This document shows positions 1 to 42,195 of a DNA stretch of 42,195 nt, one piece after another (positions within the stretch are counted from its first letter, which is position 1; each line of letters starts with the position of its first letter). The stretch covers positions 1 to 42,195 of the IMG/VR virus record IMGVR_UViG_3300020187_000070; one strand, 5' to 3'. The notes under the pieces are model-generated. The model did no database searches and was not told the origin of the DNA. It saw only the letters and a list, made by a program, of their open reading frames with translations. This DNA is from a virus. A program made the translations under genes and the position numbers.

Positions 1-606
1 CTGCACGCACACAAGTTAATGCGTAAGACTTGGCAAGGTATGCCTTCTAAGGAAGATATTGGTGGTGATAAATGGAATCAAATAGCAGATCATTGTAATA
101 GTAATTACTTTCACATTGATATGGAGCGTTATACATTAGAGTCTGTTCTAAAGAAAGGAGCTGAGCTAGTTAAACGTAAAGGTATTAAATGCTTAGTTAT
201 TGATCCATTTAATAAGGTTAGAGACGTAGACTGTAAAACAGAAGACGTTAATAGATATACTATGGAATACTTAAGCAAGATTGAAATCTTTGCTAAAAAG
301 TATGATGTACTTGTATTTATTGTAGCGCATCCAACTAAAATGTATAAAGACAAGGATGGTAAGATTGAAGAGCCAACTATGTATAACATTAAAGGTGGTG
401 GTGAATGGTACGATGCTTCTTATCATGGTTTATTAGTTCACAGAGACTACGAAGCTAAGACCGTTAAATGTAAAGTTCTTAAAGTTAAGTTTCAAAACTT
501 AGGTGAAAATGGAGCTGAGTCACATTTTAAATGGGAACCAAGGTCAGGATGCTTTATACCTCATGAACCCTTAGATATATCAACTGAAAAAATGCCTTGG
601 GAATAA
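1..606 (+). CDS. Replicative DNA helicase (T7 gp4/Twinkle/DnaB type), C-terminal part
   Basis: The frame is open from the first base, so this is the 3' end of a gene that begins outside the window; the first Met is at 19. What remains looks like the C-terminal half of a RecA-fold hexameric replicative helicase. A Walker B-like strand (LVIDPFNKV) lies about 60 residues after the first Met, followed by a VFIVAHPTKM strand of the H3 type, and then a glycine-rich segment (GGGEWYDASYHGLLVHRD) resembling the H4/arginine-finger region. The Walker A part and any primase domain would lie upstream of the window. It would unwind the phage replication fork. It heads the visible part of a nucleotide-metabolism operon and is followed without a gap by the next gene (TAA directly followed by ATG). 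The family call is from motifs and context; whether a primase is fused cannot be seen. Confidence 0.8.
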   Translation: MHAHKLMRKTWQGMPSKEDIGGDKWNQIADHCNSNYFHIDMERYTLESVLKKGAELVKRKGIKCLVIDPFNKVRDVDCKTEDVNRYTMEYLSKIEIFAKKYDVLVFIVAHPTKMYKDKDGKIEEPTMYNIKGGGEWYDASYHGLLVHRDYEAKTVKCKVLKVKFQNLGENGAESHFKWEPRSGCFIPHEPLDISTEKMPWE

Positions 607-861
607 ATGGCTAAAAGAAGGTCTCCATGGGATATGGGTGAGTATACTGCAACTAAAGACGAGGTTGAAGCTATGATATGGTGTATAAGAAATAAAATAT
701 ATATCGCACCTGTAGCAGTAAGAGAAGCTAAATGGACTATAGAGATATTAAATAATGGTGTATCAAACACAGATCCTAAAGACTATAAGAAAGTAGATAT
801 ATGGATGAAAATGTATGAGTACTATAAATATTATAAAGATAAGTATGAAAAAAAGATTTAA
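607..861 (+). CDS. Small conserved-looking phage protein, unknown function
   Basis: This is an 84-residue protein starting directly after the helicase stop codon, so it is probably translationally coupled. It is rich in Lys, Tyr, Trp and Met, with a long helical centre (EAMIWCIRNKIYIAPVAVRE) and a Tyr/Lys-rich C-terminus (YEYYKYYKDKYEKKI). No signal peptide, membrane span or catalytic motif is apparent. Its last 17 bases overlap the start of the synthase-like gene. The position between helicase and nucleotide enzymes suggests a replication or nucleotide-related accessory role, but that is only context. I do not recognise the family by function. Confidence 0.75.
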   Translation: MAKRRSPWDMGEYTATKDEVEAMIWCIRNKIYIAPVAVREAKWTIEILNNGVSNTDPKDYKKVDIWMKMYEYYKYYKDKYEKKI

Positions 862-1486
862 TAACGCAAACGAAGCTTATGAAGCTGTGTTAGATGAAAT
901 ATTACAAGAAGGTATAGACTTTGGTGATACTAAAGCTATATTTAACTGTGGTTTTTACATAGACAAACCTTCAGACAAAGCTATAACAAACACTGAGCGT
1001 AGGTGGAATCAAAAATATGCGGCTGCTGAGTGGTCTTGGTATCTGTCTGGTGATCCTAGTGTTGACAAACTAGCTGAACTGTATGGTAAGGTACCACCTA
1101 TATGGGAACGTATGACTGATGAAAATGGTGAAGTTAATTCTAATTACGGTTACCAATGGCAAAGAAGTAACCAATTAAGTTACGTGGTTAATAAACTAAG
1201 AGATAATCCAGATACTAGGCATGCTGCTATAAGTATATACGATGCTAAAGAGCATCCGCAATATGGTAATGACACACCGTGTACTTATGCTATACAGTTT
1301 TCGATTATAGACAAAAAGCTTTGTATGTCTGTCTATATGCGTTCTAATGACATCTGGTACGGTTTCTGTAATGATCAGTATCAATTTGCATCATTGCAAC
1401 AGATGGTTGCAGATATGTTACATATCGAGACGGGTTGGTATTACCACCACGCACACAATATGCACTTATATAAAAATAAACTATAA
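845..1486 (+). CDS. Thymidylate synthase-fold enzyme, possible dCMP hydroxymethylase
   Basis: The 213-residue product has the fold's landmarks: Glu62 in AAEWSWYLSGD (E. coli ThyA Glu58), the IW...YGxQW block near 86-105, NPDTRH at 121-126 (ThyA DPDSRR), catalytic Cys146 in DTPCTYAIQF, the RSND motif at 166-169, and HLY at 207-209. From Cys146 to HLY the spacing equals that of E. coli ThyA. The residue matching ThyA Asn177, which selects dUMP, is Asp177 here (YGFCNDQYQF). T4 dCMP hydroxymethylase has the same Asn-to-Asp change. It also lacks ThyA's phosphate-binding Arg21 loop, has His in place of Arg127, and stops about 50 residues early, so the folate-closing C-terminus is missing. I chose the ATG at 845 because an upstream in-frame ATG at 815 adds ten residues that fit nothing in the family. 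It could instead be a degenerate thymidylate synthase. The fold is confident; the substrate is inferred. Confidence 0.85.
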   Translation: MKKRFNNANEAYEAVLDEILQEGIDFGDTKAIFNCGFYIDKPSDKAITNTERRWNQKYAAAEWSWYLSGDPSVDKLAELYGKVPPIWERMTDENGEVNSNYGYQWQRSNQLSYVVNKLRDNPDTRHAAISIYDAKEHPQYGNDTPCTYAIQFSIIDKKLCMSVYMRSNDIWYGFCNDQYQFASLQQMVADMLHIETGWYYHHAHNMHLYKNKL

Positions 1487-1490
1487 AAAT

Positions 1491-2279
1491 ATGTATTATT
1501 TATACCACATACCAGGTAAAAAAATAGGGGTTACACGTAATCTTAATAAAAGAGTTACCCTTATGCAAGGCTATAAGGAGGGTGAGTATGAAGTTCTTGA
1601 GCAGTCAGAAGATATAGATTATGTATCTAACCGCGAAATAGAGCTTCAACAGTCTTATGGCTATAAGAAAGATAGAACACTTTATAAAAATCTATTCAAA
1701 TTAAATATGAAAATTAATCCAACAGAACAAACAAGTACATTTCCAGTTCCAGTTAATAAGTTAAAAGGACATCTTATGGATAACATAGGATTAAAATGGA
1801 AAACACCACAAGGTTATGATTTTGAAATAACAAAAGATAATGTACCTTGGATAATCAAAAACGCAATTACCTCGATGTATAATGACAATCGAAGCTATAT
1901 TTACAACAAGGCTTTCTATGAAGCCTTTTTTAGTCCAAAAGATACAACCAACTCTACATATCCAGAGAAATTGTACTCTTATCAAGATCAGTTTGAGTTA
2001 ATAAGAGAATGGGCTACTGATAAGGGAATATATAAATCAGGTGATGCTAGAACTCAGTATGTTAAACTTATGGAAGAGGCTGGTGAGCTTGCTCAAGCTA
2101 TATTAAAAAACGACGAGCCTGAAGTAATTGATGCTATTGGCGACATGGTTGTTGTATTAACAAACCTAGCTAAATTAAGAGGCCATAATATAGAAGACTG
2201 TATAAGTAGCGCTTATGATGTTATAAAATCTAGGCAAGGTAAAATGATTAATGGAACATTTGTAAAGCAGACATTATAA
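1491..2279 (+). CDS. GIY-YIG-like domain fused to MazG-type NTP pyrophosphohydrolase
   Basis: The product is 262 residues if translation starts at the ATG at 1491, five bases after the previous stop; the frame is open further upstream but only over the synthase gene. The N-terminus (YYLYHIPGK, then KIGVTRNLNKRV, then a conserved Glu in NREIELQ) looks like a compact GIY-YIG-like domain, though the catalytic set is incomplete. A linker of about 90 residues follows. The C-terminal third is a MazG-like all-alpha NTP pyrophosphatase, with EEAGE at 195-199 and a second acidic motif EVIDAIGD at 211-218; these would bind Mg and hydrolyse (d)NTP to (d)NMP plus pyrophosphate. Context suggests cleaning or tuning dNTP pools, for example removing dCTP to feed the neighbouring synthase-like enzyme. 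The MazG call is strong and the GIY-YIG call moderate. The role of the fusion is unknown. Confidence 0.82.
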   Translation: MYYLYHIPGKKIGVTRNLNKRVTLMQGYKEGEYEVLEQSEDIDYVSNREIELQQSYGYKKDRTLYKNLFKLNMKINPTEQTSTFPVPVNKLKGHLMDNIGLKWKTPQGYDFEITKDNVPWIIKNAITSMYNDNRSYIYNKAFYEAFFSPKDTTNSTYPEKLYSYQDQFELIREWATDKGIYKSGDARTQYVKLMEEAGELAQAILKNDEPEVIDAIGDMVVVLTNLAKLRGHNIEDCISSAYDVIKSRQGKMINGTFVKQTL

Positions 2280-2572
2280 TGAGAATAAAAACAGAAGATA
2301 AGATAGTTCAGAAAGTACTAGCTAAAATGGATCAACGTAGTTTAATAGGTCAAAAAAAGTATGGCGCTACAATGATGCAAGAGATAGAGGGTCAAGAAAA
2401 AGATCTTGATAGGTTTTTAGTTGATGTTCAAGAAGAGTTAATGGATGCTTTATTATATATTGAAGCTGCAAGACGTTGTTTGACTGATGAGATAGAAGAG
2501 GTTATGATTAACCGAATGGATGTTATAGGTCAAAACGGTAACACTGGTAAACATTATGAAGAAAACTTATAA
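2279..2572 (+). CDS. MazG-like (all-alpha NTP pyrophosphohydrolase-like) small protein
   Basis: This 97-residue protein starts in a TAATG overlap with the MazG fusion, so the two are almost certainly co-translated. It has the pattern of small phage pyrophosphohydrolase-like proteins: KMDQRS..GQKKYG near residues 16-29 and then a helix with FLVDVQEELMDALLYIEAARR. The EExxDAxxY stretch resembles half of the metal-binding helix pair of all-alpha NTP pyrophosphatases; the second acidic motif is not clear, so activity may require oligomerisation or be lost. With its neighbour it makes two pyrophosphohydrolase-like genes in a row. T4 gp56 (dCTPase/dUTPase) belongs to the same broad fold class, which is relevant given the synthase-like gene upstream. 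Family membership is moderately sure; the substrate is unknown. Confidence 0.65.
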   Translation: MRIKTEDKIVQKVLAKMDQRSLIGQKKYGATMMQEIEGQEKDLDRFLVDVQEELMDALLYIEAARRCLTDEIEEVMINRMDVIGQNGNTGKHYEENL

Positions 2573-3014
2573 AAGAAAAAGCGGTAAACGTGGTCCAGTA
2601 AGAGCAAGGAAGGTATCGTACGACGGTATCGACTTTGCCTCAGGGCTTGAAAAGTATATGTATATTGCTTTGAGAAAAGCAAGAATAAAAACAAAGTACG
2701 AGGGAGAGACATTTGTTTTATTAAGTGGCTTTCATTTTGAAAACGAAGTTTATGAAAGGCAAGCAAACGGAAAAGGTGATTACAAAAACAGAGGATGCAA
2801 ACGTATTCTACCTATAAAATACACACCTGATTTTATTGGTGATGATTTTATAATTGAAACAAAAGGTAGAGCAAATGAGTCATTTCCTATGCGATGGAAA
2901 ATGTTTAAACTACTAGTATCTAGGCAGTTTCCTGGACATACATTATACAAACCACAAAACCAAAAAGAATGCGACGAGACAGTAAGGTTAATCCTTTCGA
3001 AGCAAAAAGGATAG
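2556..3014 (+). CDS. T7 endonuclease I-like Holliday junction resolvase
   Basis: The 152-residue product matches T7 gp3 (endonuclease I) in motif order. Glu32 sits in SGLEKYMYIAL (T7 has TGLEDKVSKQL), followed by a KY-E segment, then YTPDF with Asp92, then FIIETKG with Glu101 and Lys103. This is the PD-(D/E)xK nuclease core; T7 residues Glu20, Asp55, Glu65 and Lys67 are the equivalents. The enzyme would cut branched DNA and junctions during replication, recombination and host DNA breakdown, and resolve concatemers before packaging. The N-terminal 20 residues are very basic, fitting DNA binding. The start overlaps the previous gene by 17 bases. About 30 residues between the first helix and the YTPDF strand look like an insertion relative to T7. 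Confidence 0.85.
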   Translation: MKKTYKRKSGKRGPVRARKVSYDGIDFASGLEKYMYIALRKARIKTKYEGETFVLLSGFHFENEVYERQANGKGDYKNRGCKRILPIKYTPDFIGDDFIIETKGRANESFPMRWKMFKLLVSRQFPGHTLYKPQNQKECDETVRLILSKQKG

Positions 3015-3139
3015 CTAAACAAAAATACGCTGAGCGGCAAATTGACAAGTGGGTTAAATGGAGCTGGGAGGTAAAAGGTAGAGTAAGATCAACAGATATA
3101 GAACAATTACATAAAAGATACAATATAATATGCACATGA
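2969..3139 (+). CDS. Tiny basic protein, unknown function
   Basis: A 56-residue frame starts at an ATG inside the last 46 bases of the endonuclease gene and ends in an ATGA overlap with the next tiny gene. It covers the otherwise empty stretch after 3014. The product is basic and Trp-rich in its centre (RQIDKWVKWSWEVKGRVRS) and ends with KRYNIICT. Coding support comes from the gap-filling position, the ATGA coupling and the absence of any other frame here, not from a recognised family. It could be a small nucleic-acid-binding protein, but no function is claimed. Confidence 0.55.
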   Translation: MRRDSKVNPFEAKRIAKQKYAERQIDKWVKWSWEVKGRVRSTDIEQLHKRYNIICT

Positions 3140-3288
3140 AAGATAACGAAAACGAAACAGGCTGGATAATGGAGTTTGGCTTATACCCAGGAGTACTACT
3201 AGGGTTTAGATCTTATGTAGAAGAAGATTTCTCAATACACGTATTTTACATACCATTTCTTGATATATCATTAAAGGTATTCAAGTAA
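3136..3288 (+). CDS. 50-residue phage protein upstream of nrdB, unknown function
   Basis: The frame starts in an ATGA overlap with the preceding tiny gene and ends in a TAATG overlap with nrdB, which is good evidence of a real, translationally coupled gene. The protein has an acidic N-terminus (MKDNENETGW), then short hydrophobic beta-like stretches (LYPGVLLGF, IHVFYIPFLDISLKVF) and no charged catalytic set. It resembles, from memory, a small conserved protein often seen beside phage ribonucleotide reductase or replication genes. Function is unknown; a small all-beta fold or membrane-peripheral protein is plausible. Confidence 0.7.
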   Translation: MKDNENETGWIMEFGLYPGVLLGFRSYVEEDFSIHVFYIPFLDISLKVFK

Positions 3289-4256
3289 TGGGATTATTTG
3301 ATGAGCGCGTAGCGTACAAGCCGTTTGAATATCCTGAGTATTACACAGAAGGGTGGTTAAAGCAAGCACAGGCATTTTGGTTACATACTGAAATATCAAT
3401 GCAAAGCGATATAAAAGACTGGAACGAAAAACTTACAGAAAAAGAAAAACATCTTGTAGGAAATATTTTACTTGGGTTTGCTCAGACAGAATGTGCAGTG
3501 TCCGATTATTGGACTCAGAAAGTTGTTGGGTGGTTTCCTAAACATGAGATACAGCAAATGGCTATGATGTTTGGTTCGCAAGAAACAATACATGCAGTTG
3601 CTTATAGTTACTTAAATGAAACTTTAAAACTAGAAGACTATGAAGCGTTTTTACATGAACCTGCTACAGCAGATAGATTTGATAATCTCGTATCTTATTC
3701 TGGTAACAGTAGAGCTGGTATTGCTAAGTCTATTGCTGTATTTTCTGCATTTGCCGAAGGAGTTTCTTTATATTCTGCTTTTGCGGTACTTTATTCTTTT
3801 CAGCTTAGAAACCTGCTTAAAGGTATTGGGCAACAAATGAAATGGTCAGTAAGAGATGAATCTTTACATAGCAAAATGGGTTGTAAATTATTCAGACATA
3901 TGTGTGAAGAAGACGATCAACTACTACATTTGTGCAGAGAGGATGTTATAAAAGCTGCTGAAACAATGGTTTCTTTAGAAACAAAGTACATTAACAAAAT
4001 GTTTGAAATGGGTGATATAGAAGGTATATCAGCTAATGATCTAAAACATTTTATAAAAAAGAGAGCAAATGAAAAACTTGTTGAACTTGGTTACGTCGAC
4101 TTGGGAAACTACTTCGCATATGACAATAAAGCGGCGAGTAATCTTGATTGGTTTTATCATCTTACCGGGGGCGTCACTCATACTGATTTCTTCGCTATTA
4201 GGCCAACTGATTATTCAAAGGCTAATGAAGGAGAAGACTTTGAAGATATCTGGTAA
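3288..4256 (+). CDS. nrdB: Class I ribonucleotide reductase beta subunit
   Basis: The 322-residue product is the radical-generating small subunit of class I ribonucleotide reductase. Di-metal ligands are visible in order: Glu68 (AQTECAV), Glu99 and His102 with the radical Tyr106 four residues on (QETIHAVAY), Glu157 (FAEGVSLY), and Glu191 with His194 (RDESLH). The C-terminal tail is acidic and ends FEDIW, the type of tail that docks on the alpha subunit. With NrdA, encoded just downstream, it reduces ribonucleotides to deoxyribonucleotides for phage DNA synthesis. A Glu rather than Asp appears to hold the first ligand position. The start overlaps the previous stop (TAATG). GC content is visibly higher in the conserved core than in the small genes around it. 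Confidence 0.97.
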   Translation: MGLFDERVAYKPFEYPEYYTEGWLKQAQAFWLHTEISMQSDIKDWNEKLTEKEKHLVGNILLGFAQTECAVSDYWTQKVVGWFPKHEIQQMAMMFGSQETIHAVAYSYLNETLKLEDYEAFLHEPATADRFDNLVSYSGNSRAGIAKSIAVFSAFAEGVSLYSAFAVLYSFQLRNLLKGIGQQMKWSVRDESLHSKMGCKLFRHMCEEDDQLLHLCREDVIKAAETMVSLETKYINKMFEMGDIEGISANDLKHFIKKRANEKLVELGYVDLGNYFAYDNKAASNLDWFYHLTGGVTHTDFFAIRPTDYSKANEGEDFEDIW

Positions 4257-4294
4257 TTTAAACATAACACAAAAAGAAATAGAAAAACAATTAT

Positions 4295-4534
4295 ATGAAC
4301 GGACAGAAACAGAGTAGATTAGATAACTTAGAAAAACGTATGGCTGCGGCAACAAATGTTATTCAGCAAATAATAAATGAATGTTCTCATTTAAAAGATC
4401 TATCAATAGGTACATTAGAAACAGTTAAAAACATAGAAGGCTATGAACAAGCTATCGAAAAACTTAAAGAAAAAGTGGTTGCAGAATCTGGTAAGGCAGA
4501 AGAGGCTGACACCAGTGGAAAGACTTTCGAGTAG
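4295..4534 (+). CDS. Small coiled-coil protein between nrdB and nrdA, unknown function
   Basis: This is a 79-residue, strongly helical, charged protein with no membrane span. Heptad-like spacing of hydrophobic residues (RLDNLEKRMAAATNVIQQII and later YEQAIEKLKEKVV) suggests a coiled coil. The last residues are acidic (KAEEADTSGKTFE). It lies 38 bases after nrdB and overlaps the following membrane-protein gene. I do not recognise a family. A structural or regulatory partner of the ribonucleotide reductase is only a guess from position. Confidence 0.65.
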   Translation: MNGQKQSRLDNLEKRMAAATNVIQQIINECSHLKDLSIGTLETVKNIEGYEQAIEKLKEKVVAESGKAEEADTSGKTFE

Positions 4535-4721
4535 ATTAGGATATATGGGGACTTCATTTATGATGATGAGTCCTCATTTACTACCCGATAAAGTTGGTAT
4601 GATTACATATGTAATAGCAGGTGCAATATCAATACCTCAAGTATTTGTAGCTAAACAATGGAACTTAGTTGCAGTTAATTTAAACGTAGCAATAGCCTAC
4701 ATAATATTATATTTAACATAA
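4515..4721 (+). CDS. Small membrane protein upstream of nrdA, unknown function
   Basis: Two hydrophobic segments are visible, MITYVIAGAISIPQVFVA and LVAVNLNVAIAYIILYL, after a short basic N-terminus containing ERLSSRLGY. The protein therefore probably crosses the membrane twice. The frame is open back to an ATG at 4443, but that would overlap the upstream gene by 92 bases. I favour the GTG at 4515, with ATG 4545 also possible. The stop overlaps the nrdA ATG (TAATG). Small two-span proteins of this look occur in marine phages beside nucleotide genes as far as I recall, but no function is known to me. It is not an obvious holin, since it is in the early block away from the lysis genes. Confidence 0.6.
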   Translation: MERLSSRLGYMGTSFMMMSPHLLPDKVGMITYVIAGAISIPQVFVAKQWNLVAVNLNVAIAYIILYLT

Positions 4722-6439
4722 TGTGGAACAATGAATGGATCAAAGGAGAAGATTACCCTACGTGGGGTAATACGGACGTATACAAGAAGACTATATCCGG
4801 GGGATATTTATATCACGGAGAAACGCCTAGAGAAGCATACCAAAGAGTCGCTAAAACAGTTGCTCGTAGGTTATATAAGCCTGAAATGGCTGACAAGTTT
4901 TTTGAATACATCTGGAATGGCTGGCTTTGTTTGGCTAGCCCTGTGCTCAGTAACACTGGTACTGACCGCGGTCTTCCTATTAGTTGTTTTGGGATTGATG
5001 TAGCAGATTCAATACAAGATATAGGTAGTAAAAACTTAGAGATGATGCTACTCGCTAAGCACGGCGGTGGAGTTGGTATCGGTATAAATCAAATAAGACC
5101 CGCTGGCGCTAGAATAACAGGTAATGGAACATCAGACGGAGTCGTACCTTTCTGCAAGATATATGACTCAACAATTCTTGCAACTAATCAAGGGAGTGTC
5201 CGTCGTGGAGCTGCCTCAGTTAATATCAACATTGAACATGATGACTTCGAGGAGTGGCTTGAAATCAGGGAACCTAAAGGAGATGTTAACAGACAGTCGC
5301 TTAACCTACATCAGTGCGCAATTGTTGGTGACAAGTTTATGCGTAAGCTTGAACAAGGAGATAAGGGGGCAAGATCTAGATGGAGTAAACTTCTTAGAAA
5401 ACGAAAAGCAACTGGAGAACCGTATATTATGTTTAAAGGGAATGTTAACAAAGCAAATCCAGAAGCATATAAAACAAACGGATTAAAAGTACATATGACT
5501 AACATATGTTCAGAAATAACTTTAACAACAGATGAAAATCACAGTTTTGTTTGCTGTTTATCATCATTAAATTTAGCAAAGTATGAAGAATGGAAAGACA
5601 CAAACCTTATATACGACGCCATATGGTTTCTTGACGGCGTTATGGAGGAGTTTATTCAAAGAGCAAAAGGACTTAGAGGTTTTGAAAACGCCATTCGTTC
5701 TGCTCAAAAAGGACGAGCACTCGGTTTGGGTGTACTCGGATGGCACACGTATCTCCAGGAAAAGAGCGTTCCTTTTGAAGGTTTACTTGCTCAGTTTGAA
5801 ACAAGGAAGATATTTAGCCAAATTAAAATCGAGAGTGAAAGAGCCTCTAGGGATCTTGCTGAAATTTATGGAGAACCTCTTTGGTGTATTGGCACGGGTA
5901 TGCGTAACACTCATCTTAGGGCTATCGCTCCTACTGTCAGTAATAGTAAGCTTAGTGGTAATGTTAGTCCAGGTATTGAGCCGTGGGCAGCAAATGTTTT
6001 TACAGAGCAGAGTGCGAAGGGGACTTTCATTAGGAAGAACCCGACGTTAGTTAAATTATTAAGAAAGCTTAAAATAAACAATAATGAGACGTGGGATAAA
6101 ATATTGGCTGACGGAGGTAGCATACAGGGTATCGATGCTTTGGATAATATTACTGTGGGCCACGACGTTCCAGTTAAAGAAGTTTTTAAAACTTTTAAAG
6201 AGATTAATCAATTAGAATTAGTTAATCAAGCTGGCTTACGCCAACAGTATATAGATCAGTCAGTTAGTTTAAACTTAGCTTTTCCATCTGAGGCTACACC
6301 TAAGTGGTTGAACAAAGTTCACTTTGATGCTTGGAAAAAAGGTGTTAAAACCTTATATTATACACGTACTGAATCTGTATTACGTGGAGATATAGCTCAA
6401 CAAGCGATGAATGAAGATTGCTTGGCTTGCGATGGCTAA
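4721..6439 (+). CDS. nrdA: Class I ribonucleotide reductase alpha (catalytic) subunit
   Basis: The 572-residue product contains the reductase active site: Cys89 in PISCFG and its redox partner in the FVCCLSSLNL segment (Cys278/Cys279), the central Asn261-x-Cys263-x-Glu265 motif (NICSEI) for substrate reduction, a TyrTyr radical-relay pair in LYYTRTES near the end, and a C-terminal Cys pair (CLACDG) that would be reloaded by thioredoxin or glutaredoxin. It is much shorter than E. coli NrdA (761) and lacks the N-terminal ATP-cone, so allosteric shut-off by dATP through that domain should be absent. This is common in viral enzymes and favours high dNTP output. No thioredoxin or glutaredoxin gene is present in the window. 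GC content is raised (near 50 percent locally) through much of 4900-6050 compared with about 25 percent after 6060. Confidence 0.97.
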   Translation: MWNNEWIKGEDYPTWGNTDVYKKTISGGYLYHGETPREAYQRVAKTVARRLYKPEMADKFFEYIWNGWLCLASPVLSNTGTDRGLPISCFGIDVADSIQDIGSKNLEMMLLAKHGGGVGIGINQIRPAGARITGNGTSDGVVPFCKIYDSTILATNQGSVRRGAASVNINIEHDDFEEWLEIREPKGDVNRQSLNLHQCAIVGDKFMRKLEQGDKGARSRWSKLLRKRKATGEPYIMFKGNVNKANPEAYKTNGLKVHMTNICSEITLTTDENHSFVCCLSSLNLAKYEEWKDTNLIYDAIWFLDGVMEEFIQRAKGLRGFENAIRSAQKGRALGLGVLGWHTYLQEKSVPFEGLLAQFETRKIFSQIKIESERASRDLAEIYGEPLWCIGTGMRNTHLRAIAPTVSNSKLSGNVSPGIEPWAANVFTEQSAKGTFIRKNPTLVKLLRKLKINNNETWDKILADGGSIQGIDALDNITVGHDVPVKEVFKTFKEINQLELVNQAGLRQQYIDQSVSLNLAFPSEATPKWLNKVHFDAWKKGVKTLYYTRTESVLRGDIAQQAMNEDCLACDG

Positions 6440-6495
6440 AGGCTAAAAGTCATAACTTTTTAGCACATACAATAACCAAATGCTATACACAATTA

Positions 6496-6526
6496 AAAAA
6501 GGGCTCTCGATATGAGGGCCCTTTTT
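6496..6526. terminator. Bidirectional hairpin terminator between convergent blocks
   Basis: A 12-bp stem (6496-6507 with 6515-6526) with a 7-base loop is flanked by A and T runs: AAAAAGGGC on the left and GCCCTTTTT on the right. One pair is a U-G wobble in + strand RNA and an A-C mismatch in - strand RNA, so it should be stronger for + strand transcripts leaving nrdA. It still provides a run of six T for - strand transcripts leaving the late block. It is the only clear rho-independent-type terminator in the window and sits exactly where the two blocks converge. The surrounding 6440-6569 holds no gene that I can support. Confidence 0.85.
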
Positions 6527-6569
6527 ATTATAGGAATTGCAGGTATGGTACGCCTGATAATCTTTATTC

Positions 6570-6701
6570 CTATTTTTTTACACAGTTATTAACCATTTTT
6601 ATTTTACCGCTCTTAGTTTTTTTACCGCTAGGTGATTTCTTTTTTCCTACTGATTTATAGCCTTTCCAGCAAGTTGCTTTTTTGTACAATGGTGATTTCA
6701 T
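6570..6701 (-). CDS. Tiny lysine-rich protein, unknown function
   Basis: A 43-residue frame begins in an ATGA overlap with the end of the peptidase gene upstream of it on the same strand. About 16 of 43 residues are Lys, with SP and SG motifs recurring (KSPLYKK, KKSPSGKKTKSGK) and two Cys (ATCWKG, NNCVKK). The composition resembles histone-tail or protamine-like peptides and the tiny basic proteins at 36.3-36.7 kb in the same late block. It is the last gene of the late block before the terminator. A role in DNA condensation or in virions is speculation; no family function is known to me. Confidence 0.65.
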   Translation of the reverse strand: MKSPLYKKATCWKGYKSVGKKKSPSGKKTKSGKIKMVNNCVKK

Positions 6702-7159
6702 ATTGTCTTGTATTTAATTGTTCCGTTATCTCTATATGCTTTTAAACATCTTTTTCTATTTTCATCTGTAGAACAGTAACTTACATGGATCCAGTCTGGA
6801 TTTTCATCATCTCCAAACTCCCATATAAGTTGGTCAAAGTCTAAATTTTCTTTTATATATTCAAACATTTCCGCGTTAGTTTTGTGACCATAAACATCAT
6901 CTATGTCTACAGCTCTTCCCTCACAGTGTTGTGAATTAGAACTTCCACCTAAAACTTTATTTAACTCTACAGATCTAAAAAAAGAATTTATTTTTATAGG
7001 TCCACCAACCCACTTACGTAAAGGCTCAAATACTTTGTGAGCTAATACATACATGTTAGTTATCTGGTACTCATCAGGTATGTTCTCTATACCATTTCTT
7101 TTAGCAGTGAAAGAGTTAATACTTTCTTTCAAAGTTATGTGATCACTTATATTGCTCAT
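6698..7159 (-). CDS. M15-family peptidase endolysin (D-Ala-D-Ala carboxypeptidase type)
   Basis: The 153-residue protein carries the zinc-site pattern of M15A peptidases: SQHCEGRAVDID with His78 and Asp85, a catalytic acidic residue probably in the LIWEFGDDENPD region, and WIHVSY with His125. An SFFRSVELN segment before the site is also typical of the family. These enzymes cut cross-links or stem peptides of peptidoglycan, and as a phage late gene it is the probable endolysin. There is no signal peptide, so release to the periplasm would depend on the holin candidate at 35314-35718. It follows the giant internal protein directly (stop and start adjacent). Confidence 0.88.
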   Translation of the reverse strand: MSNISDHITLKESINSFTAKRNGIENIPDEYQITNMYVLAHKVFEPLRKWVGGPIKINSFFRSVELNKVLGGSSNSQHCEGRAVDIDDVYGHKTNAEMFEYIKENLDFDQLIWEFGDDENPDWIHVSYCSTDENRKRCLKAYRDNGTIKYKTI

Positions 7160-10100
7160 TTATTTTATTAAGGTCTTTTTTACAAGTTTTTTACTAAATT
7201 TTCTTCTACTTCTATTTTTAGGTTTATCATCTTTCTTAATACCTAACTCCCAGTCTTGCCAACCTCCAAGCAAACTTATACGTTCCCAAGTTTCAAGATC
7301 TTGTGATGTAGCTGAAACAACGTTGTTAGCTTTTTTAATAGCTCTATCAAGAGGTATATTTGTAAGAGCTGAAACAACATTAGCACCAGCTAGGAAAGCA
7401 GGGTTCTCTAAGCTTAAACCTTTTTTCCTCATTTCTTCTTTGTTCCAGTCATAAGATCTACCCGCTTGTTGCAACCTAGATAACTTTGCTGATACAGGAG
7501 GAGATATCTTAGCTACTTCAAGAGCTATGTTTTTAAGTTGAGGCCTGTCTTTCTCAAGTTCTTTTGCTATTTTAATAAGCGTGTTCTTACCGACAGTAAC
7601 AATAGCTCCACCAATACCAGTACCTCTAAGTATTGAATCTAACATACCGTTAGCTATATTTAAGTACTTCTCCTCTTTTTTCTCATCTTCAGGTTCTTCA
7701 TCGCTAAAAGCAAGAGCAAATAAAGCCTGTTGCAAGGCGTTAAATATAAGGTTTTGAGCTACTCCGTAATAAATTATCTTAGATATATTTTCTTTACGAT
7801 CTCCTCGGCCATTCTTAAGATCACTAGCAGCTTTTTTTATGATTCTAGCATACTGAGCTGGTGTATTAGCAAAAGCCAATACAGTACGTCCTAATGGACT
7901 TGCTTGCTGCATAGATATTCTATCAGCTCTAGAAGACTGTTGTGACTCTTCAGCTGTTTCTCTAAAATCTTCAAAAGCTTTCTTTTCTGCTTGCTTATCA
8001 GTTAGTCCTTGCTTCTTATAAGTATCTATTCTATTTCTATAAAAAGTAGATCCACCAGAAGCAATTGCAAAGCTATCAGCTATTTGTGTAGGTAAAAAAC
8101 CTAATTCTAACAACTTACTTATAGCTCCTCTAACACCACCTTTTTTAGCCATATCAGCAATATCTGCTTCATTTACGTTAATACGTAAACCTCCACGTCT
8201 TTCTCTTAGGAAGTCAGAGTTCATCAACGTCATAAAGTCCGCCCAATATTGCTTTTGATTAGCAAACGCTTTAGCAGCTGCAAACAAATTATTATCCTTA
8301 AAGTTTATAAAGTTTATAGCTGATATTGTTTGTAATACCGCTGATCTAGTGTTAAAGAACATTATAGCACCAACACTACCAGTTAACCAATCAGTAAACC
8401 TACCCGTTAAGTTGTCTCCTGGGAAATTTCTATTTCTACCGGTCTTCATCCTCTCTAACATGTTTGTTAATGCTTTTCTGTAGTTTAACCCATATATAGC
8501 TTGCAACTTGTTTAAATTGTCTTCACTGAATATAGCGTCTACATTTGATTGCCATGTTTTTAGGTACTTAGCTCTCTTAGTGGTGTTTAATCCTTCGAGT
8601 ATATCCGTAGTTATAGTTCCAGCAGGCCAACCTTCTTTTGGTTTTGCATAACCATCACCTAACTGCATATTTATTAATTGATCAGCAAATGTCTGTAAAT
8701 TAGCATCATCCGCTACAAACTTATTTAATTTATTAACATCTCTTTTACTGATACCAGGAATATCCATTTTTTGCTTATTCCATATATATACCCTAACAGC
8801 TTGCTCTTTAGTGTAGTCTGTTCCTTCTATCTTTTTAGCTAAATCTTTAGGTACTACATCTAATTGTTTTTTAAGTTGATTGTAAGTATTTGTTAGGTAC
8901 ACTCTAGCTTTACTTAGTTTATTCATAGCTTCAGCGTATGGATCTATTAAGTTAGCCTTGTACCAAGCCATTTGAGCATCACCAACTTTACCTTTACCAA
9001 GAGTAGGGTATAACAACCCAACAAAATCCTCTGCTGATGGAGGTATAAAGAAATTAAATCTACCTTTGCTAGAGCCTTTTGTTATAGCTTCAACAATACC
9101 GTATTTCTTCTTACTAGGTATGCCTGACTTATTTTCTAGTATATTATTAAAATCTTTACTTAGATTTATTTTTTCAGCTTTACTAAATTTACCTAATGCT
9201 ACATCCTTGTTAGTTTCTGCGAAATCAGTTAGAGATTGTAGCTTTATGCCAGCATTGTTTAATTTATTAGCTGCTTCATATCTAGTAGGAAAACCGTTTT
9301 CTGCAGGGTACTTAATTTTAACATCATATTTAGTTTTAGACACGTCACCTTCTTTAGGTCCATTCTGCTTAAAAAGTTTATTTACTTTTGCATCGTTTTC
9401 TTCAGGTATAATAGCAACATCAAAGTGCTTCATTATATTGTCAAACTCTGTCAACAAGTCATTGTTATTTTTGCTTTTGTATATAGCTCTCATCAACTCT
9501 ACTATAGTATCTGAAGCTGTTTGAGTATGCTCGTATACATAGTCAGAGTCTTTTAAACCTTCCTTATACATTATCCATTTAGGTATAGCTGCCGTTCTAA
9601 CTAAACCGTCAGTATTACTATTTAGCATAGTCAAAAACATTGGCACAGTAGTTAAGTCGTTTGGATTTTCATCAACAAACTTTTTTAAGCTTACCACAAT
9701 TCTTTTTAAACCATTTCTTTGATCTTGAGCTGTTAGAACTCTATCTTCTAGTGTTTCAATAAACTTACCAGAGTTTAAACCTATAGTTGATTGATTTTTT
9801 AATGTAGCTAGTTTTATTGTTTTCTTTTGACCTGAAGAATCTGTAAAAGTAATAGATCTAGCATTTTTAATATGCTTTATGGTTTTTAAGCCTTTACTTC
9901 TTCTATATTTATTATATTCTTTAAAGAAGTCAGACCTACCTTGAAATATTATATTCCTAGTGTTTTTAGAGTTATTGATGAAAACTTTTTTACCTTTTAC
10001 TGTTTTAAAATCGTAATTATATCCTTTAGTAGCTAGAGGTAGTAGATATTTCACAAACTCTTCCTCGTTAAAATCACCAAACTCTGAATCTCCTAGTATA

Positions 10101-13100
10101 GAAAAAACATCTTGTTTTAATTTTTTAACTATTTTTTTATCATTAAAATCTATTTTAGCATCTTTACCTGTTATAGCTAAAAAGCTTTTGTCAGCTTTAC
10201 TAAGCATCATATCAGATTTACCAGCAGCTGTATCAGCTTGTTCTTGCTTATCAGTCAACTTAGATCTACCTGTTATGTTTATGACATTAGCTATATAACT
10301 CTTAGCGAAACCTGTTAAAGTAGTACCGTACTTAGTTCTATTATCTGCAGATATTTTCTCATTAGGTACACCAGCCTCTGTAACACCTACGCTATTTTGA
10401 ATTTGTTTTATAGCTTCATTAGAGACTCTACCTTTGAACTCTGACTTTAATTCGTAAACTTGGCCTTGACTTGTTTGACCTAAACTTCTACCTTTTGGGC
10501 TAGAAATACCAGGTATAGCTCTGTTAACTGGTTGGTAAAACTGCTTAATAAATTTATTTGATAAACCTATAGATTTACCTTTAACATCTTTAGATACGTC
10601 GATAATCTCACCTTGCTCACCAACAATAGCTTCGCTAGTAGCTACATTATAGGGAGGCATAGTTTTAATAAGCTTTCTAACGTTATCAGGACTAACAAAT
10701 AGTCTTTGAAGAGATTTTGCTTCAACATCTGTCAACGTTGCTTTACCTTGTATTTTCTTACCAGGCACATCAAACAACTCCATAGAAACAGGTTCTATGA
10801 ATTTATCTGCTAATTGTTTATAAGTAGGCCTTTCTCCATCTTCAATCTCTACTATGCTAGATATTTCATTAACTTTATCTTTAGCTGGACCAAACTTTCT
10901 TACATCTATTTGATCTAACACAATATCTTCACCCGCAGATGTTGTTTCGTTTGAAGATTCCGTCGTGAAAGATCCTACTTCTTTTTTTATGTTTTTGTCA
11001 CTGGATAAGCTTTCAGAACCTTTTAGTTTACCTTTTAAAGATCTTTCTAGTATATTACCATACCTAATAGGTAGGTTTTGATTCATGTAAGCACCAAAAG
11101 GAACCTCCTTACCATCTACATTAGCTTTGTATGAGTTTATAAGTGCAGATAACTCTTCACTAAAACCTAAGAAGAATTCCTCGTAACCAACTTTTAAGTT
11201 GTCGTCTATGGGTAGGTTTCTACTAGTAGCAGCTGCTTTTTTAGCTAACTCAGTAACTGCACCAATATTATTCTTACCTAACTTGTCAACTATAGCTTTT
11301 TTAACGTCAGGATCTTTTATGTCAGAGATTCTATTAGCGCCTAGCGCTGTCATTTCTTTAACGATGTCTTCATTAACTGAAGCTATTTTTTTATTCTTTT
11401 CAGAGACTTCAGGGCTTTTAAATACTTTTGTAGTAGCTTCTTTAACTATTTTGTCTACAGATTCAGTTTCTTTTATAGCTTCTACTTTAACTTCTTTTAC
11501 AGCAGGTGCTTTATCGGCTTGCTTCAGTTTAAGCTCTAATTCATCACGCTTTTGTTCAAATTGATATTCATCAATATCTCCATCAAAGTAGCTATCTTCT
11601 AGTTTTTCAAGATCGTTTTGAATATCTTCTGATAAAGATGTCTTAACCTCTTCCTTCTCAGGTGCTTGGAAAGTAACACCTTTAGAAACATCTGCTTGAA
11701 AATTCTTAACAAGATTAAAAACATCGTCAGAGTTTTCTAGCTTCAACATCCATGACATATCGCCAAACGTAGATCTAATAGTATTATTTAAAAACTTCTT
11801 GAAAGAAGGAGCTGATTCTAAGTCTGATCTGTTTATAGCACCCAGAGATATAGCGTTGTTCATTTGAGCTATAAATTCCTCAGCATTAAAGTCTTTACCA
11901 TCTCTATAAAGATCAAATCTTTTCTTTAAACCATTGTAGTCTTTTTCGGATATAATACCAAGTTCTTTTTTCTCTTTCAACACCTTTTCAGCCTCTAAAA
12001 CAGCGTTTTTAGCTGTAGAGTCAAATTTTATACCTTTCTGAGCTACACTTAAGTGGAATAATTCTTCCAGTGGAGCAACAGCAGCATACTGAGCACTTGT
12101 TTTGGTAGGTGCTAAAGCTATATTTCTATCTATTACAGGTTGATTTACTATTATATCCTTTCCAAACTGCTTAGCATTAAAGTCTCCGTCTTCAATTTCT
12201 TTTTTAAATTTATTAAATTCTTTTTCAGATAATTTTTCTTTATACTTAGCTAGTTGTTCATCTAAGTTTTCATACTTTATACTACCATCTTCTTGTATAT
12301 CACCTTTTATAGATATAAAATCACCATCACCCATTTGAGTCATAGTAAGATCACTGTAGAAATCATTAACGCCATAATAGAAAGCAGCCTCAGAGTTTCT
12401 AGCCGCATCACCTAAAGCTTCATTTATATTCGCAGCTTTCTTAGTGTTTGATCTTTGTTTAGCGTCTAGAAGTTCTTGCCTAGCAGTGGTTAAGCTAGAG
12501 TACTCATTTTCTAGTTGTTTTTTAACACGTTTGTTTTCAGCTTCTCCTAAGTCACCTAAACCACCTAACTGGGCAAACTTACCGTTAACTTGCCTCATTT
12601 GCCTGTTAATATCAGCAACCTCTTCTATTTGATCAGCGGTCATGTACCTTAACTTATGTAAGCTAATTGCATCACTAAGTGCTAATTCTTTTAATATTTC
12701 TTTTTTTCTAGCTCTAAGTTGTTTTGAGTTTTCTGGCGTTGTTGACTCGTTTAACTCTATAAGTTCACTAGCTAGTTTTTGGTTATCAAATATTTCACTT
12801 TTAGTTCTAAATTCACTTTTAACAATGTTTAGTATATTACCACCTGTTTTAGGAGCCATAATACCAAAACTACTAACCATAGTGTTAGCTACAAAGTCTT
12901 TATCTACACCTTCAAACATAGACTTGTTTTCGTCTAGTACTAGTATATCCAAAGCATTGTGAGATATTTCCGTAGCAGCTTCTTCTAATGTTTCTCCAAT
13001 TAAATTTTTAGGTAGAGACTTTAAACCTGATAAAGTTTTACCTATTAAATTAGCACTAAACCTAACAGGTTGTTTGTATAACTCTTTTTTAGCCGCATTG

Positions 13101-15022
13101 ATACCTATTTGTTTTGCTAAACCTTTAGCTGGCTCTAACATTTTTAATGTACCTATGCTCTCAAGGTAAGTAGCTGTAGCACCTGCCCCGAAAGATGTGA
13201 ATGCTTTTTGAAGCAAACTATAGTCCTCTACTTCTTCAAGCTCTTTAATTCTATCGTATATCTTAGTTTTATCTCCTATGCTCTCAGTGTTATCTAGCTT
13301 AGAGTATAAAAATTTTATCTCTTGTTCTCTAGATGCTTCATCAGTCTGCAGCTCTCCATATTTACCACCTGTTTCAGCCACAAAGAAAGTTCCTTGAACA
13401 GTTCTTTTACCAGCCAACCATAAAGCTTTTTGTTTTTGTAAAGCTTCTTTTACTCCTTTACCAGTTTTAATAGCTTTAGAAACACCAGCAGCTCCCTTTA
13501 TACCAAGACCTCCAGGTGCAAAAGTAGTTAATATAATGGGTGAACTATCTTGAAGAGATATAGATGTCCAATCCCATACAGATAAACCGTTTTTTCCTAT
13601 ATCATCTATTGATGGTGCCGTAGGTATATTTTCTCTTTTAGAAGCCATACCTAAGTTGTAGTTTTTATTATTTTTCTGTATAGTCTCTATTAATGAATCT
13701 ACTTTCATAGAGTTTTCAGGACTAGTTAAAAAAGAAAGAGGAGTGTAAAATTCACCTATCTTTCTAGCTCCTTTTAAATATAGTTCAGCATACAAGTCTA
13801 TAAAGTTTCTACCAGATTGTACAAAGAACTCATCAAACGCTCTACCAACTCTAGCACTCATTGAATAATCTTTTTTTAGATTTTTTTCAAATAAATCAGA
13901 CTCTACTAAAGCCTCCCTAGAGTCATTAAGCATTTTAGAATAATCTTTCTGTTGAGAGTTTACTAGCTTAGCTTGCGAGTTTAAAAACACAGGTAAATTG
14001 TTAAAGCCTTTTTCCTCCCACTGTTGTATTTTAGAGTTATAAGTTTGTATTAACTCGTTGTATTGATCCGCTTGCTCTTGACTAGCGCCAGCAGAGTAGA
14101 ATTTAAATCTATCTATTTGAGTTTTAATATCTTCAACTTCTTCTCTTAGCGGTAATGCTTGAGACTCCCACTCTTTTTTAGCTTTCTCATAACTTTTATA
14201 GTTTTGATCTATGCTTTCTTTTTGCTCTTTAATTAAAAACTTTTGAGCTTCTAAACTCTCTGCTCCACTAGCGAACTTCGGACTAGCTACCATGTACTCT
14301 TGTACATCTTCTGAAACATTAAACAAACTGTTGCTATACACTTTGTCTTTAGTATTCATTTCAGCTTCGTTATAAATATCTTCTAACTGAGCCTCGTTCT
14401 GTACGTCTAAAGGTTTTATTTTTTTTGTTTCTAAATAACCTAAGTATTGATCATACTTTTTACCTAAAGTTTGTTTCAAGTATTTAGTATAGCTTTCATC
14501 TGACTCAAAAGTGGGTTCAAAAGACATAATTGGCCCCATCATTCCACCCATGTTTTTACTTACAGATGTTCTGTCTTTCCTACTCTTTACAGGTCCAAAG
14601 TAATTGTCAGCTTGAGCAGTTATTATATCTTGCTCTGGTATGTTATCAACTCTACCTTGTATTTCTTCAGTAGCCGTAACCGCTTGAGCTTTAAAGGTAT
14701 CTATCTTATCTTGCTCTCTTTTCTTTCTAGCTGCTATTCTTTTTTCACTAGCTGATAGGGGTTTTTTTGGCTCAGGATCTTCTGATACCAAAGAAGTATC
14801 TACCTGCTTTAACTCCGTATTCTCGGATGCTTGCCCCGGATTTTTCGATGTTACAGTTGCATCCTTTTCCACAACATCTTTTGGCTTTTTTACTGGATCT
14901 ACAGTTTCCTCTAACTTTTTAATACTATACTTTTTCAAGTAACTATCAAGAGACATGTTAGATTGCTCAGCTGCTGAAGTTACTTGCTCCAATGAGTATT
15001 GTTCACCTTCTAATTCAAACAT
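7160..15022 (-). CDS. Giant internal/ejection virion protein (2620 residues)
   Basis: This single uninterrupted frame is one fifth of the window. The N-terminal 170 residues are charged and low complexity, beginning with a short YSLEQV helix of the type seen at the start of marine phage giant virion proteins, and are followed by long helical coiled-coil regions (about 180-400). A region near residues 980-1090 has LEELFHLSV and later AEEFIAQMNNAIS, which looks like an HExxH-type zincin whose first His is replaced by Glu. Central parts include IRYGNILERSL and PKGRSLGQTSQ, which I recall from similar proteins. The C-terminal 450 residues are hydrophobic or amphipathic (FFNTRSAVLQTISAINFINF near 2220; IIYYGVAQNLIFNALQQALFALAF near 2425), suited to forming a trans-envelope channel. 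No DFDGD-type RNA polymerase motif is seen. It probably sits inside the capsid and is injected with DNA; this is inference from size, position and composition. Confidence 0.8.
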   Translation of the reverse strand: MFELEGEQYSLEQVTSAAEQSNMSLDSYLKKYSIKKLEETVDPVKKPKDVVEKDATVTSKNPGQASENTELKQVDTSLVSEDPEPKKPLSASEKRIAARKKREQDKIDTFKAQAVTATEEIQGRVDNIPEQDIITAQADNYFGPVKSRKDRTSVSKNMGGMMGPIMSFEPTFESDESYTKYLKQTLGKKYDQYLGYLETKKIKPLDVQNEAQLEDIYNEAEMNTKDKVYSNSLFNVSEDVQEYMVASPKFASGAESLEAQKFLIKEQKESIDQNYKSYEKAKKEWESQALPLREEVEDIKTQIDRFKFYSAGASQEQADQYNELIQTYNSKIQQWEEKGFNNLPVFLNSQAKLVNSQQKDYSKMLNDSREALVESDLFEKNLKKDYSMSARVGRAFDEFFVQSGRNFIDLYAELYLKGARKIGEFYTPLSFLTSPENSMKVDSLIETIQKNNKNYNLGMASKRENIPTAPSIDDIGKNGLSVWDWTSISLQDSSPIILTTFAPGGLGIKGAAGVSKAIKTGKGVKEALQKQKALWLAGKRTVQGTFFVAETGGKYGELQTDEASREQEIKFLYSKLDNTESIGDKTKIYDRIKELEEVEDYSLLQKAFTSFGAGATATYLESIGTLKMLEPAKGLAKQIGINAAKKELYKQPVRFSANLIGKTLSGLKSLPKNLIGETLEEAATEISHNALDILVLDENKSMFEGVDKDFVANTMVSSFGIMAPKTGGNILNIVKSEFRTKSEIFDNQKLASELIELNESTTPENSKQLRARKKEILKELALSDAISLHKLRYMTADQIEEVADINRQMRQVNGKFAQLGGLGDLGEAENKRVKKQLENEYSSLTTARQELLDAKQRSNTKKAANINEALGDAARNSEAAFYYGVNDFYSDLTMTQMGDGDFISIKGDIQEDGSIKYENLDEQLAKYKEKLSEKEFNKFKKEIEDGDFNAKQFGKDIIVNQPVIDRNIALAPTKTSAQYAAVAPLEELFHLSVAQKGIKFDSTAKNAVLEAEKVLKEKKELGIISEKDYNGLKKRFDLYRDGKDFNAEEFIAQMNNAISLGAINRSDLESAPSFKKFLNNTIRSTFGDMSWMLKLENSDDVFNLVKNFQADVSKGVTFQAPEKEEVKTSLSEDIQNDLEKLEDSYFDGDIDEYQFEQKRDELELKLKQADKAPAVKEVKVEAIKETESVDKIVKEATTKVFKSPEVSEKNKKIASVNEDIVKEMTALGANRISDIKDPDVKKAIVDKLGKNNIGAVTELAKKAAATSRNLPIDDNLKVGYEEFFLGFSEELSALINSYKANVDGKEVPFGAYMNQNLPIRYGNILERSLKGKLKGSESLSSDKNIKKEVGSFTTESSNETTSAGEDIVLDQIDVRKFGPAKDKVNEISSIVEIEDGERPTYKQLADKFIEPVSMELFDVPGKKIQGKATLTDVEAKSLQRLFVSPDNVRKLIKTMPPYNVATSEAIVGEQGEIIDVSKDVKGKSIGLSNKFIKQFYQPVNRAIPGISSPKGRSLGQTSQGQVYELKSEFKGRVSNEAIKQIQNSVGVTEAGVPNEKISADNRTKYGTTLTGFAKSYIANVINITGRSKLTDKQEQADTAAGKSDMMLSKADKSFLAITGKDAKIDFNDKKIVKKLKQDVFSILGDSEFGDFNEEEFVKYLLPLATKGYNYDFKTVKGKKVFINNSKNTRNIIFQGRSDFFKEYNKYRRSKGLKTIKHIKNARSITFTDSSGQKKTIKLATLKNQSTIGLNSGKFIETLEDRVLTAQDQRNGLKRIVVSLKKFVDENPNDLTTVPMFLTMLNSNTDGLVRTAAIPKWIMYKEGLKDSDYVYEHTQTASDTIVELMRAIYKSKNNNDLLTEFDNIMKHFDVAIIPEENDAKVNKLFKQNGPKEGDVSKTKYDVKIKYPAENGFPTRYEAANKLNNAGIKLQSLTDFAETNKDVALGKFSKAEKINLSKDFNNILENKSGIPSKKKYGIVEAITKGSSKGRFNFFIPPSAEDFVGLLYPTLGKGKVGDAQMAWYKANLIDPYAEAMNKLSKARVYLTNTYNQLKKQLDVVPKDLAKKIEGTDYTKEQAVRVYIWNKQKMDIPGISKRDVNKLNKFVADDANLQTFADQLINMQLGDGYAKPKEGWPAGTITTDILEGLNTTKRAKYLKTWQSNVDAIFSEDNLNKLQAIYGLNYRKALTNMLERMKTGRNRNFPGDNLTGRFTDWLTGSVGAIMFFNTRSAVLQTISAINFINFKDNNLFAAAKAFANQKQYWADFMTLMNSDFLRERRGGLRINVNEADIADMAKKGGVRGAISKLLELGFLPTQIADSFAIASGGSTFYRNRIDTYKKQGLTDKQAEKKAFEDFRETAEESQQSSRADRISMQQASPLGRTVLAFANTPAQYARIIKKAASDLKNGRGDRKENISKIIYYGVAQNLIFNALQQALFALAFSDEEPEDEKKEEKYLNIANGMLDSILRGTGIGGAIVTVGKNTLIKIAKELEKDRPQLKNIALEVAKISPPVSAKLSRLQQAGRSYDWNKEEMRKKGLSLENPAFLAGANVVSALTNIPLDRAIKKANNVVSATSQDLETWERISLLGGWQDWELGIKKDDKPKNRSRRKFSKKLVKKTLIK

Positions 15023-15027
15023 AATTA

Positions 15028-16707
15028 TTATTCTTTTGTTATTGGTAGATTACCTGTTTTTATCAACGTGTTTGGTCTAAATAATATTTCTTTACCGTCA
15101 ATTAAAGCTTGTGCATCTTTAGGTTTAACACCACCAGCTATTAATAATATCTTTTTTATTTTTTCATGGCTATCTCCTGGTTTTATTTCTAGCTTACCTA
15201 CTTTTATTTTTGAAGGCTTTTTATCTTCATCTGTAGCATACATAGGCACCACCTCTATACCTTCTTCATTAGCTAGGCTTTCAACTGATTCAAAAGTTAA
15301 GTTATCAGGTGTAAACCTACCGTCAAGGTATTCTACCATTTTTTTATAATCAGCTCTTTTTATAGCACCCTCTGTTACTTTCTCAGGATCTTTTACTTTA
15401 GCTTTTTTGCTACCAATATTACTAAATAAAATTTCATCACCTTCATTAACTGTAGACGCAGGATTAAAAGCTTTCAAACGCTCAACATCTTCTGGAGTAG
15501 CTGCTCTACTACTGTATTTTTCTTCAAATTTCTTACTAATAGAATCATCTATTAATGAGTTTTTTATATAGTTTATTCTACCTTCAGGTGTAGGGTATTG
15601 TTTGTTGAACTCTTTAATAGTTGTACCGCTTTTACCTAACGCAAAGGTAAGGAAAGCTTGTTTCGATTCATCATCACCCTGCTCTATTGCACTAGCTTTA
15701 CCTAGCATGATAGTGTTTAAACTCTCATTTTCCCTTATAGCCTTAATATCTATTAATTCTTCTTTATCTTCGTAACCACCTTCAGCTATTTCAATTTGCC
15801 CAGTAAGTTTTTGGTTTATTGTACCTTTTTTATCCTCTATCCCTGCTTCTTGGTAAACATTAGAGTAATCTGGTAAGTCATGTATATCTACTATAAATTC
15901 ACCATCCCACTCGTTCGCATCTCTCTTGAATGAAAACTTATAGTACTCTTTACCGCTTTCAACAACTTTCTCCATTCCCTTCTCCTGCTCTGGAGTTAGT
16001 TGACGTGAAAAAGTACCACCCTCTTTAAACTGGTCTAAAGGAACTAAAGTGGTAGCTTCTAAAAAGTTTTCACCATTTTCACCTTTTATTAATCTTCTAG
16101 ACTCTTTAACGTCAGGATTAATCATTTTTTCCGTGTCTACAGCATAGTATGCTAGTTGGTTTTGTAGTCTTTCAAGGTTATTATTACCCTTGAACGACCA
16201 GCCACCAGGTGCAGCTAATAATTCATGTGACTTAGACTTTACATTATCTATACCGGATATAACTTTACCAAAACCATCAACAGCTTGAGCTTGGTACATT
16301 TTAGCACTGTCAACTATTTTGTTGTATTTTTCTTTTTCAATAACACTTAGATTACTATTTAAAGACAACTGTACTTGAGCATCAATAGCACCCATTTCCT
16401 TCCCATCACCGTTTAAGTCAATCATTGTTTGCTTCTTAAACTGCTCAGCTAAATTACCATCTTTCTTTTTAAGCGCGATGTAGCTATCTCTGAAATCACT
16501 CATGTAAGATTCTCTAGTAGCTGTTGTTAGCTTTTGCATTGCGGCGGCGTCTTTAGCGGCTTGAGCGGCTTGAGCTTGACCAGCTTTTTTCTTTGCATCA
16601 CCAATACTCAATATTCCCTGTGCAACTTGCTGACCGAAATTAGCAATTGCTTTACCCCAAACGTCTGTAGATCTATCTACGATTATAGGTGGATTTCTAT
16701 AACTCAT
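15028..16707 (-). CDS. Putative internal virion (cargo/ejection) protein, 559 residues
   Basis: The protein begins MSYRNPPIIVDRS, followed by an Ala/Gln/Lys-rich helix (about 35-60), then mixed alpha/beta sequence without a known catalytic motif. It contains an EF-hand-like loop, DLNGDGKEMG near residue 97, which may bind a metal ion. It lies between two other internal-protein genes, with only 5 bases to the giant protein and 21 to the Ala-rich one, so the three are probably co-expressed and packaged together, like T7 gp14-15-16. The leader just before the ATG contains a (TAAA)3 repeat. Function is assigned from position and composition only. Confidence 0.65.
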   Translation of the reverse strand: MSYRNPPIIVDRSTDVWGKAIANFGQQVAQGILSIGDAKKKAGQAQAAQAAKDAAAMQKLTTATRESYMSDFRDSYIALKKKDGNLAEQFKKQTMIDLNGDGKEMGAIDAQVQLSLNSNLSVIEKEKYNKIVDSAKMYQAQAVDGFGKVISGIDNVKSKSHELLAAPGGWSFKGNNNLERLQNQLAYYAVDTEKMINPDVKESRRLIKGENGENFLEATTLVPLDQFKEGGTFSRQLTPEQEKGMEKVVESGKEYYKFSFKRDANEWDGEFIVDIHDLPDYSNVYQEAGIEDKKGTINQKLTGQIEIAEGGYEDKEELIDIKAIRENESLNTIMLGKASAIEQGDDESKQAFLTFALGKSGTTIKEFNKQYPTPEGRINYIKNSLIDDSISKKFEEKYSSRAATPEDVERLKAFNPASTVNEGDEILFSNIGSKKAKVKDPEKVTEGAIKRADYKKMVEYLDGRFTPDNLTFESVESLANEEGIEVVPMYATDEDKKPSKIKVGKLEIKPGDSHEKIKKILLIAGGVKPKDAQALIDGKEILFRPNTLIKTGNLPITKE

Positions 16708-16728
16708 GTTTTATTTATTTATTAATTA

Positions 16729-17493
16729 TTAGGAAGGAAAAATTGAATAACCTCCAGACGCAGCTGCTCCTTCTGCTGATATTAAACTACTACCTATACT
16801 TCCAATAGCTGAAAAACCTCCAGCTATAGCACTTGCTTTCGCTTGATTGGCTTGAGCTCGCTGCGCCTGCGCTTGTGATATCGCGCCAGCGGCTCGATCT
16901 AAATCAGCGTTTGTTCTGTTTTCTTGAGCACCAAACTCAAATTGTTTTCCAGCGGCATCAGCAGCTTGCACTCTTTGACCTTCGGATATAGCAATGCTTT
17001 GTAAGCGTTGTTGCTCTGACATTTTTTGAGACTGAAGCTGTTGTTCGCCTTGAGCTCTTAATTTTTCGTTTTGAGCTTCTTGAGCTTCTATACTGGCTGC
17101 TACTCCTTTTTTAGATGACAAAGCAGCTTGAGCTAAAGCTGTTGCGCCACCAGCACTTGCTCCGGTTGCTCTAATAGTGTCGAGTGTATTAGCTAAAGCT
17201 ATATCGGCTTGTTCTATTTGTATTTCAGCAGCTTGCGTTGCAACACCTAAGCTAGCGAAAGGATTTGATAGTTGATCTGAAAGATCAGTAGCTAGGCCAG
17301 ATAAATCAGTTGTTGACTCGTATGGGTTTATAATTGTCTGTCTACTTCTCTTTAGTCGATTTAATTCTGCTTGAGCAGCTCTCTGTGCATTTCCAGCCCT
17401 CCTTGCCTCTTTAGAAGCTGCGCTAGCTCCGACCGCTGCTCCGATACCTGATATTAATGCGCCTCCCGCCGCTAATGCTGTTACTAATCCCAT
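16729..17493 (-). CDS. Ala/Gln-rich internal virion protein, 254 residues
   Basis: The N-terminus is a hydrophobic Gly/Ala segment (LVTALAAGGALISGIGAAVG) and the C-terminus another (AIAGGFSAIGSIGSSLISAEG). Between them is a long Ala/Gln/Glu-rich helical region with coiled-coil character (residues about 30-220). This layout of two small hydrophobic ends around an amphipathic core is typical of the small ejection proteins of podoviruses such as T7 gp14, which enter the outer membrane during DNA injection. GC content is higher than in neighbouring genes because of the Ala codons. The role is inferred from composition and from its place directly before the two larger internal proteins. Confidence 0.7.
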   Translation of the reverse strand: MGLVTALAAGGALISGIGAAVGASAASKEARRAGNAQRAAQAELNRLKRSRQTIINPYESTTDLSGLATDLSDQLSNPFASLGVATQAAEIQIEQADIALANTLDTIRATGASAGGATALAQAALSSKKGVAASIEAQEAQNEKLRAQGEQQLQSQKMSEQQRLQSIAISEGQRVQAADAAGKQFEFGAQENRTNADLDRAAGAISQAQAQRAQANQAKASAIAGGFSAIGSIGSSLISAEGAAASGGYSIFPS

Positions 17494-17494
17494 A

Positions 17495-17902
17495 TTATAT
17501 TGTTTTTACTATTTCATAAGACGGATCAGAATCAGCTGTCCACCCTAATTTTTTATGTGTTTCTATCAAATGTTTATTTCTACCTATACTGAACATGTAC
17601 TTTTTACCAGATTCTTTACATACGTTTTCTGCTGTAGCTATTAACAGCTCTATGGCTTTTTTACGATCTCCATCTCTGTAATCTGGATTTGAAACGATCC
17701 ATTCAAGTAACACAGCATCGGAATTTGTAAAATAAAGGAAACCAGCTACAATTGGCTGATTATCTTTTTCAACCATCAAGCCACCTGTACCATTGTTTGG
17801 TAGAAAGCTTTTAGGTGGATTCTGCCATTTAGGCCATTGTTCCCACCAATAACAAAGAGTTTCCCAGTCGCTATCAGTAAGTTTACGTACATTTAATTTC
17901 AT
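17495..17902 (-). CDS. GNAT acetyltransferase-like protein in the virion gene cluster
   Basis: The 135-residue protein follows the GNAT layout: an N-terminal helix rich in Trp (SDWETLCYWWEQWPKW), beta strands (GGLMVEKDNQPIVAGFLYFT), the central strand (VLLEWIVSNPDYRDGDRKKAIELL) that normally precedes the acetyl-CoA pyrophosphate loop, and a C-terminal HLIETHKKLGW helix-strand typical of GNAT proteins. The usual Q/RxxGxG/A loop is not intact (YRDGDRKKA), so catalytic activity is doubtful. T7 gp13, of similar size, is encoded in the equivalent place before internal proteins. It may therefore be a structural or assembly protein that keeps a GNAT fold. The start is preceded by a (TTAAA)n leader. 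Confidence 0.7.
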   Translation of the reverse strand: MKLNVRKLTDSDWETLCYWWEQWPKWQNPPKSFLPNNGTGGLMVEKDNQPIVAGFLYFTNSDAVLLEWIVSNPDYRDGDRKKAIELLIATAENVCKESGKKYMFSIGRNKHLIETHKKLGWTADSDPSYEIVKTI

Positions 17903-17912
17903 TTAATTTAAT

Positions 17913-19265
17913 TTAATATGATGACTCCACATACTCAGTGGAAACAGCAAATAGTTCTTTTTTACCAACTAAGTTGTTGTCAACACTCATTTTAATGGTA
18001 GCAAAGAAACCTTTAATACCTGAGCTAGATTGACCCCATGTAACCTCACCTGCTCTAGACACGCTGTTATTTATAAGGTTAGCAAAGTACTTACCTTCTT
18101 TAACTTTGAAATTGTTACGTAGTAATTGATTTTCTAAAGCTTGTAAGTTCGATGCCTCTGTAAGTATATTTATAGACCTAGATATAGGTAATGCACTGTC
18201 TGACGAAGTAGCCATTGAATCCATTTCCCAGTCTATACTACCTTCGTAGTTTACTGTTTTAAAGTTTTTAACTAATGATTGATTAGCATTAAACACAAAA
18301 TCTACAGATGATGGATATGTTGTGCCGTAAAATACTCCTCTTCTAAGTTGACTATCAAAAGTGTAATGTTGCCAGATCTTACCGTTCTTAGTAGAATAAA
18401 ACGCTGTATTCAAGCTAAACATGAAACCAGGCTCAAAACTCAAGAAACTTGTCCAACCATTCACGCTTTCGTCAAAATTTAAGGTTTTATAACCCTGGTT
18501 TCCTCCGTTAGTCTTTTGTATTGATACTATATAGTTTTTGTTATGTATATCCCAAGATCCAATAACATCGTCTGATGAATTTAAAGTACCTAGGTTGTCT
18601 CTAAAGAAATCTTGCATACCATAAGACGATATCTCTGTTAAACCATCCATAGATAATCTTAAAACAGCGTTTCTCTTTCTATCTGTAAAGTATTTTCTAT
18701 ATCCGTAAACAGCGAAAGATTCTGGGTTATCACTTATACCGTACTTACCAGCGTAAGGTACTATCTCACCAATGACTTGAGATGAGGATGTTATAGCTCT
18801 ATTTCCTTCTGCAGAGTATATAGCGTCTTTATCTATTAAAGCTCTACTTACCTTATCTTCTTGTAATAGTATTAGGTTAGAATCTTCAGCATAAAGTTTT
18901 TGTATTGATCCATTTGCAGGGTCTGCTGATCTTGTTATATCTTCACCTACTGAAAATACGTTGGTTCTATTAACACCAGTTCTAGAATTAAATACACCAG
19001 AGTATATTATAGAATTAAACCTATGTTGTTGTTGATTATCCTCTTCAACTAAGTAAGCTTTTACTCCAAAATCTACAGAAGTATTATTATAACCACCTCG
19101 TATTCTAGCTTCTTCAATGTACCAGTCTTCGTTTGGACTCGCTGTGCTAGAAGCGTAAGCGCCTGGAACTAAGTTTTCTACAACTGCATTACCAGCGTCA
19201 ACTATTGACTTCATCTTCTTTATCCAGAAAGAGTTAAAATATTTTACTTCTAAAGTTGCTGACAT
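17913..19265 (-). CDS. Tail nozzle/stabilisation-associated protein, 450 residues
   Basis: The sequence is almost entirely beta-type, rich in Ser, Asn and aromatic residues, with repeating units that look like propeller blades, such as FAVYGYRKYFTDRKRNAVLRL and KIWQHYTFDSQLRRGVFYG. The C-terminal third has beta strands ending in SSGIKGFFATIKMSVDN. It lies directly downstream of the 1497-residue nozzle-like gene and 10 bases before the GNAT-like gene. In related phages the tail nozzle is sometimes one longer protein, and this gene may be the second half of a split version. There is no enzymatic motif. Assignment to the tail rests on position and beta-propeller-like character. Confidence 0.65.
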   Translation of the reverse strand: MSATLEVKYFNSFWIKKMKSIVDAGNAVVENLVPGAYASSTASPNEDWYIEEARIRGGYNNTSVDFGVKAYLVEEDNQQQHRFNSIIYSGVFNSRTGVNRTNVFSVGEDITRSADPANGSIQKLYAEDSNLILLQEDKVSRALIDKDAIYSAEGNRAITSSSQVIGEIVPYAGKYGISDNPESFAVYGYRKYFTDRKRNAVLRLSMDGLTEISSYGMQDFFRDNLGTLNSSDDVIGSWDIHNKNYIVSIQKTNGGNQGYKTLNFDESVNGWTSFLSFEPGFMFSLNTAFYSTKNGKIWQHYTFDSQLRRGVFYGTTYPSSVDFVFNANQSLVKNFKTVNYEGSIDWEMDSMATSSDSALPISRSINILTEASNLQALENQLLRNNFKVKEGKYFANLINNSVSRAGEVTWGQSSSGIKGFFATIKMSVDNNLVGKKELFAVSTEYVESSY

Positions 19266-19300
19266 AGTTTTATTATCACTTATTTTATTAACATATTACA

Positions 19301-22300
19301 TTAATAGTCTTGATTGTAGTACACTCTATACCTAAGGCCTTGGTAAGTACCGCTAGTAGAGCAAGGCTCTCTTTTAAGTGAACCATTACCTGAACCTTGA
19401 AAAGGATCAATGAAACCTACCCTAGTTCTACCGGTGTTTGGGTCATCTACTACACTTTCAAATCTAGAAGCGTATTGAAGAGCTATGTCAGACCCGTTAG
19501 CGGTGGAAGAATCAGGTATGTAATCATAAGCAGTAAGATAAACTGATGTAGCGCCAGGACGTGTACCAGTAGTTAAAGACGTATCTGAGAAAAGTTGCTC
19601 TATAACATGCGAGTAAGGAGTTCTAGCGTAACCGGTTTGATTTAAAACAAAAGCACAAGCAGTTGAAAGACCACTAGAAGAACCACTCGCTGCTGAATAC
19701 TGAAAATAATCAGCGTCTCTACCAGTACCACTTATTAAATTGGTACTTTTAACTGGAACACATGTAGGGTAGTTAGCATCACTAGCGTTTATCCAGCAAT
19801 CAGTTACACCTGTACCTATTCTATAACCTCTACACTCTATAAAGTATTCTCCTTTCTGTGTTAAAGCTATAGGTATGTGTATTTGAGAATTTGTACCAAG
19901 ACTAATATTTGTACAAGAAAATCTACTACTACCATCAGCTATCCAACCAGCACCTACACCAATAGTACCGTTGTTTGAATTTAAATCAACAGCATTAGTA
20001 CTTACAACACCTTGCGTGCTCCAAGTGCTACCACTGTTAGCTCTCTTCCATATTCTCCATCTAAATAAAGCTTTACAATTAACGCCACTAGTTTTCCTAG
20101 CTTGAACCATCAAATCAAACAATACCGTACCAGATTGTAAACCATCTGAGGATAGACTTTGAACATTAGTTGAAGTCTGTGTAAATCCAGGTGGTACCCC
20201 GCCTGAAGCTGAACCAAATCTCCAACCAAATGAAGATTCAGTTTGTGAAAATACTTGACCTCTTTGCCCACCGGTGGTAGCACTTATTTGACAACTAGTT
20301 GATAAGTTACAAGCAGCAGGTACAACCCTTATAGGTTGATCGTATATTATACTTGTCAATGTTCCAGTGGTTTCAACACCTTGAGAAGTATATCCTCCGT
20401 TTGTTTGATAACTATCTAGAGCATCTTTTACTTTTAATTGACACTCGTAATAACCTTCAAGCGCTAGAGTTCCCCAAGAAATATCTCCTAGTTGTGAGTT
20501 TATTAAAATAGTAGAAAAAGGCATTCCAAAAGCAGTTAAAGGAGGAGGAGTAGATTCCAGGAACACACCTGTTTGTTGCCCGAAGTTGCTTATACTAAGA
20601 GATCCATTAGCTGGTAGCCCAACATTACCAATTGAAAAACTAGCGTTAGGATCGAGAGCTTCGTAAAGCGTTGTAGTAAGTAACGGTAAAACTTGCGCTG
20701 ACGGCGTTAGAGTTGGTGGAGTTGTGGACGAAAGAAAAGGCTCTACGTTAGTTAATGAACCTGTAAAAGGTATAGAAATTACATTGCTATCAACATCCAC
20801 AATACTTATAGAAAAATAATAAGTATCTGTAGTTGCAAAGAATTTAGAAAAGTAGGTGAAGTAGTTATTCTTTATTTTAATTCTATAAGACCCAAAATTA
20901 GGGTCACCTACAGTCTGATTGAGTTCTGCTTCGAAGAAGTTTAAATTATTTGCTGGGCTATTATTATCAGTAACTGTTAAGCTACTAAGTGTAGTATTTG
21001 TCAACGAAGCTCCCTCTGGTGAAAGTGGATAGAACGCATCTGTAATGTAAGGAGAGTCTGAAGCCCCTGTAGTAGTTCCAGAGCCATTAGGGTTTTGATT
21101 CTCTTTAAATAAAAACCCAACAGGTGTAATACCTATAGGAGCGTTTGAACCAGTTAATATATCTTCGTTTAAGTCAGATATTAAACCAGTAGTAGTTGTT
21201 TCCCAGAATATATCTAATAAAGAGTTTACTGGTTCTGTTTCGTATACCGCTAAAAAAGGCAACATAGTCCCTGCTGTAACACCTATGGATTGAGATAAAG
21301 TAGATATTCTAGCTATTAAAGGATTTGTATCTAATTGATAAAAATTATCAACAGATGCTACCTCAGCGTAGTCCATATTTAAATCAGTAGCTGTAGCTAT
21401 AGTCGATGCTGTATCGGTAGAAGAGCCTGGAAAATACTGTATATTAGACGTCGCGGAATTATTTTGAACTCTACCAAACAATTGTACAGAGCTTCTATAC
21501 TGTTTTTGATCTGGACCAACTTCAGATAAATCTCTAGGTATTTTATTTATGTTATCGTTTAATAAAACAACATGCGCTGTTAAACCATCTTCGCTAGGAG
21601 GATAAGGGGAAGTACCACTATGATTTGGGTAACCATCCAGTATTCCAGGTAAGTAACAGTTGTAGTATTCTTGTTCTGTTTGTTTTACAACAACTTTATA
21701 AGAGTACCAACCAACTTGGTTTATCGTGTAAGCAAATTTTATGTCATTACTCAGATTATCTTTATTTAAGTAATTGCTACTTATAGCGCCATCTGCACCA
21801 ACTGTGTAAGTTCCAGCGTTGATAGATATAGATGTAACTTTTACGTAGTCTCTATATTCTCCCCTCAAATAATCTCCAATCCTAGGAACACTAGCGTTGT
21901 CTGGGTTTGAAGAGTCTAAAGTAAAATTTAATTCGTTTTGAGAACTAGTAGTAAAAGAAGCGGAGTTGATAGAAAAACCTATACCAGAAGAAGAAGTGTC
22001 TTGGTATTGTATAGCGTAAAGACCAGCTTGACTTATACTGTTAGTATCGTTAACACCGTTTGATATCTTGTTTTGTACAACAACTTTTATAGCATCACCA
22101 AACCAGTTTTTAATTTCTGGTTGATTAGATCCATCATAATACTGGTTGTAAATAGTCGATCCACCTTTAAATTCACTAGTTCCAGTATCTATACCTGTCA
22201 AGTCTACTGGAGATAATATAACAGGAGTTTGTCTACCAAATTTATCACACAAAATAAAACCAACTTGATAGTTTCTATTCTGTTTTAATGTATGGTTAGG

Positions 22301-23794
22301 GTATTCTACCCAAGAATCAAAATTTACAGTTTCTTTCGCAAAAGAACCAACATAATAGTCAATTGAATTGGGTGAGGAATATCTGTCGTAGAAATTACCA
22401 TACATAACTCTATTACCTGAAGTCTCTTGAGCTAAAGCCCTAATAGGTACTTTATCGTATACTCTAGTTGTTTCAAACTCAGGTAGTGTTTTATATGGTT
22501 TCCTTGACTGATATTGGTAAGAATATACGTTTGTTTGTAAATCTGATGACAATATAGTGTTAACAGGTAGTGTTTCTAAAACCTTTACAGATAAAGCATC
22601 AGACTCTTTATATAGAACATCTAAATGCGTTATCTTGTATTGAGTGTCTAGGTTTGTGCCTTTAGAAGGTAGAGGTATCAATAACTCCATGTTATTCATT
22701 TCGTTCTCCATAAACTCCAATATAGTAGATCTATACGAAGCGTCTTCGTCACCTTCTCTAAAGTAACCCTTCTTTTTAGGTACATAAGCTATTTGAGTAA
22801 AAGGAGCCATTAAAGAATGTTCTCCGTCGTCAAACTTAAATCTATAAGAAAATCTAACATACCTAGCCTCTAATAGATCAGGATCACCTGGCCACCCAAG
22901 TGCAGGATCTTCTTTGGTCATTGTTGATTTTAAAAAAGTAATAGTAGCATTATCACTAATAGTAGCATTGTAGGGAACAAGAACTGTAGTAGCGCCAACT
23001 TGAGTAGATAGGGTAACAGTGTTACTTGTCTTACTATCAACGGTGACGAAGTTTGAGCCATTTATAGCGGTTGTACCACTTACGTTTTTAGCTACAACTA
23101 TCATTCCAATCTCTACATCTTCAGTGTTTTCAACATTTATGGTAGAACTACCAGCTACAGCTGCTGTTGTTTTTTTAGCAACTCTTTTCAACAAACTTAT
23201 AGCTTCATATGGATTGTACTTAGCTACAGACACCGTGTCTTCAGTGTTGTAGTAGCTAGAATCGTTAGTAGCTGAACTTATATTTATCTTTCTAGGTTGG
23301 TTTCTATTATCTGTAAAAAAAAGTAAATCCTCTATTAAGTTAACACCTAAAACCTTATTAGTAATTGAGAAGTTTAAAAAATCTCCGCTAACTATTATAG
23401 AATAATTTGGATTATCTTGGTCATATATACATATATGTGACTGGTAGTTTCCAGCTAGTGGAAAATCAGTAGATGGGCTGTATGTGTTAGCAACTGATAA
23501 ATAAGTTGGACTAGAGGGATTAGGATCTTTATAATTTGTTACGAAAGTTATTATATTATTATTAGTGCTATCAGAAAAATAACCTATAATTTTACAAGTA
23601 CTATCATAACCCGTTGGTAAGTTTTCAGTTACAGTTGAGTTACCTATAATGTTCTCTAAAGCGCCAACATCCGCATCTTCTGATTTACCTACAGAAATAT
23701 TTTGAGCGTCACGGTATTCACCATTAGGTATAAGCCTATCGTCTAAGTCTTTATTCATCTTAGACTTTAGGAAAGTATTTTTAATCTCAGCCAT
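19301..23794 (-). CDS. Tail nozzle/tubular protein (1497 residues)
   Basis: The N-terminus has the pattern typical of phage nozzle or tail-tubular-B-like proteins: MNKDLDDRLIPNGEYRDAQN, a SxxADVGALENIIGN strand, and then strands such as CKIIGYFSDSTNNNIITFV that read as propeller blades. The rest is a very long Ser/Thr/Asn/Gly-rich beta protein with many repeats of strand-turn-strand and no enzymatic motif. Residues beyond about 800 look like stacked beta domains and may form the distal part of the tail or a receptor-facing region. Crassvirales-type phages have a muzzle/nozzle protein of comparable size. It would form the tube that conducts DNA out of the connector. The gene is flanked by connector genes and the 450-residue tail gene, consistent with this. 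Confidence 0.78.
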   Translation of the reverse strand: MAEIKNTFLKSKMNKDLDDRLIPNGEYRDAQNISVGKSEDADVGALENIIGNSTVTENLPTGYDSTCKIIGYFSDSTNNNIITFVTNYKDPNPSSPTYLSVANTYSPSTDFPLAGNYQSHICIYDQDNPNYSIIVSGDFLNFSITNKVLGVNLIEDLLFFTDNRNQPRKINISSATNDSSYYNTEDTVSVAKYNPYEAISLLKRVAKKTTAAVAGSSTINVENTEDVEIGMIVVAKNVSGTTAINGSNFVTVDSKTSNTVTLSTQVGATTVLVPYNATISDNATITFLKSTMTKEDPALGWPGDPDLLEARYVRFSYRFKFDDGEHSLMAPFTQIAYVPKKKGYFREGDEDASYRSTILEFMENEMNNMELLIPLPSKGTNLDTQYKITHLDVLYKESDALSVKVLETLPVNTILSSDLQTNVYSYQYQSRKPYKTLPEFETTRVYDKVPIRALAQETSGNRVMYGNFYDRYSSPNSIDYYVGSFAKETVNFDSWVEYPNHTLKQNRNYQVGFILCDKFGRQTPVILSPVDLTGIDTGTSEFKGGSTIYNQYYDGSNQPEIKNWFGDAIKVVVQNKISNGVNDTNSISQAGLYAIQYQDTSSSGIGFSINSASFTTSSQNELNFTLDSSNPDNASVPRIGDYLRGEYRDYVKVTSISINAGTYTVGADGAISSNYLNKDNLSNDIKFAYTINQVGWYSYKVVVKQTEQEYYNCYLPGILDGYPNHSGTSPYPPSEDGLTAHVVLLNDNINKIPRDLSEVGPDQKQYRSSVQLFGRVQNNSATSNIQYFPGSSTDTASTIATATDLNMDYAEVASVDNFYQLDTNPLIARISTLSQSIGVTAGTMLPFLAVYETEPVNSLLDIFWETTTTGLISDLNEDILTGSNAPIGITPVGFLFKENQNPNGSGTTTGASDSPYITDAFYPLSPEGASLTNTTLSSLTVTDNNSPANNLNFFEAELNQTVGDPNFGSYRIKIKNNYFTYFSKFFATTDTYYFSISIVDVDSNVISIPFTGSLTNVEPFLSSTTPPTLTPSAQVLPLLTTTLYEALDPNASFSIGNVGLPANGSLSISNFGQQTGVFLESTPPPLTAFGMPFSTILINSQLGDISWGTLALEGYYECQLKVKDALDSYQTNGGYTSQGVETTGTLTSIIYDQPIRVVPAACNLSTSCQISATTGGQRGQVFSQTESSFGWRFGSASGGVPPGFTQTSTNVQSLSSDGLQSGTVLFDLMVQARKTSGVNCKALFRWRIWKRANSGSTWSTQGVVSTNAVDLNSNNGTIGVGAGWIADGSSRFSCTNISLGTNSQIHIPIALTQKGEYFIECRGYRIGTGVTDCWINASDANYPTCVPVKSTNLISGTGRDADYFQYSAASGSSSGLSTACAFVLNQTGYARTPYSHVIEQLFSDTSLTTGTRPGATSVYLTAYDYIPDSSTANGSDIALQYASRFESVVDDPNTGRTRVGFIDPFQGSGNGSLKREPCSTSGTYQGLRYRVYYNQDY

Positions 23795-23799
23795 TTAAT

Positions 23800-25023
23800 T
23801 TATGATTTTATCCATTTAGATTTACCTCGCATAACTTGAACAAATTCGCTTAGTTTAATATTAGATAATCTTATCTTAGCATTTCTTAGTTTAGCGCTTT
23901 TTTCTTGACGCAGTCTCTGAACTAAATATTCAGGTTGATTTATTCTAGTAGAAACTATAGCGTGTAGTATATAAGCATATATAGCTTCCTCTGCCATCTT
24001 AGGGACTCTAGTGTCTAGATCATAAGCTAAACCATCAGAAATGTACTCTAAAATGATTAAGCGATCAACTAAGTCGTTTGAGAAAGAAAAGGTATTCTCT
24101 CTTTCGTTTATAGTGAACCAACCGTTAACTTGACTGACCTCAGGTTGTATACCGTAAAACCCACTTTGCCAAGCAAAGCCTTGACCAAAGCCTCCACCAT
24201 ATATATCAGCCCAAACAGGTGACCCATCTTCTAATTGGTTATTAATAACACCGATACCATTGGTGTCCCATCTTTGTTCTGTTATAGAAGTTCCCTGTAT
24301 ATTTTCTCCAGTACCGTCTTGAACTGGTATACCATTGTCGTCTTGTAGAGGTATAGCTGTTGGGTTACTAGTTAATGTGGTTGGGTATATAATATGCTTT
24401 ATACCAGAGCGATCTATCCAGGACATGTTAACATAATTAACATAGTCTTGAGGCATAGCAATACTAAGGCTAGGTGGTATAGTTAGTTCTTGTGACTTAA
24501 CACTTTTCAATGTATCATAGCTAAACTCTTGCATAGCTCTTTTAGCAAAAAAGACAACGTCTGTTCTCTTTACATCAGACACTAATTTACCAGCTCCAAC
24601 GTAAGCAACCATGAAATTACTTACCACGTCGTTTAGCTTGGTGTAAGAGTAAGATCCCCAGTTTTCCTCAACAGTATTACCATAAGCATCTCTATTTCCA
24701 TACTCACCACCAGTCTGTGATTTTAATTGAACAGCTACAGCTGTATTTAAAGCTAGACCTGTAGCAAATGTTATCTTGTTATCAGCTATACTGTAACTAG
24801 CAGTATATTCTGTGTATACTTGTTGCCCAGGTGCAGCAGTGTATAATTTATAGTTATTTGTAGCGTAATCAGGATCTGTAGGATTATAACCGCCAAAAAC
24901 TAAGTTAGTGTCAAATGTTGTTGGTCCAAACACTGTCTGGTTAGCAGTAGACAAAAAACTTTGTGCTCCCGCATAGTACTGACGATTGTTTTCGGTTATC
25001 AAACCTCCATTAGGTGTAGACAT
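23800..25023 (-). CDS. Head-tail connector (ring/tail tubular) protein, 407 residues
   Basis: The N-terminal 130 residues look like a separate beta domain (Thr/Ala/Tyr-rich, with ENNRQYYAGAQSFLS), possibly exposed on the connector. From about residue 150 the sequence fits a connector or ring protein: a helical LVSDVKRTDVVFFAKRAMQEF segment, ELTIPPSLSIAMPQDYVNYVNMSWID, and a C-terminal helical bundle ending RLSNIKLSEFVQVMRGKSKW. It lies between the adaptor-like gene and the nozzle gene with 5-6 base gaps, the usual place for the tail-tubular-A or ring protein that joins portal complex to nozzle. No catalytic motif is present. Confidence 0.7.
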   Translation of the reverse strand: MSTPNGGLITENNRQYYAGAQSFLSTANQTVFGPTTFDTNLVFGGYNPTDPDYATNNYKLYTAAPGQQVYTEYTASYSIADNKITFATGLALNTAVAVQLKSQTGGEYGNRDAYGNTVEENWGSYSYTKLNDVVSNFMVAYVGAGKLVSDVKRTDVVFFAKRAMQEFSYDTLKSVKSQELTIPPSLSIAMPQDYVNYVNMSWIDRSGIKHIIYPTTLTSNPTAIPLQDDNGIPVQDGTGENIQGTSITEQRWDTNGIGVINNQLEDGSPVWADIYGGGFGQGFAWQSGFYGIQPEVSQVNGWFTINERENTFSFSNDLVDRLIILEYISDGLAYDLDTRVPKMAEEAIYAYILHAIVSTRINQPEYLVQRLRQEKSAKLRNAKIRLSNIKLSEFVQVMRGKSKWIKS

Positions 25024-25029
25024 AGTTTA

Positions 25030-25722
25030 TTAGCTTTTTTGATTTATTTGTTCTGCTTGTATTTGCTGAGAAGTAAGATTTACTAAATTGTAATCCTTAA
25101 CTACAACGCCAGCATATAGTAATATTTTTATGATAACCTCAGGCTGCTCTGATACGTCTAACTCAAAGTCTTGAGAACCAGTGGCTATATATTGATAATA
25201 GTTTTGTCCAGATGGGATTTCAAAATTCCAAATAACATCAGCTGGTTTTTTAACGTACGATACGTTAATATTAGATATTATATCGTTAGGCTTTAAATAA
25301 ATCTTATTATCCTCGTATAAGTATAACGGGTATTGCTCAGTGGGTTTAGTTAAAGGTGACTGGTTAACATATAGAAGATCATTTCTTTGAATTAACTGAG
25401 CTTCTATTTCATCTTTATAAACAACAGTACCTAATCTATATAGGTCTGATGGTAGTGTGAAGTGATCTGTTTGATATGATGCTGTAGCGTACTTTTTAAA
25501 TATAGCTATTTTTTCATCAATATTTTTTATACGATCAGCGTATTCGCTATCGTTATCTGGCACTCTAAGTTGTTGGTTTAAACTCTCAAAGTAATTTTCA
25601 AAAGTTTCAAGCTGAACTTGAGTAGCTGTCTTATTGAACTCATCAGGTGTCATATAACCTCGTTGTTCTTTATTTAATATTAATAAGACTGTTTTATAAA
25701 CCGTGTCTACACTTATTGCCAT
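25030..25722 (-). CDS. Head-tail adaptor/ring protein candidate, 230 residues
   Basis: The N-terminal part is helical (VDTVYKTVLLILNKEQRGYM, then ATQVQLETFENYFESLNQQL) and the middle is beta-rich with FTLPSDLYRLGTVVYKD, ending in a helix (VIIKILLYAGVVVKDYNLV). This alpha-beta-alpha layout with an xLPxDxYRL segment is characteristic of podovirus adaptor proteins that bind beneath the portal. It is encoded right before the larger connector protein. The mRNA leader has a stable UUCG-loop hairpin (25750-25773) followed by an A-rich stretch before the ATG. Function is inferred from position and secondary-structure look. Confidence 0.65.
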   Translation of the reverse strand: MAISVDTVYKTVLLILNKEQRGYMTPDEFNKTATQVQLETFENYFESLNQQLRVPDNDSEYADRIKNIDEKIAIFKKYATASYQTDHFTLPSDLYRLGTVVYKDEIEAQLIQRNDLLYVNQSPLTKPTEQYPLYLYEDNKIYLKPNDIISNINVSYVKKPADVIWNFEIPSGQNYYQYIATGSQDFELDVSEQPEVIIKILLYAGVVVKDYNLVNLTSQQIQAEQINQKS

Positions 25723-25749
25723 TTGTTAGTTTTTTTTATTATAATACAG

Positions 25750-25773
25750 AGAAGACCGCCGAAGCGATCTTCT
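25750..25773 (-). promoter_or_regulatory. C(UUCG)G-capped RNA hairpin between late genes
   Basis: In - strand RNA a 10-bp stem is closed by a UUCG tetraloop with a C-G closing pair, one of the most stable RNA loops. One pair is G-U in - strand RNA but C-A on the + strand, so the structure is specific to late transcripts. It follows the 275-residue head gene by 18 bases and precedes the adaptor gene leader. There is an A run, not a T run, after it, so it is a poor intrinsic terminator. It may instead mark an RNA processing site or protect the downstream message. Confidence 0.65.
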
Positions 25774-25791
25774 ATATATTAGTATTACATG

Positions 25792-26619
25792 TTATAGAAA
25801 CTTTTTCTCTATAGATTTAAAAATTTGCAACCCTTCATCTGTCTTAAAGAAAGCCGCCATAGCTGAGTATGGATGCTCGTCGAAAGGTACTGTCATAAGT
25901 TTCTTACCATTAGAAGCCCAAACAAATGTTCTTTGGTCTGCAGACAGCTTGATTATAGCTGCTTCTGTTGCTTTAATAGCAAAGTTTCTTAACTGTACGT
26001 TTTCATCGTTGGCTAGATCGATAAATAAATCTGGATTTCTTTTAGCGAACATCATCAGATCTCTTTTAATTTCTCTACTAGTCATTTTAGATACTTCAGA
26101 TCCTACCTCTACTCTCAATATAGCTTCTGCTTGATCGATGTCCATAGACTTAGCAGCGTTTAAAGCTTCAATCTCCATTTCTAAATAAACTAGATCATCA
26201 TTAGCTTTTTCAACTTTACTAAACTCGTAATATTTACCGTTTAAAGCTGGGTGGTATATAGATAATAGTTTCTGTAAATTCTGTTTTTGTTTAGGTACAA
26301 ATAAAGTACCATTTTTAAACATAACATGCCCAAGTGTTGATTCACCTTTTTGCTCTTCTACGAGTGGTGAATTTTGATTTGTAGCATATCTTAATTCTTT
26401 TTGTTCTCCAGTTTCTTCGTCAAACCACAATAAAGGAAATCTAGCAGAATGCCTAGACGGTAGTGTTAACGTTAGTGGAGTAAATGAACCTTTTAAAATA
26501 TAGGTTCTATCTTTTATTTCCCAACTAGGTTTAGCTGGTTCTACTTTTACTTTTTTTGGTGTAATTGGTTGAGGTGCAACCTCGGTTTTAGTTACTGCTG
26601 TTTTAGCTTGATTTGCCAT
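25792..26619 (-). CDS. Conserved head-associated protein next to the major capsid gene
   Basis: The 275-residue protein has a disordered Lys/Pro/Val-rich N-terminus (about 1-30), a beta domain with TYILKGSFTPLTLTLPSRHS, and a segment LLWFDEETGEQKELRYATNQ, followed by a long helical half (about 120-220). I recall similar proteins directly downstream of major capsid genes in uncharacterised marine phages, but not a function. Head decoration, completion or scaffolding are the likeliest roles. A hairpin pair lies between it and the capsid gene upstream, and its own leader is A/T-rich (TTTATTAAATTATTAAATTTTATT). No catalytic motif is evident. Confidence 0.65.
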   Translation of the reverse strand: MANQAKTAVTKTEVAPQPITPKKVKVEPAKPSWEIKDRTYILKGSFTPLTLTLPSRHSARFPLLWFDEETGEQKELRYATNQNSPLVEEQKGESTLGHVMFKNGTLFVPKQKQNLQKLLSIYHPALNGKYYEFSKVEKANDDLVYLEMEIEALNAAKSMDIDQAEAILRVEVGSEVSKMTSREIKRDLMMFAKRNPDLFIDLANDENVQLRNFAIKATEAAIIKLSADQRTFVWASNGKKLMTVPFDEHPYSAMAAFFKTDEGLQIFKSIEKKFL

Positions 26620-26658
26620 GATATAATAAAATTTAATAATTTAATAAAAGTAATGATT

Positions 26659-26702
26659 ACCCCCGTTTAATTAACGAGGGTAAAAATTACAGTAATTTAC
26701 CC
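26659..26702 (-). terminator. Two overlapping, mutually exclusive hairpins after the capsid gene
   Basis: Hairpin A pairs 26678-26689 with 26693-26702 (10 bp, a 2-base bulge, loop of 3). Hairpin B pairs 26659-26667 with 26673-26681 (9 bp, loop of 5), with one G-U pair that forms only in - strand RNA. They share bases 26678-26681, so an RNA can form one or the other. Hairpin B is followed by a weak U-rich stretch (ACTTTTATT), making it a partial terminator; hairpin A, made first, would behave as an anti-terminator-like or processing structure. The position right after the major capsid stop codon suits lowering expression downstream of that gene. Confidence 0.55.
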
Positions 26703-26707
26703 TTGTG

Positions 26708-28144
26708 TTAGTCAGTGAACAATACGAAGTTGTTCGCAGCTTGTACACATAAACATCTTTCAGAAAGGAAGTGTACTTCCATTGCGTCAAGATCAGAAGT
26801 ATAAGCTCCTCCAACAGATCCAGTTAACCAAGACTTCATACGTCTGTCATCACTTTGAGATGCTCTATAACGTACGTGCAAGAATGGACGTCTGATGTTA
26901 GTTCCTAAGATTTGATCATAAACAGTAGAAGTTCCAGCCGGTACCAAGATACCCTCAATTCCTGATTCCGCAACAGCTCCACGAGTAGATGCATCGTTCA
27001 AGTATTTCCAGTCAGTCTTATAGAAGTCGTAAGAACCTCTTCTGAATCCTGAGAAACCTAAGTTTAATGCCATGTCTTCTGAATTTTCAAATAATCCATA
27101 AGCAACACCACCATTTGGTCCAGCAGATACTCCACCTAACATGTTGTCAATAGTTAAAGAAAGTTGACGATTAACAAATAACATATTCTCTTCGATAGCT
27201 CCTTGAGTATCTAAGTTTTTAAGAATTTGGTCAAACTCAGTTAAGACTCCAGCAGCAGGTGCGAATCCAGCAAAGATGTTACCTCTTTGTTTTACAGCAG
27301 CAAATAAACCTTCAGTTCCTTTGTACTTAGTATCACCAGCAATTCCAGCAACACCAGATCCAGCAGCAGCTAAAGTTCCTTCAACTACAGACATTTCCAA
27401 GTAGTCCTCAAAACGTAGTCTAGTTTCAGACTCAGCTTTTAGATACCACAAATACCCTCCAGTTCCATCTTCAGTAGCAACTTCTACCCATCCAATCTGA
27501 GCAGCGTCAGATCCAGAGATAGCGTATTTATCTTTAATGATGATAGGTGAGTTAGAATACTGAGTGAACGAAGGAGTGATTGATTTGATGTCAGCATCTC
27601 CAGTTCCTTTCTTATACTCAGATCCGTATACAAAGATCTTAAGCCCAGCGTCTAATACGTTAAACGTAGCATCAAGATCAGCTCCGGTATAAGTAGCAAC
27701 TGTAAGAGTAGCTAAAGTAGCAGAAGTGTCAACGCTGTCTGTTACTAAAGCAGTTACTTCAAGCCCATTAGAAGGATCCATAATAACGATAGTATCGTTT
27801 TTAGAGATTACATTTCCTACAAAGTTATCTCCATTAGCAGCATTTAGTGCAAATGTTAAAGTAGTAGCAGTTGCAATAGTTACATCGTTGTAAGCAATAT
27901 GTAATCTGTTTTGCTCAGACCATACTACTTGATCAGAAGTCATAGGCATTTCAGCACCTACCATACGTAAGAATCCAGATAATGTTCTGTTTCCGTAACG
28001 CTCTACTTCTTGTTCATAAATTTCAGGTAGATATTGTTGTGCAAAATCGTTTCCTGATCCGTCTGTAAAACTTAAATAGTTGTCAGACAGTAATTGTTGT
28101 TTTTGACTCGGTTTAATTGAACCGAATGTGTTGTTTAATGCCAT
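26708..28144 (-). CDS. Major capsid protein
   Basis: The 478-residue product sits where the major head protein is expected, after portal and scaffold-like genes. It starts with a helical N-terminus (SIKPSQKQQLLSDNYLSFTD), continues with a FLRMVGAEMPMTSDQVVWSEQ segment, and has a central SYDFYKTDWKYLNDAST stretch with a C-terminal RRPFLHVRYRASQSDDRRMKSW strand region and a final hydrophobic strand. This is consistent with an HK97-type fold of the podovirus class; I see no separate maturation protease in the window. GC content is clearly higher than in neighbours (about 40 percent versus 22-28 percent in sampled lines) and codon choice is more uniform, as expected for the most highly expressed gene. 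Residues about 85-170 look like an inserted beta domain. Confidence 0.88.
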   Translation of the reverse strand: MALNNTFGSIKPSQKQQLLSDNYLSFTDGSGNDFAQQYLPEIYEQEVERYGNRTLSGFLRMVGAEMPMTSDQVVWSEQNRLHIAYNDVTIATATTLTFALNAANGDNFVGNVISKNDTIVIMDPSNGLEVTALVTDSVDTSATLATLTVATYTGADLDATFNVLDAGLKIFVYGSEYKKGTGDADIKSITPSFTQYSNSPIIIKDKYAISGSDAAQIGWVEVATEDGTGGYLWYLKAESETRLRFEDYLEMSVVEGTLAAAGSGVAGIAGDTKYKGTEGLFAAVKQRGNIFAGFAPAAGVLTEFDQILKNLDTQGAIEENMLFVNRQLSLTIDNMLGGVSAGPNGGVAYGLFENSEDMALNLGFSGFRRGSYDFYKTDWKYLNDASTRGAVAESGIEGILVPAGTSTVYDQILGTNIRRPFLHVRYRASQSDDRRMKSWLTGSVGGAYTSDLDAMEVHFLSERCLCVQAANNFVLFTD

Positions 28145-28163
28145 TTTTAAATGATTTTAAATG

Positions 28164-29318
28164 TTAAATTTTAATTTTTTTAATCTTTAATTTAGATGAA
28201 CTAAGATTGCTTTCGCCTAATACTTTTACCTTGATACCATCTTTGAAGCCTGTTTGAGGCGATTGCCTTAAGGTTTGACTTGGATTTTTTGAGCTATCTA
28301 TAACTTGTTTGACAGCGTCAGCTTTTCCTTGTTCGTAAAAATGATTAGCAATAGTATCGACATTAGCAGCAGCGTACATAGCTTTGTGGTAACCCGCTGG
28401 GTCTTTAACACTACCATCACTATTAAGGAACTTCCCTACGATGTTACTAATGTTTGACTGGGTTTCTGCAACTTTACTAGGATCCTTCACGCCATACCTG
28501 AATTTCTTTTCTCCTAAATTGAAATCAAAACCTTTGAAATCTTGTGAGAATAGTTTTTTAGTTTGGTTTTTGAATGACTCGTGTTGTTGCTCGGCTTTGC
28601 TTTGCTCTTCGTTATATCTATTGAAAAAGTCAGTAGCTTTCTTTTGCTCTTGAGTTACGCCCGGTCTCAACTTGATCTCGTCGTAGTATTTACTCTTTGT
28701 TTGCTCTAGAAAGTTTTTGGCTTTTGCAACTTCTTCTTTAAACGCAAGTTTCTTCTTGCGGATGTCTCTCTCCTCGTCTATATCTTCATCGTATGAAAAA
28801 TCTTCAAGTAGTAGACTCACATCCTCACTATCTAAGTAAGGCTTTGTTTTTTTATAATATTCTTTTAGTAATGTATCGTTGTCGATATTAGAGTAATCAG
28901 CGTTTAATCTAACGTAGTCATTAATTGTACCGCCAGTTTCTTCCATGAAAGCAACTAGCTTTTCAATGTTTTCTGGTAACTTAGCACCTGTTTCTTCGTT
29001 GTTAGTTAAAGCGTTATCAAATTGCTCTTCTAAAACCTCAACCTCATCTTGTGCGATTTCATCAGTAACCTCTTGTATAATTGGCGTGTCTTCTTGAACA
29101 ACCTCTTGCTCTTGTTTAACTTCTTGCTCGACAACCTCTTCAACAACTTGTTCCACTTGACTCTCTTCAGCGTCAATTACTACTTTAGTAACTTCTGGCT
29201 CTTCGTTGCTTTTAGATAAATCTACTTTTATAGGTTTATCTTGTGTTTTACCTAGATTTTTAGGTTTAATTTTTTTACCTTTTAAGGAGAAATCTCCCTC
29301 TTGTTTTTCTTGTGACAT
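28164..29318 (-). CDS. Scaffold-like acidic protein
   Basis: The 384-residue protein has a very acidic, low-complexity Glu/Val/Gln region (about 45-110, e.g. QVEQVVEEVVEQEVKQEQEV), a helical coiled-coil middle (AFKEEVAKAKNFLEQTKSKY) and a basic C-terminus (SSSKLKIKKIKI). An acidic helical protein with a basic tail encoded directly before the major capsid protein is the classic layout of a scaffolding protein, where the tail contacts the coat. It lies 51 bases downstream of the portal gene and 19 upstream of the capsid gene. The scaffold role is inferred from context and composition. Confidence 0.75.
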   Translation of the reverse strand: MSQEKQEGDFSLKGKKIKPKNLGKTQDKPIKVDLSKSNEEPEVTKVVIDAEESQVEQVVEEVVEQEVKQEQEVVQEDTPIIQEVTDEIAQDEVEVLEEQFDNALTNNEETGAKLPENIEKLVAFMEETGGTINDYVRLNADYSNIDNDTLLKEYYKKTKPYLDSEDVSLLLEDFSYDEDIDEERDIRKKKLAFKEEVAKAKNFLEQTKSKYYDEIKLRPGVTQEQKKATDFFNRYNEEQSKAEQQHESFKNQTKKLFSQDFKGFDFNLGEKKFRYGVKDPSKVAETQSNISNIVGKFLNSDGSVKDPAGYHKAMYAAANVDTIANHFYEQGKADAVKQVIDSSKNPSQTLRQSPQTGFKDGIKVKVLGESNLSSSKLKIKKIKI

Positions 29319-29369
29319 AATATAATATAATTAAATAATTGAAAATTTGCTTTTATTTGAAGCTGTTTA

Positions 29370-31760
29370 CTACAAACCGAAACCGTTTAAGTCATCAAAA
29401 CCTGATGATTCAAAATCCTTAGGTAGCTCATCGTTTTGTCTTTGAGCTATCATTTTTGATTGCTGTGTAGCTTGTATTCTTGTTCTCTCGTCTTTACGAT
29501 CTTCTATTTCAGCTTCTTTACTTTTCTCAGCGTCTAGTTTTATTTTAGCTAACTGAAACTGATATTTAAATTCTTCAGCCATAAGCTCTCTTTTTATTTG
29601 AGCTTCAGTTTGCATTCTTTGTATTTCAAACTGTGATTTAGCTTGCTCTACACTTACTTTCTCCTGGGTGAGTGCTTGTTGTTTTTGTACTTCAGCCATC
29701 GCAGCTTTCTCTGCTGCTTGAGCATTTGCTTGTGCTTGAGCTTGAATATTAGCTTGTTGCTCAGCCATCTTTAATTGATGACGTTTTTTCTTTTTAAGCT
29801 TTAACAATTGGTTAGCCATTTTTAAATTTCTAACCTGTCTTATATCTATAACATCGTCAAGATCTATACCTTGAGTTTGTAACGCTATTTGTAAGTTCTG
29901 TTCTAGTTTAGCTTTTTCTTCTTCATCAGGTTCCAACTCTAAGTATATACCAAAATCGTGTAGATTTAAATTTTCAATTTCTTTAAGTGTTTGAAAGTTA
30001 TAGTTAGATATACTTTGCTTTAATGAGTTAGCTGTTAATGGATATGATAGGGAATCTGCAATTTTTAAAGATATATTTTCACATACTCTTAAAGTTAAAA
30101 ATAACTGAGCCTGCATCAAGTGTCTAGTTGCTGTATTGGAAGCATTTACAGCCATTTTCTGTAAACCTAACAATGAGTCTTTGTCTGGAGTAGAAGCGTC
30201 TCTTGCTTCATTTAAACCAGTTACATCTCTTATCATTTGTAAATAATACTGATAAGTACCTATTAAACTTTGTATTTTAGATTGTCCCGAGGACGACGCT
30301 AATTCCTGAATAGGTATTTTACCAGCGTTTAAAGATCCGTCTTGCGTAAGTGATCTACCCACAACAGATCCTGTTTGGAAATACATGTTTAATGCTTCTG
30401 CTGGATTATACGTTGTACCGTTACCTAAATCAACCTCGGCTAAACCGTCCATATCTAAGAATACACCATCTGGTACTATTCTAGACATTACTTGCTGAAG
30501 TTTTAAGTGAGTCAATTGAATCATATCAGCAAAACCAGTTATTCTACTTACTACAGACTCTATTCTTCCTTTGTATACTCTGGGAGCACATATAGAGTAA
30601 TTCATTTCTACTTTTGTGGTATCAGCGTAAGGTCTAGACATATTTTCTGCTAGCTTCCACTCTAACATATGGTTGTTACCTAAAATCTTAGCACCAGTGT
30701 ATAAAACTTCTATACTTCTGCTTACTCTTTCAAAGTTATCATTAGATGGTGGATTAAAACTATCTGTTTTTTCTATAGCTTTTTCCAAGCCACTATCTGT
30801 AGTTTTTATCTTGAACACTTGGTTCATATATGTCTTATATTCAAAATACATGACTTGCACAGTGTTGGAATCGTAATTACCCCAACCTGTTATGTATTGA
30901 GAGTTACCAGGCATTTTCTGTATAGAATCTAGCTCTTCTTCAGTTATATGTGGAAACTGCTTCTTTAATTCAGATATAGTTATAGATTTTACTTCACCAA
31001 CATAGTATATGTCTTCAAAGTTAGGATCTTCAGTGTACGAGTAAACCATATAAGCTGGGTCAACGTAGTCTATAGTTACCCCATTAGAAGGGTTAAAACC
31101 TGTTTTAACCGCGGCTATACCCAAAACAGTTAGATCGTAATTTAATCTACGTCTAGTTAGATTATATTTATTTCTAGCTAAAGTGTTGTTTATAACTTCT
31201 TCTTCAGCAACTTCAACACCTTGCTTATAGGAGAGTTGCATATGTAATTCTAACTCTTCAAGATTAGAAGGTAATTCATCTTGGTTTAATTTAGATCTTG
31301 AAAAATCTACCCCAGTATTTTCTTTAGCTTGCTGTATTAAATCTTGAGCAACCATATCAGCCGCTATTTCATTAGCATGGTCTGTTCTTTTCTTTTGACT
31401 TTCAGGATCTTGCGCATAAGCAACTATATCGTATTCTTTATTAGACATTCCATTAACAACAATGTCTACGAACTTAGGTATAACTGGTACAGGCTTCCAG
31501 TCTAAATTTAAGTAAGATAAATCACCATTTATTGATAACTCGTCTTTGTACTTCGCTATAGATTGTTCACCTCTAGCATACAACCTAAGTTGATGGTAGT
31601 TGCTGTAGCTTTGAGCGTATCTGTTACCAGAACGACCTTCTTGAAACCACTCTCCCTCGATAGCTCTAGCTACTTGAATACCATAATCTAAGCTTGCTTT
31701 TACTTCATCGCTAACTACTTGGCTAGGGAAAGAGCTATTACCATTGGTGTATACTTTCAT
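29370..31760 (-). CDS. Portal protein
   Basis: The 796-residue product follows terL directly and has the look of P22/crAss-type portals. The N-terminal wing region contains YSNYHQLRLYARGEQ, a PVPVIPKFVDIVVNGMSNKEYDIV segment, and the core contains DVTGLNEARDASTPDKDSLLG. The C-terminal 150 residues are Gln/Ala/Glu-rich and strongly helical (AEQQANIQAQAQANAQAAEK), consistent with a long barrel extending into the capsid. Twelve copies would form the DNA entry and exit vertex. It is longer than T7 portals (536) and near the size of crAss-like portals. The stop of terL and the start of this gene are adjacent. Confidence 0.88.
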   Translation of the reverse strand: MKVYTNGNSSFPSQVVSDEVKASLDYGIQVARAIEGEWFQEGRSGNRYAQSYSNYHQLRLYARGEQSIAKYKDELSINGDLSYLNLDWKPVPVIPKFVDIVVNGMSNKEYDIVAYAQDPESQKKRTDHANEIAADMVAQDLIQQAKENTGVDFSRSKLNQDELPSNLEELELHMQLSYKQGVEVAEEEVINNTLARNKYNLTRRRLNYDLTVLGIAAVKTGFNPSNGVTIDYVDPAYMVYSYTEDPNFEDIYYVGEVKSITISELKKQFPHITEEELDSIQKMPGNSQYITGWGNYDSNTVQVMYFEYKTYMNQVFKIKTTDSGLEKAIEKTDSFNPPSNDNFERVSRSIEVLYTGAKILGNNHMLEWKLAENMSRPYADTTKVEMNYSICAPRVYKGRIESVVSRITGFADMIQLTHLKLQQVMSRIVPDGVFLDMDGLAEVDLGNGTTYNPAEALNMYFQTGSVVGRSLTQDGSLNAGKIPIQELASSSGQSKIQSLIGTYQYYLQMIRDVTGLNEARDASTPDKDSLLGLQKMAVNASNTATRHLMQAQLFLTLRVCENISLKIADSLSYPLTANSLKQSISNYNFQTLKEIENLNLHDFGIYLELEPDEEEKAKLEQNLQIALQTQGIDLDDVIDIRQVRNLKMANQLLKLKKKKRHQLKMAEQQANIQAQAQANAQAAEKAAMAEVQKQQALTQEKVSVEQAKSQFEIQRMQTEAQIKRELMAEEFKYQFQLAKIKLDAEKSKEAEIEDRKDERTRIQATQQSKMIAQRQNDELPKDFESSGFDDLNGFGL

Positions 31761-33971
31761 TTATCTTATAATTTTTGACGATGTTCCTTTATTATCGTAT
31801 CGTTTTATGCCTAAATCTATATTTTTACGCTCTCTTCTCGCTACAGGTGTGTATCTATTCTTGTTACAAGCCATTATAGCTAGACCTGAACTTATGGAGG
31901 CATCGTGCTTTGTTCTATTGTTTATGTTGAATTTAGCCCAGTCTTCCAGCGTTCTTTGAAAATACATATTACCATAACCATTAGGTGTGTTACCTACGTT
32001 TTCCTCTATGTATGTTTCTATAGCTGCTGCATGCGACTGTTTCATATCTTCACTGGAGTTAGGTACTCCACCTATCTCTCTTTCAGTTACAGACAATTTA
32101 TTATATATTTTATCTGGTCTATTCATTGAAAAACCTCTATAACCTCTTCTTTTAAAATGATATAATAATCTAGGTTTGTTATTTTCTGCTAATATAGGCA
32201 TACCGTAAAATATGCACGCCATTAATACATCTTCAAAAAATATCTCAGCAGTCTGAGGTCTAGCTATATATTCTAAAAAAAATAAATTAGGTGGTACGTT
32301 TTCCATAGAAAACTTTGTTAAACCATGTAGAGATCCGTTAGAACCTCTCTTATCGACAGTACCTGATATATCATAACTATCACAGCCAAAAGCTCCGCAG
32401 TGGTCATTACCAGGGTATTTAATACCGTTTTTTATTATTACTCTATTCTGTAGGTTAACAGGTGGAACCCATGATATTCTAAACCTTCCATCTCTATTTG
32501 GATAGAATAATACCCTACTATCTTTTATTCCGTTTTCCCACATAAAACTACCCGTTGTTATCGTAGAAGTGTTATGCAGATCAGCGTTGTAGTCTATCTG
32601 TTGATATATTTTAGTTAGATTAAATAAAGATTCTTTAGCCTCGTCTCTAAAAGCGTGTTCCTCTGTTCGCGGGAACTGTCTATAGTATTCATTTAACCCG
32701 TCTTGATCATCTTTCAAACCATCAACTTCATTCTGCCAATGCTCTACAACTCCTTGACTTATAACATCACCTAGAGGATCTAAAACATTTTCCTTGGGTG
32801 TATCGAATACAGGTAATCCATAAGAATCAATGAATCCTTCGTAGTTCCATTCCATAGGAATGAACAAACTATATAGTCCCGAGCTAGTCTGACCGTTGCG
32901 GTTTCTTTTTGTTGCATCAGAATCATAATATAACTTTTTAAAATTCTCACCACCTTTATCTAAAGCGTTTGACGTACTACCCATCATACACTTACCTATA
33001 ATTCTAGAACCTAGTCTTAAACACGTTTTTGTAACTCGCCAGTTATTTAATATATTGTTTGGCCTCTCCCATTTCCCACTTTCATCATGTACTAGTAGTT
33101 TTAGTTTTTCTCCATCGTACGCGTTATCACCGGTGTTTTTCCAATCGACGGTGGTATCAAGACCGTCAAGGGTCTCGGGCCTAACGGTTTTGGTGATGGA
33201 CTTACGAGTAAGCTTTGATGCGGGGACCCTGTAGGCGAGTTCCGTCTTCGGCCTGTCCATACCGTCTTGTATTGGTTTGAAGAAGAAGGGATAGTTAACA
33301 GAAATGGGTACAACCTTATCTGTGAACATTTTCTTAGCATCGGCTCCAGATTTGGACAAAATCCCAAAGCGTGAGTCCGACGATATTGTAGCCATGTTAA
33401 CCGTTTCCCCAGACGCCATGAATGAAAAGCCAGAACGTCTGTTCTTGAGATATGACATTCCATAACACCTGATGTCCGCTTTACAAGCTTCCCAGAATAT
33501 GTAGAATAATCTGTTTGACTCCCTAAAGTCTGGCTGCCCAATATCAATTTTGGACCACTGCAGGTACATGTAATGAGTACCAGTAATATAAGAAGGCTTG
33601 TCTTTGTTAAAAAACCAAAAACCTTCTTCACGTCTCTTAAATTCTTTGTCAATATATTCATACCATTTTTCTTTAAATTGCGTAGGGTATTCATCCCAAT
33701 CGAATACTGATTTTATTTTTGAAAGCTCTTTTGGGTACTCAGTATGCCTCCATCTATCTCCTTCAAATTTAACAACATCATATTCTTTTGGTAAAGCTAT
33801 TTTAATGTTTTGTATTTCATATATTTCCCCTATTTTACCAGTTTTACTGATAACGATCATATCAAACTCCTTATCATAACCGTACATCCACTTGTTATAT
33901 CTATTCTTTTTATTTATAACCTTAGGTTTGATATAATTAGGTAATACTTTATATAGTGATTGCTCGTACAT
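31761..33971 (-). CDS. terL: Terminase large subunit
   Basis: The 736-residue motor ATPase/nuclease packages DNA. An ATPase core is visible: a Walker A-like loop with KNRRSGFSFMASGET (Arg/Arg rather than GxGKT, as in some phage terminases), then FGILSKSGADAKKMF, and a Walker B strand LLVHDESGKW with the catalytic Glu. The C-terminal nuclease half starts near HCGAFGCDSYD, where the first catalytic Asp sits, and continues to YNKLSVTEREIGG. The gene is one base overlapped with the small upstream gene (TAATG) and abuts portal. Codon use is odd: about 33061-33560, covering Walker A to just before Walker B, has 37-55 percent GC per line with many C-ending codons, against 27-28 percent in the lines on each side. 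Confidence 0.9.
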   Translation of the reverse strand: MYEQSLYKVLPNYIKPKVINKKNRYNKWMYGYDKEFDMIVISKTGKIGEIYEIQNIKIALPKEYDVVKFEGDRWRHTEYPKELSKIKSVFDWDEYPTQFKEKWYEYIDKEFKRREEGFWFFNKDKPSYITGTHYMYLQWSKIDIGQPDFRESNRLFYIFWEACKADIRCYGMSYLKNRRSGFSFMASGETVNMATISSDSRFGILSKSGADAKKMFTDKVVPISVNYPFFFKPIQDGMDRPKTELAYRVPASKLTRKSITKTVRPETLDGLDTTVDWKNTGDNAYDGEKLKLLVHDESGKWERPNNILNNWRVTKTCLRLGSRIIGKCMMGSTSNALDKGGENFKKLYYDSDATKRNRNGQTSSGLYSLFIPMEWNYEGFIDSYGLPVFDTPKENVLDPLGDVISQGVVEHWQNEVDGLKDDQDGLNEYYRQFPRTEEHAFRDEAKESLFNLTKIYQQIDYNADLHNTSTITTGSFMWENGIKDSRVLFYPNRDGRFRISWVPPVNLQNRVIIKNGIKYPGNDHCGAFGCDSYDISGTVDKRGSNGSLHGLTKFSMENVPPNLFFLEYIARPQTAEIFFEDVLMACIFYGMPILAENNKPRLLYHFKRRGYRGFSMNRPDKIYNKLSVTEREIGGVPNSSEDMKQSHAAAIETYIEENVGNTPNGYGNMYFQRTLEDWAKFNINNRTKHDASISSGLAIMACNKNRYTPVARRERKNIDLGIKRYDNKGTSSKIIR

Positions 33972-34243
33972 TACTTAGATCTTCCTTCTGCAAACCCCTT
34001 GAAAGTCTTCTCCTTCTTTTCTATAGGTTTCTCATTAAGCATATTCTCTTCATCTTCGATGCGTTTTAATATCTCAAAAGCATCAAAAATAGCTAGTTTT
34101 TTTGTAGCTGCTGCGTTTTTTAATCTATCAGCAGATATATCGTCGTCAGAGTCTACAATAGCTTCTTTAGCTACTTTTATCAACTCTTCAACTGCTGTTT
34201 GCCCAGCTTGGATTATATTCCTCTTCGTCTCCTTTATATTCAT
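33971..34243 (-). CDS. Terminase small subunit candidate
   Basis: This is a 90-residue, mostly helical protein (IIQAGQTAVEELIKVAKEAI, then a DDDISADRLKNAAATKKLAIFDAF helix) with a basic C-terminus (KKEKTFKGFAEGRSK). It is encoded immediately before terL in a TAATG overlap, the usual place of a terminase small subunit. It lacks a clear helix-turn-helix, so DNA recognition is not shown. Its 5' 56 bases overlap the tandem GroES-like gene in another frame. The alternative is a small helical packaging or head-assembly accessory. Confidence 0.5.
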   Translation of the reverse strand: MNIKETKRNIIQAGQTAVEELIKVAKEAIVDSDDDISADRLKNAAATKKLAIFDAFEILKRIEDEENMLNEKPIEKKEKTFKGFAEGRSK

Positions 34244-34793
34244 ATTTAATTACAATATCATTTGATTTCATACAATATAATCGTTCTCCATCAATTATAA
34301 ATTCAAACTCACCGTAAGGCGTGTAGCCTACTAGGTCTCCAGGAACGATTTTAACAGCTTCTAAGGAACTATTACCATATTTTAGTATTCCTATAAGCTT
34401 TCTTTCTTTATCCAGCGTTAGATCATTACTATCTAGCAGTGGTTTTACAAAACATCTATCTTGAAAAGATTTCCAATGACCAGAGTTATTGTATAAATAT
34501 ATTTGATCAGGTGAACAAAAATATAGATCATCTATAAATTTAGACCTACTATCTTTTCTTTTGCCTCTAATATCAAAAAAACTTCTGAAAACATTATGAT
34601 GTATAATAACTATATCACCATTTTTAATCGACGTGCTGTACGCGGATGGAGTAGAAACTACTACAGCTTTGTTACTAACGGCTTTAAAATCTTCAGTATT
34701 AGCATTAGTTATTAGGCTTTTGTCACCTACTTTAATTTCGTTATCGTATCTTTTGTTTATTGGTCTTACGATAAATTCAAATAAACTATTCAT
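34188..34793 (-). CDS. Tandem GroES-like co-chaperonin (two domains)
   Basis: The 201-residue protein contains two GroES-like units. Domain 1 (about 5-102) runs FEFIVRPINKR, a loop around VGDKSLITN, KAVVVSTPS, KNGDIVIIHHNVF and ends PDQIYLY. Domain 2 (about 111-185) runs DRCFVKPL, a loop, IGILKYG, VPGDLVGYTPYGEFEFIIDGE, and RLYCMKSNDIVIKYE. The closing pattern matches GroES (a GDxV strand, then a strand ending DGEEYLIMRESDILAII). Paired domains would give fewer chains per ring or a shell-like lid, as T4 gp31 adapts GroEL for the capsid protein. A single-domain GroES is encoded separately at 37875-38135. I recall similar proteins in marine phages described as co-chaperonin-like. The fold call is by motif; partner specificity is inferred. 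Confidence 0.75.
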   Translation of the reverse strand: MNSLFEFIVRPINKRYDNEIKVGDKSLITNANTEDFKAVSNKAVVVSTPSAYSTSIKNGDIVIIHHNVFRSFFDIRGKRKDSRSKFIDDLYFCSPDQIYLYNNSGHWKSFQDRCFVKPLLDSNDLTLDKERKLIGILKYGNSSLEAVKIVPGDLVGYTPYGEFEFIIDGERLYCMKSNDIVIKYEYKGDEEEYNPSWANSS

Positions 34794-35020
34794 TAATACT
34801 CTAAGTCATATTCAACGGATATAGCCATGTTAGAATTAAATCTCTTCCATGGCATTATCTCGTCTTTCTTTTTAATATATATACTGTAAGAATTATCGTC
34901 TTCAGAGTACAATATAGCTGATATAGTATGACCTCCGTAAACTTGTTGACTTACAGCATAATGCATTGCATCATTTTTGTAATCAGAACCTATACTTATT
35001 TTTCTAATTACAGAGCTCAT
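34793..35020 (-). CDS. Small beta-rich phage protein, unknown function
   Basis: The 75-residue protein starts MSSVIRKISIGSDYKNDAMHY and continues with strand-like stretches (GGHTISAILYSEDDNSYSIYIKK) and a Trp/Arg patch (MPWKRFNSN). It overlaps the next gene by one base on each side (TAATG-type junctions), fitting an operon of tiny genes before the terminase. I recall similar short proteins starting with IRKISIG in marine phages, without a known function. No membrane span or catalytic motif is seen. Confidence 0.7.
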   Translation of the reverse strand: MSSVIRKISIGSDYKNDAMHYAVSQQVYGGHTISAILYSEDDNSYSIYIKKKDEIMPWKRFNSNMAISVEYDLEY

Positions 35021-35286
35021 TAGTCATCTGATTTAACAACAGATAAGTCAGCTTCTTTTTCTTCTTCAATTAAAGTATAACTACCATCGCTCATATCAAT
35101 AGTAACAGCGCCATACTCTTCTTCAAGTTCTTTTTTAGCAGCTTGTATTTCTTGAGAAACAGCTGCTTGAGCGTGTAGCGCTTCGTGCTTACGAACCTCA
35201 ATAACTCCTATATCTGTTAATATAGATTGAAGTCTACTTTGCTGATCTTGAATTTTTTCTAATTGTTCTTTTTTAATTTTTGACAT
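35020..35286 (-). CDS. Small coiled-coil protein, unknown function
   Basis: The 88-residue protein is a nearly continuous amphipathic helix (EQLEKIQDQQSRLQSILTDIG and EALHAQAAVSQEIQAAKKEL) with an acidic tail (LIEEEKEADLSVVKSDD). It probably forms a coiled coil and oligomerises. There is a (TTAAA)n leader before the ATG. It lies between the holin candidate and the IRKISIG protein gene. A tail or head assembly chaperone or a virion rod protein is conceivable, but nothing specific supports it. Confidence 0.65.
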   Translation of the reverse strand: MSKIKKEQLEKIQDQQSRLQSILTDIGVIEVRKHEALHAQAAVSQEIQAAKKELEEEYGAVTIDMSDGSYTLIEEEKEADLSVVKSDD

Positions 35287-35313
35287 TTTGATTTAATTTA
35301 ATTGATTATATTT

Positions 35314-35718
35314 CTACTTATTTTTATTATCACTTGATTTTTTATTTTTTTCCCAAGTACGGCCAACAAAGTAAGCGCCATACACTGTTATTAGTAACGA
35401 TTGGAATATAGGTGTGTAAGATTCATCTACTTTAAAGTTACCTATATTACCATCTGCAAAAGATAAAACACTAAACACGAATGTTAGATATATCAAAACC
35501 ATAGGTCTTATGTTTTTAGATAACCAACTATCACTATTCATATCAGCTTTCCAACGATCAGTAACTTGTGCTTGAGCCTCGCTGTCAGCTTTTTCTAATA
35601 TTTCTTGTATTAGTCTTTGAGCCTCTAGTTTTTCTTCTTTAGTTGTTGTAAGCTTATCAATAACATTACCAACTTCTTTTATTACTCCGCCAGTAAGCCA
35701 TTGGAATATTTTTTTCAT
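35314..35718 (-). CDS. Holin-like membrane protein (3TM-type candidate)
   Basis: The 134-residue protein has a helical N-terminal half with a charged coiled region (TTKEEKLEAQRLIQEILEKA), then SWLSKNIRPMVLIYLTFVFSVLSF as a first clear membrane span, and SLLITVYGAYFVGRTWEK as a second, before a Lys-rich tail. The SWLSKNIRP-membrane arrangement is typical of the GTA/3TM holin group. It would form membrane lesions that release the M15 endolysin encoded at 6698-7159. The two lysis genes are 28 kb apart but in the same late block. The start is ATG after a short AT-rich leader. Confidence 0.75.
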   Translation of the reverse strand: MKKIFQWLTGGVIKEVGNVIDKLTTTKEEKLEAQRLIQEILEKADSEAQAQVTDRWKADMNSDSWLSKNIRPMVLIYLTFVFSVLSFADGNIGNFKVDESYTPIFQSLLITVYGAYFVGRTWEKNKKSSDNKNK

Positions 35719-35999
35719 TTCATTGATTCGTTTATAGCGTCAGCAATAGTTCTTTTGTCTTTTTTGCTTTTTGGCCCAGCAGAATAAGAAACTGAATTAC
35801 CACTCTTATCTGTTAAAGTATATTTATTAAGTTTACCTTTTTTAGCTGTAACTTCATACTTGCCCTTAAACCTTTGCTTAATCTCCTGTAATCCAGGTAT
35901 TTCACCTGCTTTAGCTTTTGGTTGTTTTTCTTTTGGGTTAGGGTCAATAGGCCCAGTCTTGTAAAAAGGTGTTTTACTTGGTTTTTTAATTTTTGCCAT
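35715..35999 (-). CDS. Lys/Pro-rich small protein, unknown function
   Basis: The 94-residue protein is basic with a Pro-rich N-terminus (KKPSKTPFYKTGPIDPNPK) and a C-terminal region of predicted beta strand and turn (KGKYEVTAKKGKLNKYTL), ending in a short helix. It overlaps the holin candidate by four bases (ATGA-type). No motif is recognised. The basic composition resembles the other tiny proteins of this stretch. Confidence 0.6.
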   Translation of the reverse strand: MAKIKKPSKTPFYKTGPIDPNPKEKQPKAKAGEIPGLQEIKQRFKGKYEVTAKKGKLNKYTLTDKSGNSVSYSAGPKSKKDKRTIADAINESMK

Positions 36000-36010
36000 T
36001 TTTATTTTGT

Positions 36011-36316
36011 TTATGATTTTTTATACGCTTCTTTTTCCCAAGGCAAGTTTTTCGCCCCTTCATTCATTTTAGCTCTCGAGTATTTTTTACCTTTCCAATA
36101 AACGTTGTTATCGTCGTAATCTAAGTCACCACGCTTAATTTGGTCTATATGTATCATTTCGTGATCTATAACCTCTTTAGATTTAGCAGGGCTTAGATAC
36201 TTGTTTATAAGTATTGTACCATTATTATTAGCCATACCTAAAACACCTTCCTCCATGTCAACTCTATATACAGGAGTGTTATCACACTTAAACGGTGGAT
36301 TAAGTTTAAAAGCCAT
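36011..36316 (-). CDS. Small zincin-like protein with HExxH motif
   Basis: I use the ATG at 36316, giving 101 residues, because the family-like sequence (MAFKLNPPFKCDNTPVYRV) begins there; the frame is open 22 codons further but that part overlaps the next gene. HEMIH at 52-56 (IDHEMIHIDQ) is the HExxH signature of zinc metallopeptidases, and Glu94 or Glu96 in LPWEKEAY could be the third ligand. At about 100 residues it is a minimal zincin-like domain. It sits in a late cluster of tiny genes. Proteolysis during head assembly or host interference is possible; the substrate is unknown and activity is unproved. Confidence 0.7.
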   Translation of the reverse strand: MAFKLNPPFKCDNTPVYRVDMEEGVLGMANNNGTILINKYLSPAKSKEVIDHEMIHIDQIKRGDLDYDDNNVYWKGKKYSRAKMNEGAKNLPWEKEAYKKS

Positions 36317-36317
36317 A

Positions 36318-36449
36318 TTAATACTTTTTCTTACAACCTTTCTTTTGCAATGGAGAAGATGTTGCGCAATGCTTAGATACAAAAGATCCTTTCATTTTGG
36401 CTGGAGATTTTCCATAACCCATTTTAGCCGGTGATGTTTTTGCGTACAT
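36318..36449 (-). CDS. Tiny basic SPAKM-repeat protein
   Basis: A 43-residue protein beginning MYAKTSPAKMGYGKSPAKMKG contains SPAKM twice, plus three Cys (KHCATSSP, KKGCKKKY) and a Lys-rich tail. The frame is open 26 codons further upstream but that part is in the neighbouring gene's region, so I start at the ATG at 36449. It resembles the basic protein at 6570-6701 in size, Lys content and SP motifs, as if both came from one small family. Histone-tail-like DNA binding is a guess. Confidence 0.65.
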   Translation of the reverse strand: MYAKTSPAKMGYGKSPAKMKGSFVSKHCATSSPLQKKGCKKKY

Positions 36450-36462
36450 AATTATTTTGTTT

Positions 36463-36726
36463 TTACCATTTAACTTTATCAGCCCAATAAGCAGCTGACA
36501 TTTTACCTTTTTTAATATTCTTAGCATGCCTAGCTTTAAAACTAGCTCTTCTAGCTTTTGACTTAGCGTCAGTTTTTTTACCAGCTGTACTAACTCCCTG
36601 TTGGCCGAATCTAATTATTTTCTCTTTACCACCTGAACAAGCTTTTACTACATGAGATTTAGTAGAGTGACTTGGTGTCTTTTTAGGCTTATTACAAGCC
36701 ATTTTAGATTTATCTAGTTTTGCCAT
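36463..36726 (-). CDS. Basic conserved phage protein, 87 residues
   Basis: The protein has a Lys/Ser-rich start with MACNKPKKTPSHSTKSHVVK, then CSGGKEKIIRFGQQGV, a very basic helix (KKTDAKSKARRASFKARHAK), and a conserved-looking C-terminus with MSAAYWADKVKW. I recall very similar short basic proteins in several marine phages, always uncharacterised. The strong positive charge suggests nucleic-acid binding or virion association. Its N-terminal codons overlap the end of the next membrane-protein gene. Confidence 0.7.
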   Translation of the reverse strand: MAKLDKSKMACNKPKKTPSHSTKSHVVKACSGGKEKIIRFGQQGVSTAGKKTDAKSKARRASFKARHAKNIKKGKMSAAYWADKVKW

Positions 36727-36880
36727 TGTCTTTTTTATTTAAGTTATACCATTTCTGAATAGTGTAACCAATAGACACAGCTAAAAGAGTTAATTTCAAT
36801 ATCACGTCTATGTTAGACATAGACACAGCTAATGCGCCAGCGTTTATCATATACAGTTTTATATCTCCTAGTGAACCCAT
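36710..36880 (-). CDS. 56-residue single-span membrane protein
   Basis: This frame fills the space between two annotated tiny genes and overlaps the downstream gene by 17 bases, the usual pattern here. The sequence has an acidic/neutral N-terminus (MGSLGDIKLYMINAGALAVS) and one membrane segment (VILKLTLLAVSIGYTIQKWY) followed by a Lys-rich tail (NLNKKDNGK). This is similar in layout to a pinholin, and also to short membrane proteins of unknown function in marine phages. It may assist the nearby holin candidate; no direct evidence. Confidence 0.65.
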   Translation of the reverse strand: MGSLGDIKLYMINAGALAVSMSNIDVILKLTLLAVSIGYTIQKWYNLNKKDNGKTR

Positions 36881-36881
36881 G

Positions 36882-37082
36882 TTATCCTTTAGCTATTTGA
36901 GTTATTGGTCCCTTTATAGAATCACAACCGCAGTCAGCTAATTTTAATTTCATACCTTTAGCTCCACTACTGGATCCTTTACCGTGTGGTCTACCTAGTT
37001 GACTCAATGGTCCGTCCCAAATAGTGTTTTCACCAACAACGCCTCCCGCGTTTGAGCTTGCTTTTATATTTTTTTTTGCCAT
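36882..37082 (-). CDS. Gly/Lys-rich small protein, unknown function
   Basis: The 66-residue protein is rich in Gly, Ser and Lys (KASSNAGGVVGENTIWDGPL, then KGSSSGAKGMKLKLADCGCD) with a CGC motif. It looks partly disordered. The start codon is ATG followed by Lys codons. Spacing to the membrane protein gene downstream is one base. No family is recognised. Confidence 0.6.
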   Translation of the reverse strand: MAKKNIKASSNAGGVVGENTIWDGPLSQLGRPHGKGSSSGAKGMKLKLADCGCDSIKGPITQIAKG

Positions 37083-37096
37083 AATTTTTTATATTT

Positions 37097-37429
37097 TTAT
37101 TCTTTATATCCTTCAGTTCTAGCTTTTATAACGTCTGCCTTAGTTATCTTCCCATCTTCTGTTTGATCTTTAAAATACATTGGAGTTTGAATTACACCAG
37201 CTTGGTTTTGTATAGATTTTTGTCTTTGCTCTACGCTACCAAAAATCTGTTGACCAGCGTTATTCACGGCTTGGTTAAACAATGGTTTAGCAAAACCCAT
37301 TTGATTACCTGGCGTAGGTGTAGCATATGTTAGTTGTTGGTCTGGAATCTGTTGTCCAGTCATCGGGTCAACATACTTTGTAGGTGCGTTGCCAGTTGTA
37401 GCTTTTAAGTCTTGTTTGTAGTTTGGCAT
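37097..37429 (-). CDS. Gln/Pro-rich protein, unknown function
   Basis: The 110-residue protein is rich in Gln, Pro, Thr and Asn and is likely extended or disordered (TGNAPTKYVDPMTGQQIPDQ, then QKSIQNQAGVIQTPMYF). The last 15 residues (EDGKITKADVIKARTEGYK) look like an EF-hand-type loop followed by a helix. It lies between the winged-helix-like gene and a tiny Gly-rich gene. A minor virion protein is possible. No function is claimed. Confidence 0.6.
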   Translation of the reverse strand: MPNYKQDLKATTGNAPTKYVDPMTGQQIPDQQLTYATPTPGNQMGFAKPLFNQAVNNAGQQIFGSVEQRQKSIQNQAGVIQTPMYFKDQTEDGKITKADVIKARTEGYKE

Positions 37430-37431
37430 AG

Positions 37432-37878
37432 TTATCTTTTTTTATCGTTATTAACATTGTATATGGCTGTAGTTAAAACTTTATCTGTGTAACTATTACC
37501 GCTTATTATCTTATTTCTTCTTGAACTGGTTGGTATATCATCTTCACCTAGCATTATTCTGTATATTCTATTTATAAGTTGCTTTCCTTGGAAAGATACT
37601 TGATATATACTGTATAACTGTGTAGTTCTGTTTCTAGGTCTCCAAACCTTTATCCAGCCCGCTTTTAATAGCTTATTCCAGCGTCTATTGTCCCAACTGT
37701 AAGAGTAGGAGCCAGTTTTAAAGTCTTGCTTCGAAAAGTGCTCCATACAATCAAGGTATATCAAAAGCTCTAAATCAGCGTCATTTAGATTGTTGTTTTT
37801 ACAGGCCCATTTGCGTATTATACGGTAATGTTTTAGCAAGTTCATATCTTTTATATCTCTTGCGTCTAGCCTTTTCAT
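37432..37878 (-). CDS. Winged-helix-like DNA-binding protein candidate
   Basis: The 148-residue protein contains a helix-rich region (LLKHYRIIRKWACKNNNLND, ADLELLIYLDCMEHF) followed by WNKLLKAGWIKVWRPRN and a beta pair (TTQLYSIYQVSFQGKQLINR), the order expected of a MarR-type winged helix: helix-turn-helix, then wing. The C-terminus is basic. It lies directly downstream of groES (TGA/ATG overlap). It could be a late-gene regulator, or a DNA-binding structural protein, since MarR-like folds are reused in phage virions. The fold call is moderate. Confidence 0.55.
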   Translation of the reverse strand: MKRLDARDIKDMNLLKHYRIIRKWACKNNNLNDADLELLIYLDCMEHFSKQDFKTGSYSYSWDNRRWNKLLKAGWIKVWRPRNRTTQLYSIYQVSFQGKQLINRIYRIMLGEDDIPTSSRRNKIISGNSYTDKVLTTAIYNVNNDKKR

Positions 37879-38135
37879 AAAACAACAACTATATCCTCTA
37901 GTTTAATGACGTGATAAAAATCTTTATCTATTTCTATTTTGTGACCGGCATGTCTATCGAAAAATATCTTATCATTTTCCTTAACGCCAACTACGTCACT
38001 TCCAATAGAAATTACACTAGCTTCTATATATCTAATATCTTCTCTATGTGATTCAGCAAGAAGTAGACCACCTTTAGTTTTAGTGGTCCCTTCTTTTGTT
38101 TTCTTTATAATTAAATTTCTACCTATTGCTTTCAT
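37875..38135 (-). CDS. groES: Phage co-chaperonin GroES
   Basis: The 86-residue protein has the GroES layout: N-terminal strand MKAIGRNLIIKK, mobile loop with KGGLLLAES at 21-29 (E. coli GGIVLTG), the ASVISIGSD strand, KENDKIFFDRHAGHKIEIDK and C-terminal FYHVIKLEDIVVVL. In the mobile loop the IVL contact triad of E. coli is LLL. It would cap the phage GroEL encoded immediately upstream, or the host's. I start at ATG 38135; a TTG two codons upstream is less likely. The start lies inside the last 17 bases of groEL, so gene order is EL then ES, opposite to bacterial operons. Confidence 0.93.
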   Translation of the reverse strand: MKAIGRNLIIKKTKEGTTKTKGGLLLAESHREDIRYIEASVISIGSDVVGVKENDKIFFDRHAGHKIEIDKDFYHVIKLEDIVVVL

Positions 38136-39675
38136 CTCCAACTCTTAAATTATTAATTACACAATCTGTAGATAATATAGTAGTTGCTACTGAAGCTGCA
38201 TTTCTTAAAGCGCTTTTAGTTACTAGCAGTGGATCTATAATACCAGCTCTAACCATATTCACATCCTTACCCGTAACAACATTTAATCCTCTATTTTTTT
38301 TATCAGGATAAACCAATTCTAAACCAGCATTGGAAAGAATAGTCTCATAAGGTGCTTTTATAGCTTGTAACAAAACTTCTTCACCTTTGCTTTTAGCTTT
38401 TATATATGTTGACGCGTTTAATAAAGCAATACCTCCACCTGGTATTATGCCTTCTTTGATGGCGGCTTTTGTAGCGCAGACAGCGTCTTCAACTCTATCT
38501 GTCTTTTCTTTAAGTTCAATGTCTGAATTCGCTCCAACCTTAACAACTGCAACCTTAGCAGATAAACGTGCAAGTCTAGTTTCAAGTCGTATAACGTTTG
38601 CAGGAAATTTTTCAGTTTCAAGTTGCTCTTTAATTTTCTTAATAAGCTCATTTACTTCTTCTGGCGTTTCTTTTATTTGTATTATAGTATCTTGTTCACC
38701 AGTAACACTTCTAACGCACTCACCTAATTTATCAACTGATATAAGATCCAAGTCATCTCCAAGATCTTCATTTATAACAGTAGCACCTGTTAACATAGAT
38801 AGATCCGTTAAGGTGTCTTTCTTGTTAATACCAAAAGTAGGTGCGTTAATAACATTAACTTTTATGTTTCCTTTAACCTTATTCATTGCTAAAGCTGATA
38901 GAACTGGTTGGTCTATATCAGCAACAATAAGTAAAGACTTCGTGTTTTTAATAACATATTCTAACACAGATTGTATTTGCCTAATACTTTCTATAGGTGA
39001 ATCAACTAACAGCACTAGAGGGTTTTCAAGCACAGCCTCTTTTGTTGATTTATTCGTTACAAAATTAGAATTTGTTAGTCCTTTCTCGTATTGTATTCCA
39101 TCTACTACATCTACATAAGTTTCAGACTCACTTGTTGGCTCCATCATAACCACTCCGGTCTCTCCTACAGATCTAAAAGCGTCTCCAATGACTTTACCCA
39201 AGGTTGGATCATTGTTTGTTGATATAGTGGCCACAGAGTCAATCATATCACCTGTTACCTGTATAGAGTTTTTCTCTAAGTATTTTACAACTTTTTCAAC
39301 AGCACTGTTGATGCCGTTTTTCAAGTCTCTATTATTGTAATCTTTATCAAGCTTGTAAGCTTGTTTAAGTATAGAATGAGCTAACACTGTAGCTGTGGTC
39401 GTTCCATCACCCGCTTCTTTAACAGTTTTTCTAGCTGCTTCTTTTAATAACGTGGCGCCCATGTTTTCTACGGGGTCTAGCAAGACTATAGAATCAGCTA
39501 CGGTCACACCATCTTTAGTAATCACCGGTTTACCACCACCATCTTCTAAGATAACACATTTGCCGCTAGCTCCAAGAGTGGAGCTAACAGCTTTAGTTAG
39601 TTTTTCTATACCTTTAAATACTGTAACTTTAGCATCTTCTCCAAAGTTTAAGTTTTTAACAATTTTGTCTGACAT
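38119..39675 (-). CDS. groEL: Phage chaperonin GroEL
   Basis: The 518-residue chaperonin keeps its ATPase residues: Asp55 (ITKDGVTVAD), Asp90 in GDGTTTATVLA and Asp397 in RVEDAVCATKAAIKEG (E. coli Asp52, Asp87, Asp398), plus GGG near 413. The apical helices that bind substrates and GroES diverge: E. coli GYLSPYF (Tyr199, Tyr203, Phe204) corresponds to GLTNSNF, and the C-terminal GGM repeats are missing. Altered client choice or GroES pairing is expected. As a late gene it most likely folds the phage capsid or other virion proteins. The leader has three TCAAA units and a small palindrome. It is probably a phage copy of an old host gene; no close donor can be named from sequence alone. Confidence 0.96.
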   Translation of the reverse strand: MSDKIVKNLNFGEDAKVTVFKGIEKLTKAVSSTLGASGKCVILEDGGGKPVITKDGVTVADSIVLLDPVENMGATLLKEAARKTVKEAGDGTTTATVLAHSILKQAYKLDKDYNNRDLKNGINSAVEKVVKYLEKNSIQVTGDMIDSVATISTNNDPTLGKVIGDAFRSVGETGVVMMEPTSESETYVDVVDGIQYEKGLTNSNFVTNKSTKEAVLENPLVLLVDSPIESIRQIQSVLEYVIKNTKSLLIVADIDQPVLSALAMNKVKGNIKVNVINAPTFGINKKDTLTDLSMLTGATVINEDLGDDLDLISVDKLGECVRSVTGEQDTIIQIKETPEEVNELIKKIKEQLETEKFPANVIRLETRLARLSAKVAVVKVGANSDIELKEKTDRVEDAVCATKAAIKEGIIPGGGIALLNASTYIKAKSKGEEVLLQAIKAPYETILSNAGLELVYPDKKNRGLNVVTGKDVNMVRAGIIDPLLVTKSALRNAASVATTILSTDCVINNLRVGDESNR

Positions 39676-39687
39676 AATTTAATTAAA

Positions 39688-39715
39688 TTTGATTTGATTT
39701 GATATATTTATATCA
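39688..39715 (-). promoter_or_regulatory. groEL leader with pentanucleotide repeats and palindrome
   Basis: Directly before groEL, - strand RNA reads three TCAAA units followed by TTTAATTAAATT and then the ATG. Upstream of them is a palindrome with 7-base arms (39700-39715, tgatata and tatatca around a 2-base loop). No Shine-Dalgarno motif is visible. The palindrome could be an operator or promoter element for the late block or a weak hairpin. Confidence 0.4.
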
Positions 39716-39743
39716 TCACTTGAAATAGTAGTTTTTTACCTAA

Positions 39744-40106
39744 TTAAACCTCACAAGCTGGCTGTACAGGGTCTTGCCATGTAAAGTATAAGTCTTCATT
39801 AACTGGTGTAATTTGTGCCTGTATACTCGCGGCTATACTAGCTTGCATTTGATCTACATCTAAAGAATCTTCTAACCAACCAATAACTACAGCTTCAAAA
39901 GCTTCAGTGTCTTCGTAAGGCGTAAAAGGCTCTCCTGCTACATACGTGTAACTTTGTGTTCCAATGTTAGTTGATGAATAAGTAACTCCTCCAGATTCTT
40001 CTGAACCTATATACCTGTAATGTACTGTGTAAATTACGTTGTCTTCACCTTCAGATTGAATGTGAGCATTCATTGTTGGGATATCCCATTTGTAAGTAAT
40101 TGCCAT
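39744..40106 (-). CDS. Small phage protein, likely virion-associated, unknown function
   Basis: The 120-residue protein starts MAITYKWDIPTMNAHIQSEG and continues with beta strands (NVIYTVHYRYIGSEESGGV, TQSYTYVAGEPFTPYED), followed by an acidic helix (AFEAVVIGWLEDSLDVDQMQ). I recall very similar proteins in many marine phages near tail or head genes, with no known function. It lies between groEL and the propeller-like fibre gene, which suits a minor virion or fibre-accessory protein. The C-terminus is acidic and Trp/Pro containing (YFTWQDPVQPACEV). Its leader carries repeated TAAA units. Confidence 0.7.
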   Translation of the reverse strand: MAITYKWDIPTMNAHIQSEGEDNVIYTVHYRYIGSEESGGVTYSSTNIGTQSYTYVAGEPFTPYEDTEAFEAVVIGWLEDSLDVDQMQASIAASIQAQITPVNEDLYFTWQDPVQPACEV

Positions 40107-40124
40107 TTTTATTTATTTATTTAT

Positions 40125-41111
40125 TTATAAATTTGTGTTAAATTGTCTTAGTTTCCATACATAGTTAGGATTAGTTCCTGTTCTTGATAATTGATATATG
40201 TAATTTTTATTTAAACTTGACCTAAATATACCACCCGTGGGTGTTCCTGAACTATTATAATCTGCAACCGCAACACCGTCCTTAAAAGCATATGTATAAC
40301 CCGAACCCCCAATCATTATTATATCATCACCACTAACCGCGTTATCTAGTAAATTAGTAGTAGACAAAGCTATACCACTGGATATAGTGCTGGTAACATT
40401 AATATCTGTTCTAGATGATGCTGTGGATAAATCAAATGCCGTACTTAACGTCCAATAAGCCGTATACACATCTGTGTTGCCACCACCTGGCCCTTTGTAT
40501 GAAGAATATAATGTAGTTCCTGCGGCATTGAATGCAAATCCACCATAATCGCTTGACGCGGGTACACTTAGACTACTATTAATTGTGTTACTTACAGTAG
40601 TTATATCCCAAGCTGTAGATAAACTATGTTCACGGATTACACCAGCTGAGCCATAGAACAGCTTAGTACCATTGCTAGAAAATGTTAATGAATCCGCAGC
40701 AAGACTAAAGTAAGCGGGTGATTTCGCAACATAAGCAATAGTAGAAGATATATCATTAGCTGTAGCTATTGATGCTTGTATTATTTTACCTTCAAGATGG
40801 TCTTTTATATAAAGCCTAGTACCTCCTTCATCTATAAAAATAGGAACCATAACAAAATCCGATCCGCCTAGAATATTAGATGATAAAGTTGCTGGTGAAT
40901 TAGAATTTTCAGTAATATCACTTATTACCCAAGATCCTCCAGCGTCATAATTTCTAAATTGCAACAAATTGCTTTCATCTCCAGGCCCATAGTTAGAATC
41001 AAATTTACCTATTACAGCGTCGTTAAAACAATCAACTAGATCATCTGTAGTTGGATTTACTACGTCAACAACATTTTGTAGTGAAAAAGTACTTGTATTA
41101 GGTACACCCAT
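40125..41111 (-). CDS. Beta-propeller-like tail fibre/adhesin candidate, 328 residues
   Basis: The N-terminal 60 residues (STFSLQNVVDVVNPTTDDLV, then GKFDSNYGPGDESNLLQFRNYD) look like an attachment part. The remainder contains repeated strand patterns with Asp/Ser-rich turns, such as FFVM-PIFIDEGGTRLYIKDH-type and LTFSSNGTKLFYGSAG, FAFNAAGTTLYSSY, i.e. blade-like repeats around NGTKLFYG/AGTTLYSS. This is typical of a propeller or fibre-associated receptor-binding protein. The gene overlaps the S74 fibre stop by one base and is probably expressed with it. Function is inferred. Confidence 0.6.
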   Translation of the reverse strand: MGVPNTSTFSLQNVVDVVNPTTDDLVDCFNDAVIGKFDSNYGPGDESNLLQFRNYDAGGSWVISDITENSNSPATLSSNILGGSDFVMVPIFIDEGGTRLYIKDHLEGKIIQASIATANDISSTIAYVAKSPAYFSLAADSLTFSSNGTKLFYGSAGVIREHSLSTAWDITTVSNTINSSLSVPASSDYGGFAFNAAGTTLYSSYKGPGGGNTDVYTAYWTLSTAFDLSTASSRTDINVTSTISSGIALSTTNLLDNAVSGDDIIMIGGSGYTYAFKDGVAVADYNSSGTPTGGIFRSSLNKNYIYQLSRTGTNPNYVWKLRQFNTNL

Positions 41112-42195
41112 TATTTTTCTAGTTTTTCTAATCTTGCTTCTAACTCAGCTATCTTAGCGATTAATAAATCTATATACTTAACTGATTTAAATCCCTCTGT
41201 GTCTGTCGTAACAAGCTCTGGATTGTTTTTTTCTAATTCTTGAGCTATAACTCCGTATCGTTTTTCGCCTGGACTTGATTTAATTTCAAAAGATTTAAAC
41301 GCAACTTTTATTTCATTGTCCTTAATGTCTTTAACATTATCTTTAAATCGCTCATCAGAGGATAATTCAAAGTTTTTAGCTCTTACAACACCATTTGCTC
41401 CTAGCTTAGTTTGATTGGCCCAGTCCCAAGTTTCTCCACCATCAACGGTGGAAGGAGCAAATATATAACCATCATCGGAAGATATATGATGAACCCAAGA
41501 CTTATAACCTGAATTTACTTTTATATAAATAGGCGTGGTGCTATTTGTTACAAGCATCCTACCACTATTAATAGTTAGTCTTTCAGCTGGACCTGTAGTA
41601 TTTAGACCTAAATTACCTCCATTAATATAGCTATTACCAGCAGATCTTATCCTTGTTTGTAGAGAGTTATCTGATCTTCTTAGTAATATATCTCCACTTC
41701 CATTGTCAAACCATAATCCTGATGAAGCGGTTCCTGCACTATTAAAACCTATCAACCCCCAATCACTAGTTGCTGGAGCTTGAGATCTAACGGTGCCATT
41801 GACGTGTAATTTATCCCCAGGAGTAGTCGTTCCGATACCTACGTCACCTGCGGAATTCATTCTAAATTTAATGCTACCAGTACTATATATATCAAAAAAT
41901 GAACTACCAGTGTTTGTAGCGTAAACCCCATCTCCTAACTCATCTGTGTCACCAATCTTAAATATACCTGTGCTTGAGTCTGCTGATAAAACTGGAACCC
42001 CACCGTCGCCTACAAATATTCCGTTACCAGCATTCACCTCTAATTTATAACCAGGACTAGTAGTCCCGATCCCGACGTTACCGCCTGAGGTGATACGCAT
42101 TCTTTCTGAACCTGTTAAGGTAGTGTTGTTTGCTGCTGTGTAAAATATAACATTATTTACAGCATTTGCAGCGCTTATACCTCCACCTATAGAAA
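41111..42195 (-). CDS. Tail fibre with S74 intramolecular chaperone domain (5' end outside window)
   Basis: The frame stays open through the window's right edge (no stop between the first Met at 42100 and 42195), so the N-terminal part is missing. The visible protein has repeated GNVGIGTTSPGYKLEVN-type units (seen at MRITSGGNVGIG and again at NSAGDVGIGTTTPGDKLHVN), which are common in phage fibres. It ends in a typical peptidase-S74 chaperone: SSDERFKDNVKDI, then RYGVIAQELEKNNPELV, and a C-terminal coiled coil (LLIAKIAELEARLEKLEK). Such domains trimerise the fibre and then cut themselves off at the Ser of SSDER. The catalytic Ser/Asp in SDERFK is intact. It binds the host surface. Confidence 0.9.
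   Translation of the reverse strand, partial: SIGGGISAANAVNNVIFYTAANNTTLTGSERMRITSGGNVGIGTTSPGYKLEVNAGNGIFVGDGGVPVLSADSSTGIFKIGDTDELGDGVYATNTGSSFFDIYSTGSIKFRMNSAGDVGIGTTTPGDKLHVNGTVRSQAPATSDWGLIGFNSAGTASSGLWFDNGSGDILLRRSDNSLQTRIRSAGNSYINGGNLGLNTTGPAERLTINSGRMLVTNSTTPIYIKVNSGYKSWVHHISSDDGYIFAPSTVDGGETWDWANQTKLGANGVVRAKNFELSSDERFKDNVKDIKDNEIKVAFKSFEIKSSPGEKRYGVIAQELEKNNPELVTTDTEGFKSVKYIDLLIAKIAELEARLEKLEK

Follow-up and report, generated by a model that had tools for sequence, protein, structure and literature searches.

The window, by which we mean the whole stretch of 42,195 nucleotides analysed here, is a 42 kb piece of a virus record (IMGVR_UViG_3300020187_000070) with kin among the Bacteroidota podoviruses. 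The terminase encoded in it shares 62% identity with that of a Manatee Spring podovirus and 45% with those of Flavobacterium elemoviruses, and the named hosts among the terminase matches listed are Flavobacteriia throughout. Because the related isolates infect Flavobacteriia, three contigs of the same phage group that had been binned into Aliivibrio and Halieaceae MAGs (L105, L107 and L108) are probably mis-binned. The group also keeps phage chaperonin genes, with GroEL at positions 38119–39675 of the window and GroES in relatives.

At its start, the window carries a run of closely packed genes on one strand (Table 1), with operon-like overlaps at 845/861, 2279 and 2556/2572 and with ATG 1491 as the start of the MazG fusion gene. 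The gene order from the primase-helicase to NrdA is common to most of about 80 IMG/VR relatives. The first-pass annotation had placed the synthase-like gene and two MazG-like genes within 845–2572, and the coordinates were borne out, with open reading frames at 845–1486, 1491–2279 and 2279–2572. We refer to the position directly before the MazG fusion gene, which in the window is taken by a gene of the thymidylate synthase (TS) family, as the slot.

Table 1. Genes of the operon in the window, with the evidence for each assignment.
Feature	Position	Strand	Evidence and remarks
Primase-helicase, C-terminal part	19..606	+	phrog_18375/239; record begins inside gene; relatives ~573 aa
84-aa protein, function unknown, directly upstream of slot	607..861	+	synteny in most relatives
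Predicted T4-type dCMP hydroxymethylase (TS family, tail-less, 213 aa)	845..1486	+	PF00303 E=1.2e-30, signature residues, tree, PDB matches
GIY-YIG-like N-terminal domain, middle region and C-terminal MazG; proposed dCTPase	1491..2279	+	PF03819, AlphaFold, Foldseek
Small all-helical protein, 97 aa, function unknown, kept in operon	2279..2572	+	start overlaps MazG stop; motifs
DUF1064 / Holliday-resolvase-like nuclease, same operon	2556..3014	+	PF06356 E=1.5e-7; synteny
NrdB, ribonucleotide reductase small subunit, conserved partner	3288..4256	+	PF00268 E=6.5e-57; synteny
NrdA, ribonucleotide reductase large subunit, conserved partner	4721..6439	+	PF02867 E=1.8e-91; synteny

The product of the slot gene, a Pfam match to the TS family, was aligned with E. 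coli TS, T4 gp42, SPO1 gp29 and phage homologues, and 79 relatives of 67–91% identity were checked at the same positions. An Asp stands at position 177 of E. coli TS (Asp179 of T4 gp42) in the window protein and in 79/79 relatives, and Glu58, Trp80, Tyr94, Arg126, Cys146, Arg166, Ser167, Asp169, His207 and Tyr209 are retained. Given this conservation in all 79 relatives, Asp177 and the key residues are far beyond chance. The marks of a dCMP hydroxymethylase, as derived from the ternary complex of the T4 enzyme (dCH), are a missing C-terminal tail, a Ser94 that precedes Tyr96, and an Asp located three positions ahead of the catalytic Cys (PMC6400193). The window protein carries nearly all published T4 signature residues, among them Asp145, Ser94, Tyr96, Cys148 and Asp179 (T4 numbering), as well as the set of Ser/Thr94, Tyr96, Glu60 and Cys148 that defines a T4-type dCMP hydroxymethylase; the Asp before the Cys (DTPC), where the T4 type has Asp or Glu for water activation, recurs in 79/79 relatives, and the chain stops a few residues past Tyr209, leaving no C-terminal tail. 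At these mark sites (Asp before Cys, Ser94-Tyr96, tail loss) there are zero exceptions among the 79 relatives, and the Leu at −3 from the Cys and the His147 of the TS type are absent from the window protein.

Several substrate contacts differ. The first phosphate Arg (T4 Arg123) is retained, whereas the second (T4 Arg124, TS Arg127) is His in the window protein and His or Gln in 69 and 10 of its relatives, respectively; Gln is also found at this position in SPO1 gp29 and several homologues. The Arg21 position holds Thr, as it does in T4 gp42, and Lys28 and Arg220 of T4 are lost in the alignment. At the ribose site, where the CMP enzyme MilA has Lys133 and Ala176 (PMC5175136), the protein has the deoxy-type pair Arg126 and Ser167 instead. 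The alignment thus agrees with the first-pass annotation on the T4-like Asp at the Asn177 position, on the retention of Cys146, Arg166, Ser167, Asp169, His207 and Tyr209, and on the loss of the Arg21 and Arg127 contacts (to Thr and His) and of the C-terminal segment. The losses of the tail and of Arg21 had been taken there for oddities of this protein; both are also found in T4 dCH (PMC6400193).

In a tree of the TS family (126 rows, column 177 excluded), the window protein fell into a group of 36 rows (SH-aLRT 100) made up of hydroxymethylases such as T4 gp42, SPO1 gp29 and MilA, and every TS-like sequence fell on the opposite side; T4 gp42 and a few others form long branches, and the order within the hydroxymethylase side is unsure. 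Another hydroxymethylase-like family, seen at L570 and about ten near-identical loci, branches on the side of MilA and SPO1; it has the motif KDVPCT, Asp177 and a long C-terminus, with no MazG within 2.5 kb. The alignment and tree proposed earlier as a check place the window protein outside TS, and the contrary idea that Asp might be neutral within the family did not hold, the residue being invariant. PDB matches of the protein included MilA (E 3.8e-20, among the best) and T4 dCH. The best NCBIfam TS model gave 84.8 bits vs. a curated cut-off of 327, and the protein has neither the Asn177 nor the C-terminal tail of a ThyA. Judged by its sequence, the protein should act as a dCMP hydroxymethylase that converts dCMP to 5-hydroxymethyl-dCMP (5hm-dCMP).

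The gene following the slot codes for a protein that matched PF03819 (29 bits, cut-off 22) and also PF01503, and a PF03819 match was found in 22/22 fusion members scanned. Its metal motifs EExxE and ExxD read EEAGE and EVIDAIGD, the first being near-invariant. The N-terminus matched MUG113 (best E 4.6e-4) and T5orf172 (best E 0.002), which we take to be models of the GIY-YIG clan, weakly and in a minority of members. An AlphaFold model (pLDDT 86) starts with a beta-beta-alpha-beta-alpha arrangement and ends in a helical MazG domain, and Foldseek matched it to Sulfolobus MazG, with a TM of 0.81 to target, and further to RS21-C6, to human DCTPP1 and to mouse dCTPase with 5-Me-dCMP (probability 1.00, E 0.009–0.02). 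According to this model, the MazG half shares its fold with dCTP pyrophosphatases, although a fold match is no proof of substrate. We infer dCTP as the substrate from the coupling to Asp177 enzymes described below, since sequence alone cannot show it.

The first-pass annotation had described a synthase beside two MazG-like genes, which stands for the fusion on the evidence of PF03819 and Foldseek but finds no support for a second pyrophosphatase at 2279–2572. The 97-aa product of the latter gene has the conserved motifs R-S-x-x-G-x-x-K-Y-G and Q-E-E-x-M-D, gave no match in Pfam, NCBIfam or the PDB profiles and none to MazG when profiles were compared with hhalign, and was modelled by AlphaFold only with low confidence (pLDDT 63) as two long helices. 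We rejected it as a second MazG on these grounds, and of the two downstream neighbours of the slot gene, only the fusion is demonstrably MazG-like.

The slot does not always hold the same enzyme. IMG/VR record 3300047157_000162 (129.5 kb; L009/L099–L104) contains two related phage genomes in tandem, probably through an assembly join, whose flanking genes are mostly 83–95% identical at the DNA level. In the second phage, the slot holds a TS with tail, His147, Leu143 and Asp177; its gene is frameshifted in this record and intact in others. A search with this slot TS retrieved 80 loci, nearly all within the same operon and with Asp177 in 80/80. We then took a census by reading the gene preceding each MazG gene at loci collected with enzyme and MazG queries, which gave 346 occupants, 230 of them distinct. 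These fall into type A, the window type (125), type B, a TS with tail and His147 (77), and type C, a TS with tail and Tyr/Phe147 (28), and Asp177 is present in 230/230. The ten MazG loci that lacked an occupant either lie at the edge of a contig or have another kind of MazG protein. At loci fetched by the MazG gene alone, with queries that do not contain residue 177, Asp177 was found in 145/145 occupants. The ThyX of MW202828, the closest terminase relative, was dropped as a slot occupant because the replication module of that phage is unrelated.

As a control, we scanned IMG/VR for the pattern DVFLGLP(F/Y) with either Asn or Asp as the next residue and took the first 120 records of each kind. 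Among these matches, which came in scan order and in the case of Asp mostly from one phage group and thus not independently, 0/120 Asn177 TS and 98/119 Asp177 TS had a MazG domain at a distance of no more than 2.5 kb, and 92 of the 98 were the full fusion. Because the Asp cases are not independent, we used the number of changes on the MazG tree as a further check. On this tree (229 sequences, FastTree), the slot must have switched between types A, B and C at least 29 times; if branches without good support are disregarded, at least 16 changes are still needed for type A, with the reservation that recombination inside MazG could inflate the count. The repeated swaps, which never admitted an Asn enzyme, are the strongest evidence for cytosine as the target of the operon. 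A natural Asp177 (GLPFDIGSYG) was also seen, independently of the slot family, in a TS within the T4 td clade of a 171.5 kb isolate record (L560), possibly a separate origin of a dCMP-acting TS.

The engineered exchange of Asn for Asp in TS is a textbook change of specificity. Types B and C retain the C-terminal tail, which TS uses to seal the site for hydride transfer, and fall outside the canonical Asn clade in the tree; isolate relatives of type B reach at most 47% identity. Example proteins of both types exceed the cut-off of NCBI model TIGR03284, so that type B genes (L102:15724–16553, L110–L189) would be annotated as thymidylate synthase. Because TS acquires dCMP methylase activity when Asn177 is mutated to Asp (Liu and Santi 1992; Hardy and Nalivaika 1992, cited in PMC8670742), and by analogy with the Xp12-type phages, types B and C probably make 5-methyl-dCMP. 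CpG or GC depletion, considered as a sign of 5-methylcytosine (5mC), gave no useful difference between types A and B.

Directly shown are the conserved residues, the tree position, the gene arrangement and the swapping in the slot. The route from dCTP via dCMP to hydroxymethyl-dCMP suggested by the first-pass annotation is the best reading, with the side of the tree and the invariant Asp in its favour. We give a probability of roughly 77% to the locus being a module for the dNTP pool through which 5-hydroxymethylcytosine (5hmC) takes the place of cytosine during replication. The MazG half of the fusion would cleave dCTP to dCMP, thereby excluding plain cytosine from the phage DNA and supplying the substrate of the next step. 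In the tail-less Asp177 enzyme, the Cys would then attack C6 of dCMP, and the methylene group of CH2-THF would go to C5; to judge from the residues shown for T4, the Asp three positions before the Cys may activate a water molecule, giving 5hm-dCMP and leaving THF unoxidised. This product would enter DNA by way of a kinase that was not recognised here and may come from either partner, phage or host, and of a polymerase that is probably the host's. In sister phages, the tail-bearing Asp177 TS in the same slot would perform a hydride transfer to yield 5-methyl-dCMP.

Against the hydroxymethylation route stand the facts that no dNMP kinase or dCMP deaminase was recognised and that Arg124, Lys28 and Arg220 of T4 are not kept. 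In 35 related records, which come without completeness estimate, we found neither ThyX nor dUTPase, and likewise no carbamoyltransferase, dCMP deaminase or glycosyltransferase of the GT1 or GT2 kind; apart from two exceptions, both explained, each record has a single TS-family gene. One of these phages (G031, 71.5 kb; L066, L096–L098, L067) has the operon at both ends, as expected if the genome is complete, circular or permuted, and about 61–68 kb long; its annotation includes ligase, ERF, exonuclease, sigma factor and primase-helicase, and no DNA polymerase or T4 gp1-like dNMP kinase was recognised in it. Therefore, the host polymerase and some kinase would have to handle the modified nucleotide. 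We rejected the addition of a sugar or carbamoyl group after replication because no such family was found in the 35 records; the 5hmC is therefore probably left bare, and the host would have to tolerate it in that form.

The slot enzyme could also be a divergent thymidylate synthase that converts dUMP to dTMP and provides more T for a phage with AT-rich DNA, with Asp177 being incidental. It belongs to the same Pfam family, and its gene adjoins ribonucleotide reductase genes, which is frequent for phage TS. We nevertheless regard this as very improbable in view of Asp177 in 230/230 occupants of three types, the MazG neighbour in 0/120 Asn177 TS among the matches listed, the tree position outside TS, the scores far under the NCBIfam TS cut-offs, and the loss of the tail, the Leu at −3 and His147 together. 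Even less credit is due to a MilA-type hydroxymethylase of CMP or ribonucleotides serving RNA or small molecules, because Lys133 and Ala176 are replaced by the deoxy-type Arg and Ser and the gene sits in a replication operon, even though MilA is among the best PDB matches (E 3.8e-20).

That type A is itself a dCMP methylase, producing 5-methyl-dCMP and a 5mC genome in the manner known from Xp12 and proposed here for the other two types, is improbable in a lesser degree. Asp177 alone confers dCMP specificity, TS N177D methylates dCMP according to the account in PMC8670742, and the fact that type A is swapped with the tail-bearing types points to a similar role; however, type A has no tail to position the folate for hydride transfer and carries the water-activating pair Asp145/Ser94 of the hydroxymethylases. 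Finally, the hydroxymethylase assignment may be right with the MazG fusion being no dCTPase but an NTP pyrophosphatase for house-cleaning in general. Comparable MazG domains are present in Streptococcus, Staphylococcus and Paenibacillus phages, for which we know of no cytosine-modification pathway, and this keeps some chance for the idea, but the strict coupling to Asp177 enzymes over three types makes it unlikely.

Extending the 5hmC reading from the window to the phage group, we consider it rather probable that one fixed GIY-YIG-MazG gene of the dCTPase type is combined with three interchangeable Asp177 lineages, a T4-type hydroxymethylase (5hmC) and two N177D-like TS (5mC), that have been swapped many times in marine Bacteroidota phages, so that sister phages would switch between two modified bases, probably to dodge modification-dependent restriction. 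The exchange between sister phages of quite different enzymes that appear to act on dCMP suggests altered cytosine in many marine phages. The Asn-to-Asp switch appears to have occurred in nature at scale, with at least 105 distinct tail-bearing genes currently annotated as thymidylate synthase. If true, cytosine would be fully modified in many marine Bacteroidota phages, affecting restriction, CRISPR escape and the behaviour of their DNA in sequencing and cloning. Two chemistries in one slot make selection for 5hmC vs. 5mC directly testable, and likewise which features of the TS fold decide between water and hydride.

Compared to known systems, the window protein resembles T4 gp42 in Asp177/179, Asp145, Ser94, Tyr96, Cys148 and the missing tail, but shares only about 30% identity with it and belongs to a family with His/Gln in place of Arg124. 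Both phages pair the enzyme with an all-alpha pyrophosphatase, which in T4 is the dCTPase gp56 (a match to PF08761, dUTPase_2) and in the window a GIY-YIG-MazG fusion; unlike in T4, no glucosyltransferase or gp1-like kinase was recognised in the window group. The closest isolate homologue is that of Bacteroides phage BF486P2 (L082), with 43% identity over the full length and the same signature residues; genes of this type are annotated as deoxycytidylate 5-hydroxymethyltransferase. Its operon differs in having a dUTPase and a second hydroxymethylase nearby and no GIY-YIG-MazG; the dUTPase gene lies between the two hydroxymethylase genes, the first of which codes for Leu in place of the catalytic Glu60.

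In phage Xp12, 5mC replaces 100% of the cytosine (PMC7653180, PMC9206674), and in AXL1, whose DNA is restriction-resistant, TS adjoins a nucleotide pyrophosphohydrolase (PMC9206674). We made the comparison through the Xp12 genus-mate DoCa6 (Bosavirus, Xanthomonas phage), which has a tail-bearing Asp177 TS directly beside a PRA-PH/MazG gene and also a dCMP deaminase, and is therefore comparable to types B and C rather than to the window protein. The tie of Asp177 and PF01503 to modified cytosine is already known from MetaGPA, which found the Asp177 TS domain with co-occurring PF01503 in modified-cytosine contigs (PMC8670742); the window MazG matches the same family. Those contigs often carry a carbamoyltransferase, unlike the 35 records here, and slot swapping is a feature of the present phages that does not appear in the passages of the MetaGPA report consulted here (PMC8670742). 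The window enzyme extends the T4 kind of hydroxymethylase to phages for which open-access papers gave no earlier report. By the same measure, three features are new: a slot whose enzymes are interchangeable, the large number of natural Asp177 TS found next to a MazG, and the fusion of GIY-YIG with MazG.
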